62,493 bases of DNA, from the NCBI GenBank assembly GCA_016282915.1, contig JAEELW010000172.1, forward strand, positions 1 to 62,493. The letters are read 5' to 3'. The translations under genes were made by a program, and so were the position numbers. The notes below the pieces were generated by a model, which ran no database searches, had not been told where the DNA came from, and saw only the letters and a list, made by a program, of their open reading frames with translations. Source of the DNA: Lachnospiraceae bacterium. Its GTDB lineage: Bacteria > Bacillota > Clostridia > Lachnospirales > Lachnospiraceae. Below are positions 1-62,493 of this stretch, one piece after another. Position 1 is the first letter of the stretch. The number at the start of each line of letters is the position of its first letter.

Positions 1-264
1 CGGAATGCGGTCCTTAAAATGTTTGTGGAAACGTACACCCAGGGAGCAGAAGCGGTTGTAGGGCTCACCGTTCTCCGTTACGGAAGGATCTTCCCATTCG
101 ATCCCGGTGGATACCTGAAGATAATCGCATCCGGCTTTCACAGCAAGGGTGTTTATATCAGGAGATATGGACTTACAGAAAAACAGAAAAAGATTCTGAT
201 GCAGTTTGGAATCACGGAAAGCTATCTGAATAAGCTGACAAAAGAGGTCAACAAGAGATTTTAG
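1..264 (+). CDS. C-terminal part of an unidentified protein, cut by the window edge
   Basis: The reading frame is open from base 1 to a TAG at 262-264, so only the last 87 codons are seen and the start lies outside. There is an internal ATG at 19, but no Shine-Dalgarno sequence precedes it, so I treat the frame as running in from the left. The visible tail is basic and mostly helical, with the segment LTEKQKKILMQFGI near the end. I recognise no family and assign no function. A small dyad and the promoter of the next gene follow. Confidence 0.45.
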   Translation, partial: RNAVLKMFVETYTQGAEAVVGLTVLRYGRIFPFDPGGYLKIIASGFHSKGVYIRRYGLTEKQKKILMQFGITESYLNKLTKEVNKRF

Positions 265-310
265 TTATAAGAATTTGGAGAAGTTAAGGATATGAATCAA
301 AGAAGTCTGT

Positions 311-353
311 TGACCACGTTGCGGTCATCATGTAAAATTATACTGTCAGTATA
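311..353 (+). promoter_or_regulatory. Putative promoter/operator of the ABC exporter gene
   Basis: Two dyads lie in the 180 bases before the exporter. TGACC/GGTCA arms at 311-315 and 323-327 enclose seven bases. TATACTGTCAGTATA at 339-353 is a perfect 15-base palindrome. The left half of the second dyad is itself a good -10 hexamer (TATACT), with a weak TTGCGG only 14 bases upstream. A repressor bound to the palindrome would cover the -10 region. The link to the XRE regulator downstream is inference. Confidence 0.45.
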
Positions 354-447
354 AAAAATTATATCCCGATAGTAAGCGCGGTGTGTGGATATCCGTATCC
401 CTCCGGAGTATGCTGTATACATCATCAGTACGAAGGAGGTATGGGGA

Positions 448-2166
448 ATGAAGCATACAAACAGTTTATTCAGAAAATTAAGCGGACAATTCTTTTTACA
501 CAACAGGATCAGATTTGTTCTGGCATGTATAGCAGCGCTTTATTCGGGAGTTGGCGGGATCATCGTATCGTGGCTGCTGAAACAGCTGATCGATACGGCT
601 TCCGGGGCAGAAGGGGCATTGTCCTTTAAGTTTATCCTTCTTCTTACCGGAGCGGATCTTGTACTGTTTATCCTGTTTTTCCTTCTGGATCTGTACACAC
701 GACCGGAATTTATCAGAAGGGCTGTTATCGCCTATAAGGACACAGCCTATGAAAAACTTACACAGAAAGGGATCGCAAGTTTCAGGGATGAGAGTACTGC
801 CGCATACATATCGGCGCTGAGCAATGATGTTACAAGCATAGAAGCAAATTATCTTTCGCAGTTATTTTCGCTTGTCAGCAAGCTGGTGATGTTTTTCGGA
901 TCGATCATACTGATGGTGCTGTATTCGCCGATCCTTACATTGATATCCGTTCTAGTTACGATATTGCCGCTGGCAGCATCTCTGATGACGGGAGACAGGC
1001 TTGTAAAGGCAGAGAAAACGGTATCCGATCAAAACAGCAGCTTTATGGCGATGCTTAGTGATACGCTTGCCGGATTTACCGTAATCAAAAGTTTTAAGGC
1101 AGAAAAAGAGATATACCGGATGTTTGTAAAGGAAAACCGCAGGCTGGAAGATGCAAGGTTTTCGCGGGAAAAGCTGAGGACGACCGTAGGTATGATCGGG
1201 GGCCTGGCGGGCATGCTGGCGCAGATGGGGGTATTTATTGCGGGAACCTATCTTATTCTGACGGGACATGATATTACTACCGGAACCGTTATGATGTTTG
1301 TTAATCTTATGAATTTTATGATACAGCCGGTTGCGTCTCTGCCCGGTATCCTGGCCGGCAGGAAGGCGGGCAGGGAACTGATCGGAAAGCTGGCGGAATC
1401 ATTGGAGCGCAATACAAAGTCTTCCGGCGATGCCGGTATCAGCTGTTTAAAGCGCGGCATATGTCTGAAAAATGTATCTTTCGCATATGAGGAAGGAAAA
1501 GAGATACTGCATGACATAAATGCGGAGTTTGCTGCAGGAAGATCATATGCCATTGTTGGCGGCAGCGGCAGCGGAAAGTCTACGTTGCTCAGTCTGTTAA
1601 TGAATCCCGGAGCAGATTACAGGGGACAGATCCGCATGGACGGAAGGGAACTCAGAACAATAGATCCGGATGCAATATTTGGCATAACATCTCTTATACA
1701 GCAGAATGTGTTCGTGTTTAATGCTTCGATCAGGGACAATGTGACGATGTTTCGTGATTTTTCGCAGGAAGAGCTGGAAAGGGCTGTGAGGCAGGCGCAT
1801 CTGGATGATCTGATCGACGAAAGAGGCGCGGATACCCTGTGTGGCGAAAACGGATGCGCCTTATCGGGAGGAGAGAAACAGAGGATATCGATCGCCAGGA
1901 GTCTTTTAAAACATTCATCCGTTCTGCTGGCTGATGAAGCAACATCGGCACTTGATCCCAAGACGGCGTGGCAGGTATCTGAAGATATACTGGATCAGAC
2001 GGGAATGACACGCATAGTAGTAACGCATTCTCTGGAGGAAGAGCTGTTAAAACGCTATGACGGGATCATTGTTTTAAAGGATGGAAGAATAGAAGAAACG
2101 GGAACTTTTAACGAACTGATGGAAAGAAAGGGATACTTTTACGCATTGTTCACGGTATCACAATAA
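448..2166 (+). CDS. ABC transporter, fused permease and ATP-binding domains
   Basis: A 572-residue exporter half-transporter. The N-terminal two thirds is a type I exporter membrane domain with about six helices. The C-terminal nucleotide-binding domain has Walker A GGSGSGKST near residue 371, signature LSGGEKQR near 471 and Walker B VLLADEATSALD near 491 with the catalytic Glu present, so it could work as a homodimer. Start chosen at 448 because AAGGAGGT ends seven bases upstream; an in-frame ATG at 385 lacks a ribosome site. The substrate cannot be read from the sequence. It is followed at 28 bases by an XRE regulator, probably co-transcribed, which may control it. Confidence 0.9.
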   Translation: MKHTNSLFRKLSGQFFLHNRIRFVLACIAALYSGVGGIIVSWLLKQLIDTASGAEGALSFKFILLLTGADLVLFILFFLLDLYTRPEFIRRAVIAYKDTAYEKLTQKGIASFRDESTAAYISALSNDVTSIEANYLSQLFSLVSKLVMFFGSIILMVLYSPILTLISVLVTILPLAASLMTGDRLVKAEKTVSDQNSSFMAMLSDTLAGFTVIKSFKAEKEIYRMFVKENRRLEDARFSREKLRTTVGMIGGLAGMLAQMGVFIAGTYLILTGHDITTGTVMMFVNLMNFMIQPVASLPGILAGRKAGRELIGKLAESLERNTKSSGDAGISCLKRGICLKNVSFAYEEGKEILHDINAEFAAGRSYAIVGGSGSGKSTLLSLLMNPGADYRGQIRMDGRELRTIDPDAIFGITSLIQQNVFVFNASIRDNVTMFRDFSQEELERAVRQAHLDDLIDERGADTLCGENGCALSGGEKQRISIARSLLKHSSVLLADEATSALDPKTAWQVSEDILDQTGMTRIVVTHSLEEELLKRYDGIIVLKDGRIEETGTFNELMERKGYFYALFTVSQ

Positions 2167-2194
2167 TACGGACAGCGTATAAACGGAGGATGAT

Positions 2195-3262
2195 ATGGAT
2201 CTGGCTTTATCTGAAAATATCAAAAAATACAGAAAGCAAAACCGGCTGACACAGGAGCAGCTGGCGGAAGTTATGGGCGTAAGTACCGGAGCAGTGCATA
2301 AATGGGAAGCTGCGATGTCGATACCCGAGCTGGATATGATCCTTAAACTTGCAGATTTCTTTGATATCTCTGTGGATGTGCTTGTCGGGTACAAGGTGAA
2401 GGATAATGCACTTAATTCTATGGTGGAGCGTATCACTGCGCTTGCCAAGGTGAAAGATCCCGAAGCGCTGCCGGAAATGGAAAAGGCTTTAAAAAAGTAC
2501 CCCAATTCTTTCCGGCTGGTACATTACTGCGCATCGCTGTATTCATTTCTCGGAATAGGAAACAGCAATACGGCCGTTTCCCTAAGAGCGCTCGAACTGT
2601 ACGGACAGGCTCTTATGCTGATAAAACAGAATGAGGATCCCGGGATCAGTGAGGATACCGTGCGTGGTGAAATGGCTTATGTATATTACACTATGGGAGA
2701 ATATGAAAAAGCTCTTGATATTCTGAAGAACAATAATCCAAGCGGCATGTATAATGATTTTATCGGAACCGTATTGGCTTTGGATCTCAATAAAGCTGAA
2801 GAGGCCGAGCCGTATATGCTGCAGTCAATGATAAACAGCATAGCAAAACTGTTGACTTCGTTTATGGGTTATGCTTTTATCCTATTAAAACGGAAAGAGT
2901 TTAAGAAAGCCGCAGAACTGTTGAAAACGGGGCTTGATCTGATAAGAAGTCTTCATATGGGCAAAGAGATCGATATTGCGTACAAGCTGAGTGCGGTGTT
3001 TTATGTGCTTATGGCATATGCCGATCTCCGAACGGGAAAGAAAGAGGAAGCGGCAGCTTTGGTAAAGAAGGCGGCAGCCATGACAGCCCGATTTGACAAG
3101 ACGCCTGATTATGGGATCAGAGAATTTATCATTGATCTGTCAGACAGGGTGATCTTTTATGATCTGCTGTTGGGATCAACGGCAAGAGAGAGCGTAGATG
3201 TCATGGTAAAACGTATCGGAGACCGTGAGCTTGGCAGGCTGTGGAAAAATTGCAGGAGCTGA
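2195..3262 (+). CDS. XRE-family regulator with helical-repeat C-terminal half
   Basis: A 355-residue protein. Residues about 8-62 form a Cro/CI-type helix-turn-helix (LTQEQLAEVMGVSTGAVHKW), the part expected to bind DNA. Residues from about 80 on are rich in paired helices typical of TPR-like repeats, a layout shared with Rgg/PlcR-like and similar peptide-sensing regulators, although no peptide ligand gene is visible here. The start at 2195 has CGGAGG upstream. It lies just after the ABC exporter and is followed directly by the remains of a HAD phosphatase. Function as a transcription regulator is well supported; the ligand and target are not known. Confidence 0.85.
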   Translation: MDLALSENIKKYRKQNRLTQEQLAEVMGVSTGAVHKWEAAMSIPELDMILKLADFFDISVDVLVGYKVKDNALNSMVERITALAKVKDPEALPEMEKALKKYPNSFRLVHYCASLYSFLGIGNSNTAVSLRALELYGQALMLIKQNEDPGISEDTVRGEMAYVYYTMGEYEKALDILKNNNPSGMYNDFIGTVLALDLNKAEEAEPYMLQSMINSIAKLLTSFMGYAFILLKRKEFKKAAELLKTGLDLIRSLHMGKEIDIAYKLSAVFYVLMAYADLRTGKKEEAAALVKKAAAMTARFDKTPDYGIREFIIDLSDRVIFYDLLLGSTARESVDVMVKRIGDRELGRLWKNCRS

Positions 3263-3263
3263 T

Positions 3264-3499
3264 ATGATAATCATTTTTGATATGTTTGAAACTGTCATAG
3301 ATAATGTGACGATCGATTTTAACGTTGCATAGCCGATATCCTGTTTGTCGGAGATACATACCGGACCGACATTTGCGGAGCTCATCAGGCAGGACTTAAG
3401 GCGGTATGGATCAACAGGAAAAATGAAACGGATGCTCACGGTATTGCTGCATATCAGATCCGCGACATAACGGAATTGAATAAATTTATAGAACCATAA
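3264..3499 (+). pseudogene. Remnant of a HAD-superfamily phosphatase with internal deletion
   Basis: The first 22 codons read MIIIFDMFETVIDNV..., the usual beginning of a HAD phosphatase (motif I DxF/DxT region), and stop at TAG 3330-3332. Two bases later another frame opens at 3335 and reads [20 protein letters not shown], the family's motif IV region (GDxxxTDxxGAxxAG), then a normal-looking tail to TAA at 3497-3499. The cap and motifs II and III (about 150 residues) are absent. The simplest reading is one gene that suffered a large out-of-frame deletion. The ATG begins one base after the XRE stop, so it was once the third gene of that operon. Confidence 0.75.
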
Positions 3500-3556
3500 G
3501 AAAGAATTCCCATAATTTTTTATTTAAGAGGCCGATAATTCGGACGATAAACAGAT

Positions 3557-4432
3557 ATGAGAAAGCAGCAATTGAAAATATATGACAGCTCAGCTGAATT
3601 ACTGTCAGCTTACATATCAGGCCGCTTTGATCTGGATAAGTGGAAAGCGTATATGGATCAGTGTATTCCTGCGGCGAAAGAGCTGTGTCTTAAGGATATG
3701 CAGGAGTGTGTTGACGCCGGGTTTTCGTGGGAAAAAGATTTTATTCCTGTTTTGAATGCCGTTTCGGAGGATGAGGAGAAGCGAAGGAAAACCGTCGATA
3801 CGTTTCACACACTTACGGAAAAACTCGAGGAGAGGATTCCGGAAGTATTCCACAGAAGCGTGGATGCCGATATTATCCTGTATCTTGGTTTATGCAACGG
3901 CGCGGGCTGGGTGTGCGATCTTTCCGGAAGGACAACAGTCCTTTTAGGTATCGAAAAGATCATGGAGCTTGGCTGGCATGATATGAGATCCATGACAGGC
4001 CTTCTGTTTCATGAATTGGGACATGTTTATCAGGCGCAGTACGGAAGGTTTAAGTTTAATACGGACAACATGAAAGACCATTTCCTTTGGAAGCTGTTTA
4101 CGGAAGGTGTTGCCATGGTCTTTGAGCAGGAGCTGATCGGAGACAGTAACTTCTATCAGCAGGACGTGAACGGCTGGAAAGACTGGTGCGAAGAAAATTT
4201 CGCGGAAATCCTTGCCTCATTTGTCCGTGATCTGCAGACAATGACTCCTGACGATCAGAGGTATTTCGGCGACTGGGTGAGTTTTAAGGGGCATGGAGAT
4301 ACCGCGTATTATCTGGGGACAAAGCTTGTAAGGTTCATGCAAAAGAGCGATGAATTTGATCATATCATAGCTTATGATATAGATACGGTAAAAGAGAGGT
4401 TTAAGCGTTTTTGCCGGGAGGCGGGCATATGA
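3557..4432 (+). CDS. HExxH metallopeptidase-like protein
   Basis: A 291-residue soluble protein with HELGH at residues 152-156 and, about 30 residues later, FTEGVAMVFEQ, which could supply the third (Glu) zinc ligand of a gluzincin-like site. The N-terminal 130 residues are helical and charged. There is no signal peptide, so it probably acts in the cytoplasm. It resembles the DUF2268-like group of uncharacterised zinc proteins in general layout, but I cannot name a family firmly. The stop overlaps the start of a 25-codon ORF (ATGA), suggesting translational coupling to the small genes after it. Confidence 0.65.
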   Translation: MRKQQLKIYDSSAELLSAYISGRFDLDKWKAYMDQCIPAAKELCLKDMQECVDAGFSWEKDFIPVLNAVSEDEEKRRKTVDTFHTLTEKLEERIPEVFHRSVDADIILYLGLCNGAGWVCDLSGRTTVLLGIEKIMELGWHDMRSMTGLLFHELGHVYQAQYGRFKFNTDNMKDHFLWKLFTEGVAMVFEQELIGDSNFYQQDVNGWKDWCEENFAEILASFVRDLQTMTPDDQRYFGDWVSFKGHGDTAYYLGTKLVRFMQKSDEFDHIIAYDIDTVKERFKRFCREAGI

Positions 4433-4506
4433 TAACGGAAAAGGCAGTGGCATATGTGGGAAAAGCTGCGGGGCAAACGGTTGAGTGCAAAAAGGAGGAA
4501 GGGTAA
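4429..4506 (+). CDS. Possible 25-residue small protein
   Basis: The ATG overlaps the stop of the metallopeptidase-like gene (ATGA), and its own stop TAA overlaps the ATG of the next small gene (TAATG). The peptide begins MITEKAVAYVGKAAG and ends in a charged tail. Its last codons contain the AAGGAGG ribosome site of the following gene. It could be real or merely a coupling ORF that carries ribosomes to the next start. No family is recognised. Confidence 0.3.
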   Translation: MITEKAVAYVGKAAGQTVECKKEEG

Positions 4507-4739
4507 TGAGCATACTGATCAAAGATACCACCAGAGAAGAGCGGGAACGTATCGTGGCGGAGTCCATAGGAAATATTAACGGTGCCTGTGACGGATGCGC
4601 GAGCGGCCTGGCCGACATGTATCAGGATTACATTGACGGAAAGCGTGAGATCAGGGATATCAATATGTCTTTTAAAGCAAATTATGAATCCGGCGAGGAA
4701 AGTCCTGTCAGAAGTACCTGCGGATTTGTACGCGGATAA
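4506..4739 (+). CDS. Small conserved-looking protein, 77 residues
   Basis: Starts at ATG 4506 behind AAAGGAGGA with good spacing. The sequence has a helical first half (TREERERIVAESIGN), a short CDGC motif near residue 35 and a YIDGKREIRDIN element. The pattern of a helix followed by YxxGxxxxxxI recalls VbhA-type antitoxins of Fic proteins, but no Fic gene is adjacent, so this is only a resemblance. It closes the small-gene chain and is followed by an intrinsic terminator. Confidence 0.6.
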   Translation: MSILIKDTTREERERIVAESIGNINGACDGCASGLADMYQDYIDGKREIRDINMSFKANYESGEESPVRSTCGFVRG

Positions 4740-4744
4740 GCGGG

Positions 4745-4770
4745 AAAACACGGGGACCTCGTGTTTTTTT
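4745..4770 (+). terminator. Intrinsic terminator, GGGGAC-type hairpin
   Basis: AAAACACG (4745-4752) pairs with CGTGTTTT (4760-4767) around a seven-base loop, followed by a T run. The loop begins GGGGACC, a shortened form of the palindrome family seen at 9465, 10707, 14102 and 19209. Confidence 0.7.
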
Positions 4771-4797
4771 ATCAAAGCCGTATGAAAAAGAATTTTG

Positions 4798-4826
4798 TTG
4801 ACAGACAGAAAAGTTTCGGATATACT
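4798..4826 (+). promoter_or_regulatory. Consensus sigma-A promoter of the RtcB leader
   Basis: TTGACA at 4798-4803, a 17-base spacer and TATACT at 4821-4826. This is one of the strongest promoters in the window. Transcription should start near 4833. Confidence 0.8.
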
Positions 4827-4892
4827 CACACTTTAGAGACAGGCACGAGTCTCTTTGTAACGATCAAACCATGCTGCAGAAAGGAGGACAAC

Positions 4893-4982
4893 ATGCTGCA
4901 TCTATATTTGAATAACGGAATGATGAGAACAGCAGAGGCAACAGTTGTCCCCCGGTGTATTTTTGCGGTAGTTTCCATATAG
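4893..4982 (+). CDS. Possible 29-residue leader peptide
   Basis: ATG at 4893 is preceded by AAGGAGG at 4881-4887, so initiation should be efficient. The peptide starts MLHLYLNNGMMRTAEATVV and ends in a hydrophobic stretch. It shows no run of one amino acid, so a classic amino-acid attenuation peptide is not obvious. The end of the ORF covers the segment (GGTGT, 4954-4958) that could act as antiterminator, so ribosome stalling here could change the fold downstream. Confidence 0.4.
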   Translation: MLHLYLNNGMMRTAEATVVPRCIFAVVSI

Positions 4983-5018
4983 GATTTCCTGATTAAAAAT
5001 ATAACGCAGGGATGACAG

Positions 5019-5058
5019 ACACCTCGATCCGTTCGGAAGACGGCAAAGGTGTTTTTTT
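5019..5058 (+). terminator. Intrinsic terminator inside the RtcB operon leader
   Basis: ACACCT (5019-5024) pairs with AGGTGT (5047-5052); an inner CCGT/ACGG stem (5029-5032 with 5040-5043) extends it, and seven T follow. It lies before the first protein gene of the operon, so read-through must be possible or a second, unseen promoter used. Confidence 0.65.
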
Positions 5059-5116
5059 GTTGTATAAAAGCTGCAGGAAGAACGCTTGTTGATATACAAA
5101 ACCGGAGGTTGACAGG

Positions 5117-5323
5117 ATGAAAGACAGAAGGAATCCCTGCATCTACTATGTATGCAAAGGGGAAACATGTGATAAAGGCTTTGTTAAAGTGGATCTGAAG
5201 AAGTGTAAGAACTGTCCGAAATATGAACCGCGAAGAAATGCAAGGAGAACGGAGCCGGTAAAAGTGCGCAGACAGAAGGACAGGGACAGACATGACGATT
5301 GGAAGGAAGAACGATCATGGTGA
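5117..5323 (+). CDS. Small Cys-rich, probably zinc-binding protein
   Basis: A 68-residue basic protein starting behind CGGAGG. The first half carries cysteines in the arrangement C...CKGETC...CKNC, which fits a zinc ribbon or knuckle. The second half is a very basic, disordered tail rich in Arg, Lys and Asp that could contact RNA. It is the first protein gene before rtcB, with 75 bases between, so a role with the RNA ligase is plausible but not shown. No named family recognised. Confidence 0.65.
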   Translation: MKDRRNPCIYYVCKGETCDKGFVKVDLKKCKNCPKYEPRRNARRTEPVKVRRQKDRDRHDDWKEERSW

Positions 5324-5344
5324 AACGGAAATACCTTAGCGGAG

Positions 5345-5361
5345 CCGGTAAAGCACCGGCA
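5345..5361 (+). promoter_or_regulatory. Hairpin between the Cys-rich gene and rtcB
   Basis: GCCGGT (5345-5350) and ACCGGC (5356-5361) form a perfect 6-bp stem with loop AAAGC. There is no T run, so it is more likely an RNA stability or processing element than a terminator. The bases CGGAGCCGGTAAA also occur about 90 bases upstream inside the Cys-rich gene. Confidence 0.4.
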
Positions 5362-5398
5362 TACAGGCAAAAGAAATAATGAAAGAGGTGGATATTTT

Positions 5399-6538
5399 AT
5401 GATAACGATTTACGGAAAATATACAAGCGCACTGGTATACACGGTGGAGAACGAACAGTATGCGCTGGACGAACATGCACGTGCACAGATACAGATGATC
5501 TGCAATCATCCCAGTGCGGAAGGAAGCAAAATACGGGTGATGCCGGATGTGCATCCCGGGAAGGTCGCAACCGTAGGACTGACGATGACGGTAGGGGAGA
5601 GTATCCTGCCGAGTCTGGTCGGTGTTGATATCGGCTGCGGCATGACCCTGGCCAAAGTGAAAACGAAGGGGCTGGAGTTTCAGAAACTGGATGCCGTGAT
5701 ACGGGAAGACGTTCCGGTGGGACCGCGGATCAGAAACGATTCGCACCGTTTTGCGGACCGCATCGATCTGTCTAAGCTGCGATGCTATAAGCATATCAAT
5801 GCAGGCAAGGCAATGCGTAGTATCGGTACACTGGGCGGAGGCAATCATTTTATCGAGCTGGATAAGGATGAGGAAGGAAATGTGTATCTGATCGTTCATT
5901 CGGGCAGCAGGCATCTGGGGATGGAAGTGGCCGAGTGTTATCTGCATGCCGGACAGAAGGAAGCGCAGATGAAAAAAGAGGGCGGTTATGCATCCTATGA
6001 GATGACCTGCATCCGCGGAGGTCTGATGGAAGCTTACCTTCATGATCTGGAAGTGATGCAGAAGTTTGCAGAGATCAACCGGGAAGCGATCTGCGATGCC
6101 ATCGTGCAGGGAATGAAATGGAAGATCGAAGATGCATATACCTGCATACATAACTATGTGGACTTCCGTACAGGCGCTGCACCGATCCTGCGAAAAGGCT
6201 CGATCAGCGCAAAGGCAGGAGAAAACGTGATCATACCGATCAATATGAAGGACGGTGTGATACTGGGCGTTGGCCGCGGGAATGAAGACTGGAACTGCTC
6301 CGCACCGCACGGCGCCGGCAGGATATGCAAAAGGACGGAAGTGGATTCACAGCATACAGTTTCCGAGTTTAAGAAAGTGATGAGCGGGATCTACTCCAGC
6401 TGCATCAATAAGGATACCCTGGACGAAGCGCCGTTTGCATACCGGGGAATGGAAGATATCAAAAATGCGATCGATGACACAGTAGAGATCACGAAGGTGA
6501 TAAAGCCTGTTTATAACTATAAAGCAGGAGGAGAGTGA
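5399..6538 (+). CDS. rtcB: RNA-splicing ligase RtcB
   Basis: A 379-residue RtcB. This enzyme joins RNA 2',3'-cyclic phosphate (or 3'-phosphate) and 5'-OH ends through a guanylylated histidine with Mn2+. Visible family marks are DVHPGK near residue 49, GVDIGCGM with the metal-binding Cys at 80, GGGNHFIE with N149/H150, and NCSAPHGAGR with the guanylate-accepting His at 304. The length fits the short bacterial type; no archease gene is adjacent. AGAGGTGG lies before the start. Directly followed by an AAA ATPase and a VWA protein in the same direction with one- to two-base gaps, so the three form one operon. Confidence 0.95.
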   Translation: MITIYGKYTSALVYTVENEQYALDEHARAQIQMICNHPSAEGSKIRVMPDVHPGKVATVGLTMTVGESILPSLVGVDIGCGMTLAKVKTKGLEFQKLDAVIREDVPVGPRIRNDSHRFADRIDLSKLRCYKHINAGKAMRSIGTLGGGNHFIELDKDEEGNVYLIVHSGSRHLGMEVAECYLHAGQKEAQMKKEGGYASYEMTCIRGGLMEAYLHDLEVMQKFAEINREAICDAIVQGMKWKIEDAYTCIHNYVDFRTGAAPILRKGSISAKAGENVIIPINMKDGVILGVGRGNEDWNCSAPHGAGRICKRTEVDSQHTVSEFKKVMSGIYSSCINKDTLDEAPFAYRGMEDIKNAIDDTVEITKVIKPVYNYKAGGE

Positions 6539-6539
6539 A

Positions 6540-7613
6540 ATGAATTTAGCATTTGCAGTTACACAGAAGGAATTATCCGAGCTTCTTTTAAATATCGCGC
6601 CCGTAAGACCGGTGTTCATCTGGGGAGCACCGGGGATCGGGAAATCCGCGCTGGTGCAGAAGTTTGCGGATGAAGTGGGCATGGAGTGCGTATCCCTTTT
6701 GGGAAGCCAGCTGGCGCCGGAGGATATCATAGGCATCCCCAGGATCAGCGGTGAGACATCGGAGTTTCTGCCGCCTAAGATGATCGCGAAGGAAGAGCCT
6801 TATGTGCTTTTTCTGGATGAACTTAACGCATGCAGTCAGGAAGTACAGAAAGCGTTTTACAGCCTGATCCACGAACACAGGATAGGCGAATACCACCTGC
6901 CGGAGGGCAGTGTAGTGATCGGCGCGGGGAATCGTTCACAGGATGGCGCTATCGTAAAGACGATGTCATCCGCGCTGATTAACAGGATGTTTCATGTTCA
7001 GCTGGTGGCGGACACGGCGCAGTGGCTGGACTGGGCATACGAAAACGGACTGCATCCCTGGGTGACGGATTATATCAGCCAGCGTCCGGATCATCTTTTC
7101 AGTGAACCTCCCAAGAGCGAGGAACCTTATTCGACTCCCCGAAGCTGGCATATGCTCAGCGATGCGCTTAAGGAATATCATGCGGGAGAAGAAGGGCATG
7201 AGATATCGCAGGAACTCCTGCGGGTACTGGCATACGGAAGCGTGAGCCCGCAGCATGCCGGAATGTTTGTTGCATACAGCAGGACGCTGGATGATAAGAA
7301 CATCCTGAATGCGATCATAAAAGGAAACGCGCGCTGGCCGGCAGATCCGAAGGACCGGGATATACTGTATTTCCTTGCGCAGTCTTTCCGTGCAAGGCTT
7401 ATGATGGAGCTGCCGCAGAACAAGGAAAAGATGAATAAAGATACACAGTTCTTTACGCACAGGGCAAAGGCGATGATCAAGGAGCTCAGCAGCATCAATT
7501 ATGAGCTGGCACAGATGGTGGTATCGGCAGAGGATAATGAGGTATTGCCGGACTGGTTCATGATGGAGATCGTACGTGATCTGCCCAGGCTTGTAAATAA
7601 CAGGAAGGAATGA
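6540..7613 (+). CDS. MoxR-type AAA ATPase
   Basis: A 357-residue AAA protein: Walker A GAPGIGKS at about residues 29-36, Walker B VLFLDELNA at about 89-97, and a sensor-1 region GAGNRSQD. MoxR/RavA-like ATPases usually work as chaperones together with a VWA-domain partner, and exactly such a gene follows after one base. The tight linkage to rtcB suggests that this ATPase/VWA pair acts in RNA repair or in assembly of an RNA-processing complex, which is inference from gene order. Confidence 0.88.
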   Translation: MNLAFAVTQKELSELLLNIAPVRPVFIWGAPGIGKSALVQKFADEVGMECVSLLGSQLAPEDIIGIPRISGETSEFLPPKMIAKEEPYVLFLDELNACSQEVQKAFYSLIHEHRIGEYHLPEGSVVIGAGNRSQDGAIVKTMSSALINRMFHVQLVADTAQWLDWAYENGLHPWVTDYISQRPDHLFSEPPKSEEPYSTPRSWHMLSDALKEYHAGEEGHEISQELLRVLAYGSVSPQHAGMFVAYSRTLDDKNILNAIIKGNARWPADPKDRDILYFLAQSFRARLMMELPQNKEKMNKDTQFFTHRAKAMIKELSSINYELAQMVVSAEDNEVLPDWFMMEIVRDLPRLVNNRKE

Positions 7614-7614
7614 G

Positions 7615-9459
7615 ATGGGAAAGAAGGAACGGAATATCAGTCCGAATGAAGAAGCTTTATTGACAGGACTTCAGATCATAAAGGAGAGTCCGCTGTTTTC
7701 ACGTCTGTATGGTGAGATGCTGATCTGTAAGAAAGATAAATTGCAGAAGGCCTCTGCCATAGCAGATGTGAGCGGGCATATCATGCTGAATAAGGATGTG
7801 ACCCACAGTCCGCAGGAATGGGCTTTTCTGATCGCGCACTGTCAGCTGCACTATGCTTTCGGTCATTATGATGCGGATAAAGTGCCGGCTGTGGAGAGGA
7901 TCGGCGCGAACGGAGAAATAAGCAGGCAGATACACTTTGACAGGATGATCTGGAATATCGCCTGTGATATCTACATTACGCGATTTCTGGAGGAGATCCG
8001 ATTCGGAAAGAATCCCGTGAATGATATTTCAGTTTTTACGCAGCACGGGAAGGATGAACATGCAATTTATCAGCAGCTGTTGGAGAAAGGCATTCCGGAA
8101 GGATGCTGGTGGGGTACCGCTGTGGCTGGGCAGCCGGATATGAGAGGTTTAGACGAACCGCGCACTTACGAAAACAACTACCGGTGGAACCGGCGTCCGA
8201 CCGAGATCTTTGCGGGAGCGCTGGCATATTCGGTATCCGCTGCAGTGAGTACGGCAGGAGGGCATAGTCCCGATGCGGTAAATAAGAAAGGACGCGGTGC
8301 AAGGGCGGCAGAGTGGTTTATTGATCATTATCCGCTTCTTGGCGGCATGGCTGCAGGATTTAAGATCATCGAAGATGCCGGACTCTGCAGAAAAGAAGAG
8401 ATATCGGTGGCAGCAGTAGATGCTGCCGGGGGTGAGATCTATATCAATCCGGCGGCACAGCTTAATGAAGAGGAGCTTAAATTCGTGCTGGCGCATGAGT
8501 ATCTGCACGCCGGACTGGGACATCATATGCGCTGTAACGGAAGAGATAAATATCTCTGGAATGTGGCCTGTGATTATGTGATCAACGGATGGCTGAACGA
8601 ACTGCATGTGGGATCCATGCCGCAGGACGGGCTCTTGTATGATGCGGAACTGAAGGGAATGTCTGCAGAGGAGATCTATGACCGTATCGTGACGGATATG
8701 CGAAAATACAGGAAGCTGGCGACATTTCGCGGTAACGGCATGGGAGATGTGATCGGAGACGGCGAGCGGATCTCGGCAGGACAGGCCATGGATCTGGATG
8801 AATTCTGCCGGCGTGCGATGCAGCAGGGGCTGGAATATCATCTGAAATACGGAAGGGGAACGGTTCCGGCCGGACTGGTGCAGGAGATCAGGGCACTGGC
8901 AATGCCGCCGATCCCCTGGGATGTGGAACTGGGAAGATGGTTTGATGCGCATTTTCTTCCGTTGGAGGCGAAGCGTACTTATGCCCGACCCAGCCGCAGA
9001 CAGGGAAGCACGCCCGATATACCCAGGCCCAGGTATGTAGCGGCAGATGTGCCGGAATACAGCAGGACCTTTGGTGTAGTCGTAGATACTTCGGGGTCCA
9101 TGAATGCGGAGCTGATCGGTTATGCACTGGGGGCGATCGCCAGTTACAGCGCAGCAAAAGAAGTATCTTATTCCAGAGTGGTCTTCTGTGATGCGGATGC
9201 TTACGATGCAGGCTATCTGGCGCCGGAGGATATCGCGGGGCGTGTGGAAGTGAAGGGACGCGGCGGTACCGTTCTGCAGCCGGGTGTGGACCTTTTGCAG
9301 GAGGCAAAGGATTTCCCAAAGGACGCGCCGATACTGATCATCACGGACGGGATGATCGAAGATGATCTTTATGTGAAGAGAGAGCATGCTTTTCTGATAC
9401 CCGTTGGTGCCAGGCTGCCTTTCCGGGCGAAGGGCGAGGTGTTTCGGTTCAGCAGATAA
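7615..9459 (+). CDS. VWA-like metallopeptidase-domain protein (DUF2201 type)
   Basis: A 614-residue protein with two parts. The middle carries HEYLH at residues 294-298 in a peptidase-like domain, with a degenerate copy (HCQLHYAFGH) near residue 80. The C-terminal part is a VWA-like domain with MIDAS motif DTSGS starting at residue 491. This architecture (putative metallopeptidase plus VWA-like) is typically encoded beside MoxR-type ATPases. It closes the rtcB operon. Whether the HExxH site cuts protein is unknown. A GGGGACGG palindrome follows its stop. Confidence 0.85.
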   Translation: MGKKERNISPNEEALLTGLQIIKESPLFSRLYGEMLICKKDKLQKASAIADVSGHIMLNKDVTHSPQEWAFLIAHCQLHYAFGHYDADKVPAVERIGANGEISRQIHFDRMIWNIACDIYITRFLEEIRFGKNPVNDISVFTQHGKDEHAIYQQLLEKGIPEGCWWGTAVAGQPDMRGLDEPRTYENNYRWNRRPTEIFAGALAYSVSAAVSTAGGHSPDAVNKKGRGARAAEWFIDHYPLLGGMAAGFKIIEDAGLCRKEEISVAAVDAAGGEIYINPAAQLNEEELKFVLAHEYLHAGLGHHMRCNGRDKYLWNVACDYVINGWLNELHVGSMPQDGLLYDAELKGMSAEEIYDRIVTDMRKYRKLATFRGNGMGDVIGDGERISAGQAMDLDEFCRRAMQQGLEYHLKYGRGTVPAGLVQEIRALAMPPIPWDVELGRWFDAHFLPLEAKRTYARPSRRQGSTPDIPRPRYVAADVPEYSRTFGVVVDTSGSMNAELIGYALGAIASYSAAKEVSYSRVVFCDADAYDAGYLAPEDIAGRVEVKGRGGTVLQPGVDLLQEAKDFPKDAPILIITDGMIEDDLYVKREHAFLIPVGARLPFRAKGEVFRFSR

Positions 9460-9464
9460 AAAAA

Positions 9465-9484
9465 CACGGGGACGGACCTCGTGG
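9465..9484. repeat. GGGGACGG-cored palindrome, copy b
   Basis: CACG at 9465-9468 and CGTG at 9480-9483 flank the core GGGACGGACCT. It sits six bases after the stop of the VWA gene. A run of seven A precedes it but only a weak T content follows, so it is not a classical terminator on the plus strand. Confidence 0.55.
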
Positions 9485-9502
9485 TATCATACAAAAGCAG
9501 TG

Positions 9503-9531
9503 TTGCCTGATCGGCGGAATGTGCGTATAAT
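9503..9531 (+). promoter_or_regulatory. Promoter of tcdA
   Basis: TTGCCT at 9503-9508, 17-base spacer, TATAAT at 9526-9531, about 35 bases before the tcdA start. Confidence 0.7.
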
Positions 9532-9564
9532 CTTTGATATTAAACGGGAATACGGAGGTTACGT

Positions 9565-10350
9565 ATGTTGGACCGCTTTTCAAGAACACAATTATTATAC
9601 GGAGCAGAGATCATGGAAAGCTTTGCTGCTTCACGGATCGCCGTATTCGGCGTAGGCGGCGTGGGCGGATATGTGGTAGAGGCCCTTGCGAGGAGTGGGA
9701 TAGGAGCGCTGGATATCATCGATAATGACAGGGTCTGTCTTACGAATATCAACCGGCAGATCATAGCCACGCAAAAAACCGTGGGTAAGTATAAAGTGGA
9801 TGCAGCGGAGGAGCGGATCCGGGAGATCAACCCGGACTGCGTGGTCAGAGCATATAAGACGTTCTTTCTGCCGGAGACGCAGGATCAGTTTGATTTCCGT
9901 GAGTACGATTACGTTGTCGATGCGATCGATACGGTCACAGGGAAACTTGCGATCATAGAAAAGGCGGATAAAGAGGGAACGCCTGTCATCTCTTCCATGG
10001 GGGCAGGGAATAAGCTGAACGCTTCTCTTTTCGAGGTCGCGGATATTTACCAGACCTCCGTATGCCCTCTTGCAAAGGTGATGCGGCGTGAGTGTAAAAA
10101 GAGGGGCATTGTGTCGCTTAAGGTCGTGTATTCAAAGGAAAAGCCCAGAAAGCCTCTCGGAGAAGCTGATGATGAGCTGCAGGAAGCTGCTGCAGATGCT
10201 GCCGGGGACAGCGGAAAAACGCACAGGAAAAAAGCGATCCCCGGCTCAACGGCCTTTGTGCCTTCGGTGGCAGGGCTGATCATAGCGGGTGAGGTGCTCA
10301 ATGATATCGCCGGAAAGGTTCACGGAACGGAAGATCGGGATCCGGCATGA
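9565..10350 (+). CDS. tcdA: tRNA threonylcarbamoyladenosine dehydratase TcdA
   Basis: A 261-residue E1-like (ThiF/MoeB/HesA superfamily) enzyme. The nucleotide-binding loop GVGGVGGYV is near residue 30, followed by IDNDRVCLTNINRQI and the adenylation region with VVDAIDTVTGKL. TcdA uses ATP to cyclise t6A at position 37 of ANN-decoding tRNAs to ct6A. The size and the late basic insert fit TcdA better than ThiF or MoeB. ATG at 9565 has CGGAGGT upstream and its own promoter at 9503. MtaB, which modifies the same t6A37, is encoded at 35 kb. Confidence 0.88.
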   Translation: MLDRFSRTQLLYGAEIMESFAASRIAVFGVGGVGGYVVEALARSGIGALDIIDNDRVCLTNINRQIIATQKTVGKYKVDAAEERIREINPDCVVRAYKTFFLPETQDQFDFREYDYVVDAIDTVTGKLAIIEKADKEGTPVISSMGAGNKLNASLFEVADIYQTSVCPLAKVMRRECKKRGIVSLKVVYSKEKPRKPLGEADDELQEAAADAAGDSGKTHRKKAIPGSTAFVPSVAGLIIAGEVLNDIAGKVHGTEDRDPA

Positions 10351-10361
10351 TGCAGTGACAG

Positions 10362-10393
10362 AAAAAACGGGGGACGGGATCAGCTCCGCCCCC
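10362..10393 (-). terminator. Intrinsic terminator for the minus-strand sigma remnant
   Basis: Read on the minus strand, a GC stem (plus-strand arms 10369-10373/10375-10377 with 10386-10393) is followed by six T. It also lies just after tcdA and could stop that transcript in part. Confidence 0.6.
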
Positions 10394-10410
10394 TGGGATC
10401 TTAAGGAACG

Positions 10411-10583
10411 TTACAGGCCCAGGGCCTTTTCGGCATTAGCCAGCCAGGCCGGTTTGCCCGATACTTTAAGAAGGTATCCTGTACAACATCATCGGCATCC
10501 GAAACATTCTGACATACACTGAAAGCCGCCGCAAAAATGTGCTTTTGGTACTGTTCTATCAGTTTTTCAACAGGTTCTCTCAT
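10411..10583 (-). pseudogene. Truncated ECF-type sigma factor remnant
   Basis: From ATG at 10583 the minus strand reads MREPVEKLIEQYQKHIFAAA and continues with DADDVVQDTFLKY, a clear sigma-70 region 2 start. After about 42 residues the sequence no longer fits a sigma factor, and regions 2.3-4 (over 100 residues) are missing. One frame ends at 10401; another gives a protein-like ending PAWLANAEKALGL and stops at 10411 just before a proper terminator. I read it as a sigma gene with a large internal deletion that kept its terminator. No anti-sigma gene is adjacent. Confidence 0.65.
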
Positions 10584-10706
10584 GATCCGTGTCTCCGGAA
10601 TAATTATTCAGAAAGGCCTTTCACATATAATACGGTCCGGGAAGCAAAAAAGTTACAAACAGGATCGGGGAAATTTTGCAGGCCGCATGGTCATTATAAC
10701 ACAGGG

Positions 10707-10727
10707 CCATGAAATTCGTCCCCGTGG
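10707..10727. repeat. GGGGACGG-cored palindrome, divergent copy e
   Basis: CCATG at 10707-10711 and CGTGG at 10723-10727 flank a GTCCCC core. On the minus strand it reads CCACGGGGACGAATTTCATGG with one base per arm not pairing, 21 bases ending at 10707; compare the arms of copy c at 14106. Confidence 0.4.
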
Positions 10728-10774
10728 TTTTTCGATACCGTTTTTGAAATGCGGTCGCTTTTGCCTGAAGAATA

Positions 10775-10803
10775 TTGAAAACAAAGTAAAGGTATGGTAA
10801 TAA
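10775..10803 (+). promoter_or_regulatory. Promoter of the DUF362/permease operon
   Basis: TTGAAA at 10775-10780, 17-base spacer, TAATAA at 10798-10803. The nonamer GCGGTCGCT occurs on both sides, near 10752 and 10814, and could be a regulator site. The rest of 10584-10861 shows no gene. Confidence 0.5.
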
Positions 10804-10861
10804 TATATCGAAGGCGGTCGCTATTGAGAAACGTGCGGAGAACGGGAGACAATAATTATAT

Positions 10862-11941
10862 ATGGAAAAGAAAAAAGATATGCCGAAAAAGAAAAGAGGG
10901 CTTCGGAGATTTCTGATCGGACTGGGGATCTTTTTTGCCCTTGTGGCGGGATTTGTTGCCTGGTATATCCCGCATATGCATTATGAGATCGAACCTCATG
11001 AGTTTTATGATATCGGATCGCTGCAGGCGGGAAACAGAAGCTATGAGGATCACTCCGTTGTCTATATGACAAAAGAGATCAGCCCGGAAGCCCTGATGAA
11101 GATATATGAAACACTGGATGTACATCCGCAGGGAAAGGTGGCCATCAAGCTTTCGACCGGTGAAGCGGGAAATCCGAATCATCTGGATCCGGAACTGATC
11201 AAAGATCTGGTCCGGAGCGTGGACGGGACGATCATCGAATGCAATACGGCTTATTCCGGATCGAAAAGGGCCGATACGGAAATGCATATGCAGATTGCGA
11301 AGGATCACGGCTTTACGGACATCGCGGATGTGGACATTATGGATCGTGACGGATATATGAAAATACCCGTAGAGGGCGGAGCGAATCTTAAGGAAAACTG
11401 GGTGGGACAGAATCTGGCAAACTATGACTATGTGATCGTACTGTCGCATTTTAAAGGACATCCGATGGGGGGATTCGGGGGGGCGCTTAAGAATATCTCC
11501 ATCGGGATCGCTTCCAGGGAAGGGAAGGTCAGGATCCATACGGGCGGCGTATTTTCGGCGCCTCCGATCGATATCGGCTCGCTGCTCACCAATCAGGATA
11601 CCTTTACGGAATCCATGGCGGAAGCCGCCAAGTCGGTATCGGATTATGAAGGGCACGGACAGAAGATCGTATATATCAGCGTGATGAACCGCATGTCGGT
11701 CGATTGCGACTGCGTGTCATCTCCGGCGGAAGTGGACATGCATGATATCGGCATCCTGGCGTCGACGGATCCGGTCGCGCTGGACCAGGCCTGTGTGGAT
11801 CTGGTATTTAAAGCGGAAGACGGGCAGTCGCTTCAGAACCGGATCCTGGAAAAGAACGGCTTGCACATCCTGACCCACTGCGAGGCCATCGGTTTTGGCA
11901 ACAGGGCGTACGAGATCGTTTCCATAGACGGGATGGAATAA
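10862..11941 (+). CDS. Membrane-anchored DUF362 protein
   Basis: A 359-residue protein with a basic N-terminus and one membrane helix at about residues 16-38, then a DUF362 domain. Typical pieces are KLSTGEAGNPNHLDP, the central VLSHFKGHPMGGFGGALKNI and the late MNRMSVDCDC followed by STDPVALDQACVDLV. DUF362 proteins are often fused to ferredoxin domains; here no 4Fe-4S motif is present, only Cys residues in CDC. The function is unknown; cell-surface or membrane-side location is inferred from the anchor. It is followed 14 bases later by a permease and then a TetR regulator. Confidence 0.85.
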   Translation: MEKKKDMPKKKRGLRRFLIGLGIFFALVAGFVAWYIPHMHYEIEPHEFYDIGSLQAGNRSYEDHSVVYMTKEISPEALMKIYETLDVHPQGKVAIKLSTGEAGNPNHLDPELIKDLVRSVDGTIIECNTAYSGSKRADTEMHMQIAKDHGFTDIADVDIMDRDGYMKIPVEGGANLKENWVGQNLANYDYVIVLSHFKGHPMGGFGGALKNISIGIASREGKVRIHTGGVFSAPPIDIGSLLTNQDTFTESMAEAAKSVSDYEGHGQKIVYISVMNRMSVDCDCVSSPAEVDMHDIGILASTDPVALDQACVDLVFKAEDGQSLQNRILEKNGLHILTHCEAIGFGNRAYEIVSIDGME

Positions 11942-11955
11942 GGAAAAGCACCTTA

Positions 11956-12861
11956 ATGTTTGAGATCGTAAAGAGAGAATTCATCTATATATGGTACTAT
12001 TTCTCGGTGCAGTTCAACCAGATCTTTATTTACTGGCTCGTCGGAATGGTGATCGGTTCTGTCATTTCCGTTTTCTTCAAGGATAAGATCCATGGTCTGA
12101 TGCGGAATATGAAAGGAGACGGCAGCAGCCTGCTCGGGATCTTTTTTGCTTCGGTTCTGGGAGTGGCTTCCCCGCTTTGCATGTATGGAACGATCCCGAT
12201 CGCAGCCTCTTTTTCGAAAGGAGGCATACGTGACGAATGGCTCGCTTCTTTTATGATGAGCTCGATCCTTTTGAATCCGCAGCTGATCATCTACAGCGCG
12301 GCGCTTGGTGTGAAAGTTCTGCTCGTCCGGATCGTGAGCTGCTTTTTATGCGGGATCGCGGCAGGGCTCCTGATACGTATCTTTTATAAGGAAAAGCACT
12401 TCTTCCGTTTCGATGGATTTGACGAGCCGAAAAACAGAGATACCGATCCGAACCTTTTCCTGAGACTTTTAAAGAACATCTTCAGGAATTTTAAGGCGAC
12501 CGGTCTTTACTTTTTTATCGGTATCCTTTTGTCGGCGATATTTCAGAGATATGTTCCTCAGGAAGCGCTTGCTTTTATGTTTGGCGGAAATAAGGCCTGG
12601 GGCGTGCTGATGGCGTCAACGGTCGGTGTGCCGCTTTATGTATGCGGCGGCGGGACCATTCCGATCCTGAAGACCTGGCTTGCAAACGGAATGAGTCTCG
12701 GGAGCGCGGCCGCTTTTATGATCACCGGACCGGCGACCAAGATCACGAATCTGGGCGCGCTCAAGGTGGTGCTCGGGATAAAACATTTCCTTTTTTACTG
12801 GGGGTTTGTGATCCTGTACGCCTGTGTGTCGGGCGTACTGATCAATATCATCGGGATCTGA
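11956..12861 (+). CDS. YraQ-type (DUF318) permease
   Basis: A 301-residue polytopic protein with about eight helices in two repeats. Each repeat carries the family mark: ASPLCMYGTIPI in the first and YVCGGGTIPI in the second. The family includes ArsP, the methyl-arsenite exporter, and related organo-anion permeases. The motif residues are present, but the substrate cannot be told. Start ATG follows AAGGAAAAG. It lies between the DUF362 and TetR genes, so the three probably form one regulated unit. Confidence 0.85.
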   Translation: MFEIVKREFIYIWYYFSVQFNQIFIYWLVGMVIGSVISVFFKDKIHGLMRNMKGDGSSLLGIFFASVLGVASPLCMYGTIPIAASFSKGGIRDEWLASFMMSSILLNPQLIIYSAALGVKVLLVRIVSCFLCGIAAGLLIRIFYKEKHFFRFDGFDEPKNRDTDPNLFLRLLKNIFRNFKATGLYFFIGILLSAIFQRYVPQEALAFMFGGNKAWGVLMASTVGVPLYVCGGGTIPILKTWLANGMSLGSAAAFMITGPATKITNLGALKVVLGIKHFLFYWGFVILYACVSGVLINIIGI

Positions 12862-12871
12862 GGAGCAGAGC

Positions 12872-13444
12872 ATGCAGACGAAAAAAGAAGAGATCCGGAA
12901 CAGGATCCTTGCGGTTTCGGAACGGTCCTTTATCAAAAACGGATACAATGATACATCCCTGCATATGATCGCGGCGGCATGTAATATCAGTAAGAGCAAT
13001 ATATACAGATATTTTGCGTCGAAAGAAGAGATCTACGAAACCATCGTCTCGCCGGCGAGGCAGAGCATCATGAAGCTGATCAGACGTTTCGGCAGTAAAG
13101 AGTATTCGGGCAATTATACCGAAGACAAGATAAATGAAGTATCCGATGTGCTGGCGATCGTTATGAGCGAGTATCGCTGCGGCATACTTATCATGCTGAG
13201 ATCAGGAGAAAAGAAGGAACAGGAAGCAATCCGCGCGGCAATGAGCGATTTCTTTGTTGCGGGCTGTCCGATCCGGGATAAAGAGTTTAAAAGGCAGGTG
13301 GCATCGCTTATGATGACCGCCTACATTGATATTCTGTTAAACTGCAGGGAAGAAGCGGAGATGAGGCAGCGGCTTTTTATGCTGCATTCCTATCATTATC
13401 TCGGACTGAACGGGATCAAAAGCCGTGAAATACAGCTGATGTGA
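12872..13444 (+). CDS. TetR-family transcription regulator
   Basis: A 190-residue regulator. The N-terminal helix-turn-helix is typical of the family: RNRILAVSERSFIKNGYND followed by ISKSNIYRYFASKEEIY at residues about 30-50. The C-terminal ligand domain is divergent. It follows the permease by 10 bases and its stop overlaps the possible GTG start of the next gene. It most likely controls this operon; the effector is unknown. Confidence 0.9.
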   Translation: MQTKKEEIRNRILAVSERSFIKNGYNDTSLHMIAAACNISKSNIYRYFASKEEIYETIVSPARQSIMKLIRRFGSKEYSGNYTEDKINEVSDVLAIVMSEYRCGILIMLRSGEKKEQEAIRAAMSDFFVAGCPIRDKEFKRQVASLMMTAYIDILLNCREEAEMRQRLFMLHSYHYLGLNGIKSREIQLM

Positions 13445-13458
13445 CAGGGGAGGTATGT

Positions 13459-14097
13459 ATGACAGAGAATATTGAGGTATTCAAGCATAACAGTATACGC
13501 ATAAAGTCGGGATGCGGGAATATCTATGTCGACCCGTTCCGACTGAATGAAGCGCCTGAGGACGCGGCGTTTGTCTTTATCACACATGATCATTACGATC
13601 ATTTTTCTCCGGAGGATATTGAAAAAACTGCCGGGAAGAATACGGTTCTGATCGTCCCGGAAAAGATGGAGAATAAGGCGGAGAAGCTTATGGGGACGGT
13701 ATCACGTATCGTCAGCGTGAAACCAGGGGCAGCATATGAAGCAGATGATCTGGAGTTTGAGACGGTTCCGATGTATAACATCCTGAAACCCTTTCATCCG
13801 AAGTCTGCACACTGGTGCGGTTATGTGCTTAATGTCGATGGCAGGCGCATCTATATCGCAGGAGATATAGACAGGATCAAAGAAGCCAAAGCAGTAAAAT
13901 GTGATATAGCTCTGATACCGGCAGGAGGCTTCTACACCATGGATGCGAAGCAGGCAGCAGAACTGGTAAACGCGATGAAGCCGTCGGTGGCGATCCCTGT
14001 TCATTACGGAGAGATCGTGGGTAAGCCGGAGGATGGAAGGATCTTTGCGGAGAAAGTAAAGGCACCGGTCAGGGCGGAGATAAAGATAAAGTTCTGA
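13459..14097 (+). CDS. Metallo-beta-lactamase-fold hydrolase (UlaG/UPF0173-like)
   Basis: A 212-residue MBL-fold protein with the metal motif THDHYDHFS (H43, H45, D47, H48), a later CGYVLN region, AGDIDRIKE and VPVHYGEI-type histidine near residue 180. The small size without extra domains fits the UlaG-like/UPF0173 group of uncharacterised hydrolases. ATG 13459 is preferred because GGAGGT lies just upstream; a GTG at 13441 would overlap the TetR stop. Ends beside a convergent palindrome. Confidence 0.85.
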   Translation: MTENIEVFKHNSIRIKSGCGNIYVDPFRLNEAPEDAAFVFITHDHYDHFSPEDIEKTAGKNTVLIVPEKMENKAEKLMGTVSRIVSVKPGAAYEADDLEFETVPMYNILKPFHPKSAHWCGYVLNVDGRRIYIAGDIDRIKEAKAVKCDIALIPAGGFYTMDAKQAAELVNAMKPSVAIPVHYGEIVGKPEDGRIFAEKVKAPVRAEIKIKF

Positions 14098-14101
14098 AAA
14101 C

Positions 14102-14130
14102 AGAACCACGAGGTCCGTCCCCATGGTTCT
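14102..14130. repeat. GGGGACGG-cored palindrome, copy c, between convergent genes
   Basis: AGAACCA (14102-14108) pairs with TGGTTCT (14124-14130) around CGAGGTCCGTCCCCA. It overlaps the stop codon of the convergent XRE gene (14129-14131), and may serve both genes as an RNA end. Confidence 0.6.
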
Positions 14131-14704
14131 ATTTCAACAAAAAGCCCATAAGTATCGAGACTACCAGCCCGATCACGGCGAAGGCGATCGCCAGCAGGAT
14201 CTTCTGATATGGCCGCTTGGCCTCCTCACGGATCGACTCGATCTCGTCCAGGGTCTTTCCTTCCAGAAAAGCCGAGATCTCACGGTAGGTCTGGATGTCA
14301 TATTTTTTCTTTTTTTTCTCGACCAGCAGTGCGACGCACATGGTGACAGCGGCAAGGAGTACCCAGATGGCAATACCAGCCCATTTGAGGAATTTTGCCA
14401 GCGGCACCGCTGAAATGAGTGTCATAAAGAACAGGATCGTTAATATCAGGCTCCAGTTCTTAAATTCGTTGATATCGGCTTCATTTATGATCTTTTTCAT
14501 TACTTCCACGTCTCCCTTGAGCAGCACATCCACGGAAACGCCAAAGAGCTCGCTCATCCGGAGCAGACTGTTGATATCGGGATAATTCTTGCCGGTCTCC
14601 CAATTCGATATGGTCTGCCTGGAAACATAGACCTTTTCCGCAAAGGCTTCCTGTGAGAGCCCGAGCGCTCCCCTGTATTTTTTTATCTGTTCTCCGACTT
14701 CCAT
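14129..14704 (-). CDS. XRE regulator with C-terminal membrane segments
   Basis: A 191-residue protein. Residues 1-65 form a Cro/CI helix-turn-helix (LSQEAFAEKVYVSRQTISNW). Residues about 85-130 hold two hydrophobic helices and the last 25 residues another, so this is a membrane-tethered regulator, a common Firmicutes layout. AAGGAG precedes the ATG. It lies 72 bases after an M50-type protease on the same strand; a membrane-bound regulator beside a site-2 protease invites the idea of regulated cleavage, but this is inference. Confidence 0.85.
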   Translation of the reverse strand: MEVGEQIKKYRGALGLSQEAFAEKVYVSRQTISNWETGKNYPDINSLLRMSELFGVSVDVLLKGDVEVMKKIINEADINEFKNWSLILTILFFMTLISAVPLAKFLKWAGIAIWVLLAAVTMCVALLVEKKKKKYDIQTYREISAFLEGKTLDEIESIREEAKRPYQKILLAIAFAVIGLVVSILMGFLLK

Positions 14705-14776
14705 GGTGACGCTCCTTTCAACAGTCGTATTGTCGCATAAAATCCATTATTTGAAAAGAGGATGGAAGCGGGGCGC

Positions 14777-15508
14777 TTATTCCATAACGCAAACGCTTAC
14801 GGTATATTTGGAGGCTTTTTCCTTTATGGACTCTGCCTCAAGACGTAAGCGCTTCATACTGTCTTCATCGTTCCGGACTTTTGCGTTAAGAAAACGGTAG
14901 AATAGTCCGTAATACTTGAAATCGGCATCTGTGGATCCGCAGAGGATATCCAGCTGGTCCTCGTCAAAGATGGCATTATCTCCTTCCAGCATCCCTTTGA
15001 TGATGATCGAGAACAGGGCCTTCTCTTCGGTTCTTTCCCTGCCGCGTTTAACGATCCTTTTAAATCTGGTGCCGTCATTATATAGGATGCCGGTTTTTAC
15101 ATTTATGGGGAGTATGCAGGCGATCCCCTCTCCGAGGGAAACCAGTCCGATCATCAGCGCCAGATCACTTTTGGTCAGTACAAAGACCGTCATAAAGATC
15201 GCTCCTAGCAGGAGTGATGCCAGGGGGCCGGCCAGGAGTATCTTTGCAAATATGTCGATCACGCCGTCATCGTCTTTGGCGGGAAAAGATCCTCCGCAGC
15301 CGCCCCATAAGGTGGGATTCTTTTCCAGACCGAATCTTACCCGGGAATTGATATCTTCCCGGTAAAGCTTAAAAGGACCGACAACGAGCATCATGAGCTT
15401 CCATTTATGCAGGAGTCCGCAGACTACGTGTCCCAGTTCGTGGACGGTGGTTGAAAAAAAGTAAGCGATAAGAGCGTAAATTATTACAGTCAGGATCTTT
15501 GCTGCCAT
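14777..15508 (-). CDS. M50-type (site-2-protease-like) membrane metalloprotease
   Basis: A 243-residue membrane protein. HELGH lies in the first helix (residues about 24-28), a GPLAS motif in the middle and PINVKTGILYNDGTR near residue 134, matching the third metal ligand region (NxxP...DG) of M50 proteases although the usual Pro is replaced. The C-terminal 80 residues are soluble and charged. AGGAG precedes the start. The neighbour is a membrane-tethered XRE regulator, a possible substrate. Its function is not otherwise known. Confidence 0.75.
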   Translation of the reverse strand: MAAKILTVIIYALIAYFFSTTVHELGHVVCGLLHKWKLMMLVVGPFKLYREDINSRVRFGLEKNPTLWGGCGGSFPAKDDDGVIDIFAKILLAGPLASLLLGAIFMTVFVLTKSDLALMIGLVSLGEGIACILPINVKTGILYNDGTRFKRIVKRGRERTEEKALFSIIIKGMLEGDNAIFDEDQLDILCGSTDADFKYYGLFYRFLNAKVRNDEDSMKRLRLEAESIKEKASKYTVSVCVME

Positions 15509-15606
15509 TTTGTTTCTCCTTTTTCCATGAGTTTTATGCGGCCTTTTTCCGGTTGCGTTTTTGTTTACATGCCCATCCTATAAAACTTTCCCACGTTCGT
15601 CTATCC

Positions 15607-15739
15607 AAGGTCTTTGACATCGGGGTTTTGGGAGGGAAAAATGCTGCCAAAAGGATTTGACACTGCGGGATTTCGCGTGAAAGGCGTGTCAAAGGTATTT
15701 GACAGGCGCGTAAATACGGACTAAACGGGGAATGTCAAA
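15607..15739. repeat. Array of TTTGACA elements upstream of an HD-GYP gene
   Basis: TTTGACA occurs at 15613-15619, 15656-15662 and 15698-15704, each preceded by AAGG plus one or two bases, with 43 and 42 bases between starts, close to four helical turns. Inverted TGTCAAA copies lie at 15687-15693 and 15733-15739. None has a matching -10 element. This is the pattern of a regulator-binding array in the otherwise empty 350-base gap before the HD-GYP gene. Confidence 0.5.
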
Positions 15740-15792
15740 ACAGGACTTGAATGCGAGGATCGCTCAGCGGGCCATGTGCTATTCCCGGCTTG

Positions 15793-15822
15793 TTGACATA
15801 AATATCTGCCTGTATTTATAAT
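15793..15822 (+). promoter_or_regulatory. Promoter of the first HD-GYP gene
   Basis: TTGACA at 15793-15798, 18-base spacer, TATAAT at 15817-15822, about 35 bases before the TTG start. Both hexamers are perfect. Confidence 0.75.
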
Positions 15823-15861
15823 GGTCTGCAGAGGGAGTCTGTAAACACAGAGGGGCAGGAC

Positions 15862-17448
15862 TTGAAAAAGAAACGATCCAGGGGATTAAGCATAAAACTC
15901 ATAGCGGTGCTGTATTCGGTGATCGCGGTCTCGATTCTTACGGTCGTGATCGTTTTTACCGGCTACCGCCTTTTTGAAAAAAATGTCAGGGAAAATTATG
16001 AAAAGTATGTGACAACCGTTCTGGAATATGCATACAATGTAGCGACGGAGTATTCTTTCGGAGATATGATAGCGGCCCGTGAGATGCCGGACGGGTATGA
16101 GGAAATGCGGGAGGGTTTGAATAAGGTAAAGGAGAGCTCCGATATCGGTTACCTGTATGCGATCTATTTTGAGAATATCGATGATATCCACAGCCTTAGC
16201 TATGCGATCAATACGAAAACAAAGGAAGAACTGGAAAACGGCGGAAAATATACCTCTCTGGGAACGCCCTGTGAAGCCGGCAGCTTTGCGGATGAAACGA
16301 TCCTGATCCTTCAGGAAGCCGTAAAAAACAGGCAGAGGGAATGCGGGATCCTTGACGGATATTCCGAGGAATACGGTCACATGCTCAACGGGTATAAAGT
16401 CATTTTTGACAGTAATGACGCACCCGCGGGGCTGCTGTGCGTAGAGATCGATATCAACAATATCAATCAGGATCTCAATAAGTATGTCCGGGAGATCGTC
16501 CTTTTTGTTGCGATCTTCACCGTTGCGGTCATCATCGCATATATCATTAAAATAGAATATTCTCTGATCTATCCGATCACGGGTATCACGAATGCTGCAA
16601 AGGATTTCATTAAAAATATCGGCGATCTGGAGGCGATGGATGTAAGCGCCAAAAACTTTGAACGGCTGAATATCCGGGCGGATAATGAGGTGGGCGATCT
16701 CTATCAGACCATCAGCAGGATGGAAACGGATATGGCGAAGCAGCTGGGCGATATCCGCCGGTATGCCGAGAATACGATGAAGATGCAGAACGGGCTCATG
16801 GTCGTGATGGCGGATATGGTGGAAGTCCGGGATTCCGATACGGGGGCGCATATACAGAAGACAGCCGCATACGTGAGGATCATTCTGGAAGGACTGCGCC
16901 GTAAGGGATATTACAAAGATCTGTTGACGGAGCGGTATATAGAGGATGTCATAAAATCGGCTCCCCTGCACGATATCGGAAAGATCAAGGTCTCTGACAG
17001 CATCCTGAACAAGCCGGGGAAACTGACGGAAGATGAGTTTGGGATCATGAAAACGCATGCCACCTCGGGCGCGGAGATCATCGACAAGGCGATCAGTACG
17101 GTCGAGGGCGATAACTATCTTCAGGAAGCGCGGCATATGGCGGCGTATCATCATGAGCGATGGGACGGAAAGGGGTATCCCGAATGTCTGCACGATGAAG
17201 AAATCCCGTTATCTGCCAGGATCATGGCTCTGGCAGACGTATTTGACGCTCTGACCTCCAGGCGGGTTTATAAGCCCGCATTTCCGCTTTCCAAGGCGGT
17301 GGCGATCATCAAAGAAGATGCAGGAAAGCATTTTGATCCGAAGTGTGTGGAAGTATTCCTCGAGGCTTTGCCGGAGGTTGAGGAAGTGTTAAAAAGCCTG
17401 AATCCCGATGATAAAGATACGGCTGCCGGCGGGACGGAAGCTGAATAG
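15862..17448 (+). CDS. Membrane HD-GYP signalling protein
   Basis: A 528-residue protein: membrane helix at about 12-34, an extracytoplasmic sensor region of about 180 residues, a second helix near 210-232, a HAMP-like linker, then an HD-GYP domain from about 320. The catalytic HD is in LHDIGK near residue 370 and HHERWDGKGYP near 430 gives the GYP motif, so c-di-GMP phosphodiesterase activity is plausible. TTG start at 15862 with AGGGGCAGG upstream. It is alone behind a promoter with an unusual TTTGACA array. A second HD-GYP protein is encoded at 55 kb. Confidence 0.88.
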   Translation: MKKKRSRGLSIKLIAVLYSVIAVSILTVVIVFTGYRLFEKNVRENYEKYVTTVLEYAYNVATEYSFGDMIAAREMPDGYEEMREGLNKVKESSDIGYLYAIYFENIDDIHSLSYAINTKTKEELENGGKYTSLGTPCEAGSFADETILILQEAVKNRQRECGILDGYSEEYGHMLNGYKVIFDSNDAPAGLLCVEIDINNINQDLNKYVREIVLFVAIFTVAVIIAYIIKIEYSLIYPITGITNAAKDFIKNIGDLEAMDVSAKNFERLNIRADNEVGDLYQTISRMETDMAKQLGDIRRYAENTMKMQNGLMVVMADMVEVRDSDTGAHIQKTAAYVRIILEGLRRKGYYKDLLTERYIEDVIKSAPLHDIGKIKVSDSILNKPGKLTEDEFGIMKTHATSGAEIIDKAISTVEGDNYLQEARHMAAYHHERWDGKGYPECLHDEEIPLSARIMALADVFDALTSRRVYKPAFPLSKAVAIIKEDAGKHFDPKCVEVFLEALPEVEEVLKSLNPDDKDTAAGGTEAE

Positions 17449-17834
17449 AGGGATCCGCAGGAGTCCGAAATAACGAAGACGGCGCTGCCGTGTATCCTTG
17501 TATCTCCGGCCGCATTCCGGTCAGAATCACGAATCATATAATTTCAGGACGATGGATCCGGTCATGGCATCTAAGTATCGTGATACCATTGCTCTTTTTT
17601 GTGCCGAAAGATCCGGAAAAGGGATTTACAAATGGTATGGAATGACGGGCAAGATGCTGTGACAAGAACTGATATGTTTCAGGTCAAATTTTAAGGAGTA
17701 TTAAAGCGGCCGGACGTATATTATTCTGTGTCGGGATCGTTATGTACAGCGTTACGAGCCCTTTCGGCGTCAGGATGGCCGCACGGTCCATCCAAAGCGG
17801 GATATGAGAGTGACTGACAGCGAAGATATATAAG
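17449..17834. other. Gap with possible decayed coding fragments
   Basis: No complete gene is convincing in these 386 bases. An ATG frame of 36 codons (17552-17662) has only a poor ribosome site. A second frame without any good start ends at a TGA near 17804 and would encode a hydrophobic, protein-like tail containing ILFCVGIVMYSVTSPFG. These may be remains of a deleted gene. The promoter of the MATE gene was not identified. Confidence 0.3.
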
Positions 17835-19211
17835 ATGGAAAAGGAAAAAAAGACCAGCAATAAAAAATCGATCGTCATAGATGAGAAAACACCGCTTCTT
17901 GTTCTGGCGGGGCCCATGTTCCTGGAGCTCTTCCTGAATACGATGCTCAATAACATCGATACGATCATGCTGAGCCATTATGACGAGTATGCAGTGGGAG
18001 CGGTCGGAAACGCAAATACCATCATGTTCATGATGAACATCCTGTTCAATGTCATAGCGACGGCCACGAGCGTTGTCGCAGCCCAGTATCTCGGGGCAAA
18101 GCAGTATGATAAGATGAACACGATCTATACGCTGGCGGTCATGGTGAACCTGATGGTGGGCGTGGTCTTAAGCGGACTCTTCTGCGCAGCCAATCCCCTG
18201 ATCATGGAGTTTCTTCATGTGTCGCCGGAGATGCGCCCGTATTCGATGACCTATATCTATATTGTCGGCGGAGGGGGCTTTATCACGGCGGTATTCAATG
18301 TCATGCTCCAGATCCTGCGCTGTAACGGCTATACGAAGATTGGGATGTGGGTCTCCTTCGCGATCAACATCATCAATATCATCGGCAATTACCTTTTCCT
18401 GTACGGTCCCCTGACTTCCCTGAATATGGGTGTTGCGGGTGTTGCCATATCGACCGTCGCGGCCCGGGCGATCGCGGTGATAACGCTCATCAGCTTCTTT
18501 TATGCAAAGAAGATCGGAAAGATCGCGCTTCGTTATCTCAAACCTTTCCCCGGCAGACTGCTTGGGAAGATGGTAAAGATCGGACTGCCTACGGCCGGCG
18601 AGACGCTCACCTATAACCTTTATCAGACGACGCTTCTTTCCTTTGTCAACGGGATGGGAAATGATTCGGTAAATGCGAGAGCCTACTGCAATACGCTGAT
18701 CTCCTTTGCCATGATCTTTTCCAATGCTTCCGCCATGTCCACGCAGATCATCACGGGACATCTCGTGGGTGCGGGAAAATCGGAGGAAGCTTACCGGAGA
18801 GTTTTCAAAACCCTGAGGACTTCGCTGCCGATCACGATCGCACTGGCTTCGGTCAATGCCGTGTTCTGCAGCTATACCTTGCGGATCTTTACCGATAACA
18901 GCAATATCATCGCCCTCGGGCAGATGATCATGATCGCGGATATCTTTGTGGAAACGGGGCGCTGTCTCAATATGACCTTTGTCAGCAGCCTGAAAGCCGC
19001 CGGTGCCTATATCTTCCCCCTGATCATGGGGATCGTCTGCAACTGGGGGCTGGGACTCACGACCGGGTATCTGGTCGGTGTGGTCCTGGGCGTGGGAGTT
19101 GCCGGGATCTACGCAGGAACGGCCACGGATGAGTGCATCCGCGGTCTGATCGTGATGTACTACTGGTATAAGAAGAAATGGCTCGGAAAGTCCGTCGTTG
19201 AAAAGAAATGA
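17835..19211 (+). CDS. MATE-family efflux transporter
   Basis: A 458-residue protein with about 12 hydrophobic helices in two halves. The N-terminal part has the family pattern LAGPMFLELFLNTMLNNID followed by SHYDEYAVGAVGNAN, and the second half the matching IGLPTAGETLTYNLYQT. MATE pumps export cationic drugs or metabolites using Na+ or H+; the substrate is not readable. ATG at 17835 is preceded by GCGAAGA only, a weak ribosome site. It converges with galK across a palindrome. Confidence 0.88.
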   Translation: MEKEKKTSNKKSIVIDEKTPLLVLAGPMFLELFLNTMLNNIDTIMLSHYDEYAVGAVGNANTIMFMMNILFNVIATATSVVAAQYLGAKQYDKMNTIYTLAVMVNLMVGVVLSGLFCAANPLIMEFLHVSPEMRPYSMTYIYIVGGGGFITAVFNVMLQILRCNGYTKIGMWVSFAINIINIIGNYLFLYGPLTSLNMGVAGVAISTVAARAIAVITLISFFYAKKIGKIALRYLKPFPGRLLGKMVKIGLPTAGETLTYNLYQTTLLSFVNGMGNDSVNARAYCNTLISFAMIFSNASAMSTQIITGHLVGAGKSEEAYRRVFKTLRTSLPITIALASVNAVFCSYTLRIFTDNSNIIALGQMIMIADIFVETGRCLNMTFVSSLKAAGAYIFPLIMGIVCNWGLGLTTGYLVGVVLGVGVAGIYAGTATDECIRGLIVMYYWYKKKWLGKSVVEKK

Positions 19212-19239
19212 GGACAAAAGGACCGTCCCCCTGTCCTCA
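19209..19239. repeat. GGGGACGG-cored palindrome, copy d, between convergent genes
   Basis: TGAGGAC (19209-19215) pairs perfectly with GTCCTCA (19233-19239). The loop holds GGACCGTCCCC, matching the GGTCCGTCCCC core of copy c. It begins at the stop codon of the MATE gene and precedes the end of galK. Confidence 0.6.
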
Positions 19240-19248
19240 GGACAAGAC

Positions 19249-20526
19249 TTAAAGGATGCGGGTGCCGCCGCAGGGACGGATCGCCAGCACTTCGCAGGCT
19301 CCGGCGCCGAAGACGGCGTCCATGATGCTGCGATAAGCCGGAAGGCGTTCTGACGGAACCCAGGCTTGCATGGTACCTGCAAAACCGCCGCCGTGAACGC
19401 GTACGGCGCCCTCGCCCTGCAGGGCCCGCTGCGCAAGGCACAGAGCAAGAGAAACATTCTGATGCTCCACATCATGGTTGGTATAAACATTCTGGAGGTA
19501 ATTGAAGGAGGAAGCGCCCGAGGCGTTCACGCCTTTCAGAAATTCTTCGAAATCGCCGCGTTTCAATGCGGCGACGTCATTCTGTACACGCCTGTTTTCA
19601 TCGTAAAAATGCAGGGCACGTAAAACCGCGCGGTCGCCGCAGTGCTGGCGCAGCGCGGGGATCGATGCAACAAACTCGTCTTCATCCACCTCACGGAGGA
19701 AATCCTTTCCGAACCAGGACGCAGCCTGTTTCATCTCGGCGGGAACCGCCGCGTAATCCGCGGTAAGATCGGCGTGGGAGCCTTTGGTATCCGTGATGCA
19801 GAGACAGTATCCCTTTGCGGCAAAATCGAAAGAGAGCTGCTCGATCTGCGGATCTGCGGGATCGGCGAAGTCGATATGAACAAGGTTTCCCACGGAGCAG
19901 GCCATCTGATCCATGAGTCCGCAGGGCTTGCCGAAATAGACGTTTTCGGCATACTGGCCGATGATGGCCAGCTCGACAGCAGATACTTTTCCGTCATTGT
20001 AAAGTCCCGATTCGATGGTCCCGATCAGGGTTTCAAAAGCGGCGGAGGAGGAGAGACCGGCGCCGATCAGCACATCGCTTGTGATATAGGCGTAAAAACC
20101 GCCGACGTGCTTCCCGTGTTCTTTAAGGCCTGCCAGTACGCCGCGGATCAGAGCGGCTGTCGTTCCCTCTTCCTCCGCGCGTTTTGCGCTATCCCGGCTG
20201 TCGATGCAGACTTCTTCAAAGCCGTCAGAGACTACTCTTACGAAGCTTTCTTCGTCTTTTTTCACGATGGCGATGGCATCGCGGTTGATGGAAGCGGCGA
20301 GAACCTCGCCATGCTGATGATCCGTATGATTTCCGGCCAGTTCCGTGCGCCCGGGGGCGGAATAGATCTGCAGATCCCCGTCTCCGTATATGCTGATAAA
20401 GCGTTCCAGCGCTATGCTGTAACGTGTCTTCTGCTTTTCGCTATGCTCTTTGTCCGCGTATATCTTTGCAAACAGGGAAGAAAGCCCGTCCTGCTCCAGC
20501 CTGTTTCTGATCTCTGTTCCGTTCAT
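19249..20526 (-). CDS. galK: Galactokinase
   Basis: A 425-residue GHMP kinase. The galactokinase signature GRTELAGNHTDHQHG lies near residue 45, the ATP-binding loop GAGLSSSAAFE near 130, and the C-terminal GGGFAGT-type glycine motif near 375. It phosphorylates galactose to galactose-1-phosphate at the start of the Leloir pathway; galT and galE are not in the window. ATG at 20526 has GGGAGGAG upstream. It has its own promoter and stands alone, convergent with MATE. Confidence 0.93.
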   Translation of the reverse strand: MNGTEIRNRLEQDGLSSLFAKIYADKEHSEKQKTRYSIALERFISIYGDGDLQIYSAPGRTELAGNHTDHQHGEVLAASINRDAIAIVKKDEESFVRVVSDGFEEVCIDSRDSAKRAEEEGTTAALIRGVLAGLKEHGKHVGGFYAYITSDVLIGAGLSSSAAFETLIGTIESGLYNDGKVSAVELAIIGQYAENVYFGKPCGLMDQMACSVGNLVHIDFADPADPQIEQLSFDFAAKGYCLCITDTKGSHADLTADYAAVPAEMKQAASWFGKDFLREVDEDEFVASIPALRQHCGDRAVLRALHFYDENRRVQNDVAALKRGDFEEFLKGVNASGASSFNYLQNVYTNHDVEHQNVSLALCLAQRALQGEGAVRVHGGGFAGTMQAWVPSERLPAYRSIMDAVFGAGACEVLAIRPCGGTRIL

Positions 20527-20559
20527 GGTGTTCTCCTCCCGCGCTGAAATATTGCATGT

Positions 20560-20589
20560 ATTATATAATAATTTCAATGGTCCTGTCCA
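20560..20589 (-). promoter_or_regulatory. Promoter of galK
   Basis: Minus strand: TGGACA (20589-20584), 18-base spacer, TATAAT (20565-20560), about 35 bases before the start. Confidence 0.6.
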
Positions 20590-20675
20590 GCGGGGGCAGT
20601 ATTACTGTTTAATGGCCTGCCGCCATGCAAAAGCGGCTTCGCGCCTTCCCGATAACGTGTATCGCGCGGAGAAGC

Positions 20676-22442
20676 TCAGGACTGCGCCGTATAAAGCCGG
20701 TAATAATAGCCGCGTTTTGCCATGAGCTCATCGTGGGAGCCGCTTTCCGCGATGCCGCCGTTATCGATATAGAGGATGCGGTCGCAGTTGCGTATCGTGC
20801 TCAGGCGGTGCGCGATGATAAAGGAAGTGCGTCCCTTCAGCATCGTATTGAGTCCCTGCTGCAATGCTTTTTCCGTCTGTACATCGATGCTGGAGGTGGC
20901 TTCGTCCAGGATCAGGATGGAAGGATCGGAAAGCAGGGTACGCGCGAAGGAGATCAGCTGCTTCTGGCCTTCGCTCAGGGAGGAGCCGTGCTCGCGTACT
21001 TCGGTACGGTAGCCCTCCGGCATGCGGCGGATAAACGCATCCGCGCAGACGGCCATACCTGCATCGCGCACTTCTTTGGAGCTGGCGTCCAGACGGCCGT
21101 AACGGATATTGTCCTCGACGGTCCCGGAAAAGATCACGGAATCCTGCATCATGATGCCCATGTGGGAACGCAGGGAATGGAGCGTGACCTCCGAGATATC
21201 CTTTCCGTCGATCTTTATCTTCCCCTGCTGCACGTCATAGAAACGGGACAGGAGATTGACGATGGTGCTCTTGCCGGCTCCCGTAGGTCCTACGAGAGCG
21301 ATGCTCTGTCCGGGTTTGACATGGAAGGAAACATCCTTGAGAACGTTCTCGTCGCCGTCATAGGAAAAGCTCACATGCTCAAATTCCACTTCACCCTTTA
21401 CTTCGCCGATATCCGAAGCGCCTTCCTTATCATGGATCGTGACCGGCTCGTCGATGGTCTCGAAGATACGCTCCAGATAGGCGATGTTGTTGATGAAGTT
21501 GTTGAAGACATTACCCAGGTTCATGATGGGCATCCAGAAGAAGGATGCGTAACTGGAGACCGCTACGATGGTACCCAGGCTTTTCTCGCCCTGCCCGAAG
21601 AGCAGAAGGCCGAAAAGGAAAATGGCCGCACGTACGCAAACCGAGATCGCGTCGATGCCCGGCCAGACCAGGTTGGAATAGCGTACCGCCGTCATCCAGG
21701 TCTTGCGGCAGTCATCGGAAAGCTTCGCGAAGGTCTTTGCGTTCTCGTCTTCTCTTGCAAAGATCTGGGTGATGCGCGCACCTACGATATTTTCCTGCAG
21801 GTAGGCGTTTAAGTTCGAATTCTTGTTGGATACGGCCTGCCAGGCTTTGCGCTGGCGGTTTTTCATGAATAGCATAAAGACGGCCAGCACGGGTACGCCG
21901 CACATGACCACCAGGGCCAGCTGCACGTCCACCACGAACATGAAGATGATGATAAAGAGCAGGTTAAAGGTCTCCAGTACGATACTGATCAGACCGTTGG
22001 AAAGCATATCCGAAACGGAGTTCACGTAGTTTACCACCCGGATCAGGATCTTGCCGTGAGGCCGGTCATCATAATACTGGAAAGGCAGCTTCTGCAGATG
22101 CGAGAACAGATCCTTCCGGATATCATAGATGATGTTCTGGCTGGCCTGCAGCATCAGGCGGCTGCGTATGGTATTGAACACGACGCTGCAGCCATAGACC
22201 GCGATCAGGATGCCTACCAGTATGAAAAGGTATTTATAATTCCCGGCAGGAACGGCATCGTCCAGGGCTCTCTGTATGATCATCGGGGCAAGATAGCTGA
22301 AAGCACCGCCCAGACCGCTTAAGACGAGCGCGATGATCATGTTTTTTGCATATTTTTTGATATAAGTGGAAGCGCGTAACAGGTGTCGTATGTTAAAAGG
22401 CTCTTCCAGCTGTTCGTCAACTTTGAATGTATTTCTTGCCAT
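20676..22442 (-). CDS. ABC exporter subunit B of a heterodimer (consensus Walker B)
   Basis: A 588-residue half-transporter with an N-terminal six-helix membrane domain and C-terminal ATPase. Walker A GPTGAGKST and Walker B ILILDEATSSID are normal, with the catalytic Glu. The signature is LSEGQKQL instead of LSGGQxxR. It starts one base after the stop of the partner gene, whose defects are complementary (see 22444-24228), the hallmark of heterodimeric multidrug-type exporters. The substrate is unknown. Confidence 0.9.
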   Translation of the reverse strand: MARNTFKVDEQLEEPFNIRHLLRASTYIKKYAKNMIIALVLSGLGGAFSYLAPMIIQRALDDAVPAGNYKYLFILVGILIAVYGCSVVFNTIRSRLMLQASQNIIYDIRKDLFSHLQKLPFQYYDDRPHGKILIRVVNYVNSVSDMLSNGLISIVLETFNLLFIIIFMFVVDVQLALVVMCGVPVLAVFMLFMKNRQRKAWQAVSNKNSNLNAYLQENIVGARITQIFAREDENAKTFAKLSDDCRKTWMTAVRYSNLVWPGIDAISVCVRAAIFLFGLLLFGQGEKSLGTIVAVSSYASFFWMPIMNLGNVFNNFINNIAYLERIFETIDEPVTIHDKEGASDIGEVKGEVEFEHVSFSYDGDENVLKDVSFHVKPGQSIALVGPTGAGKSTIVNLLSRFYDVQQGKIKIDGKDISEVTLHSLRSHMGIMMQDSVIFSGTVEDNIRYGRLDASSKEVRDAGMAVCADAFIRRMPEGYRTEVREHGSSLSEGQKQLISFARTLLSDPSILILDEATSSIDVQTEKALQQGLNTMLKGRTSFIIAHRLSTIRNCDRILYIDNGGIAESGSHDELMAKRGYYYRLYTAQS

Positions 22443-22443
22443 A

Positions 22444-24228
22444 TCAGATCCCCCCTTCCTGCAGCCTGACCAGCTCGCTGTAGTAGCCGCCGAGTGCTAC
22501 GAGCTCATCGTGGGTGCCGCTTTCCACGATCCTGCCGTCACGCATCATCATGATGCAGTCGGCCGTACGGGCCGTGGAGATACGCTGCGCGATGATCAGT
22601 TTTGTGGAAGGGAATTCCAGGTGCCGTAAGGAATCCTGGATCTCTTTTTCCGTTTCCATATCGACGGCGGAGGTGGTGTCGTCAAGGATCAGGATCGAAG
22701 GTTTTACCGCAAGGGCGCGGGCCAGGGAGATACGCTGTTTCTGTCCGCCGGAAAGTCCCACGCCGCGTTCGCCCACGACGGTGTCGTAGCCTTCGGGCAT
22801 ACGGGAGATGAAATCGGCCGCTGCCGAATATCTGGCGGATTTTTCCACTTCGCGCTGGGTGAGATTTGTATCGCCGTAAGCGATATTACCCTCGATCGTA
22901 TCGGAATAAAGGAGCACGTCCTGATTGGCGAGACCGATATTCTTACGCAGGCTGTGCAGGGTGTAATCCTGTACAGGCACATCGTCGATCAGGATCTCGC
23001 CGGAGCTTACCTCATGAAAACGCGGGATCAGATTGATCAGCGTGGTCTTGCCGCAGCCGGTCTCGCCCATGATGGCCACGGTCTGCTGCGGCTCGATGAC
23101 AAAGGAAATGTCATTGAGTACGGGCATATCGCCGTCCTCATAACTGAAGGAAACATTGCGGAACTCGATCTTTCCGTTAAAATGTTCCGTATGGTCAATA
23201 GCGCCGGGCTGGTCATGGATCTTTGCTTCGGAATAATAGATCTCCATCACTTTGTTGGATGCGGCGGAGAAACGCTGGAATTCGTTCAGGATGTTTCCCA
23301 TCATGCGCATCGGGTTGGCAATGGCCCAGATCAGACCGGAGATGGTCACATATTCTCCCATGGTCAGGCCGCCGTTGATCAGGAAGATACCGCCCACGGC
23401 CAGCATGACCACCGGCAGGAGGTTGACGAAGCTTTCCACGAAAGGCTGCGTGCGTATCCATACCATGGCGGTGGCTTTATTGGTGTCGCGGTATTCGGTG
23501 TTGGCGCGGTCAAATTTATCTTCTTCAAATTCCTCGCGGGCGAAGGCTTTTACGACGCGGTTGCCGGCGATGTTTTCCTGGGCGATGGTGTTCATCTGCG
23601 CAAATTTTTCACGCAGCTGTGCATGCATGGGCGCAACCCTGCGGCGGAAGCGGTAGATCGTGATGAACACGAGGGGCGCTATGGCAAGCAGGGCAAGGGC
23701 CATCTTCCAGTTGATGACGATGAAATATACGGCGGTTGCCGTGAAAAGCGAAAAAGCTTCGATCAGCGCACGGACCACCCAGGCGATCATATGGCGCACG
23801 GCGTCCAGGTCGCCGGTCACACGGGTCATCAGATCGCCGGTGCGGTAGGTGCTGTAGAACGTCATATCCTGACGCTGGATCTTGTCATAAAGGAAATTAC
23901 GTATGCGGTATAAAGCTTTCTGCGAGACGCGCTCGTAGGCCATGCAGTCCAGGTAAACGATGACCACGCGCAGCAGGGTAAAACCCACCATGCAGACCAG
24001 CAGTGTATAAAAAAGATCCTGCTTTGTCGCGATGTTTTCCGCGGCATCCGGCCCGCTTAAGAAGGTATCCACGATGCGTCCCGAAAAATAAGGTACGGTC
24101 AGCTGCATGATATTGTAGACAAGGGTTCCTGCAAGTGCGATGACATACAGAAAACGCACGCCCTTCATGTTTTCCCAAAGCCAGGCGATACGGCCTAAGG
24201 GATATTTCTGTTCGCTTTTCCGGTTCAT
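22444..24228 (-). CDS. ABC exporter subunit A of a heterodimer (degenerate Walker B)
   Basis: A 594-residue half-transporter. The signature LSGGQKQR is perfect but the residue after Walker B is Asp (ILILDDTTSAVD), so the ATP site formed by its own Walker motifs and the partner's weak LSEGQ signature is the non-hydrolytic one, as in TM287/288 and BmrCD. Start placed at 24228 (MNRKSEQ); a GTG at 24276 lies inside a 5' inverted repeat and has no ribosome site. First gene of a two-gene operon with a clear promoter. Confidence 0.9.
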   Translation of the reverse strand: MNRKSEQKYPLGRIAWLWENMKGVRFLYVIALAGTLVYNIMQLTVPYFSGRIVDTFLSGPDAAENIATKQDLFYTLLVCMVGFTLLRVVIVYLDCMAYERVSQKALYRIRNFLYDKIQRQDMTFYSTYRTGDLMTRVTGDLDAVRHMIAWVVRALIEAFSLFTATAVYFIVINWKMALALLAIAPLVFITIYRFRRRVAPMHAQLREKFAQMNTIAQENIAGNRVVKAFAREEFEEDKFDRANTEYRDTNKATAMVWIRTQPFVESFVNLLPVVMLAVGGIFLINGGLTMGEYVTISGLIWAIANPMRMMGNILNEFQRFSAASNKVMEIYYSEAKIHDQPGAIDHTEHFNGKIEFRNVSFSYEDGDMPVLNDISFVIEPQQTVAIMGETGCGKTTLINLIPRFHEVSSGEILIDDVPVQDYTLHSLRKNIGLANQDVLLYSDTIEGNIAYGDTNLTQREVEKSARYSAAADFISRMPEGYDTVVGERGVGLSGGQKQRISLARALAVKPSILILDDTTSAVDMETEKEIQDSLRHLEFPSTKLIIAQRISTARTADCIMMMRDGRIVESGTHDELVALGGYYSELVRLQEGGI

Positions 24229-24251
24229 AGTGCTATAGCCTGCCTCTCCCG

Positions 24252-24282
24252 GGAACTGTGAGTGTGGTGCGGCCACAGTTCC
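24252..24282 (-). promoter_or_regulatory. Inverted repeat in the 5' region of the ABC exporter operon
   Basis: GGAACTGTG (24252-24260) and CACAGTTCC (24274-24282) form perfect 9-base arms around 13 bases. It lies just downstream of the promoter, so it may be a repressor operator or an RNA hairpin close to the start codon. No adjacent regulator gene is apparent. Confidence 0.5.
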
Positions 24283-24302
24283 ACATATACTGACACGATT
24301 GT

Positions 24303-24331
24303 ATTCTATCTTAAAAAAGCTTTCTTCTCAA
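24303..24331 (-). promoter_or_regulatory. Promoter of the heterodimeric ABC exporter operon
   Basis: Minus strand: TTGAGA (24331-24326), 17-base spacer, TAGAAT (24308-24303). The predicted start lies near 24296, just before the inverted repeat. Confidence 0.55.
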
Positions 24332-24618
24332 TATTTGACATATGAAGGCGTATTTTTTGTCGAGGGAGGCAGGGAAAGCGTGAGATCCGTCAGCGGAAAA
24401 GTGCCATCCATCGGAAAAAGATGACAGATCCGGGGATCATTATATATAATAAGTCCGGCAGTGTGATGAAGCCGGGAAGTAAGACAAAACGTCATATTGC
24501 CGTTAACGGAAAAATCCGGAAAGCAGAGAGCAGAAGGAGACAGAACAAAGAGGATCAGGAAAAGGGCACGGATAAGGGTCAGGGTTCGGATCCTATAGCA
24601 TTCGGGAGGAGTTCTACG

Positions 24619-26325
24619 ATGAATAATAATCAAATATATGATCAGGGAAATAAGATAAAGAAAAGATCGGTGGTGCTGCCGGTCGTACTGCTGGCCGTCG
24701 GAGCCCTCGCTTCACTGGCTGTTGTCCTGATCCTGCTGATGTGGGGGGCCGGAGGCTATTCTTCCGAGGTGAAGGAGCAGCTTGCGCTGGCGGAGCGTTA
24801 TCTGGATGAGCTGGATTACGAAAAGGCGGTCGCAGCATATAAAGCAGCCATAGAGCTGGATCCGAAATGCGAAGAGGCATATGCCGGACTGGCCGAAGCA
24901 GCCGGAAAGCTGGCGGATGAATATATGGAAAAAGGGGAAGAAGAGAAGGCGCAGGAGCTGCTGGAAGAGACTGCGGAGATACTTGGTGACGGATACCTGG
25001 AGACCGGGGAAGAAAGCATCTATGAGAAAAGTGAAGAATTCCGTGAAAAGATCGCCGAGATCGTGGTAAAGAAAGATGAAGAGCCGGAGCAGGATGAAGA
25101 TGGGGGCAAAGACGTTACGGGAGATGAGGATGAGGCCGGCGGGAACGGAGACGGCCCGGGAGACAGTGATAAAAGCGGCGGGGACAGTTACGCAGATATC
25201 TATGCAAAGTATCTGGAATTTCTGGAAGGGCATAAAGAGGAGTGTACCATATACTCCCAGCTGTATGAAGATGATCATCTGAGGCCGGCGATCTCTTTCT
25301 GTGATGTGGCCGGAGATGAGGCTCCGGAGATGCTTTATTTAAGCTGTGAATGGACGGAATGGGGGTACTATTCGAAGATCCACATCGCGGAGGTGCGTGG
25401 CGGTCTTATGACAGAACTCGCGGAATTTGACGGACATATAGACGGCGTGGGGCATGGAGGCGGGCATTACCTTTTCTTTCTGGTCAATGATGAGAAGGCG
25501 ATCTATGGGCTTTCACAGGATTATTATTACATGTGTTATGTGCGGATATCGGAAAATGGATCGGGGAAAATGGAGATGAAAGAACTCTTTTCGCAATCCA
25601 GGGATTTCGGTACTCCCCAATTCAGTTATTATGATCATAGCAAATCTGCATCTATCTCGAAAGATGCTTTTCTGGAAAAAAGAAAGGCCTTATCGGATCG
25701 GGAAACGGAGATCATTTATGACTGTGGTCATTGTTCGTGGTCGGAATATGATGGGGACTCTGTCGAAGAATTCCGTACCGGTCACAAAAACATCGGCATG
25801 ACATATGATGAGGCTGTCGCGTGGCTGAAGAAAAAGTGCGGTGCCGGCAATGCCGAGCCGGCGCAGGATGCGCAGGGACCGCTGGCCGAGGTGGAATTTG
25901 AATGGGATATATCCACAGTGACGATATTTGATGTGCAGTACGGGGACGGGTTTCCGTCCGCGGATGAGTGTGATCTGCATGTCATAAGCGAAGTACCGGC
26001 TTCTTTTACGCAGAAGGCGGTAAACGGCGGATACGAATACCGCGATGCGGCCGGGAAGCTGATCCTGGAAGAAAAGACGGAACAGACAGGAAATAAGAAA
26101 AAATATAGCTGTAAGCTGTATTCCTTCGAATATGATCTGGATATTATAGCGGAACCGGTTTCTCTTGTGCCCGGCCTGCCGGGTTATCCGCTGGGGGCAG
26201 TTATCCGTTATGATGACGGCAGAAAGGTCGAACTCACTGCCGAGGATATGCAGCGGCGGGGGCAGACGGGATTCTGGTATTTCGGCATATGCTCTGTCTC
26301 CGGCGGGCAGCTGGATGTATATTGA
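24619..26325 (+). CDS. Membrane-anchored TPR protein, function unknown
   Basis: A 568-residue protein: basic N-terminus, one membrane helix at about 17-43, a TPR-like repeat around 60-95 (ALAERYLDELDYEKAVAAYK), helical region, then an acidic Asp/Glu/Gly linker near 155-185. The C-terminal 370 residues form a soluble domain containing a barrel-like stretch with YKHLEG-type spacing; I do not recognise its family. It is probably exposed outside the membrane. ATG at 24619 follows GGGAGGA; the frame is open further up to 24421 but without a good start. It converges with the tRNA-Cys terminator. Confidence 0.7.
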   Translation: MNNNQIYDQGNKIKKRSVVLPVVLLAVGALASLAVVLILLMWGAGGYSSEVKEQLALAERYLDELDYEKAVAAYKAAIELDPKCEEAYAGLAEAAGKLADEYMEKGEEEKAQELLEETAEILGDGYLETGEESIYEKSEEFREKIAEIVVKKDEEPEQDEDGGKDVTGDEDEAGGNGDGPGDSDKSGGDSYADIYAKYLEFLEGHKEECTIYSQLYEDDHLRPAISFCDVAGDEAPEMLYLSCEWTEWGYYSKIHIAEVRGGLMTELAEFDGHIDGVGHGGGHYLFFLVNDEKAIYGLSQDYYYMCYVRISENGSGKMEMKELFSQSRDFGTPQFSYYDHSKSASISKDAFLEKRKALSDRETEIIYDCGHCSWSEYDGDSVEEFRTGHKNIGMTYDEAVAWLKKKCGAGNAEPAQDAQGPLAEVEFEWDISTVTIFDVQYGDGFPSADECDLHVISEVPASFTQKAVNGGYEYRDAAGKLILEEKTEQTGNKKKYSCKLYSFEYDLDIIAEPVSLVPGLPGYPLGAVIRYDDGRKVELTAEDMQRRGQTGFWYFGICSVSGGQLDVY

Positions 26326-26357
26326 GAATAGAACGGGAGGAACATAACGGAAAGATC

Positions 26358-26383
26358 AAAAAACCCCGGGCTTTTGCCCGGGG
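26358..26383 (-). terminator. Terminator of tRNA-Cys
   Basis: Minus strand: CCCCGGGC, loop AAAA, GCCCGGGG, then six T. Eight perfect GC pairs. Confidence 0.85.
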
Positions 26384-26391
26384 GATCTAAG

Positions 26392-26462
26392 AGGTGCCAG
26401 ACGGATTTGAACCGCCGATCAGGGAGTTGCAGTCCCACGCCTTACCGCTTGGCTATGGCACC
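26392..26462 (-). tRNA. tRNA-Cys (anticodon GCA)
   Basis: Seventy-one bases folding as a cloverleaf on the minus strand: acceptor GGTGCCA/TGGCACC, D arm GCC...GGC, anticodon loop CTGCAAC giving anticodon GCA, four-base variable loop, and T arm GGCGG-TTCAAAT-CCGTC with one G-U pair. The discriminator base is U, the identity base of tRNA-Cys. The CCA end is not encoded. The first anticodon-stem pair appears to be U-U, a small defect. It is a single-gene unit with its own promoter and terminator. Confidence 0.9.
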
Positions 26463-26472
26463 ATACCCGTCT

Positions 26473-26500
26473 ATTATAGCAGTTTTTACGGCGCTGTCAA
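26473..26500 (-). promoter_or_regulatory. Promoter of tRNA-Cys
   Basis: Minus strand: TTGACA (26500-26495), 16-base spacer, TATAAT (26478-26473). Both boxes are perfect. It lies just past the end of the HAD gene. Confidence 0.8.
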
Positions 26501-26503
26501 GCA

Positions 26504-27181
26504 TCAGTTCCCGGCGGATCCGGCAGTGGATCCGGCAGCCGCATTCTCAAGCGGCTCCAGCAGGCTTTCGAGCTCGGCAAATGAGTTCACTGTGGCGTCG
26601 GGGGCATCGGCTGTCCCGAAACCGTAGGCGGCATGGATAAAGGCTACGCCGGCTTCGCGGGAAGCGTCCTGGTCGCCCTGGATATCGCCCAGATAGACAG
26701 GGGCGATGAAGTTATTGCGTTCTTTTACGAGACGGATATTTTCGGCTTTGTAAAGGCCGGTTCTTCCGTAGCTTTCATAATCGCATATATAAGGCGCGAT
26801 CCCTAGTTTGTCCATGACCAGTTCGATATAGCCGGCCTGGCAGTTGCTGACGATGCAGACCGCAAAGCGTCCCGAAAGCTTTTTGATACCCTCGCTCACA
26901 CCGGGATAGGAGATATCTTTATGATTATCCCGGATGGCTTTTTCTTCCGCACTCAGTATCGGCTTCAGCAGTGCATAGCGGGCTTCGGGAGCCAGATCCG
27001 GCAGCAGTTCATCGGCGATGATATCCATGGGCTTTCCGAAAAGCTGTGTCAGCCTGTGCGCACTTACCCTTGTCGCAAGGCCGTGCTCTTCAAGCACGCT
27101 GTTCCAGGCCACGGCGACCACAGGGGTGGAATTCCAAAGTGTTCCGTCCACATCCAGAAAGATGGCGTCTGTTCTGATCAA
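26504..27181 (-). CDS. HAD-superfamily phosphatase (phosphoglycolate phosphatase-like)
   Basis: A 225-residue HAD hydrolase with motif I FLDVDGTL near residue 8, motif II VSNCQ near 112, the conserved Lys in GLYKAENI and motif IV YLGDIQGDQDAS near 172. A helical cap lies between motif I and II, as in the Gph/PGMB group. It removes phosphate from a small metabolite; the exact substrate is not determined. GGAGGT precedes the start. The last 20 residues are Ala/Gly/Ser-rich and dispensable-looking. A promoter is likely in 27200-27330 but is not clear. Confidence 0.88.
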   Translation of the reverse strand: MIRTDAIFLDVDGTLWNSTPVVAVAWNSVLEEHGLATRVSAHRLTQLFGKPMDIIADELLPDLAPEARYALLKPILSAEEKAIRDNHKDISYPGVSEGIKKLSGRFAVCIVSNCQAGYIELVMDKLGIAPYICDYESYGRTGLYKAENIRLVKERNNFIAPVYLGDIQGDQDASREAGVAFIHAAYGFGTADAPDATVNSFAELESLLEPLENAAAGSTAGSAGN

Positions 27182-27352
27182 AACATGTACCTCCTCAATC
27201 CGTCATTTTTGTAACGAGGGTCATTCCCGTATAACAGCCCTTGAATATCGGGGCAAGCATTCTTCACATCGGTCCGGATATTTTGCGACCGTTATACTAG
27301 CACATTTCCGGGGAAAGGTCAAAAGCGTATTATCGGGGAAGCCATGTTATTC

Positions 27353-27381
27353 TTGAATGATGCAGATACGTGTATTATACT
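27353..27381 (+). promoter_or_regulatory. Promoter of prmA-rsmE
   Basis: TTGAAT (27353-27358), 17-base spacer, TATACT (27376-27381), about 90 bases before prmA. Confidence 0.65.
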
Positions 27382-27479
27382 ATATTAGCGATAGAAAGCG
27401 GGAAAGCCTGTGAGCATCCGCCTGACGGTTCCGCGGCAGCAGCGGAATGAAACGCATGGACTGAAGAGAGGAAAAGGCT

Positions 27480-28451
27480 ATGAAGTGGCTTCGTTTTATG
27501 ATCACCACGCTGACGGAGGCGGAAGACATCCTGGTCAGCGATATGTATGATATCGGTCTGGAGGGGGCTCAGATCGAGGATAAACTGCCCCTGACGCCGC
27601 TGGAAAAGGAGCGCATGTTTGTGGACATCCTTCCGGAGACGGAGGAAGACGACGGCATCGCCTATCTTTCCTTTTTTGTGGAGGCCCCGGAAGAGGAGGA
27701 GGCAAAAGAGGCGTTGAAGCGCGAGACCGTGGAAAAGATCGAAGCGCAGCTTAAGGAAAGCGCGCAGTATATGGATATCGGCAGCGGGAGCATCACCGTA
27801 TCGGAAACGGAGGATCTGGACTGGATCAACAACTGGAAGCAGTATTTTCACCAGTTCATGATCGACGATATCCTGGTGATACCGTCCTGGGAGAAGACGG
27901 AGAGCAGGAATGAGGGAAAGCTTGTCCTGCACATCGATCCCGGAACGGCTTTCGGCACGGGCATGCATGAGACGACACAGCTGTGCATATGGCAGCTGCG
28001 GAAATATGTGACGGAGGAGACGCGTCTTCTGGACGTGGGAACGGGGAGCGGTATCCTTTCGATCCTGGCGCTCATGTTCGGCGCAAAGGAAGCTCTGGGG
28101 ACCGACCTGGATCCCTGCGCCGTGGATGCGGTTGCCGACAATATGAAGAATAACGGGATCGATCCTTCCCTTTTTAAACTGATCATCGGAAATATCATCG
28201 ATGATCCCGAAGTGCAGCGGCAGGTGGGCGGCGGCTATGACATCGCGGTGGCCAATATCCTGGCTGAGGTGCTGATCCCGCTGATGCCGGAGCTCGTAAA
28301 ACATCTGAAGAGCGGCGGCACGGTCATCACCAGCGGCATCATCGAGGGCAGGGAAGACGCTGTGGCCTGTGCGATGAAGGAAGCCGGTCTTGAAGTGAGC
28401 GACATCCTGAGCCAGGGCGAGTGGCGCTGCGTTGTGGGAAGGAAGGGCTGA
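27480..28451 (+). CDS. prmA: Ribosomal protein L11 methyltransferase PrmA
   Basis: A 323-residue class I methyltransferase. The N-terminal substrate-binding domain is followed by the linker and the SAM domain with GTAFGTGMHETTQLC near residue 160, then LLDVGTGSGILS near 182 and the catalytic-region NILAEVLIPLMPEL. It trimethylates ribosomal protein L11. The acidic insert near residue 60 is larger than in E. coli PrmA but usual for Clostridia. It overlaps or abuts rsmE, forming the standard prmA-rsmE pair. Confidence 0.93.
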   Translation: MKWLRFMITTLTEAEDILVSDMYDIGLEGAQIEDKLPLTPLEKERMFVDILPETEEDDGIAYLSFFVEAPEEEEAKEALKRETVEKIEAQLKESAQYMDIGSGSITVSETEDLDWINNWKQYFHQFMIDDILVIPSWEKTESRNEGKLVLHIDPGTAFGTGMHETTQLCIWQLRKYVTEETRLLDVGTGSGILSILALMFGAKEALGTDLDPCAVDAVADNMKNNGIDPSLFKLIIGNIIDDPEVQRQVGGGYDIAVANILAEVLIPLMPELVKHLKSGGTVITSGIIEGREDAVACAMKEAGLEVSDILSQGEWRCVVGRKG

Positions 28452-28452
28452 G

Positions 28453-29217
28453 ATGCAGCATTTCCTTGTAAAGCCGGAACAGATCGCGGGGAACGAGATC
28501 CGTATCCTGGGACCTGATGTGCATCATATCTCGAGGGTGCTGAGGATGCGGCCGGGTGAAGAGATCTCGGTCAGCGACGGCGTTACGGACCGGGAATACC
28601 GCTGTGAGATCGGGAGCATCGGTGAAGACGAGGTGCTGTGCCGCCTGCGTTTCATAAAGGAAGGCGGCGTGGAGCTGCCTCTCAGGATCACACTCTTTCA
28701 GGGACTGCCGAAAGCGGATAAGATGGAACTGATCATCCAGAAGGCTACGGAACTGGGGGTCTGTGCGCTGGTACCGCTGGCCGCCGAAAGGAGTGTCGTC
28801 CGGCTGGATGAGAAAAAAGCCGGAAAGAAGCGGGAACACTGGCAGGGCATTGCGGAAGCGGCTGCGAAACAGAGCCGGCGCAGCGTGATACCGGAGATCG
28901 GCGCAGTGATGAATATGAAAGAGGCACTTAAAGCCGCAGCCGGAATGGAGCTGGCGGTGATCCCTTATGAACTGGCCGAAGGGATGAGCGCGACAGCGAA
29001 TTTTACGAAGAGCTTTCTGAAGCTTGCTAAGGAAAATAAGGGAGCCCGTGTAGGGATCTTCATCGGACCGGAAGGCGGCTTTTCGGAAGAAGAGGCGGCT
29101 GCCGCAGAGGCTGCGGGAGTGAAAGCCATTTCACTTGGGCGGCGTATCCTGCGTACCGAGACAGCCGGGATGAGCCTGCTTTCCTATATGATGCTCCGGC
29201 TGGAGATGGAAGTCTGA
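28453..29217 (+). CDS. rsmE: 16S rRNA (m3U1498) methyltransferase RsmE
   Basis: A 254-residue SPOUT methyltransferase. The N-terminal PUA-like domain includes HHISRVLRMRPGEEI; the trefoil-knot end has IGPEGGFSEEE and SLGRRILRTETAG. It methylates U1498 of 16S rRNA. ATG 28453 is preferred because AAGGAAGGG lies directly upstream; an earlier in-frame codon overlaps prmA. Confidence 0.93.
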   Translation: MQHFLVKPEQIAGNEIRILGPDVHHISRVLRMRPGEEISVSDGVTDREYRCEIGSIGEDEVLCRLRFIKEGGVELPLRITLFQGLPKADKMELIIQKATELGVCALVPLAAERSVVRLDEKKAGKKREHWQGIAEAAAKQSRRSVIPEIGAVMNMKEALKAAAGMELAVIPYELAEGMSATANFTKSFLKLAKENKGARVGIFIGPEGGFSEEEAAAAEAAGVKAISLGRRILRTETAGMSLLSYMMLRLEMEV

Positions 29218-29295
29218 ACCCCTTCAAAGAGGCGGAGCCGAGGGGGTCATGGGAGCGGGCGTAATAAGAAAAGAAGTTTCAGGGGAGAAACAAGA

Positions 29296-30507
29296 ATGGA
29301 AATATATCTGGATAATGCTTCGACCACGGCATGTTTCCCGGAAGTGGCGGATGAGCTGCGCGATATCCTGTGCACAAACTACGGGAATCCTTCCAGCGCC
29401 CACCACAGGGGCGTGGAAGCCGAAAAGCAGCTGCGACAGGCATCCTCGAAGCTTTCGGCGCTCCTGCGCTGCAAGCCGGAGGAGCTGATCTACACCTCGG
29501 GCGGCACGGAGAGCGACAATATGGCGCTGCTCGGCGCGGCGAGAGCCAGGAAACGGAGCGGGACTCATCTGATCACAACGGTGATCGAGCATCCGGCGGT
29601 GCTGCGCACAATGGAGCAGCTCGAAAGCGAAGGTTTTGACGTGACGTATCTGCCGGTAGACAGGGACGGGATCGTACGTATGGATGCGCTGGAACAGGCG
29701 ATCTCCGGGGATACCACGCTGGTCTCCGTCATGTATACGAACAACGAGATCGGATCCGTGCAGCCTGTCGCGGCCATCGGGGCGATGCTCAAGCGGAAAT
29801 ATCCGCAGGTGATCTTTCATGTGGATGCGGTGCAGGCCTTCGGAAAGGAAGTCATCCGGCCTGCGGAGCTGGGCGTGGACATGATGAGCGTCAGCGCGCA
29901 TAAGTTTCACGGCCCCAAGGGCGTGGGCTTTCTCTATGTTTCCGGGAAGGTGAAGCTCCTTCCGCTCATATACGGGGGCGGGCAGCAGAGGGGGCTCAGA
30001 TCGGGGACGGAGAATGTCGCCGGCATTGCCGGAATGGCCTCTGCGGCCGAAAAACTCCTCGGCGGCGTGAAGGAAGAGCGGGAACGTCTCTTTGCCCTGA
30101 AGAGTTATTTTGTGAGTGGCCTGCTGAAGCTCGAAAACGTGAGGATCAACGGGATCCCCGGCGTGAAGACGGCAGAGGAAGGACCTGCCGCCGGATCGGA
30201 GGCTTTTGAGACAGCGGTGAGGCAGAGCTCGCCGGCTGTGGTGAGCGCATCGTTTCCGGGAGTGCGTGCGGAGGTGCTTCTGCATGCGCTGGAAGAGGAT
30301 GAGATCTATGTTTCCGCAGGCAGCGCCTGCGCCACGCACAAACCGGAGCCTTCCCGTACCCTGCAGGCCATCGGCCTCGGGAAGGAACTGCTGGAAGGGA
30401 CGATACGTTTTTCATTCTCGGTGTTTACCACAAAAGAAGAGCTGGAACGCACACTGGAAGTGCTTTGCAGGATACTTCCGGAATTGAGAAGATACAAGGG
30501 GAGGTAA
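29296..30507 (+). CDS. Cysteine desulfurase, NifS/IscS type
   Basis: A 403-residue PLP enzyme: YLDNASTTACFPEV at the start, NPSSAHHRG near 35, the PLP lysine in SAHKFHGPKGVG near 205 and the active-site Cys in AGSACATHKPEPS near residue 335. It takes sulfur from cysteine and passes it to acceptors. A short insertion rich in Ala/Gly near 290 is unusual. In many Clostridia the gene sits directly before thiI for 4-thiouridine; here thiI follows 3 kb later, after two signalling genes in the same direction. Confidence 0.92.
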   Translation: MEIYLDNASTTACFPEVADELRDILCTNYGNPSSAHHRGVEAEKQLRQASSKLSALLRCKPEELIYTSGGTESDNMALLGAARARKRSGTHLITTVIEHPAVLRTMEQLESEGFDVTYLPVDRDGIVRMDALEQAISGDTTLVSVMYTNNEIGSVQPVAAIGAMLKRKYPQVIFHVDAVQAFGKEVIRPAELGVDMMSVSAHKFHGPKGVGFLYVSGKVKLLPLIYGGGQQRGLRSGTENVAGIAGMASAAEKLLGGVKEERERLFALKSYFVSGLLKLENVRINGIPGVKTAEEGPAAGSEAFETAVRQSSPAVVSASFPGVRAEVLLHALEEDEIYVSAGSACATHKPEPSRTLQAIGLGKELLEGTIRFSFSVFTTKEELERTLEVLCRILPELRRYKGR

Positions 30508-30508
30508 G

Positions 30509-32656
30509 ATGCTTCCGTTCAGGACAAATGTTACGATCTTTATCGTCGAATTCCTCTGCACCGTTCTGCTGCAGTCTTTTTATGCGGTATCGAAGTACGG
30601 TTTCGAGCGCGCGACGCTCGTCGGTCTGGGGCTGATCCCCGTACTTCTTGTTTTTCTGCTTTCGTATAAGATCTCAAATGAGGGCGTTGTCGTGCGCTGT
30701 CTGGCGGCAGCGGGGATCTCTTCCCTGTATTACATGAGTGTTGCCTCACATAATCAGGGCATGCTGGTGTTTATGCTGCTTGCAACGGCCACAACGATCG
30801 CCCTCTTTCTCATGCAGAGAGTCCTGATCGAGTATTTCGGCATCACCATGGTGATCCTGATCCTTGTCGGCATACTCCGCCGGGAGGAAGTGGAAAGCTT
30901 TTTCGATATGACCCAGTACGTGGCCTATATCACCATGTATGCATTTGCGGGCGTGGCTCTGGTCTTTATCAGCTACAGTGTGGCGAGCTACAAAAAAGAC
31001 ATGGAAGAAAAGAACGAGGTGGCGATCGAGGCGCTGGAGGCCAAGAGCAATTTCCTTGCCAATATGAGCCATGAGATCCGTACCCCCATGAACGCCATTT
31101 ACGGTATGGCCGAGATCCTTGAGGAAAAGGAAGCCGACCCGGCAGCCAAGGAATATGTTGCGGTGATCAAACGATCCTCAGAGAACCTGCTTTCGATCAT
31201 CAACGAGATCCTGGATTTTTCCAAGGTGGATTCCGGTCATATAGAGATCCTGGAGGAACCCTACGACTTTAATGAACTGCTGCAGGATGTGGTATCCATC
31301 ATCGAGATCCGGATGCGGGGGAAGAACCTGAAGCTGCAGCTGTCCATTGATACCAGTGTGCCGCGCACCATTATCGGGGACGAGACGAGGGTACGGCAGA
31401 TCCTGATCAACCTTCTGAACAATGCGGTGAAGTTTACCAATCAGGGATCGATCACGCTTTCGATCCGCTGGCAGCTGGACAATACCGGCCCCCAGATGGA
31501 ACGCGGGATCATGACGCTCTCCGTGAAGGATACCGGTATCGGTATCTCGGAGGAAAATATCCAGAAGCTCTTTACGGCATTCGGACAGATCGATACGAAA
31601 AAGAACCGTAATGTGGAAGGCACCGGCCTTGGCCTGGCGATCTGTAAATCGCTGACCGACGCCATGGGCGGCAGGATCACGGTATCGTCGCAGCTGGGCG
31701 TCGGTTCCGTATTTACCGTGGTGCTTCCCCAGAAGGTACAGGACGCGACGCCCTGCAAGTTCGATGCGAAGCAGATGGAAGCGGCTTATCAGAGAGGCAA
31801 TTTCGAGCCGGCATTTGCCGCGCCGAAGGCCAGGGTACTGATCGTTGATGATAATAAGGTAAACCTGCAGGTGGCCCAGGAACTGATGAAGCTTTTCGGC
31901 ATCAATGCTTCTACGGCAGAGAGCGGGCCGGAAGCCATCGACAGGGTTACCAAGCAGCTGATACGTTATGATGTGATCTTTATGGATCATATGATGCCTT
32001 TTATGGACGGCGTGGAAGCGACCGGGCAGATCCGGGCGATCGGCAGCGATTACGCGCGGAAGGTTCCGATCATCGCGCTGACCGCAAATGCGATCAAGGG
32101 CGTGGAGCAGCAGTTCCTGGCAGCGGGGATGAACGATTATCTGCCTAAGCCCATACGGGTGGAGCAGCTGCAGGCACTTCTGGAGAAATGGCTGCCCAGG
32201 GAGAAGCTCTTCCCGCCCGGAACGACCATGGAAGAAGTGGAACGGAGAGAGGCTGCCGTACGCTGGTGGGATCTGAGCAGGGAAGAGCAGCTGGCCCGGC
32301 TGGACGGGATCGATACGGCCAGCGGTATAAGAAACTGTGCCGGGAGTGTCGATGCTTATTACCAGCTGCTGCAGACCTACGCTTCTTCCAATCTCCTGCA
32401 CCTTCTGCAGGGCTTCTTTGAGAAGGAGGATCTGCCGAATTATACGGTGATCGCGCATTCCATCAAGGGCGCCAGCCAGTCCATAGGGGCTTTGGATGTG
32501 GCAGAAAAAGCCTACGCTCTGGAACGGGCGGGAAAGCGCAATGACATCAATTATATCTGGGATCATCACGATGAACTGACGGAAGAATACGGGGGCATAC
32601 TGGAGATGCTGAAGCGTTATCTGCTTCCGGGAACAGCTGCCGCGATCCCGAAATAG
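30509..32656 (+). CDS. Membrane hybrid histidine kinase with receiver and Hpt domains
   Basis: A 715-residue multi-domain kinase. About five hydrophobic helices form the first 160 residues, without a large outer sensor. Then follow HisKA (NMSHEIRTPMNA, phospho-His near 188), HATPase with NAVKFT, DTGIGI and GTGLGLAI, a receiver near 440-560 (phospho-Asp in IFMDHMMP near 493), and an Hpt with HSIKGA near 650. It can carry a full phosphorelay in cis. It starts right after the cysteine desulfurase stop, an odd operon partner. Confidence 0.9.
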   Translation: MLPFRTNVTIFIVEFLCTVLLQSFYAVSKYGFERATLVGLGLIPVLLVFLLSYKISNEGVVVRCLAAAGISSLYYMSVASHNQGMLVFMLLATATTIALFLMQRVLIEYFGITMVILILVGILRREEVESFFDMTQYVAYITMYAFAGVALVFISYSVASYKKDMEEKNEVAIEALEAKSNFLANMSHEIRTPMNAIYGMAEILEEKEADPAAKEYVAVIKRSSENLLSIINEILDFSKVDSGHIEILEEPYDFNELLQDVVSIIEIRMRGKNLKLQLSIDTSVPRTIIGDETRVRQILINLLNNAVKFTNQGSITLSIRWQLDNTGPQMERGIMTLSVKDTGIGISEENIQKLFTAFGQIDTKKNRNVEGTGLGLAICKSLTDAMGGRITVSSQLGVGSVFTVVLPQKVQDATPCKFDAKQMEAAYQRGNFEPAFAAPKARVLIVDDNKVNLQVAQELMKLFGINASTAESGPEAIDRVTKQLIRYDVIFMDHMMPFMDGVEATGQIRAIGSDYARKVPIIALTANAIKGVEQQFLAAGMNDYLPKPIRVEQLQALLEKWLPREKLFPPGTTMEEVERREAAVRWWDLSREEQLARLDGIDTASGIRNCAGSVDAYYQLLQTYASSNLLHLLQGFFEKEDLPNYTVIAHSIKGASQSIGALDVAEKAYALERAGKRNDINYIWDHHDELTEEYGGILEMLKRYLLPGTAAAIPK

Positions 32657-32743
32657 GCGGAGCCGTCATGGTATTCCGGCCGGGCCGGGACGGAAATGCA
32701 GGGCTGAACAGTAAGCGGTCGGAAAGGCATTGAACAAGGGTGT

Positions 32744-32772
32744 TTGAAAAGTCGGAGAGAATGTGATATACT
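32744..32772 (+). promoter_or_regulatory. Promoter of the LytTR regulator and thiI
   Basis: TTGAAA (32744-32749), 17-base spacer, TATACT (32767-32772), 65 bases before the regulator gene. It separates the regulator and thiI from the kinase transcript at least partly. Confidence 0.65.
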
Positions 32773-32836
32773 GAAAAGGTTAGAGGTTCATGGGAATCTC
32801 TGATGAGGAATAAACAGATCTACGGGGGGGTTACGG

Positions 32837-33544
32837 ATGTTTCGAGTAGCGATATGTGATGATGAGGCTACGGCACTGCAGCTCAACACGATGCTGACGG
32901 AGAAGCTGCTGACGGAGGAAGGGATCTCATACGAGCTCCGCAGTTTTGACGATATCCAGGATATGGCGGACACGCTGATGCGTCCCGGGCAGCCCTATGA
33001 CCTGCTGATCACGGATATCCTGGCCAGCGGCATCAACGGGATCGAGGCGGCGGAAAAGCTCCGCAGCATCGGGGAAAAACTGGATATCATCTTTATCTCT
33101 TCCACGGCGGAATATGCGCTGGAAGGCTATCGGGTGCAGGCGCTCCGTTATCTGAAAAAGCCGGTGGATGTGGAACAGCTGCGGGAAGCGCTGCTGATCA
33201 GCTACCGCAAGACAGCGCAGAAGGAAGGCCTGTCGCTTACCTGCGAAGGCAAGCTCTACAATATCCGCTATGATGAGATCGTCTATGCGGAAAGCCAGGC
33301 GAGGGACGTGGAACTGACGCTGAAGGACCGGCGGCTGGTGACGCATATGAAGATATCGGATCTGGAGAAGCTTCTGCCGGACCAGTTCTTCCGCTGCCAC
33401 CGTTCCTATATCGTGAATCTCCTGGAAGTGGAGACGATCGAACGCTATCAGGCGACCATGAAGAATGAGGATTATATCCCCATCAGCCAGCAGCTCTATA
33501 CGGAAATGAAGAACCGTATGTTCCAGAGCCAGACACAGAGGTAG
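32837..33544 (+). CDS. LytTR-family response regulator
   Basis: A 235-residue regulator: receiver domain 1-120 with the acidic pair CDDE, phospho-Asp in LLITDILAS near residue 60 and KKP near 112; then a LytTR DNA-binding domain from about 135 with FFRCHRSYIVN near 190. GGGGGG and the spacing support ATG 32837. Such regulators usually pair with a 5-helix histidine kinase without receiver; none lies beside it, while a hybrid kinase is directly upstream. thiI follows after three bases. Confidence 0.92.
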   Translation: MFRVAICDDEATALQLNTMLTEKLLTEEGISYELRSFDDIQDMADTLMRPGQPYDLLITDILASGINGIEAAEKLRSIGEKLDIIFISSTAEYALEGYRVQALRYLKKPVDVEQLREALLISYRKTAQKEGLSLTCEGKLYNIRYDEIVYAESQARDVELTLKDRRLVTHMKISDLEKLLPDQFFRCHRSYIVNLLEVETIERYQATMKNEDYIPISQQLYTEMKNRMFQSQTQR

Positions 33545-33547
33545 TAT

Positions 33548-34729
33548 ATGTTTCAGGCATTTTTGATCAAATATGCCGAGATCGCGATCAAAGGAAAGAA
33601 CCGGCCGCTTTTTGAGGATGCTCTTGTAAAGCAGATACGCAGGGCGCTCAAAGCCGTGGACGGCTCTTTTCATGTATACAAAACGCAGGGCAGGGTGCAT
33701 ATCGATACCGAAGGGGAATTTGATTACAACGGCACACTGGCTGCGCTGAAAAAGGTCTACGGCATCAGTTCCATCCATCCGGTAATGGTGCTGGAGGATG
33801 AGGGTTTTGACGAACTCAAAAAAAGAGTGATCGCATATCTTGCGGAGCTTTATCCCGACGGGGAACACAGCTTCAAGGTCAATGCCCGCAGGGCGCGGAA
33901 GAATTATCCGCTGGAGTCCATGGAGATCAATGCGGCCATGGGCGAAGCCGTGCTGGAGGCCTTTCCGGCCTTTCATGTGGATGTGAAGAGTCCGGAGATC
34001 ATGCTGCGTATCGAAGTGCGGGAAAAGATCTACGTTTATTCCGTCGATATACCCGGTGCGGGCGGCATGCCGATCGGGACCGGAGGAAAGGCCATGCTGC
34101 TTTTGTCCGGGGGGATCGATTCGCCGGTGGCCGGAGCCATGATGGCGAAGCGGGGCGTGAGCCTGAACGCCGTCTATTTCCATGCGCCGCCTTATACCAG
34201 CGAGCGCGCACGCCAGAAGGTAGAGGATCTGGCGGCCATCGTTTCCGGCTATTCCGGGGAACTGTGGCTTCATGTCGTGAATTTTACGGAGATACAGAAG
34301 TATATCTATGAAAAATGTCCGCACGATGAGCTGACCATCATCATGCGCAGATATATGATGCGGATCGCCGAGCGTATCGCACTGGAGCAGGACTGCCTTG
34401 CCCTGGTCACCGGCGAATCCGTGGGACAGGTGGCATCGCAGACGATGCAGAGCCTGATGGCGACCAACGAGGTGTGCGAACAGCTGCCGGTATTCCGGCC
34501 TCTGATCGCTTTTGACAAGCAGGAGATCGTTCAAAGGGCGTATGCGATCGGGACTTATGAGACCAGTATCCTGCCTTATGAGGACTGCTGTACGATCTGG
34601 GTCGCAAAACATCCGGTCACGAAGCCTTCGGTGAAGGTGATCCGGCGGCATGAGGAATATCTGAAAGACGGGATCGATGAGATGGTGGAACGTGCCGTGA
34701 ACGGCAGGGACGTGGTAAAGATCGGATAA
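33548..34729 (+). CDS. thiI: tRNA 4-thiouridine synthase ThiI
   Basis: A 393-residue ThiI: N-terminal ferredoxin-like and THUMP domains to about residue 165, then an adenylating PP-loop LLLSGGIDSPVAG near 180 and VTGESVGQVASQTMQ near 290. There is no rhodanese domain, as in most Firmicutes; sulfur would come straight from a cysteine desulfurase, with Cys residues in YEDCCTIW as candidate acceptors. It makes s4U8 in tRNA. Ends at a strong bidirectional terminator. Confidence 0.94.
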   Translation: MFQAFLIKYAEIAIKGKNRPLFEDALVKQIRRALKAVDGSFHVYKTQGRVHIDTEGEFDYNGTLAALKKVYGISSIHPVMVLEDEGFDELKKRVIAYLAELYPDGEHSFKVNARRARKNYPLESMEINAAMGEAVLEAFPAFHVDVKSPEIMLRIEVREKIYVYSVDIPGAGGMPIGTGGKAMLLLSGGIDSPVAGAMMAKRGVSLNAVYFHAPPYTSERARQKVEDLAAIVSGYSGELWLHVVNFTEIQKYIYEKCPHDELTIIMRRYMMRIAERIALEQDCLALVTGESVGQVASQTMQSLMATNEVCEQLPVFRPLIAFDKQEIVQRAYAIGTYETSILPYEDCCTIWVAKHPVTKPSVKVIRRHEEYLKDGIDEMVERAVNGRDVVKIG

Positions 34730-34730
34730 A

Positions 34731-34757
34731 AAAACGTCCGGACAACCGGACGTTTTT
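34731..34757. terminator. Bidirectional terminator between thiI and the HPr-like gene
   Basis: AAAACGTCCGG (34731-34741), loop ACAA, CCGGACGTTTT (34746 on) and further T. Strong on both strands; it serves thiI and the minus-strand gene. Confidence 0.88.
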
Positions 34758-34775
34758 GATCATACGCAAATCCGC

Positions 34776-35015
34776 TCAGGAAGCGATATACGGCTGCAGA
34801 GCCTTCAGGATCTCGGCGGCTTCGGCTTCATCCGTTACATGGATATCAAGCTCGATGGGTTTGGAAATGTCCAGACTGAATATACCCATGATGGATTTGG
34901 CATCGATCACGTAACGTCCCGAGATCAGGTCGAAATCACAGTTGAATTTGGAGATCTCGTTGACGAATGCTTTAACCTTGTCAATGGAATCGATCAGGAT
35001 CTGTGTTGTCTTCAT
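34776..35015 (-). CDS. HPr-like protein without the phosphoryl histidine
   Basis: A 79-residue protein with the HPr fold pattern: the second-half motif DAKSIMGIFSLDIS matches the HPr Ser46 region (NLKSIMGVMSL-like), with Ser41 in its place. The first-half GxHARPA motif with the active His15 is missing; this segment reads QILIDSIDKVKAF with no His at all. It therefore cannot carry phosphate in the PTS the normal way, and may be a regulator or act in another complex. GGAAAGGAG precedes the ATG at 35015. It has its own promoter, divergent from mtaB. Confidence 0.8.
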   Translation of the reverse strand: MKTTQILIDSIDKVKAFVNEISKFNCDFDLISGRYVIDAKSIMGIFSLDISKPIELDIHVTDEAEAAEILKALQPYIAS

Positions 35016-35052
35016 TTTATGAACTCCTTTCCTGGCAATTACTTCACATAAT

Positions 35053-35081
35053 ATATTAGTGCAAACAGAGAGATTAGTCAA
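35053..35081 (-). promoter_or_regulatory. Promoter of the HPr-like gene
   Basis: Minus strand: TTGACT (35081-35076), 17-base spacer, TAATAT (35058-35053). The -35 box ends three bases before the mtaB start codon. Confidence 0.65.
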
Positions 35082-35083
35082 TA

Positions 35084-36418
35084 ATGAAAAAACGAGCTTC
35101 CCTGCATAATCTGGGATGTAAAGTGAACGCCTATGAGATGGACGTGATGGAGGAACTGCTGGAAGCGGCAGGTTATGAGATCGTGCCTTTTGACGAAGCC
35201 GCAGACGTGGTGATCATCAATACCTGCAGCGTGACCAATATCGCCGACCGGAAGAGCCGGCAGATGCTGCATAAGGCGAGGAAGCGGAATCCGGAGGCGG
35301 TGATCGTTGCCGTGGGCTGCTATGTTCAGACCGGCGGAAGAGACCGCGATGCGGACCTTTATATCGGGAATAACCGGAAAGGCGAGATCGTTTCGATCCT
35401 TTCGGAGTATCTGAAACTGGGCAGTACGCCGAAGGACAGCGTGATCGATGTGAACGCACCCTGCCCTTACGAGGATATGCAGCTGGGGCACATTTCCGAG
35501 CATACACGAGCCTATATCAAGATCCAGGACGGCTGTAACCAGTTCTGCAGCTATTGCATCATCCCCTACGCAAGAGGACGCGTAAGGAGCCGTGAGCGCA
35601 GCGAGATCCTGAAGGAGGCCGGAAGACTTGCGCGGAACGGCTGCCGGGAATTCGTACTTACGGGGATCCATATCAGTTCCTACGGATATGACCTGCGTCA
35701 TCCCGATAAAAAGCCCATGGCCAACTGTTTTGAGGAGGAGGAGCTGATGGAACTGCTCCGGGAGCTGGACCGGCTTGAAGGGGTGGAGCGTATCCGTTTA
35801 AGCTCCCTGGAGCCGCGCATCATCACTGCGGATTTCGTAAAGGGACTGACAGAACTGAAAAGTTTCTGCCCGCATTTCCACCTCTCTCTGCAGAGCGGAA
35901 GCGACAGCGTGCTGAAGCGGATGAACCGGCAGTATGACACGGAGGATTATGCCGGACGGGTAGAGCTGCTGCGGAAATGCTTTACAGATCCGGCCATCAC
36001 TACGGATATCATCGTCGGTTTTCCGGGGGAAACGGAGGAGGAATTTGCGCAGACCCTGGCATTTGCGGAAAGGATCGCTTTTTATGAGATGCATATCTTC
36101 CGCTATTCGGCCAGGAAGGGAACACCGGCGGCTTCCATGAAGGGACAGCTCACGGAGGCGCAGAAAGCGGCGCGTTCGGACCGGCTCGAGGAGCTCGGAG
36201 CGCGTATGACGGAGGCGTTTATAAGGAAATGGAAGGGGAAAGAGTGCGAAGTGCTCTGTGAGGAAGAAAAAGAGATCGACAGCATGCGTTATATGACGGG
36301 GCACACAAGGGAATATCTGAAAATCGCGATCCCCGAAAGCAGCGCGCGTCCCGGGGAAGTGCGCAGAGTCCGCGTGGGGGATGAGATGAAAGACGGCTTT
36401 GTGCACGGGATTGAATAA
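35084..36418 (+). CDS. mtaB: tRNA t6A37 methylthiotransferase MtaB
   Basis: A 444-residue radical-SAM methylthiotransferase: N-terminal UPF0004 domain starting HNLGCKVNAYEMD with Cys ligands also in INTCSVT and VGCYVQTGG, radical-SAM CNQFCSYC near residue 152, and a C-terminal TRAM domain. It adds the methylthio group to t6A at position 37 of ANN-decoding tRNAs. The N-terminus fixes the start at 35084 although no ribosome site is visible, so translation may be weak or leaderless-like. Confidence 0.93.
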   Translation: MKKRASLHNLGCKVNAYEMDVMEELLEAAGYEIVPFDEAADVVIINTCSVTNIADRKSRQMLHKARKRNPEAVIVAVGCYVQTGGRDRDADLYIGNNRKGEIVSILSEYLKLGSTPKDSVIDVNAPCPYEDMQLGHISEHTRAYIKIQDGCNQFCSYCIIPYARGRVRSRERSEILKEAGRLARNGCREFVLTGIHISSYGYDLRHPDKKPMANCFEEEELMELLRELDRLEGVERIRLSSLEPRIITADFVKGLTELKSFCPHFHLSLQSGSDSVLKRMNRQYDTEDYAGRVELLRKCFTDPAITTDIIVGFPGETEEEFAQTLAFAERIAFYEMHIFRYSARKGTPAASMKGQLTEAQKAARSDRLEELGARMTEAFIRKWKGKECEVLCEEEKEIDSMRYMTGHTREYLKIAIPESSARPGEVRRVRVGDEMKDGFVHGIE

Positions 36419-36439
36419 TTCTGCCGGATAGGGTATAAT
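36411..36439 (+). promoter_or_regulatory. Promoter of the ireB-ruvX operon
   Basis: TTGAAT (36411-36416), 17-base spacer, TATAAT (36434-36439). The -35 box overlaps the last codons of mtaB. Confidence 0.72.
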
Positions 36440-36472
36440 TATCTGCGGCATAAACAACATGAGGAAGGAACT

Positions 36473-36781
36473 ATGAGCGAATCGGTAAGCAATACCCAAT
36501 TCTTTAAAGTCGAGGTGGAGCAGGTCGACAGCGTAAAGACCATTATCGAAGAGGTCTATAACGCGCTGTCGGAGAAAGGATATAACCCGGTGAACCAGAT
36601 CGTGGGCTATATCATGAGCGGCGATCCTACGTATATCACCAGTTACAAGAATGCCCGCAGCATCATCATGAAAGCGGAGCGTGACGAGCTGGTGGAGGAG
36701 CTGCTTACGGAGTATATCCGCAGCAACGGCTGGCCCGGCATGAACGATGAAGAGGAAGAAGAGGACGGAGACGCCGAATGA
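36473..36781 (+). CDS. ireB: IreB-family regulatory phosphoprotein
   Basis: A 102-residue UPF0297/DUF965 protein with [19 protein letters not shown] and [13 protein letters not shown]. In Enterococcus IreB is a substrate of the PASTA kinase IreK and affects cephalosporin resistance. It overlaps ruvX by four bases (ATGA), the usual pairing in Firmicutes. AGGAAGG precedes the start. An acidic tail ends the protein. Confidence 0.92.
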
Positions 36782-37239
36782 TACGTATCATGGGCCTGGA
36801 TTACGGAGACCGGACAGTGGGGGTTGCGATCAGCGACCCGCTGGGACTGACCGCACAGGGAAAAGAGATCGTACGCAGGGAAAGGCCGACAAAACTGCGG
36901 CGTACCTGTGCGCGTATTGAAGAACTGATTGTCGAATACGGAGTGCAGCGTATCGTTCTGGGACTGCCGGTACATATGGACGGCAGCGAAGGAGAGCGTG
37001 CGCAGAAGACCCGTGAGTTTAAAGAGATGCTTGAGCGCCGTACGGGGCTGGAGGTTGAGCTCTGGGATGAACGGCTGACCACGGTGGCTGCGGAGCGTTA
37101 CATGGACGAGGCCGGGCTGAAGGGCGGTAAACGCAAGGCCGTGGTGGACGAGATCGCCGCGGTATTTATACTGCAGTCCTATCTGGACCGGCAGAAAAGC
37201 GCGGATATGCTCTCCGGGGAGGACGGCGAAGAGGAATGA
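36778..37239 (+). CDS. ruvX: Holliday junction resolvase-like RuvX (YqgF)
   Basis: A 153-residue RNase H-fold protein: [19 protein letters not shown] with the first acidic residue, [14 protein letters not shown] and [12 protein letters not shown], then a late Asp in [10 protein letters not shown]. Known roles are Holliday junction resolution and 16S rRNA 5' end maturation. Part of the conserved ireB-ruvX-DUF1292 block. Confidence 0.93.
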
Positions 37240-37269
37240 GAACGCGGCGCTGAGCGGCGCGACGGGAAG

Positions 37270-37530
37270 ATGAATATGGAAAAGATAAGACTGGAAACGG
37301 AAGACGGAACGACGGCAGAATTGTATGTTCTGGAGCAGACAACGGTTGGTGGCACCGACTACTATCTCGTTACCGAGGACGAGGAAGGAGACGGTGAAGC
37401 CATGATCCTGAAAGATCTGTCGGCCAGGGACGATAAGGAAGCCGTTTTTGAATTTGTGGAAGACGATGCGGAGCTGAAGGCGGTGGGAGATCTGTTTGCC
37501 GCGCTGCTGGAGGATACGGATCTGGTATGA
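37270..37530 (+). CDS. DUF1292 protein (YrzB-like)
   Basis: An 86-residue very acidic protein with the pattern IRLETEDGTTAELYVL...YYLVTEDEE of DUF1292. The family is encoded directly after ruvX in most Firmicutes; the function is unknown. A second ATG at 37276 is an alternative start. Confidence 0.85.
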   Translation: MNMEKIRLETEDGTTAELYVLEQTTVGGTDYYLVTEDEEGDGEAMILKDLSARDDKEAVFEFVEDDAELKAVGDLFAALLEDTDLV

Positions 37531-37567
37531 TAAGCAGTAATCCCGGCAGGAACCGGGACCGGATGGA

Positions 37568-39259
37568 ATGGGGGTTAAAAAATTGAAAAAGACTGCGAAT
37601 CAGGATGCGCTGCCGGTTAAGCTGATCCCGCTGGGCGGACTGGAGCAGATCGGGATGAACATCACGGCCTTTGAGTACGGCGACAGCATCATGGTGGTGG
37701 ACTGCGGGCTGGGTTTTCCCGAAGATGATATGTACGGCGTGGATCTGGTGATACCGGATGTGAGCTACCTGGAAGAGAACATCGACAGGGTAAAGGGCTT
37801 TGTGATCACCCACGGACATGAGGATCATATCGGGGCACTGCCTTACATCCTTCGGAAGGTAAATGTGCCGGTCTATGCTACGAGACTTACCATCGGCATT
37901 ATCGAACATAAACTGGAAGAACATAATATGCTCGATATCACGACACGCAAGGTCGTGAGTTTCGGATCGACGATCACGCTGGGGGATTTCCATGTGGAAT
38001 TTATCCGCACGAACCACAGCATCACCGATTCGGCGGCGCTTGCGATCTATACGCCGCAGGGCATCATCGTACATACGGGTGATTTCAAGGTGGATTACAC
38101 GCCGATCTACGGCGATGCCATCGACCTGCAGCGTTTCGGTGAGCTGGGTAAGAAGGGCGTGCTGGCTCTGCTCTGCGATTCGACCAACGCCGAGCGGCCC
38201 GGTTTTACACCATCCGAGAGTACGGTTGGCGAGACTTTTGTAAGTATCTTTGAAGCAAACCGGAAGAAACGCATCATCGTAGCGACTTTTGCGTCCAATG
38301 TGGACCGTGTGCAGCAGATCATCAATACAGCTTACCGCTACGGCAGGAAATGCGTGATCGAAGGCCGGAGCATGGTCAATATCATCAATACGGCCATTGA
38401 ACTGGAGTACCTGAAGGTACCGGAAAACACGCTGATCGAACTGGAGGAACTGAAGAATTATCCGGACGAGCAGACCGTGATCATCACGACCGGAAGTCAG
38501 GGAGAGCGCCTGGCAGCCCTTTCCCGCATGGCGGGAGGGACGCACAAAAAGATCGTTCTGGGACCGAAGGATGCAGTGATCTTTTCCTCGCACCCGATCC
38601 CCGGAAATGAAAAAGCCGTGACGAAGATCATCAATGCGATCTTCCAGAAGGGGGCAGACGTGGTGTTTCAGGATGCTCATGTATCCGGGCATGCCTGCCG
38701 CGAAGAGATCAAGCTGATTTACGCTCTGACAAGGCCGAAATACGCGATCCCGGTTCACGGGGAATACAAACATCTGAAGGCACAGGCCAAGATCGCCGAG
38801 CAGATGGGCGTGGAAAAGGAGAACATCCTGATCATCCAGAGCGGTGATGTGCTTTCGATCAAGGATGAGCAGATCCGTAAGGACGGTCATGTGCAGAGCG
38901 GTGTGGTCTTTGTGGACGGCCTGGGCGTGGGTGACGTGGGAAATGTAGTGCTGCGTGACCGGCAGCGGCTCGCGGACGACGGCATCGTGCTGATCACCTT
39001 TGCGATGGACGCGGAAAACCGTGTGATCGCCGGACCCGAGATCGTTACCCGCGGTTTCGTCTATGTCCGGGAAGCGGACGAACTGATGGAGGACATCCAC
39101 ATGCTCATCGACGATACCATCGTGGAGCATTTTGAAAAGAACAATCCCGGCGGAAGGAACAAGCTGAAGACCAGCATCCGGGAAGCGGTGAGCGATTATA
39201 TCTGGGGGAAGACCGAACGCCGCCCCATGGTACTGCCGGTGATACTGGACATTGAGTGA
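37568..39259 (+). CDS. rnj: Ribonuclease J
   Basis: A 563-residue metallo-beta-lactamase/beta-CASP nuclease. The metal site THGHEDHIGALPY lies near residue 77, TNHSITDSAA near 145 and HTGDFKVDYTP near 160; the beta-CASP domain includes ATFASNVDRVQQI and HVSGHACREEI near 375, then a C-terminal domain. RNase J acts as 5'-3' exonuclease and endonuclease in mRNA turnover. ATG 37568 has a poor ribosome site; a TTG at 37583 after GGGGG is an alternative. It is inserted in the otherwise Bacillus-like operon order. Confidence 0.94.
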   Translation: MGVKKLKKTANQDALPVKLIPLGGLEQIGMNITAFEYGDSIMVVDCGLGFPEDDMYGVDLVIPDVSYLEENIDRVKGFVITHGHEDHIGALPYILRKVNVPVYATRLTIGIIEHKLEEHNMLDITTRKVVSFGSTITLGDFHVEFIRTNHSITDSAALAIYTPQGIIVHTGDFKVDYTPIYGDAIDLQRFGELGKKGVLALLCDSTNAERPGFTPSESTVGETFVSIFEANRKKRIIVATFASNVDRVQQIINTAYRYGRKCVIEGRSMVNIINTAIELEYLKVPENTLIELEELKNYPDEQTVIITTGSQGERLAALSRMAGGTHKKIVLGPKDAVIFSSHPIPGNEKAVTKIINAIFQKGADVVFQDAHVSGHACREEIKLIYALTRPKYAIPVHGEYKHLKAQAKIAEQMGVEKENILIIQSGDVLSIKDEQIRKDGHVQSGVVFVDGLGVGDVGNVVLRDRQRLADDGIVLITFAMDAENRVIAGPEIVTRGFVYVREADELMEDIHMLIDDTIVEHFEKNNPGGRNKLKTSIREAVSDYIWGKTERRPMVLPVILDIE

Positions 39260-39277
39260 TGCGGGGGAGACAGGAGC

Positions 39278-39604
39278 ATGACAGAGATCGATAATGAGCT
39301 TTTTACCCTGATCGAGGCGGTGCGTCATTCCCATACTTTTAAAGAGTATGACCGCTGCCGTATCGCTTTAAAGAGCGAGCCTGAACTGAAAGAGCGGGTG
39401 GACAGATACCGGGAGGAAAACTACCGCCTCCAGACCATGGATGACGACGGTACGCTGCAGGAGCGCATCGAGGCGTTTGCAAAGGAGAATATGGAACTTT
39501 CGGAGACCCCGAAGGTACGGGCGTTTCTGGACGCAGAACTGGCATTGTGCCGCATGCTGCAGGAGATCACGGAGCGTGTGGTCGCAGCCATCGATTTTGA
39601 GTAG
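39278..39604 (+). CDS. YlbF-family regulator
   Basis: A 108-residue all-helical protein with HTFKEYDRCRIALKSEPEL and the C-terminal ELALCRMLQEITERV. YlbF/YmcA proteins form the Y-complex that tunes RNase Y and biofilm and competence control in Bacillus. Its place right after RNase J supports a role in RNA turnover. AGACAGGAGC precedes the start. Confidence 0.82.
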   Translation: MTEIDNELFTLIEAVRHSHTFKEYDRCRIALKSEPELKERVDRYREENYRLQTMDDDGTLQERIEAFAKENMELSETPKVRAFLDAELALCRMLQEITERVVAAIDFE

Positions 39605-39618
39605 GAGAGTAAAAGGAA

Positions 39619-40122
39619 ATGAGTCCCAGAAAAGTTGCATGGGCTATCATCAAAACCGTTTTCGGCATTGTGATCGCGGCAGTGATCATGATGCTGGTAT
39701 ATCGTTTTTCGCTGAATGCTTATGATTTCGGCTACCGGATCTTTGCCGAGGAACCGGTGAGTCCGGAACCGGGGCTGACGAAATCAGTGGCTATCGTGGA
39801 GGGTAAATCCGCGCTGGAGATCGGACAGGTGCTGAAGGAAAAAGGACTGATCCGCGATGCGCAGCTGTTCTCGCTTCAGGAACTTTTTTCTTCCTATCAC
39901 AAGAAGCTTCAGCCGGGGATCTATGAACTGAATACGGCAATGACGCCGGAAGAGATGATGGCGGTGATGGCAGCCAATGCATCATCGGCGGCCTTCGATG
40001 TCAATGAAGAGGAAGTGACCGGGAACAGTGAAACGTCCCAGGATCTTCTGGATGAGAGCGGGATCGGGCCTGAGGGCAGCGACAGCTCTGAAGGAGATGC
40101 GGGCGCATCGGGAGAAGAATGA
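39619..40122 (+). CDS. MltG N-terminal-like membrane protein
   Basis: A 167-residue protein with one membrane helix at about 10-30 and the region SVAIVEGKSALEIGQVLKEK followed by LQPGIYELNTAMTPEEMM, matching the LysM-like part of endolytic transglycosylase MltG (YceG). The catalytic domain of MltG is absent; the last 45 residues are an acidic, disordered tail. Its position (between DUF1292/RNase J and trmR) is that of yrrL/mltG in Bacillus. It might regulate glycan cutting or be a reduced relic. Overlaps trmR by four bases. Confidence 0.8.
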   Translation: MSPRKVAWAIIKTVFGIVIAAVIMMLVYRFSLNAYDFGYRIFAEEPVSPEPGLTKSVAIVEGKSALEIGQVLKEKGLIRDAQLFSLQELFSSYHKKLQPGIYELNTAMTPEEMMAVMAANASSAAFDVNEEEVTGNSETSQDLLDESGIGPEGSDSSEGDAGASGEE

Positions 40123-40754
40123 CACGCATTACATCTTATATTGAATCACTTGATCCCGGGCTTCCCGAGAAACTGCAGCGGCTGGAAGAGGAAGCACGGC
40201 AGAAGGGAGTACCGGTCATACGTTCGGAAACGCAGTTTTTGCTGCGTTTTCTTATACAAAAGGAAAAAACGGAGCACATCCTGGAAGTGGGGAGCGGGAC
40301 GGGTTTTTCCGCTCTTCTGATGTGGGAGAGCAGTGGGCGTACGGCAAGGATCGATACGATCGAAAAGAACGAAAAGCGCGCCAGAGAGGCGGAGGAGCAT
40401 TTCGGGGAATTCGGTGCCGAGAGCATAAAGCTTCTTTTCGGGGATGCCGCAGAAATACTGCCGGCGCTTTCCGGAAGCTATGACCTGATCTTTATGGATG
40501 CGGCAAAGGGACAGTATCCTGCGTTTCTGCCGCAGGTCCTGCGCCTTCTGAAAAGCGGAGGACTGCTTGTCAGCGATAACGTGCTTCAGGGCGGAATGGT
40601 ACTGGAATCGCGTTATGCGGTGGAACGCAGGGATCGTACGATTCACGGGAGGATGCGGGATTATCTGTATACCCTGACGCATCATGAGGAACTGAACAGT
40701 GTGATACTTCAGGGCGGTGACGGCGTGGCCCTGAGTTATAAAAAGGATCTGTGA
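40119..40754 (+). CDS. trmR: tRNA 5-hydroxyuridine methyltransferase TrmR-like
   Basis: A 211-residue class I O-methyltransferase with LEVGSGTGFSALLM near residue 53 and LIFMDAAKGQYPAFLP near 124 (metal-site Asp), LLVSDNVLQGG near 150. In Bacillus TrmR methylates ho5U34 of tRNA to mo5U34, and the U32 protein TrhP makes ho5U34; here the U32 gene follows at once, as in yrrM-yrrN. This context separates it from the catechol-type enzymes. Confidence 0.87.
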   Translation: MTRITSYIESLDPGLPEKLQRLEEEARQKGVPVIRSETQFLLRFLIQKEKTEHILEVGSGTGFSALLMWESSGRTARIDTIEKNEKRAREAEEHFGEFGAESIKLLFGDAAEILPALSGSYDLIFMDAAKGQYPAFLPQVLRLLKSGGLLVSDNVLQGGMVLESRYAVERRDRTIHGRMRDYLYTLTHHEELNSVILQGGDGVALSYKKDL

Positions 40755-40771
40755 TCCGGGACGGAGAAACG

Positions 40772-42004
40772 ATGGAGAAGAAAAGACCCGAGCTGCTGGT
40801 ACCGGCCGGCAGTCCGGAGGTGCTGAAAGTCGCGGTCGGCTACGGAGCCGATGCGGTATATATCGGGGGAGAGGAATTCAGCCTGCGTGCGAAAGCAAAG
40901 AATTTCGGGCCGGAAGAAATGGCGGAAGGGATCGCTTATGCGCATGCAAGGGGCGTAAAGGTCTATGTGACGGCCAATATCCTGGCACATGAGGCGGAAC
41001 TGGCGGATGCGGCTGCGTATTTTTCCATGCTGGCGGAACTGAAGCCGGATGCCCTGATCATTTCCGATCCGGGGCTCTTTATGCTGGCGCGGCGCCATTG
41101 CCCGGAGATCCCCGTTCATATCTCCACGCAGGCCAGCAATACCAACAGTGAAAGCTTTGCCTTCTGGCATGCGCAGGGCGCCAAACGCGTGGTCTGCGCG
41201 AGGGAACTCTCGCTGGAAGAGATCCGTGCGATACGGAGAAATATCCCCGAAGAGCTGGAGATCGAATGTTTTGTCCATGGTGCCATGTGCGCTTCCTATT
41301 CCGGGCGCTGTTTTCTTTCCGCATCCCTTACGGGACGCAGTGCCAATCAGGGGGAATGTACGCATCCCTGCCGCTGGAAGTATTATCTGATGGAGGAGAC
41401 ACGTCCCGGTGAATACATGCCCATCGAGCAGAACGAGCGTGGGAGCTATATCTTTAATTCCAAGGATCTGTGCATGATCGGACATATCCCGGAGCTGGTG
41501 GAAGCCGGGATCGACAGCTTCAAGATCGAAGGACGCATGAAGACGGCGCTGTATGTGGCCATGGTCGCCAGGACCTACCGTATGGCGCTGGATCTGTATC
41601 TGCGGTCGGAGGAGGAATACCGGCAGAAACTGGACTGGCTTCAGAAGGAAGTGCGTGCCGCGACCTTCCGCCCCTATTCCACCGGCTTTTATTTCGGCCG
41701 GCCCGGGGAGGAGGGGCAGACCACCGATGACGGACGCTATGTGACCGGACAGGTTTATCTGGGGCGTGTGGATCAAAAGGATGAAGCAGGCAGACTGCAT
41801 ATCATACAGAAGAATAAGTTTTCCGTCGGATCGGAACTGGAGATCATGAAGCCGGACGGGCGTGATATAAGCGCCAGGGTGCTGAAGATGCAGAATGCGG
41901 ACGGCGCAGCAGTGGAGAGCTGCCCTCATGCTGCGGAAGAGATCTGGCTCACGCTCAGTGAGGAGGCGGAAGAGGGGGATATCCTGCGGACGATGTCCGT
42001 ATAG
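40772..42004 (+). CDS. trhP: Peptidase U32-family protein, TrhP-like
   Basis: A 410-residue U32 protein: LLVPAGSPEVLKVAVGYGAD at the start, the family signature ECFVHGAMCASYSGRC near 165 and NQGECTHPCRWKY near 190, supplying Cys for an iron-sulfur site. TrhP hydroxylates U34 of tRNAs using prephenate-derived chemistry. ATG at 40772 after CGGAG is preferred over a GTG overlapping trmR. Only one U32 gene is present where Bacillus has two. Confidence 0.87.
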   Translation: MEKKRPELLVPAGSPEVLKVAVGYGADAVYIGGEEFSLRAKAKNFGPEEMAEGIAYAHARGVKVYVTANILAHEAELADAAAYFSMLAELKPDALIISDPGLFMLARRHCPEIPVHISTQASNTNSESFAFWHAQGAKRVVCARELSLEEIRAIRRNIPEELEIECFVHGAMCASYSGRCFLSASLTGRSANQGECTHPCRWKYYLMEETRPGEYMPIEQNERGSYIFNSKDLCMIGHIPELVEAGIDSFKIEGRMKTALYVAMVARTYRMALDLYLRSEEEYRQKLDWLQKEVRAATFRPYSTGFYFGRPGEEGQTTDDGRYVTGQVYLGRVDQKDEAGRLHIIQKNKFSVGSELEIMKPDGRDISARVLKMQNADGAAVESCPHAAEEIWLTLSEEAEEGDILRTMSV

Positions 42005-42048
42005 CTCCGTGGTTTGTGACTGTGTGAGAGCACAGAGGAGGAACAGCG

Positions 42049-42510
42049 GTGTCGGATGACAAAAAGGACAAAGAGATCCCTTTTTATCTCGGTGAACGCA
42101 TCGTAAAGGAAGAGGAGAAGAAGGAGGACGAAGACAGGCTCCGGATCTCCTACGGCGGCGCCATGCCCGAGCAGCTGGAGAAATACCGGCCGCGGCAGCG
42201 GACCAACGAGGAACTTGCGCAGGCACGCGTCCTGATGCAGAAATATGAGAAAAAGCAGATGCTCAACCGCAGGATCCTTTATCTGGAGCGCCGCCGTCTC
42301 TTTCTCGTCACCAATATGCAGAGCTCTGACCGGCGCAGGCGCGGTAAGGGCTTTTTTTCGCTGTTTTCCAACAAAAAGAGTACAAGATACCATGAATGGG
42401 AACGGGAACTGTGTGAGATCTTTGTGGAGCATGAGCAGCTGGAACGGGAAAAAGCCGAGCTGGTAAAAGAGATCCGCGCGATGGAAAAAAGGGGAGAGAG
42501 CGATGGCTAA
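42049..42510 (+). CDS. Uncharacterised charged coiled-coil protein
   Basis: A 153-residue protein with no hydrophobic helix and very many Glu, Lys and Arg. Residues about 55-100 and 115-150 look like coiled coil around a basic RRRRGKGFFSLF patch. GTG start after GGAGGAA. It overlaps the next gene (GspF-like) by eight bases, so the two are coupled. No known family recognised. Confidence 0.65.
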   Translation: MSDDKKDKEIPFYLGERIVKEEEKKEDEDRLRISYGGAMPEQLEKYRPRQRTNEELAQARVLMQKYEKKQMLNRRILYLERRRLFLVTNMQSSDRRRRGKGFFSLFSNKKSTRYHEWERELCEIFVEHEQLEREKAELVKEIRAMEKRGESDG

Positions 42511-43378
42511 GAACAGGGATCTGGCGATCTTCTGTCAGAAGATGAAGCTGGCACTTCATTCCGGTTTCGATATCGAGCATGCGCTGCTGATCCTTCAGGA
42601 TGAAAAGATCAGGGATCTGGGAGCGGCGCTTAAGCGGACGCATGAGGGCGTGCGGCGTGGCATGCAGCTGAATGCTGCCATGCGGAAGGACGAGGCGGTC
42701 TATACGCCGACCCTGGTGGATATGGTTTATGTAACGGAACAGACCGGGCATATGGAACTTGCCTTTGAGCGCATGGCGAAACGTTTTGAGGATAAGGACA
42801 GCACGAAGCGGAAGCTCATCACTTCGGCGATCTATCCCATCATTGTTGCCCTGGTTTTCCTCATCGCGGTTTTTGCGGTCGCCGCGAGCTGGAAAATAAT
42901 GGGAGTGGCCTACGCTGTCGCGGCCGTTTACGCCATTGTGATCGTTTCGGCATTTTCGTTCTTTCAGGCCGGAAAACAGCTGGGCCGCAGCACCGTGTTC
43001 GGCGGGCAGATCCTGCTGCATATCCCCATTCTCGGAAAAAACATCATGCAGAGCGAACTGGCCGATTTTGCCGGAAATATGGCGGTGTTTTACTCCAGCG
43101 GCGTCGACATAGACAGAGGGATGGAATACAGCATGAAGACGATACGCTATACGCTTCTGAGGGAAAAGATAGCAAAGGCGGCAAAGACCGTGAGAAAAGG
43201 GATACCCTTATCGGATGCACTGCAGATGCAGGGCATCTTTCCGCCGGACCTGATCCACTGTCTGCGTATCGGAGAGAACAGCGGAAATGCGGACGGGATG
43301 CTTCAGAAGATCTCGGAGTATTACAGTACGGATCTACGCAACCGCAGGGAGATACTGATGACTGTGCTGAGGCAGTAA
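42503..43378 (+). CDS. GspF/PilC-like type II secretion F protein, short and alone
   Basis: A 291-residue protein with two F domains: FCQKMKLALHSGFDIEHAL at the start and FAGNMAVFYSSGVDIDRGM in the second half, separated by two membrane helices near 113-160. The final membrane helix that normally closes GspF/PilC is missing; the frame ends in RREILMTVLRQ. No secretion ATPase, prepilin or peptidase is nearby. It may be a relic or work with unlinked partners. Confidence 0.75.
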   Translation: MAKNRDLAIFCQKMKLALHSGFDIEHALLILQDEKIRDLGAALKRTHEGVRRGMQLNAAMRKDEAVYTPTLVDMVYVTEQTGHMELAFERMAKRFEDKDSTKRKLITSAIYPIIVALVFLIAVFAVAASWKIMGVAYAVAAVYAIVIVSAFSFFQAGKQLGRSTVFGGQILLHIPILGKNIMQSELADFAGNMAVFYSSGVDIDRGMEYSMKTIRYTLLREKIAKAAKTVRKGIPLSDALQMQGIFPPDLIHCLRIGENSGNADGMLQKISEYYSTDLRNRREILMTVLRQ

Positions 43379-43439
43379 AAGAGGAAAGCCGGAATACAGG
43401 GGATTTTCAAAACGCCGATTTTCTGTTATACTGACAGCG

Positions 43440-43560
43440 TGTGGAGGCCTGCCGGAGGCAGGAGTTTTCAATACCCGCTTATGGCGCGGAAAACGGATGC
43501 GGACGGTATTTGTTTTACGCAGCGACAGAATGGCGCTCTGCAGCGGGGCTGCAAAGAAAA
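43440..43560 (+). promoter_or_regulatory. Structured leader before the 173-residue gene
   Basis: A TTATACT -10-like box lies near 43427. Then CCTGCC-GGA-GGCAGG forms a perfect hairpin near 43448 and a GCAGC...GCTGC hairpin follows near 43540, just before AAAGGAGG. The leader is about 130 bases. No known riboswitch recognised. Confidence 0.35.
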
Positions 43561-43571
43561 GGAGGTAGGTC

Positions 43572-44093
43572 ATGGGATTATTTGATTCTCTTCTCGGTGC
43601 GATAAAAGAAGCCGGAAACACGGTACAGCAGGCCGTGGGAGAGGGCATCCAGAATGTCTGGAGCGAACCGAATCAGAGCGGACCGTATGTTCCGCCGGCG
43701 GCACAGCCGAGTACCGCCCAGCTTAACCAGCAGTATGAGCGGGACGCCCGCAGTTTTGATGAGAAGCTGAATGAGATCCTCCGGGCCTATCCGGATGTAT
43801 CCGTAGACCGGGAGATCCCCGCAGAAGCCTTTGAGCAGCAGGCAGGCTGCCAGATCTTTGCCAGAGGGGGAAACCGCTGTCTGCCGGATCCCTTCAGTTA
43901 CCGGCTCCGGAGAGGCGGAAGGGAATTCTTTATCCGTCTCTGGAAACGTTATGAGTTATATGATCATGCCGCAAACAGGCAGATCCGTGCGTTCTGTGAT
44001 TCGAAAGGAGTTCCGGTGCTGGATTTCTTTGAATATCTGCCCAACGGCTTCGAATACATGCGCATGCGCATTGCCGCTATGCTGGGCGGCTGA
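43572..44093 (+). CDS. Uncharacterised 173-residue protein beside the reverse transcriptase
   Basis: Start behind AAAGGAGGTAGGTC. Residues 1-30 form an amphipathic helix (MGLFDSLLGAIKEAGNTV), then a Pro/Gln-rich linker to about 55, and a C-terminal globular part with CQIFARGGNRCLPDP and FIRLWKRYELYDHAANRQI. No family is recognised. The stop is 19 bases before the long inverted repeat that leads into the reverse transcriptase gene, so it could be the protein partner of that unit or just a neighbour. Confidence 0.6.
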   Translation: MGLFDSLLGAIKEAGNTVQQAVGEGIQNVWSEPNQSGPYVPPAAQPSTAQLNQQYERDARSFDEKLNEILRAYPDVSVDREIPAEAFEQQAGCQIFARGGNRCLPDPFSYRLRRGGREFFIRLWKRYELYDHAANRQIRAFCDSKGVPVLDFFEYLPNGFEYMRMRIAAMLGG

Positions 44094-44111
44094 ACCGTAA
44101 CATTCAACAGT

Positions 44112-44260
44112 AAAAAAAGGAAAGAGAAATGTGACGAAATCACGCCTGCATCGGGTGCAGCGTTCTGCGATACAGGGCTTTGCAGGCAGCAGCAGGGCGT
44201 ATCATCCGGTAGAAACAAGCATGCTTTGTTTCTTTCAAAGTTTTTTCTCTTTCCTTTTTT
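44112..44260 (+). ncRNA. Putative structured RNA with complementary ends upstream of the reverse transcriptase
   Basis: AAAAAAGGAAAGAGAAA (44113-44129) is perfectly complementary to 44244-44260 over 17 bases, closing a 114-base interior. Inside are GTGA/TCAC (44131-44143), a GCCTGCA/TGCAGGC stem (44144-44150 with 44181-44187) holding a GCAG/CTGC hairpin, and an 8-bp AGAAACAA/TTGTTTCT hairpin (44211-44233). The right arm ends 30 bases before the RT start. The layout (ends pairing, hairpins inside, RT gene just after) is that of a retron msr-msd, but the conserved branching-G context is not seen, so the call is provisional. Confidence 0.5.
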
Positions 44261-44290
44261 ATTTTCATTTATGTCCCGGAGAAGGCAAGT

Positions 44291-45478
44291 ATGGATATCA
44301 TTGACAGGATCCTGCGAAAAGAAAGCTGGGAAGAATTTCTGGAGTATAAGAAAAGCCGCGGACATCTGGAACGGGGGGAGGAAACAAGGTGGCGCGCCTT
44401 TATCGATGAAGAGCGCTTCCGGGAACTGCCCGCTGCCGGGGAACTGCCGCTGCCGGTCCGTAAAGAGATCAACAAGAGCGGATCGGATAAGAAACGCATC
44501 ATCTATTCCTATCCCGAGCCCTTTAACAGCATACTCAAAGGGATCGCATTCCAGCTGTATCGCTATGACGGGCTTTTTGAGGACAGCTGTTATGCCTTTC
44601 GGAGGAACAGAAGTGCTGCCGATGCATTGAAGCGCCTGATAATGCTCAACGGGGATGCAAAGCTGTGGTGCCTGAAAGCGGACCTGAGCAATTATTTTAA
44701 TTCCATCGATACCGGGCTGCTCCTGGATAAACTGGAATTTCTGCGTGCCGGGGATGAGCGGCTCTTTCAGCTTTTCCGGGAACTGCTGCTGGAAGATAAG
44801 GTTACGGATGCGGAGGGAAACGTGTTCAGCGACCGGCACGGCGCCATGGCCGGGATCCCGGTCGCCCCTTTTTTTGCCAATGTTTACCTGAACGATCTGG
44901 ACCGGCTTTTTGATAAGGAAAGGTATTTCCGTTATTCCGATGATCTGCTGCTTCTGGCAGACAGCAAAGCTGAGCTTTATGCTTTAAGGGACAGATTGTT
45001 TGCGGCTCTGGAAGAACGACGGCTTAAGCTGAATGAGAAAAAGCTGCATATCCTTGCTCCGGCGGAAGCCGTGGAATACCTCGGTTTCAGTGTATGCGGA
45101 AAGGAAGTGGATCTGTCAGACAGTACAAAGGAAAAACTCAAGGGAAAGATACGCCGCAAGGCCCGGGCTCTGAGGCGCTGGAGTGAAGAAAAAAATCTGC
45201 CGGGCGAACGGGGAGCAAAAGGCTTTATACGTGCGATGAACCGGAAGCTGTTTTCGGCGGAGGGAAAGGAGTTTTCCTGGAGCCGCTGGTTTTTCCCGAT
45301 GCTGACGACGGATAAAAGCCTCAGGGAACTGGACACCTTTATGCAGCAGTATATCCGTTACTGCGTGACCGGCCGCCATTATAAGGGAAATTACCGTATC
45401 CGCTATGAAAGCCTGAAAAGCTGGGGCTACCGCTGCCTCGTTCATGAATGGTGGGCAGGCGGAAAAAACGGGGGATGA
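44291..45478 (+). CDS. Stand-alone reverse transcriptase
   Basis: A 395-residue RT. Motifs in order: KKRIIYSYPEPFNSILKGIA, YAFRRNRSAADALKRL, LKADLSNYFNSID (motif 3, first catalytic Asp), GAMAGIPVAPFFANVYLND (motif 4), RYSDDLLLLA (motif 5, YSDD instead of YADD), KLNEKKLHIL and VEYLGFSV (motifs 6-7). A basic thumb-like C-terminus of about 120 residues follows. There is no maturase X/HNH domain and no NAxxH motif of retron RTs; a VTG tripeptide occurs but far too late. It is therefore neither a clear group II intron, retron nor DGR enzyme. GGAGAAGG precedes the start. Confidence 0.88.
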   Translation: MDIIDRILRKESWEEFLEYKKSRGHLERGEETRWRAFIDEERFRELPAAGELPLPVRKEINKSGSDKKRIIYSYPEPFNSILKGIAFQLYRYDGLFEDSCYAFRRNRSAADALKRLIMLNGDAKLWCLKADLSNYFNSIDTGLLLDKLEFLRAGDERLFQLFRELLLEDKVTDAEGNVFSDRHGAMAGIPVAPFFANVYLNDLDRLFDKERYFRYSDDLLLLADSKAELYALRDRLFAALEERRLKLNEKKLHILAPAEAVEYLGFSVCGKEVDLSDSTKEKLKGKIRRKARALRRWSEEKNLPGERGAKGFIRAMNRKLFSAEGKEFSWSRWFFPMLTTDKSLRELDTFMQQYIRYCVTGRHYKGNYRIRYESLKSWGYRCLVHEWWAGGKNGG

Positions 45479-45898
45479 TCATTTTGTGATCGCCGAGGCG
45501 ATCAGTGCCTGCAGTTCATCGAGTACCTGCTGTACTTCTTCGATGTTCCGGGAGATCGAGACGAGCATCTTTTTTTCTTCATCATCGATGACGCCGTCCC
45601 TGGCGATGGAAACGAGCTGCTTGGAAATGGACTCCATGGACTGTGATGAATTCAGAAAACGGAGTACGACCTTCGCAAGCGCATCGGCATCTTCCAACGG
45701 TGCATCTTCACGGAGCAGATAGTCTGTGGATACATGAAAATGGTCGCTTAAGAAAACGATCATATCCATGGAAGGCTGTGAACTGCCCAGTTCCCATTTG
45801 GATATGGTCTGGCGGCTTACATTCAGTTCCTCGGCGAGAGCTTCCTGGGAGATGCGGTTCTGGCGGCGCAGGTAGATCAGTTTGTCTGCAAAAGTCAT
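45479..45898 (-). CDS. XRE-family transcription regulator
   Basis: A 139-residue regulator: Cro/CI helix-turn-helix at 5-60 (ISQEALAEELNVSRQTISKW) and a helical C-terminal part of about 70 residues with an acidic DDEEKKM turn. ATG 45898 is chosen because GGAGGG lies just upstream. It converges with the RT gene with no spacing at all between stop codons. Target unknown. Confidence 0.88.
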   Translation of the reverse strand: MTFADKLIYLRRQNRISQEALAEELNVSRQTISKWELGSSQPSMDMIVFLSDHFHVSTDYLLREDAPLEDADALAKVVLRFLNSSQSMESISKQLVSIARDGVIDDEEKKMLVSISRNIEEVQQVLDELQALIASAITK

Positions 45899-46005
45899 TT
45901 TAACCCTCCGAAAGAGTAATGTGCCGGCTATGACATCCAAAGGCGGAACTTTATACCGACCTTAACATCATACCGTATAATTCCCAAAAGGAAAAGAGGC
46001 GATGC

Positions 46006-46034
46006 TTGAAAAAGTAGATATCTTTCGTTAAAAT
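46006..46034 (+). promoter_or_regulatory. Promoter of the HIT gene
   Basis: TTGAAA (46006-46011), 17-base spacer, TAAAAT (46029-46034). A CGGGG-AAAA-CCCCG hairpin (46046-46059) lies in the 5' leader before the ribosome site. Confidence 0.6.
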
Positions 46035-46077
46035 GAGTAGAGTTGCGGGGAAAACCCCGATTAAGGAGGTATGAGAG

Positions 46078-46440
46078 ATGGCGGAAACGGAAAAAAAGGC
46101 GGATTGCATATTTTGCCGCATCGTAGCGGGAGAGATCCCTTCCACGAAGGTATTTGAGGATGAAGTGAGCTATGCGTTCCGGGATATCAATCCCCAGGCA
46201 CCCACGCATATCCTGATCGTTCCGAAGACGCACATTGAATCCTGTGCGGTACTGGGAGAGGAAAACGAAGCGCTGGTAGGGAAGATCTTCAGCAATATCG
46301 CAAAGATCGCAAAAGAGGAAAAGCTGAGCGGCGGTTTCCGCGTGATCAGCAACAGCGGGGATGATGCGGGACAGACCGTGCATCATCTGCATTTTCACAT
46401 TCTGGGCGGGAAAGAGATGGGAGAGGGCCTGGTCCCTTAA
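46078..46440 (+). CDS. HIT-family nucleotide-binding protein (HinT-like)
   Basis: A 120-residue protein with CIFCRIVAGEIPSTKVFED at the start and the catalytic triad HLHFH at residues 103-107. HinT-type proteins hydrolyse purine nucleoside phosphoramidates. AAGGAGGT precedes the start. Its stop overlaps the stop of the convergent sulfatase gene by four bases, leaving no room for a separate terminator. Confidence 0.92.
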   Translation: MAETEKKADCIFCRIVAGEIPSTKVFEDEVSYAFRDINPQAPTHILIVPKTHIESCAVLGEENEALVGKIFSNIAKIAKEEKLSGGFRVISNSGDDAGQTVHHLHFHILGGKEMGEGLVP

Positions 46441-48908
46441 TTTGCCTGCTGTTCCTGCTCCGGCTGCGGTTCCTGCTGAGGTGACTGCTGCTGTTCGGGC
46501 TGCTGGGCCTGCTGTTCCTGGCTGGCAGCTTCGGCGGCAGCGGCAGCTTCGGCAGCCTCGGCAGCAGCAGCGGCCGCATCTTCATCCAGCTCCGGGGTAA
46601 AGAATGCAGCTTCACCGGCGTAAAGCCGGGCAGAGCTATCTTCTTCACGTTTTACTTCCGCAAGGTATTCTTCCTCGGTCATCAGACCGGAATTATTCCA
46701 CACGTAAAGGAAAAAGTTGTTTTTCATCAGATTCAGGGAAGCGGAGTATTCGGCTTCCGTGTAATCCATCATCGCGTTCAGATAGCGTTCTTTTTCGGCT
46801 TCGGAGAAGGAGGCGGCCTCATCGCTCCAGATCACCTCGCCGCTGGCGGAATCGTAGCGGACGAAATCGGTCAGGAAACTCCCGTCGTAAAGGCGTGCGC
46901 GGTGAACGCCGGAGGAGAAGATATCGTTTCCTGCCAGCAGGCGGGAATCAAAGTCGATGTTAAAGAGATTCAGCATCGTGGGAAGGATATCCACGTTACA
47001 GCAGTAGGTATCGCATTGGATCGGCTCTTCGATGGCCGAATTGTAGATGATGCAGGTGGATTTGAATTCCTGAAATTTACTCATGGGAGTGCCGCCGTTG
47101 TATTCCATGCGTGCCGTCTCACTCAGGTAATAAGGGAAATGGTCACCGATCACCACAAAGACGGTCTTGTCCATTTTGCCGGCTTCCTCAAGGCGGTCCA
47201 CCAGATATTCGAGCCCCAGTTCCAGCTCGTATTCCCCGCAGAAATAACCGAGGATGCAGTCATCTTTGTAGCGGTCTCCCGCAAGCTCGCGCACTTTTTC
47301 GATATTTTTATTGTACATGTAGTTGGACGCATTGTAGGGGCCGTGACCGCTGAAGGTCATATAGTAGACGTGGAATTCGTCGTCATGGATATAGTCGTCC
47401 ACACTCTGTTCAAACATTTCCAGATCCGAGGCGGGCCAGGAGCTCGTAAAGTTCATGCCCTTGCCGAGGAACTTGGTCTCGTCTTCATTATAGCCAAGAT
47501 TTGGCCAGGCAAACATGCGGCCGTAATACTCGCCGAAGAAATTGTGCGCGGCATAGGAAGTGACATCCTCACTGTTAAAGAAATCTCCGAGACCGTAAGG
47601 CATGAAGCGTGAAACGGACTGGGGAAAGCTGCCGATGGTGGTTCCGCCCGAAGCATAACGGGAGACATCCGGCCAGAGCGAAGTAGCAAAAGCAAATTCC
47701 CCGTTTGTCGTCGTGTTCGGGAAGCTGTTATAGAAATTGTTCAGGACGATACCGCCCGTGGCCATTTTGTACATGGTGGGCGTGATCTCGGGATCGATAC
47801 CGAAAGCGGAAAAGGATTCGGCACAGATGTAGACCAGATTATAACCCTCGAAAAGACCGGTATATTCGCTGGTCACGGAAGGAATGCGTGCATTGTAATA
47901 ATCGCAGAGCGCCTGGATCGAAGGATCCGTGCTCATCTCTTTCAGGGCAGCAAAGTCAATGGCTTCATTTATCCGCGGTACAGGCTCAAAGACTTCATTT
48001 TCCGATACGCTGTTTTCCGAAACCGTTTCGTTCTCGGAAACGGTTTTTTTGCTGAGCTGTTCCCTGGGAGCCGGAGAGGGTGCGCTGGTGGCACGGATCA
48101 GATCCATATCGTCGGTGGTCATTACGACGGGGCCGCCGTTGTCTTCATAGCCAATGCCGAAATGAATGGCAGCAAATTCCACCACCGAGGTGGCGAGTAC
48201 GCCGATGCGTCCGGCCGTCGTATCGGTGTCGGCAAAGGGATTGCGCATGACGGACCAGGCGGACTGACGGTCATGGCCGACGACATAAAGTCCGAGGACG
48301 GCAGCGAACCATAAAATAAGCGAAAGGCCGAGACAGGCGAAATGTAACCAGAGCCGGTAGGCTCTGCCGGGAAGAACGGAAGGCCTGCCGGCCTTTTCCG
48401 CCTTTGCGCGGAATACGCTGAGTATGATATTGGCAGCGAGCGGGAGCAGGAAGAGAAAGGCGTGGAGAATAGAGCGCTTCAGGGTGTCGCTCAATGTCCA
48501 GCCGAACTGTCCCATGGCTTCACCGCCCAGACCGACAAGTCCGATGGAAATAAAAGAGCCGAAAAGGCGGTTGTAGATCAGCTGTGCATAATAATATACG
48601 GTAATGATAAAGATCAGTACCGAACTCAGTATGGTATTGAGAACGGGATGCTTTTCAAAGAAGCCGCAAAGGGCGGCAAAGAACATGGCCTCGGCAGGCA
48701 GGAAAACAAAGAGGGTAAGATTGTTGCGCGCGACGCCGCCGGCATCGATGCGGAGCAGCAGCTCCCAGTAACAGAAAGATACAAGGAAAAGAAGGAAGTA
48801 TACGCCGGGCACCCTCGGGTTAAAAAGCTTTTTTTCCTGTTCCTTATTACCTTCCGTGGTGTTCTTCGCTTGTGTTTCCTTAACTTCCGTCGTTTCCTGT
48901 GTTGCCAT
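46437..48908 (-). CDS. LTA-synthase-like membrane sulfatase
   Basis: An 823-residue protein. About five membrane helices lie between residues 30 and 240, followed by an acidic linker with SENETVSENSVSENEV repeats and a sulfatase-fold domain from about 340: VYICAESFSAFG near the metal site, FPNTTTNGEF holding the nucleophile-type Thr, and VFVVIGDHFPYY. LtaS-type enzymes add glycerol phosphate units to lipid anchors at the outer membrane face. The last 60 residues are Ala, Glu, Gln and Pro only. It lies two bases after a flavoprotein gene in one operon. Confidence 0.87.
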   Translation of the reverse strand: MATQETTEVKETQAKNTTEGNKEQEKKLFNPRVPGVYFLLFLVSFCYWELLLRIDAGGVARNNLTLFVFLPAEAMFFAALCGFFEKHPVLNTILSSVLIFIITVYYYAQLIYNRLFGSFISIGLVGLGGEAMGQFGWTLSDTLKRSILHAFLFLLPLAANIILSVFRAKAEKAGRPSVLPGRAYRLWLHFACLGLSLILWFAAVLGLYVVGHDRQSAWSVMRNPFADTDTTAGRIGVLATSVVEFAAIHFGIGYEDNGGPVVMTTDDMDLIRATSAPSPAPREQLSKKTVSENETVSENSVSENEVFEPVPRINEAIDFAALKEMSTDPSIQALCDYYNARIPSVTSEYTGLFEGYNLVYICAESFSAFGIDPEITPTMYKMATGGIVLNNFYNSFPNTTTNGEFAFATSLWPDVSRYASGGTTIGSFPQSVSRFMPYGLGDFFNSEDVTSYAAHNFFGEYYGRMFAWPNLGYNEDETKFLGKGMNFTSSWPASDLEMFEQSVDDYIHDDEFHVYYMTFSGHGPYNASNYMYNKNIEKVRELAGDRYKDDCILGYFCGEYELELGLEYLVDRLEEAGKMDKTVFVVIGDHFPYYLSETARMEYNGGTPMSKFQEFKSTCIIYNSAIEEPIQCDTYCCNVDILPTMLNLFNIDFDSRLLAGNDIFSSGVHRARLYDGSFLTDFVRYDSASGEVIWSDEAASFSEAEKERYLNAMMDYTEAEYSASLNLMKNNFFLYVWNNSGLMTEEEYLAEVKREEDSSARLYAGEAAFFTPELDEDAAAAAAEAAEAAAAAEAASQEQQAQQPEQQQSPQQEPQPEQEQQAN

Positions 48909-48910
48909 TT

Positions 48911-50476
48911 TTACTTACTCTCGTGATATCCGCTTTCCGTGTTGACCGACCAGATGTTGCTCTTGTCCTTGGTACCGCTTATGATGTTTTTCACGGTCTC
49001 AAAGGAAGTGCACATGGAATGATCGAGATTGTTATAACGGTGCTGGCCGTTTCGGCCCACACAATAAAGATTCTCAACGGAACTTAAGAATTCCGTGAGC
49101 TGATCCATCTGCGCATAGGTATCGAAATATGCGGGATATGCTTTCTTGACTTTTTCCTGATGGAAATCCAGGACATCCTTCGGGCTTGAGATGAGACCGA
49201 GGCGTATCATATCCTTGACGGCAAAACGGGCGAACTGCTTCTCCGTCATGTTCCACCATTCATCATTTTCATAACAGAAGTATTCCAGGCCGAGCCATAC
49301 GGTATGCTCCAGATCCTTTACCATATAGGGAGACCAGTTGTTGTAGATCTGGAAACGTCCCATATGGATGCCTTTATCGTGCACGTAGACCCAGTTGTCG
49401 GGGATGATGCCCGCAATGGTCTTCATCTTCGTGCGGTTTTTGAGCAGCAGCTTATCCACCGGTACGAGCACGCCCAGCGTGATATAGTCGCGGTAGGGCA
49501 GTCCCTTTGCGATGGCAAGCATATCTTCGGGAACATCGTACATGCCCGTGACCAGATCCTTTACGGGCATGGAGGAGATCACGATATCGGCGGGAAGAGT
49601 CTTCCTTCCCTCCGGGGTCTCGACCGTAAGCGAATCGATATTGCCGTCGGCCCCGCGGTGGATCCCGCAGACCTTGTGATCTGTGAGTATCTTACCGCCG
49701 CGTTTTTTGATCTCTTCGGCGGTGACATCCCAAAGCTGGCCCGGACCGAGCTTCGGATATTTGAATTCCTCGATCAGGGAAGTCTCCACGTGGCGTTCTT
49801 TCCCCTTGGGCTGGGGGAGGAGTTTTCCGAACATGTCTTTTAAGATCGCTGTGATGGAAAGACCCTTGACACGCTGGCTGCCCCAGTCCGGTGCGATCAC
49901 CGAGGGATGACGGCCCCAGAGATTTTCGGTATAGCGCTCAAAGAACATACTGTAGAGCTTCTTGCCGAAACGGTTGATATAGAAATCTTCCAGGGATTTT
50001 TCGGGACGTTTGTGGATCACCGAAGCAAGGTAGGAAAAACCGACCTGCATGGTGGTCAGAAAGCCCATATTGGCAATGGTCTCGAATTTCAGCGAGATCG
50101 GATAATCAAAAAACTTACGCTTAAAGAAGATACGTGAGACACGGCGGCGTGTGAGCATGACCCGTTCGCTCCGTTCCGGGTTCGGGCCGCCTTTGCTCAG
50201 GGGCACCTTCACACGGAGCTTCTTATAGTCGGCGGCCGGACGTCCCTGCATCGGAAGCATTCTGTCCCACCATTCGTTCACTTCATCCACTTTGGAGAAG
50301 AAACGGTGCCCGCCCATATCCATGCGGTTGCCCTTATAATCTACCGTACGGCAGATACCGCCCATTTCGCGGCTTTCTTCCAGCACGGTCACTTCGTAAT
50401 CTTTGCTTTTTTCCAGCAGTTCAAAGGCGGCGGTAAGGCCTGCGGGGCCGGCGCCGATCACAAGTACTTTTTTCAT
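48911..50476 (-). CDS. FAD-dependent amine-oxidase-fold oxidoreductase
   Basis: A 521-residue flavoprotein: [18 protein letters not shown] with the dinucleotide-binding Gly motif at the start, [19 protein letters not shown] near 55, and a C-terminal FAD contact [19 protein letters not shown] near 480. The layout resembles UDP-galactopyranose mutase-like and protoporphyrinogen-oxidase-like proteins found in surface polysaccharide loci. Substrate not known. ATG 50476 is preferred (AGAGG upstream) over GTG two codons earlier. It is the first gene of the operon with the sulfatase. Confidence 0.83.
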
Positions 50477-50517
50477 ACGCACCTCTGACTCGTAAGCTTT
50501 TCTTCAAAAACTAAACT

Positions 50518-50546
50518 ATTCTAGCACATTAATATAAGAAAAACAA
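50518..50546 (-). promoter_or_regulatory. Promoter of the flavoprotein/sulfatase operon
   Basis: Minus strand: TTGTTT (50546-50541), 17-base spacer, TAGAAT (50523-50518). The -35 box is weak. Confidence 0.45.
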
Positions 50547-50568
50547 GAGCGAAGCGTTCTGTCGAGAA

Positions 50569-50597
50569 TTGACAAAAATACCAAAAAAAGATAAGAT
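50569..50597 (+). promoter_or_regulatory. Promoter of the radical SAM/membrane protein operon
   Basis: TTGACA (50569-50574), 17-base A-rich spacer, TAAGAT (50592-50597), back to back with the minus-strand promoter. Confidence 0.65.
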
Positions 50598-50618
50598 GAT
50601 GCCGGAAGGAGAATAGTA

Positions 50619-51602
50619 ATGTCGGTTCGTTATCATAATTTCATGGGAAGATTCGGCTGGGAGATGCAGAAGCGTTTTCCGCACCTGTCCTCCGATGCTT
50701 ATCTGAAGCTTCAGTTCAAAACAAGGATCAAAAACCAGCAGCGTTACATCAATTATTTCAACAGCTGCGCGGAGCCGCCCCACCCCCTGATCGTCAACCT
50801 TGAGACCATCAACCGCTGCAACAGCGGCTGTGAGTTCTGCGCGGCCAGCAAGGGCAGGGACAAACGGCCGTATAAACGTATGGAAGAGGATCTCTTCTAC
50901 AGCATCATCGACCAGCTGGCGGAATGGGATTACCGCGGGCATCTGACCCTGTACGGAAACAATGAGCCCTGGCTGGATACGCGCATCGTCGATTTTCACC
51001 GTTACTGCAGGGAAAAGCTTCCCTACAGCTTTATCTTCATGAGTACCAACGGCCTGCTCCTCGACATAGAGAAAGTGAAGACCATTGTTCCTTATGTGGA
51101 CCAGCTGATCATCAATAACTACTGCGATGATATGAAGCTGCACGATAACGTAAAGGAGATCTATGATTACGCAAAAGCGCACCAGGAGAATTTCGCGGAT
51201 GTGGAGATCCTGATACAGATGCGCTATATCAAGGCAGTGCTGACCAACCGTGCCGGCAGTGCGCCGAACAAGGCGGCGAGACAGACCGAGATCAAGGAAA
51301 CCTGTCTGATGCCGTTTACCGATATGTTCATCTTTCCGGACGGCCGTATGGGGCTGTGCTGCTGTGACAACTTTGAGGTGACGACCCTGGGAGACCTGAA
51401 CCAGCAGAGCCTGAAGGAGATCTGGATGGGCGAGAAATATCAGGATGCCCGCAGGAAGATCGGGGAGGGGCGCCAGAATCATCCGTTCTGCAAGCACTGC
51501 GACTTTATCGATGCGGGACTCCGTATGGACGCGGTGAATGATGTGCTGAAAGGCCGGCCCATGCGTGGTGCCAGGCAGACCATGTTTTCCAAATGGAACT
51601 GA
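50619..51602 (+). CDS. Radical SAM protein with SPASM-like Cys cluster
   Basis: A 327-residue radical SAM enzyme: CNSGCEFC with cluster Cys at 67, 71 and 74, GNNEPWLD near 110 and a C-terminal Cys set (CLMPF, CCCDN, FCKHCDF) like a SPASM auxiliary cluster domain. Such proteins modify peptides or sugars. No short precursor peptide gene is visible. AAGGAG precedes the start. It overlaps the following membrane protein gene by ten bases. Confidence 0.88.
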   Translation: MSVRYHNFMGRFGWEMQKRFPHLSSDAYLKLQFKTRIKNQQRYINYFNSCAEPPHPLIVNLETINRCNSGCEFCAASKGRDKRPYKRMEEDLFYSIIDQLAEWDYRGHLTLYGNNEPWLDTRIVDFHRYCREKLPYSFIFMSTNGLLLDIEKVKTIVPYVDQLIINNYCDDMKLHDNVKEIYDYAKAHQENFADVEILIQMRYIKAVLTNRAGSAPNKAARQTEIKETCLMPFTDMFIFPDGRMGLCCCDNFEVTTLGDLNQQSLKEIWMGEKYQDARRKIGEGRQNHPFCKHCDFIDAGLRMDAVNDVLKGRPMRGARQTMFSKWN

Positions 51603-53605
51603 AAAAAGGGCTTGTCCTGCCGGACGGAAAAAGGATACGCCTCTTTCTTATACTGCTGATCTTTGCTTTGGCGGCGGAACTGATCGTCTTTCAGTTCCGC
51701 TCTATTCTTACCCTCGAAAATAAAGAGATCGTTCTGGAGGAGGATGTGAACACCACTTCCGGGGAATACGAGAGCCGGCACATCCTGGTGGACCGGAAGA
51801 TCGACAATATACTGCTGTGCGGGCTGCGCATAGAGGGGACGGACTATGTGACTTATGAAGCGCGCCTTTCCGATGACGGGAATGCATATATTTATCCGCT
51901 TCCGCAGCTGCGGGCCACGCCTGCCGTACCGTCTTCCCTCTATACCGATATCCATCCCTACGGCAAGGTGCAGGAGATCTGTGTGCGTCTCTATTTTGAA
52001 GGAGGGGCCTCGGTGCATGTCGACCGTATCCTTCTGAATACACACAAGCCTTTTGACTTAAAACCCCTGCGTATCGTTATCCTTTTCCTGCTTGCAACTT
52101 TTCTGTATTTCTGCTGGTCTTCGGCAGTCTGTGCGGAATGCCGCAGAAAATGCATACCGCAGCTCTGCTGCATCTTTCTGTGCATGCTCTGCCTCATCGC
52201 ACTGGGGCGGAAGCTTGCCTCCTCCAATGAAGTGCTTGCAAACGATCCGCCGGAGCATCATCTGCAGTATCAGGAGCTTACGGAGGCGCTGGACGAAGGG
52301 CATGTGGACCTTCGGAACAAGCCGGTCTCGGAGGAACTGAAAGCAAAGAATAATCCCTACGATACCATGGCCCTGCTTGCGGAGGGGGTGGATTTCCGTA
52401 TGGATTATGCGTACTATAACGGGCAGTACTATGTCTATTTCGGTATCGTTCCTGAATTCCTCTTTTTCTACCCCTGGTACCGTATCCATAATGAGATGCC
52501 GGACAATTCCCAGGCCATGTGGCGCTTTTACGCCCTGCTGGTCATCGGCGTTTTCCTGCTCATGTGGGAGCTGATCCACAGATACAAGAAGGGGGCGTTT
52601 CCGTTCTTTCTTTATCTCGCCATGAGTATCGGCTTCTGCCTCTGGGCCAATTTCGTATTTCTCGTTTCCAGACCGGATGTATACGATATACCGATCCTGG
52701 CAGGCAGTGCTTTTCTGCTTCTGGGACTGGGACTTTCCTTTGCGGCAATGAACCGCAGCGGAAAGAAGCGTATTCCCTTCCTTGCGTGCGGAGGCTTCTG
52801 TATCGCCTGTGTCGCCGGCTGCCGTCCGCAGCTCATGCTTTTTGCGGCACCGCTCATTTTTATCTTCCTTTTCGGCAGAACGGAGGAAGGGCGTCTTTCC
52901 TTCCGGAAGCGCGCCCTGTTTACGCGACAGAGTATCCCGGAAACCCTGGCGCTCCTCATCCCCGTACTGCCCGTGGCAGCCGCCGTGTGCTGGTATAATG
53001 CGGCGCGTTTCGGAAGCATCTTCGAATTCGGCGCGACCTACAGCCTGACTTCAAATGATATGAACCTGCGCGGGTTTAGTACCGACCGCCTGCTGCGCGG
53101 GCTGTACTGCTTTTTCTTCCAGCCGCCCGTGAATACGACGGATTTTCCTTATCTTATCTCTTCCGTTGTGGAGGGGGATTATATGGGGCGGAATCTCGTG
53201 GAGTTTACCTTCGGGGGCTTCTTTGCGGCCTGTCCGCTCCTTCTGGTCCACTTTGCACCTGTCTTCGGACTGTGGAAACGGCTGGATAAGGAACTGCGTC
53301 TGGTATGGCTCGCATTGCTCCTGCCGGCCGTGGTGATCGCGGGCTTCGATATCAACGGTGCCGGCGTTTTGTACCGCTACAGCTGCGATCCCGCACCGGG
53401 CCTTGTGGCCGGTGCCCTGCTTCTTTGGATCCCGCTTTTGTCGGGAGAAAAGGAGAAGCTGTCGAAAAGGATCTTTTCGGTCCTGCTCTTACAGAGTCTG
53501 TTCTACAGTCTGCAGGTTTACTGCAGTCCAGGCGGAGACGTCTATTCGATATATGAAACATCGCCCGTGCTCTTTGAACGGATACGGGCTTATTTCCGGG
53601 GGTGA
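51593..53605 (+). CDS. Large polytopic membrane protein, GT-C-like
   Basis: A 670-residue protein: one N-terminal helix at 15-35, an extracytoplasmic beta-rich domain to about 155, then some 11 membrane helices with an outer loop containing DPPEHHLQYQEL and YYNGQYYVYFGIVPEFLFFYP. The general layout is that of lipid-linked sugar (GT-C type) transferases, but no Asp-based GT-C motif is certain. It overlaps the radical SAM gene and abuts nadD. Probably acts in envelope polymer synthesis with the divergent sulfatase operon. Confidence 0.7.
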   Translation: MELKKGLVLPDGKRIRLFLILLIFALAAELIVFQFRSILTLENKEIVLEEDVNTTSGEYESRHILVDRKIDNILLCGLRIEGTDYVTYEARLSDDGNAYIYPLPQLRATPAVPSSLYTDIHPYGKVQEICVRLYFEGGASVHVDRILLNTHKPFDLKPLRIVILFLLATFLYFCWSSAVCAECRRKCIPQLCCIFLCMLCLIALGRKLASSNEVLANDPPEHHLQYQELTEALDEGHVDLRNKPVSEELKAKNNPYDTMALLAEGVDFRMDYAYYNGQYYVYFGIVPEFLFFYPWYRIHNEMPDNSQAMWRFYALLVIGVFLLMWELIHRYKKGAFPFFLYLAMSIGFCLWANFVFLVSRPDVYDIPILAGSAFLLLGLGLSFAAMNRSGKKRIPFLACGGFCIACVAGCRPQLMLFAAPLIFIFLFGRTEEGRLSFRKRALFTRQSIPETLALLIPVLPVAAAVCWYNAARFGSIFEFGATYSLTSNDMNLRGFSTDRLLRGLYCFFFQPPVNTTDFPYLISSVVEGDYMGRNLVEFTFGGFFAACPLLLVHFAPVFGLWKRLDKELRLVWLALLLPAVVIAGFDINGAGVLYRYSCDPAPGLVAGALLLWIPLLSGEKEKLSKRIFSVLLLQSLFYSLQVYCSPGGDVYSIYETSPVLFERIRAYFRG

Positions 53606-53610
53606 AAGAG

Positions 53611-54225
53611 ATGAAGATCGGAGTGCTCGGAGGGAGTTTTGATCCCATTCAGAATGCGCATGTGGGTATGGCACGGCTTGCGGCAAAGGAGCTTGGGCTG
53701 GATCTGGTATTATTGCTGCCTGCGGGAAATCCCTATTTCAAAAAGGGCGTGACACCCTATGCAAAGCGTCTGGAGATGACGGAGGCTGCCGCCCGAAGCC
53801 TGGTGGAGGAAGGATACCGGGCAGAGGTAAGCCTGCTGGAGTCGGATGAGAGCCGGCCGACCTATACCTGCGATACGCTGAAGATCCTGCATGAGCAGTA
53901 TCCGGAGGCGAAACTGTATTTTATCTGCGGTGCGGATGTTTTAAAGACGATCCATACCTTCCGTGAGCCGGAGCAGATCCTGCGTCTGGCGGGGCTGGCG
54001 GCTTTTGACCGGGGAAAGGATCCGGAGTTTGAAAAAGCTCTGGCGGAATTTCACGAACGTTTTCCGAAGGCGGAATGTGTGCCTTTACGCAGTGAGCTGC
54101 CGGACATTTCCTCCACAATGGTGCGGGAGCGTGTAAGTGCCGGCGGGGATATCTCGGAACTGGTACCGCCGGAGGTGGCGGCTTATATCGCAGTGCATGG
54201 CCTGTACCGGGAGCCGCGTACGTAA
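53611..54225 (+). CDS. nadD: Nicotinate-nucleotide adenylyltransferase
   Basis: A 204-residue nucleotidyltransferase: GVLGGSFDPIQNAHVGMARL at the start (family GGSFDPxHxGH, with Gln where the first His is usual), YFICGADVLKTI near 110 and the C-terminal ISSTMVRERV. NadD makes deamido-NAD from nicotinate mononucleotide and ATP. The His-to-Gln change at the first position is notable; the second His (in AHVG) is kept. ATG 53611 chosen; a GTG at 53602 overlaps the upstream stop. Confidence 0.9.
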   Translation: MKIGVLGGSFDPIQNAHVGMARLAAKELGLDLVLLLPAGNPYFKKGVTPYAKRLEMTEAAARSLVEEGYRAEVSLLESDESRPTYTCDTLKILHEQYPEAKLYFICGADVLKTIHTFREPEQILRLAGLAAFDRGKDPEFEKALAEFHERFPKAECVPLRSELPDISSTMVRERVSAGGDISELVPPEVAAYIAVHGLYREPRT

Positions 54226-54259
54226 AAGAGAAGCCCCCTTCGGACTTTTTGCAGCGGCC

Positions 54260-54973
54260 TCAGTTCCGGTAACGGAGCTGTGCGGAGGGGACATTTTCAC
54301 GGACAAGATCGAGAAAATGGCACAGTTCTTCTGCAGAGAAGCTGTAGAATTCTGCAGGCTTTTTGTCCAGCAGGCAGAGCACCCGTTCGTTTTCTTCATA
54401 GGACTGCAGCGTAAAAGCCTTTGCGCCGGCGATCCAGCGGGACAGTTCTTTGAGCTGCTCCTCATCGTGGAGACCGCCCACAAGTGTGGTGCGGAATTCA
54501 TAATCCACACCGCTTTCCATGATCAGTGAAACGGATCTCTTAAATACATCGGTATTGAGACCGTTTATGCCGCAGACCTTCCCGTATTCTCCGGGCGAGG
54601 CTTTGATATCCATCGCGACATAATCCACGAGTTTATCCCGGAAGAGTTTCTCAAGCACCTCCGGTCTCGATCCGTTGGTATCGAGCTTGACCGGCAGATC
54701 CGGCGTGCGGATGCGTTTGATAAAAGCGGGCAGATCCTTCTGCAGTGTGGGTTCCCCGCCGCTCACACATACGCCCTGCAGGATGCGGCGGCGTTTCTCG
54801 ATGCGCTTCAGTACATCTTCCTCATCGAGCAGTTCTTCATAATATTCCGGGAGCACCAGGCTGCCGTTCTGGCAGTAGGGGCAGCGGAGATTACAGCCCC
54901 GCACAAAGACGGTGCAGGCCAGTTTTCCGGGATAATCGACCATGGTGGTAGGTACAAAACCTGCGATCTGCAT
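54260..54973 (-). CDS. NrdG-like anaerobic ribonucleotide reductase activating protein
   Basis: A 237-residue radical SAM activase with cluster motif CNLRCPYC (C27, C31, C34), GVCVSGGEPTLQKDLP near 68 and KLDTNGSRP near 97. The size and motif match the NrdG2/pyruvate-formate-lyase-activase-like group in Clostridia. No ribonucleotide reductase gene is in the window, so the target may be elsewhere. It converges with nadD; only a weak hairpin lies between. Confidence 0.85.
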   Translation of the reverse strand: MQIAGFVPTTMVDYPGKLACTVFVRGCNLRCPYCQNGSLVLPEYYEELLDEEDVLKRIEKRRRILQGVCVSGGEPTLQKDLPAFIKRIRTPDLPVKLDTNGSRPEVLEKLFRDKLVDYVAMDIKASPGEYGKVCGINGLNTDVFKRSVSLIMESGVDYEFRTTLVGGLHDEEQLKELSRWIAGAKAFTLQSYEENERVLCLLDKKPAEFYSFSAEELCHFLDLVRENVPSAQLRYRN

Positions 54974-55018
54974 AAGCTGTTTCTTCCTTTCCTTTCCGGA
55001 GTTTCTTTATGTTTATAA

Positions 55019-55060
55019 AGTATAGCACAGTTGTCAAATACTGTGAAAATATGGTAAAAT
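55019..55060. promoter_or_regulatory. Overlapping divergent promoters of the NrdG-like and HD-GYP genes
   Basis: Plus strand: TTGTCA (55031-55036), 18-base spacer, TAAAAT (55055-55060). Minus strand: TTCACA (55047-55042), 17-base spacer, TATACT (55024-55019). The two -35 boxes interlock, and CACAG...CTGTG arms span them, so the two genes may exclude each other. Confidence 0.5.
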
Positions 55061-55178
55061 AAATTACATATTATTTGCTTTCCGGGCTGTGACAGGCTCT
55101 TCCGGAGAAGCGGATGAAAAAGGCAGACGCAGACGCTGCTTTGCGGCTGCTTCCGGCTGAGTGACGGAGGTAGGGATC

Positions 55179-57407
55179 ATGAGTTCTCAGATAAAAAGGA
55201 TCAACCGTACACTGCTGTTGGGCTGGGGGCTGATCGGCCTTGTACTTCTGGTGGCTTATATCGGCGAGGCCGTGAAATCCGATCTTGATGTTTCTTATGT
55301 ATTCGTTTTTCTTGCTGTGACGATCATCCCGATCATATTCGTGAGCATCATGTATTTCAAATGGCGCGATAACCCGCGTATCCGCTACTATTTTGCGCTG
55401 GGTTATCTCATCATGTACGGCTTCGTGCTCTTTACCGGGAATACCATGATGGTCTTTGTATATGTCCTGCCCATGGTGCCGCTGATCGTGCTGTATCACG
55501 ATCCCAATATGGTGGCGGCTACCGGCGGCGTGACACTTGTTCTGAACATCGCAGCGCTGTTTTTCTGGAGCAGGGCGGGAAAACTCTGGGAACTGAAGGA
55601 TCATGAGATCCAGATCGCTCTCATCCTTGTCACTTTTCTCGGAGCCTATCTGGCTGCGCGTATCTATGATTCCATTTACCGTGTGAATGAAGAATATACC
55701 AACGCCATCACGATGCAGAAGGAGGAACTGTATCAGCAGGCCGAGGAACTGGAAGCGATCAACGGGCAGCTGAACGAGTACTCCACGGAACTTACGGAAA
55801 AGAATGAACAGATGCGGAAGATGACCATGCAGACCATCATGACCATCGCCAATACCATCGATGCAAAAGATGAGTATACCCGCGGTCACAGCCGGCGTGT
55901 TGCGGAATATGCGGTCGCCATCGCCAGGGAGACGGGGTATACGAGAAGCGATGCCGAAGAGATCCGCTTTATCGGCCTTCTGCATGACATCGGAAAGATC
56001 GGCGTGCCGGACAGTGTGCTGAACAAGCCGGGGAAGCTTTCGGAGGAAGAATACCAGCTGATGAAGGATCACACCACTATCGGCGGTGAGATCCTGAAAG
56101 ATATCACGATGATCCATGATCTGGATGTGGGTGCGAAGTACCACCACGAGCGTTATGACGGGAGCGGCTATCCGGACGGCCTGAAAGGGGATGAGATCCC
56201 GGAGATCGCAAGGATCATCTGTGTGGCGGATGCCTATGATGCCATGACCAGCAACCGCATCTACCGCAGACATCTCGAGCCGGACCGGGTGCTCTATGAG
56301 CTGGAGAACGGGAGAGGGAAGCAGTTCGATCCGAAGTGCTGCGAGGCCATGCTACGTCTGATCAACGAGGACAGGCTGCCGAAGGTGAAACTGGACGACA
56401 GCAAGGAGGTACGGCAGGCGGTAAAGATCCTTTCGCGTGTGATCGATAAGGCAGAGGCAGCGGCAGCAGCGGAAGAAGTGCAGCTGGATGAGCTGACGGG
56501 GGCTTTCACCCGTTCCGCCGGAGCGAATCTTATCCAGGAGCAGATCGGCCGTTACGGAAAAGGCTCGATCTTTGTCGTGGATATCGACGGCTTCCGCAGG
56601 CTGAACGAAAAAGAAGGGTTTATGGTCGGAGATATGTACCTTAAAGCCGTAGCGGAGCAGATCCATGAGCTGTCGGGAAATCTCTTTGTTTCCCGTTTCG
56701 GTGCGGACGAATTTCTTGTATACCTGCCGGGTACGGAAACTGCGGAGGATGCCGAGAGTATCGCCGATTATCTGATCAGCGAGATCCGGGAACTGGCAAG
56801 TTTTGATGAACGATATGCGGGACTTTCGATCTGTGTCGGGATCACACAGATCGCTACGGAGAAGGATCGCGTGATGGTGGCCTACGAAAATGCGAGCAAG
56901 GCGCTGTATGTGGCAAAACAGGTGGGGATCGGCAGCTATTTCTGCCACCGCCTGGATGGTGACGATGACGATCTGGACGTGGCGTACTCGGTGGATCTGA
57001 AACAGCTCGTGGATGTGCTTCGGAACCGTGAGCATTATAAGGGAGGCTATACGGTCGCATTCCCGGAATTCGGGAGAGTTTATGATTATATCAGTAATAT
57101 AGCGGAAAGAAATCAGCAGCAGGTGCATATCGTGCTCTTTACCATGCGTGAGATCCGGAGCGGGCTGACGCAGGAGGAGAGGGCAAGGATCATGAACATC
57201 CTGGAGAAATCCATTGTAGGCTGTATCCGTAATGTGGATGCCATGACGAAATACAGCAATGTACAGAGAGTGGTATTGCTGATGAACCTGAACGAAGATC
57301 AGACACGGCAGGTGATCAACCGTATCATGGCCGATTTTTACCGTACTTATGACCAGAAGAACGTGGAGATCCACTACGATGCTGCAGATCTGAGCCGCAA
57401 GGCATGA
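55179..57407 (+). CDS. Membrane HD-GYP protein with degenerate GGDEF modules
   Basis: A 742-residue protein: about six membrane helices to residue 170, a coiled coil to 220, an HD-GYP domain at about 225-410 (HGHSRR-like start, LLHDIGKIG, YHHERYDGSGYPDG), then a GGDEF-fold domain near 445-600 with RFGADEFLVYLP in place of GGDEF, and a last module of about 130 residues with GGDEF-like spacing but no signature (NVDAMTKYSNVQRVVLLM). The HD-GYP part looks active, the GGDEF parts probably sense or bind rather than make c-di-GMP. ATG 55179 follows CGGAGG. Confidence 0.87.
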   Translation: MSSQIKRINRTLLLGWGLIGLVLLVAYIGEAVKSDLDVSYVFVFLAVTIIPIIFVSIMYFKWRDNPRIRYYFALGYLIMYGFVLFTGNTMMVFVYVLPMVPLIVLYHDPNMVAATGGVTLVLNIAALFFWSRAGKLWELKDHEIQIALILVTFLGAYLAARIYDSIYRVNEEYTNAITMQKEELYQQAEELEAINGQLNEYSTELTEKNEQMRKMTMQTIMTIANTIDAKDEYTRGHSRRVAEYAVAIARETGYTRSDAEEIRFIGLLHDIGKIGVPDSVLNKPGKLSEEEYQLMKDHTTIGGEILKDITMIHDLDVGAKYHHERYDGSGYPDGLKGDEIPEIARIICVADAYDAMTSNRIYRRHLEPDRVLYELENGRGKQFDPKCCEAMLRLINEDRLPKVKLDDSKEVRQAVKILSRVIDKAEAAAAAEEVQLDELTGAFTRSAGANLIQEQIGRYGKGSIFVVDIDGFRRLNEKEGFMVGDMYLKAVAEQIHELSGNLFVSRFGADEFLVYLPGTETAEDAESIADYLISEIRELASFDERYAGLSICVGITQIATEKDRVMVAYENASKALYVAKQVGIGSYFCHRLDGDDDDLDVAYSVDLKQLVDVLRNREHYKGGYTVAFPEFGRVYDYISNIAERNQQQVHIVLFTMREIRSGLTQEERARIMNILEKSIVGCIRNVDAMTKYSNVQRVVLLMNLNEDQTRQVINRIMADFYRTYDQKNVEIHYDAADLSRKA

Positions 57408-57418
57408 GGAAAGAGCCG

Positions 57419-60400
57419 ATGGAGAGAGCAAAAAGAGCAGCTGACGGAAAGCTGCAGCGGACCGGCATGCCGGCAGCTCCGGAAAAGCCGCAGAAGACGG
57501 GCATGATCCCGGAGGGACCGCCGCCGGGAGCGGGGATGCCAGTCGGACAGGGCGGTTTTTTTGGCAGTCTCAGCAGAAGGAGAGGCCCCGGAGGCAGCAG
57601 TTTTTCACTGATGATCGTGCTCATGGTCATTGCGATGCTTAGCGTATCGATCCCTATGCCGCTGGTCAACTGGTACAGCTTTCAGGAAAGTCCGGTTCTG
57701 ATCGGGATCCTGTATATCCTGTTTTATACACTGCCTTTGATGTTCATCGTGGCAGTATACAGTTTTCCGCTGGGAGCCATGTGTTTCCTTTTTGTGGAGA
57801 TCACGGGGATGGTCTTTTATTTCGACCGTCTGTATATCCTGAGTTACCAGTTGCTGGCTCTTTTTACCACAAATCTCTTTATACAGCGCAACGTCTATAA
57901 AAGCCTCTGGCGCACCGTGCTGACCGGCATTGTTTCGGCTGTCGGGCAGGGGGGCCTTCTCTTTATCATTTGGGAACTGGCACAGAATCTGCGTCTGGAA
58001 GAATGGAATATCGCATTGCTTCCGAGAGCCATCTTTGTGGCGCTGCCGGAGCGTCTGTCTGCGTTTCTGTTTCTGTATCTCTTTTTCCGATTTTTGCCGC
58101 GGAAGCTTCTGAGTCTCTTCCCGCCGGGACGTTTTCATCATGAATTCCGGGAAAAGCCGCAGGGTGCGGGTTTTACCGAAGGCGGTCCTTCCGCTCTGGG
58201 GATGAAGATCGGGCGTTATATGATCGCAGAGGGGATGCTGATCGGATTTGGGATCACGCTTTTTGCCAGCTCCCTTCTGCCGGGGATCGGTCCGGATGCC
58301 GGTATGCAGATACTCTTTCTCCTGAAGGTAAACCTGTGTGTCTTTGTTGAGAGTGTTCCCATCGTGGTTGCCGTGAATTTCCTGCTTCATGGGCGTATCA
58401 TCAGGCCGCTCCGGAGCATGACGAGGGGGATGCAGGCCTTTGTCAGCCACGGAGGAGATGCCCGGGGGCAGGCGGAAGCCTTTATCGACAGTCTGGACAT
58501 CGCTACGGGGGATGAACTGGAAAGTCTTTACCATTCCATGTCGGAGATGGTCGGTGAGGTGAACCGTTACATCCACCGTATGGAGGTGGAGAAAAAACTG
58601 GAAGAAGACCTGCGCGTGGCGCAGGCAGCTTCGGAAGCCAAGAGCAACTTTCTTTCGCATATGTCCCACGAGATCCGTACTCCGATCAATGCAGTGATCG
58701 GCCTGGACGAGATGATACTTCGTGAAAGTCATGAAAACGGTACGCTTCGTTACGCAAGGGATATACGCAATGCGGGACGGACACTTCTGGGGATCGTAAA
58801 CGATATCCTGGATTTCTCACGTATCGAGTCGGGAAAGCTCGAGATCATTCCGGAAGTATACGAATTGAGCAGCATGCTGAACGATATGATGACCATGATG
58901 CTCCCGAAAGCCGATGAGAAAGGGCTGGATTTCAGGATCAGCGTGGCAGCGGACATGCCCTCACGCCTTTTCGGAGACGACCTGCGTATCCGCCAGTGCT
59001 GTGTGAACCTTTTGAGCAATGCCATCAAGTATACGCAGCAGGGAAAAGTGCGGATGAAGCTTGCGTATGAAGACGCAGGTGATGAAGAACTCTTTCTGAA
59101 AGTATGTGTTACGGATACCGGGATCGGGATCCGGGAAGAGGATATCCCGCGTCTGACAAAGCCTTTTGAACGGATCGAAGAAGAGCGGAACCGCTCGGTC
59201 GAGGGAACCGGCCTCGGTATGAGCATCACTTCCAATCTGCTGGAACTGATGGGATCATCACTGAAGGTAGAGAGCGAATACGGAAGAGGCTCAACGTTCT
59301 CTTTTATGCTGAAACAGAAGATCGTGGACCGCAAACCCATCGGCAATTTTATGGAGGATTATCAGAAGGCGGCAGAGCAGGAGGAAGCCTACCGGGAGCG
59401 TTTCCATGCGCCGGAGGTGCGTATCCTTGTTGTCGACGATACGCCGACCAATCTCACGGTGATCCGGGGCCTGCTCCGGAAGACCGAGATAAAGGTCGAT
59501 ACCGTGATGTCCGGCAGGGAAATGCTGGAAAAAGTGGTAAAGGAGTATTATGACCTGATCTTTCTGGATCAGCGCATGCCGGTGATGGACGGAATTGAAG
59601 CACTGCATCTGATGGAGCTGCTGGCAGAACGGAAGAATCCAAAAGCGCCCTGTATCGCACTTACGGCCAATGCCGTGTCCGGTGCAAGGGAGATGTTCCT
59701 TTCCGAAGGCTTTACGGATTACCTGACCAAACCTGTCAGTCCCGCAAAACTGGAGGAGATGCTTCTGAAATATCTTCCGGAAGAGAAAGTGATACTGCCG
59801 GATTCTCCGGGATTTTCGGTGAAGAAGAAGGATACGGAGGAACTCAGCGAAGAGCGGGAGGAGGGGACCGGAGACAGACTGCGGAATATCCCGGGGATCG
59901 ATTATGAAGCTGCGATCTCGCGCTGTATGGAGGACGGGATCCTGATTGAAGCATTGAAGGACTTCGGACTTTCGGCGCAGCATGTGCCGGACGAGATCGA
60001 AAAGTTTCTGGAGAGCGGGGATATCGAGAACTATACGATACGTGTCCACGGTCTCAAGAGCAGCGCTGCGGTCGTGGGCGCGACGGTGCTTTCCGAGCTG
60101 GCTGCGGAACTGGAACGCTGCGGAAAAGAAGGAGATACGGAAAAGATCGGGAAAGAGACGCCAAAGCTTGTGGGGATGTACCGGGATTATGCAAAACAGC
60201 TGGCATTTCTGACAGAGGAGGAAAATGATACGGAGGATGCGGAGCCGATCAGTCCGAAAAAACTGAACGAGGCCTATTCCGCGATCCGGGATTTTCTGGA
60301 GGCTTTTGATTATGAGAGTGCGGAAGAAGTGCTGAATATGTTGAAATCATTTGCTATTCCCAAATCCGAGCAGACAAGGTATAATGAACTTAAAGAAAAG

Positions 60401-60451
60401 ATATTGCTGCTGGATCGGGACGGGGCGTTGGAATTGATCGGCAAGCCTTAG
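57419..60451 (+). CDS. Large hybrid histidine kinase with receiver and Hpt
   Basis: A 1010-residue kinase. A disordered Pro/Gly-rich N-terminus of about 60 residues precedes some eight membrane helices to about 310, a HAMP-like linker, HisKA (SHMSHEIRTPINA, His near 415), HATPase (NAIKYT, DTGIGI, GTGLGMSI), a receiver near 670-790 (phospho-Asp in IFLDQRMP near 716) and an Hpt with HGLKSSA near 876, then a further helical tail. ATG 57419 behind AGGAAAGAG is preferred; an ATG at 57404 overlaps the upstream stop. It follows the HD-GYP gene and precedes a receiver protein. Confidence 0.9.
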   Translation: MERAKRAADGKLQRTGMPAAPEKPQKTGMIPEGPPPGAGMPVGQGGFFGSLSRRRGPGGSSFSLMIVLMVIAMLSVSIPMPLVNWYSFQESPVLIGILYILFYTLPLMFIVAVYSFPLGAMCFLFVEITGMVFYFDRLYILSYQLLALFTTNLFIQRNVYKSLWRTVLTGIVSAVGQGGLLFIIWELAQNLRLEEWNIALLPRAIFVALPERLSAFLFLYLFFRFLPRKLLSLFPPGRFHHEFREKPQGAGFTEGGPSALGMKIGRYMIAEGMLIGFGITLFASSLLPGIGPDAGMQILFLLKVNLCVFVESVPIVVAVNFLLHGRIIRPLRSMTRGMQAFVSHGGDARGQAEAFIDSLDIATGDELESLYHSMSEMVGEVNRYIHRMEVEKKLEEDLRVAQAASEAKSNFLSHMSHEIRTPINAVIGLDEMILRESHENGTLRYARDIRNAGRTLLGIVNDILDFSRIESGKLEIIPEVYELSSMLNDMMTMMLPKADEKGLDFRISVAADMPSRLFGDDLRIRQCCVNLLSNAIKYTQQGKVRMKLAYEDAGDEELFLKVCVTDTGIGIREEDIPRLTKPFERIEEERNRSVEGTGLGMSITSNLLELMGSSLKVESEYGRGSTFSFMLKQKIVDRKPIGNFMEDYQKAAEQEEAYRERFHAPEVRILVVDDTPTNLTVIRGLLRKTEIKVDTVMSGREMLEKVVKEYYDLIFLDQRMPVMDGIEALHLMELLAERKNPKAPCIALTANAVSGAREMFLSEGFTDYLTKPVSPAKLEEMLLKYLPEEKVILPDSPGFSVKKKDTEELSEEREEGTGDRLRNIPGIDYEAAISRCMEDGILIEALKDFGLSAQHVPDEIEKFLESGDIENYTIRVHGLKSSAAVVGATVLSELAAELERCGKEGDTEKIGKETPKLVGMYRDYAKQLAFLTEEENDTEDAEPISPKKLNEAYSAIRDFLEAFDYESAEEVLNMLKSFAIPKSEQTRYNELKEKILLLDRDGALELIGKP

Positions 60452-60480
60452 AACAGCGGATTCTAATGGAGGATCGGCTA

Positions 60481-60588
60481 ATGGATCCCGAGGATGGCAA
60501 AGTGTTCGTTCTTTACACCAGAGGGATCGGTCCTGCGGAAAGCGTGATCACAGGATGCAGGGAAAACGCAGCTTACAGGAGAAACTGA
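60481..60588 (+). CDS. Possible 35-residue small protein
   Basis: ATG 60481 follows TGGAGG at good spacing. The frame, MDPEDGKVFVLYTRGIG and so on, ends at TGA 60586-60588, immediately before the ATG of the next gene (TGAATG). Whether it is a real protein or a coupling ORF cannot be told from one sequence; the ribosome site and exact junction argue for translation. Confidence 0.4.
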   Translation: MDPEDGKVFVLYTRGIGPAESVITGCRENAAYRRN

Positions 60589-61359
60589 ATGGATAAAAAA
60601 GTATTGCTGATCGGTGATACGAAAAGTTTTATGGTGAACGGCATTGCCGGCGGACTGCGCAGAGACAATTATGATGTGTACTGTGTGGCTCCGGAAGTGG
60701 ATGATATCAGCCATATCAAAGAAAGCTTTCCGATATGGGTGCTTTATCTGGATGGCATGTCTTCTACGATCCAGCGTACGCTGACATACATCAAGGATGA
60801 GGTATCCGAAAAAGAGCTTTTCTTCTTCCCGATCGGAAACGCAGATGAGCTTGAAGAGATCCATTCCGTGATCAGCGAAAAATACTGTACCAAAAGCTTT
60901 CTGCGGCCTCTGAATGTGAAGGATCTGGCAGCTGAGCTGGATAACACCGTCCTAAAGGGGACTATGGCGGAGGAGAAGAAGAAGATCCTTGTCGTGGATG
61001 ACGATACCACGATGCTGAAGATGATGAAGAATCTTCTTTCCGAGAAGTACCATGTATTTATGGCCAATTCCGGTATGAATGCCATTGCTTTTCTGACAAA
61101 GAATAATGTGGATCTTGTTCTGCTTGATTATGAGATGCCTGTCATTTCCGGAGCTAAGGTCCTGGAGATGATGCGCAGTGAGGCAGAGACCAGCGATATC
61201 CCGGTCATGTTCCTGACCGGAAAGAGCGACCGCGAATCGGTAATGAACGCCGTACCGCTGCATCCGGAAAAATATCTCCTGAAAAGCATGCCGCCCGAGG
61301 AATGGCTGGCAAATATCGATGATTTTTTTCTGAAAAAAAAACGAAAGAATCTGAATTAA
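60589..61359 (+). CDS. Double-receiver response regulator
   Basis: A 256-residue protein. The C-terminal half (from about residue 125) is a full receiver: KILVVDDDTTMLKMM, phospho-Asp in LVLLDYEMP near 180, FLTGKSDRESV and a Lys near the end. The N-terminal half (KVLLIGDTKSFMVNGIAGGL, WVLYLDGMS) has the same fold pattern but lacks the acidic cluster, so it is a degenerate receiver. There is no DNA-binding output. It is probably a phosphate acceptor or relay partner of the hybrid kinase before it. Confidence 0.87.
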   Translation: MDKKVLLIGDTKSFMVNGIAGGLRRDNYDVYCVAPEVDDISHIKESFPIWVLYLDGMSSTIQRTLTYIKDEVSEKELFFFPIGNADELEEIHSVISEKYCTKSFLRPLNVKDLAAELDNTVLKGTMAEEKKKILVVDDDTTMLKMMKNLLSEKYHVFMANSGMNAIAFLTKNNVDLVLLDYEMPVISGAKVLEMMRSEAETSDIPVMFLTGKSDRESVMNAVPLHPEKYLLKSMPPEEWLANIDDFFLKKKRKNLN

Positions 61360-61394
61360 GGGAACTGGTTCTGGATACGGAAGAGGAGGATCAC

Positions 61395-61703
61395 ATGTAT
61401 TTATCATTCAGCTGTATTGAGGCCCTGTCGGGTGAAAGCAATCAGGAAATCCTTACCCTATATGGGATACGTTATAATCGTAATGGCTTTGCGGTACTCT
61501 CAACGGAGCATCGTGCGCATGACTATCTGCTTCCGATGAAGGCGGACCAGTACGCGGAACTTGTCATCGAGATCGAAAAAGCACTTGCCGTGGCAAAAAC
61601 GGGTCTGAAGCTGACCGGAGGTTCGGTCTACCGCGTACGCCACGGTGCGATCCTTCCCATGGAGGACAAGCTGGGGATGCCGTATAGGGTGGAGCCGTTC
61701 TGA
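61395..61703 (+). CDS. Uncharacterised 102-residue protein
   Basis: A small alpha/beta protein with no membrane segment, starting behind GAGGAGG. The text EILTLYGIRYNRNGFAVLS and LLPMKADQYAELVIEIEKAL suggests a compact sheet plus long helix. It is the last gene of the signalling cluster, 35 bases after the receiver protein. No family is recognised. Confidence 0.6.
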   Translation: MYLSFSCIEALSGESNQEILTLYGIRYNRNGFAVLSTEHRAHDYLLPMKADQYAELVIEIEKALAVAKTGLKLTGGSVYRVRHGAILPMEDKLGMPYRVEPF

Positions 61704-61788
61704 GGTAAGGGATAACGCTTTCTCACCCGGACAGCCCTCGGAAGAGCGGCGCTGATATCGCTTTTATCGCATCGGTCGGAAAAATTTC

Positions 61789-61817
61789 TTGAATTCAGGG
61801 CCGGATTACGGTATAAT
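61789..61817 (+). promoter_or_regulatory. Promoter of fructose-bisphosphate aldolase
   Basis: TTGAAT (61789-61794), 17-base spacer, TATAAT (61812-61817). Confidence 0.72.
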
Positions 61818-61885
61818 CAGACATTGAGCATGGACGGTTAGTTAAGTCTACCCGTTACAAATATTTAAAATGGAGGTTTATTGTT

Positions 61886-62493
61886 ATGGCACTTGTAACA
61901 ACCACAGAAATGTTCAAGAAAGCATACAGCGGCGGCTATGCCGTAGGCGCTTTCAATGTGAACAACATGGAGATCGTTCAGGGCATCACCGAGGCTGCTG
62001 ACGAGCTGAAGGCACCTGTGATCCTGCAGGTTTCCAAGGGCGCAAGAGCATATGCTAACCACACCTATCTGGTGAAGCTGGTAGAGGCTGCCGTGATCGA
62101 GCATCCCGACATCCCCATCGCTCTGCATCTGGATCACGGCGATACCTTTGAGCTGTGCAAGGATTGTATCGACGGCGGTTTCACTTCCGTTATGATCGAT
62201 GCTTCCTCCAAGAGCTTCGAGGACAACATCGCTCTGACCAAGCAGGTTGTTGAGTATGCACACGCTCACGGTGTTGTGGTAGAGGCTGAGCTGGGCACCC
62301 TGGCCGGCATCGAGGACGAAGTAGTCGTTGAATCCGGTAAGGAAGCTTACACCCGTCCCGAGGAAGTGGAAGAGTTCGTATCCAAGACCGGCTGCGATTC
62401 CCTTGCGATCGCTATCGGTACTTCCCACGGCGCATACAAGTTCACGGCTGCACAGTGCACCAGGAACGCTGACGGCGTTCTGGTTCCCCCTCC
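61886..62493 (+). CDS. fba: Class II fructose-1,6-bisphosphate aldolase, 3' end outside the window
   Basis: The frame starts at ATG 61886 after TGGAGG and is open to the edge, giving the first 202 residues. GAFNVNNMEIVQGITEAADE near residue 20 and LHLDHGDTFE with catalytic Asp83 and zinc ligand His84 identify the class II enzyme; EAELGTLAGIEDE follows near 133. It splits fructose-1,6-bisphosphate in glycolysis. Codon choice is more uniform (GTT, GCT, ATC, AAG) than in the neighbours, as expected for a highly expressed gene. Confidence 0.93.
   Translation, partial: MALVTTTEMFKKAYSGGYAVGAFNVNNMEIVQGITEAADELKAPVILQVSKGARAYANHTYLVKLVEAAVIEHPDIPIALHLDHGDTFELCKDCIDGGFTSVMIDASSKSFEDNIALTKQVVEYAHAHGVVVEAELGTLAGIEDEVVVESGKEAYTRPEEVEEFVSKTGCDSLAIAIGTSHGAYKFTAAQCTRNADGVLVPP

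Follow-up and report, generated by a model that had tools for sequence, protein, structure and literature searches.

Within the window, by which we mean the whole 62,493-nucleotide stretch of a Lachnospiraceae bacterium genome analyzed here (contig JAEELW010000172.1), a reverse transcriptase (RT), a structured RNA and a small partner protein form a linked set. Profile scores, rather than an RT tree, assign the RT to UG26, an uncharacterized class of defense RTs, and the core of the RNA matches Rfam family RT-5. We put at about 0.6 the probability that the unit is a ribonucleoprotein of the Class 2 DRT type whose RT copies a short template from the loop following stem-loop SL3. Neither UG26 nor RT-5 had previously been more than a library name, and literature searches on UG26, RT-5/RF03026 and DRT11-14, in a collection lacking most subscription papers, turned up no study of the system. 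New here are the pairing of RT-5 with UG26, a larger RNA fold with a pseudoknot, the trans arrangement of RNA and RT, and the partner family.

Class assignment and structure of the RT

The 395-aa RT (44291..45478, plus strand) matches the PADLOC profile RT_UG26 over residues 1 to 390 with 473.3 bits (E = 1.2e-142), followed at a distance by UG27 (112 bits), UG17 (DRT10; 94 bits) and DRT9 (78.5 bits). All 13 members of set A1 match RT_UG26 and also the next UG classes; at strict cutoffs, UG17 was found in 0 of 148 genomes and UG27 in 0 of 249. The preliminary description of this locus held that the enzyme fits none of the standard classes, a view that gives way to the UG26 score and to the Rfam identity of its RNA. 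The same description had remarked on a YSDD motif and a missing NAxxH motif, the latter being expected in retron RTs. Direct reading upholds the absence of NAxxH, and YSDD occupies residues 215 to 218 and is invariant in 93 of 93 RT homologs. Y372 is likewise present in all 93 and Y380 in 86, and both are candidate priming residues for protein-primed cDNA.

The RT also matches Pfam RVT_1 (E = 8e-23). Its AlphaFold2 model (pLDDT 95.1, pTM 0.91) retrieved group II RTs as the best fold matches, then G2L4, DRT9 (9vma, TMq 0.60) and DRT2, and a sequence-profile search of solved chains again placed group II RTs on top, with DRT9 present and telomerase weakly so. The best matches by sequence and by fold are, then, mostly group II intron RTs, a point against the DRT reading. 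A group II intron was considered and rejected, since the TIGR04416 maturase model reached 108.2 of 300 bits and neither of the window's two Rfam matches is an intron RNA.

Several observations concern individual loci. A convergent HTH gene (45479-45940, minus strand) follows the RT in the window and scores 72.8 bits against an RstR-type repressor model with a cutoff of 80. Locus L014 (genome G235) encodes a more distant UG26-like RT (E = 8.7e-85), possibly of a sister class, and contains tmRNA and tRNA genes and no RT-5. One in-frame stop was reported in the UG26 frames of G299, G300, the second copy of G822 and G878.

A conserved RNA fold with a covarying pseudoknot

The RNA is closed by an outer stem, P1, in which 44113..44129 is the exact 17-bp reverse complement of 44244..44260 across a spacer of 114 nt (plus strand). 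It is the sole exact 17-nt inverted repeat with a 30- to 300-nt spacer in the whole window, and 20 first-order Markov sequences as long as the window contained none. The 197-nt leader before the RT folds at -61.1 kcal/mol (z = -4.0), a stability equaled by 0 of 200 shuffles. The perfect outer pairing that had drawn attention to the locus is thus exact, unique in the window and, as described below, re-paired in other lineages.

The match to Rfam RF03026 (RT-5) spans 44140..44246 on the plus strand (70.1 bits against a gathering score of 45.7; E = 1.1e-11) and is the only one in the genome. It covers the core alone, ends short of P1 and displays neither SL1, which is missing from its structure line, nor the pseudoknot; pseudoknots cannot be shown by a covariance model. 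Inside P1, the fold opens with the SL1 hairpin (GUGA/UCAC; 44131..44143) and continues with the 5' strand of the pseudoknot, GCCUGC (44144..44149). This pairs with GCAGGC (44182..44187) in the apical loop of P2, a long interrupted hairpin (44150..44210) supported by folding and covariation. Next comes SL3 (GAAACAAGCAUGCUUUGUUUC; 44212..44232), a candidate 5' template boundary, whose hairpin is kept at the same place in most RNAs despite changing sequence; in the remaining few, automated detection overlooked it or put it in the wrong position. Between SL3 and the 3' arm of P1 lies a conserved unpaired block, the candidate template loop UUUCAAAGUUU (44233..44243). By the sequence of this loop two RNA subtypes can be told apart: type II, with UUCAAA (77 RNAs, including that of the window), and type I, with UUAA (12 RNAs). 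UUCAAA is near-invariant in type II RNAs and is the most conserved unpaired stretch.

Covariation was assessed in 68 type II RNAs, that is, the 77 minus four partial actinobacterial sequences, four near-duplicates and L048. Across P1, SL1, P2 and the pseudoknot, 93.2% of cells are paired, against at most 53.4% for slid structures, and 34 of 39 pairs have changed on both sides, a result reached in 0 of 500 shuffles. In P1, 93.0% of cells are paired and 9 of 11 pairs show changes on both sides; in SL1, 95.2% are paired and four of four pairs are double-changed. The three helices of P2 are paired in 81.6, 93.8 and 99.0% of cells with many double changes. All 408 of 408 cells of the 6-bp pseudoknot are paired, five of its six pairs are double-changed, and it could be formed in 19 of 19 RNAs of a fresh set (L244-L263) under a permissive search. 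The weak columns are pair 73-161, unpaired in 41 of the 68 RNAs, and pair 78-156, which fails in 29.

P1 also re-pairs beyond this alignment. In 89 RNAs, the stem's own 5' and 3' flanks average -21.1 kcal/mol, against -12.3 for flanks mismatched between divergent RNAs; the own partner beats every divergent partner in 68 of the 89, and mismatched flanks equal or exceed the stability of the true pair in 3.5% of cases. The window P1 is equaled or exceeded by 0 of 26 mismatches and 3 of 2,000 letter shuffles. By sequence comparison, P1 is lineage-specific, yet re-paired across lineages. The preliminary description had proposed a covariation check on the stem and inner hairpins and had named, as grounds against itself, homologs without a conserved upstream structure or a stem changing without compensation. 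The structure proved conserved and the changes compensated, in SL1 and P2 as well as in P1. The pseudoknot and the partner gene go beyond that first reading.

A separate feature was noticed around SL3, whose 3' strand is unusually complementary to the bases after UUCAAA (L074, L106, L061), by up to 7 bp in L074. Compared with mismatched RNAs, this complementarity gave p = 0.0008 in type II and p = 0.03 in type I but was not confirmed in a type I hold-out (p = 0.30), and these bases may perhaps form an alternative hairpin.

Linkage of RNA and RT and action in trans

Comparison of regions upstream of homologous RTs, also proposed earlier, ties the RNA to the enzyme. UG26 RTs occur in 13 of 291 genomes of the same class at E below 1e-138 (119 of the 291 match at E <= 0.001, mostly through other RTs with far weaker scores), and RT-5 lies upstream of the RT in 11 of the 12 other loci in that class. 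When 12 RNAs were used to train a model, it detected the RNA in 88 of 94 sources at E <= 0.01, including 76 of 82 outside the model-building set. The misses are L005, L014 (the more distant RT), L057, L095 (an RT near a contig start) and L101, along with a weak match in L096 (E = 0.39). Among fresh loci of the window's own family, 19 of 20 carry the RNA; three of these loci repeat earlier ones, and the count is 16 of 17 when duplicates are left out.

The most informative set is a family of 115 genomes around G058, where the RNA is present in 80 and the RT in 79: both occur in 79, the RNA alone in one and the RT alone in none. The RT accompanies the RNA in 79 of 80 RNA-positive genomes and is found in 0 of 35 RNA-negative ones. 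In 50 of the 79 co-occurrences the two are adjacent (<400 nt), in 24 they share a strand but are separated by 1.2 to 9.5 kb, and in five they are on different draft contigs. Opposite-strand genes separate RNA and RT in L003 and L005. Because RNA and RT co-occur even when kilobases apart, we conclude that the RNA acts in trans and not as a leader; most likely it is a functional component of the RT enzyme rather than a switch ahead of the RT gene.

Promoter-like sequences differ between the subtypes. A TATAAT-like site precedes 49 of 56 type I RNAs, against a maximum of 30 in 300 shuffles, and these counts fit a free-standing RNA gene. Among type II RNAs the figure is 36 of 94, at the chance level (shuffle mean 34.3), and is not decisive because Bacteroidetes promoters differ. 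We infer that type II RNAs are cut from a transcript that spans partner, RNA and RT.

A partner protein encoded next to the RNA

The RT had been called an orphan, which does not hold: a conserved gene (43572..44093, plus strand) lies directly upstream of the RNA and encodes a 173-aa protein of an unnamed family. In all 84 of 84 placed rows, a homolog of ~170 aa on the RT strand immediately precedes the RNA, although blastp chaining brought a few fused or unrelated ORFs into this set. The partner profile detects the family in 67 of the best 80 loci in named genomes (one weakly) and in 14 of 20 fresh loci. Six of the 291 same-class genomes have it, all of them among the 13 that are UG26 positive (chance 2e-9, for a profile that was itself built from UG26 neighbors). 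The partner is absent beside the RNA in 13 of the best 80 loci, four of which are contig ends; in genus g185 it occurs in 16 of 23 genomes, and in the type I genus g63 in few. Given these absences, the partner is not essential to the unit.

The protein has an N-terminal amphipathic helix (MGLFDSLLGAI...), a linker and a C-terminal domain with a G.P.INF...PNE..Y...R motif. The mean hydrophobic moment of the N terminus is 0.49, against 0.278 when shuffled. N158 is invariant besides Met1, and F152, Y162 and R166 are nearly so. Pfam gave no shared family for 90 partner proteins, with two stray matches to other families and none to SLATT at E <= 0.01. For the window partner, searches of Pfam, PADLOC and NCBIfam gave no family at cutoff, and six partner members reached only E >= 0.048 in PHROGs. 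Fold searches with the structural model (pLDDT 83.9) yielded weak matches only, the best at E = 0.029 and none reaching 0.001, mostly to Holliday-junction resolvases, VRR_NUC, RecU and similar nucleases, which we take to be of the PD-(D/E)XK group. The alignment has no conserved active-site set of D, E and K. These weak nuclease matches, together with the lack of such a set, suggest that the partner is possibly a dead nuclease-like domain carried on a membrane-seeking helix.

Distribution and genomic neighborhood

The best 80 loci in named genomes span Lachnospiraceae, Bacteroidales and actinobacteria of the termite gut. Two UG26 copies per genome were seen in G686 and G822, and single copies elsewhere. 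The actinobacterial units (L070, L071, L073, L086 and L096, from termite-gut MAGs) have GC-rich RNAs in which P1 is re-paired as GGGAGGGGA-type stems, and their sequences suggest transfer between phyla. Searches of plasmids returned 279 records, all less than 60% identical and without a close relative; the best-ranked was 26% identical, and the 25 matches listed were 24 to 26% identical and group II RTs where annotated. Viral contigs in IMG/VR yielded no match in one search and only distant RTs, at most 30% identical, in another, and thus no close relative.

Around the window unit lie RNase J, YceG-like, methyltransferase, U32 peptidase, T2SSF, HIT and other genes, and this housekeeping neighborhood, which contains no defense island, counts against the mechanism proposed below. 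The T2SSF protein (42503-43378, plus strand; 291 aa) is encoded near the unit and has two T2SSF stretches.

A candidate template loop and a proposed mechanism

The position of the conserved loop invites comparison with characterized systems. The template loops of DRT9, DRT10 and DRT3 are described at the same place in the RNA as the loop of the window (PMC12632851, PMC13174585). The DRT10 template follows directly on a stem-loop and lies inside the closing stem, and an A-B-A' arrangement lets the cDNA slip back (PMC12632851).

On this model, the RT would bind the folded RNA, SL3 would bound the template on its 5' side, and the loop at 44233-44243 would be copied, probably repeatedly, into single-stranded cDNA. 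The product predicted from 44233-44247 is a complementary cDNA, single or tandem, of AAACTTTGAAA or CTTTGAAA units. Should repeats of the loop at the P1 arm serve for realignment, the window RNA would specify an 11-nt repeat product, AAACTTTGAAA. Either this cDNA or its disappearance during infection would signal through the partner, in the way suggested for DRT10 and its SLATT protein. Template, priming and product are inferred here, and a role in defense is suggested by the class of the RT.

The possibility of an A-B-A' repeat was examined by pairing left and right loop halves across RNAs, the repeat having first been seen by eye. In the window, the UUUC that opens the P1 3' arm repeats the start of the loop and may be an A', on a weak repeat test. 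Among type I RNAs, 31 of 40 have a match of at least 3 nt, as do 50 of 62 among type II. For type I, the discovery set gave p = 0.019 (n = 12) and two hold-outs gave p = 0.038 (n = 19) and p = 0.25 (n = 13); the pooled p of 0.005 includes the discovery set, and p = 0.017 was obtained even with a decoy offset by 2 nt. For type II, the kind found in the window, the discovery test gave p = 0.66, and the A-A' match showed nothing beyond conserved bases (n = 62, p = 0.82). An A-B-A' template repeat in UG26 RNAs is, on these figures, no more than a possibility, having failed in the larger subtype and in the second type I hold-out.

A bolder version of the model would make UG26 a telomerase-like repeat writer. 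The A-B-A' template, pseudoknot and stem-loop boundary would together yield tandem-repeat single-stranded DNA (AAACTTTGAAA in the window, GCTTTGAAACA in g185), read by a membrane-associated, dead-nuclease-like partner and serving a resident, vertically kept chromosomal function in some genera rather than a mobile defense cassette. The conserved loop at a DRT10-like place, combined with the mixed repeat tests, leads us to favor RNA-templated short cDNA and to regard the telomerase-like version as doubtful.

The unit shares with DRT10 (UG17 RT, SLATT protein and ncRNA) the three-part layout of RNA, RT and small partner and, by position, a template-like loop 3' of the last stem-loop and within the closing stem (PMC12632851). 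It differs in gene order (partner-RNA-RT against RNA-SLATT-RT), in a partner outside the Pfam SLATT families, and in an RNA with a conserved pseudoknot and a weakly supported A-B-A'. DRT9 (UG28 RT and ncRNA), the top-scoring defense RT in the fold search, resembles the unit in that the loop sequence is conserved, as is the template of DRT9; that template is poly-U, whereas the loops here read UUCAAA or UUAA, and the DRT9 RT is ~490 to 500 aa long against ~395 aa for UG26. With Class 2 DRTs in general, the unit shares a dedicated conserved ncRNA and, by position, the succession of SL3, loop and P1 3' arm, in which templating would take place.

Alternative readings

The preliminary description likened P1 to the a1/a2 ends of a retron, with the inner hairpins as msr-msd. 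An RNA with paired ends just ahead of an RT is indeed a retron-like feature, but the retron St85 model NF038233 scores only 45.9 bits against a cutoff of 235, RT_UG26 outscores it by 400 bits, NAxxH is missing and the leader fold contains no long msd-like hairpin. Having failed on both the profile cutoff and the hairpin, the retron was rejected and strikes us as hardly credible; what survives of that description is an RT of the unassigned or DRT kind with a structured RNA of its own. A cis-acting leader (an attenuator, riboregulator or terminator) for the RT, or for the end of the partner transcript, would be in keeping with an RNA between two codirectional genes and with the T-run after P1. 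We consider it very improbable: a pseudoknot and a 114-nt loop are unlike a terminator, opposite-strand genes intervene in L003 and L005, and the 115-genome family, with its 24 distant pairs, its five on separate contigs and its one exception to co-occurrence, led us to reject this reading.

More weight attaches to the main rival, the view that the RNA is an essential structural cofactor and not a template, the DNA made by UG26 being untemplated, protein-templated or copied from another RNA. Strong structure and co-occurrence are silent on templating, and A-B-A' is unsupported in type II. Yet the loop UUCAAA is the most conserved unpaired stretch, and the Class 2 relatives DRT2, DRT9, DRT10 and DRT3a copy their own RNA, according to PMC12632851 and PMC13174585; we judge a purely structural role unlikely. 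In some genera the unit could also be a vertically inherited RT system that serves the biology of the chromosome or the cell surface, a non-defense function that would agree with RNA and RT in 23 of 23 listed g185 genomes, the same downstream neighbor in 22 of them, a median RT dN/dS of 0.065 (from only 9 unsaturated pairs of 136) and the failure to find plasmid or IMG/VR relatives. It is rather unlikely in our estimation, as the unit is patchy in the window's own family (33 of 299 genomes), its loci differ between lineages, and all characterized UG RTs are reported as antiviral in PMC12632851.

Implications

Joining RT, RNA and partner turns two library entries into a defined, clonable unit whose RNA has a covarying pseudoknot and a precisely located candidate template. 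Where RNA and RT are kilobases apart, nature has in effect run a separation experiment, and these genomes show that the RNA acts in trans. Should the loop prove to be a repeat template, UG26 would add to the telomerase-like enzymes of bacteria, and its product could be predicted directly from the RNA. Near-fixation in g185 would challenge the view, expressed in PMC12632851, that all characterized UG enzymes serve in phage defense.
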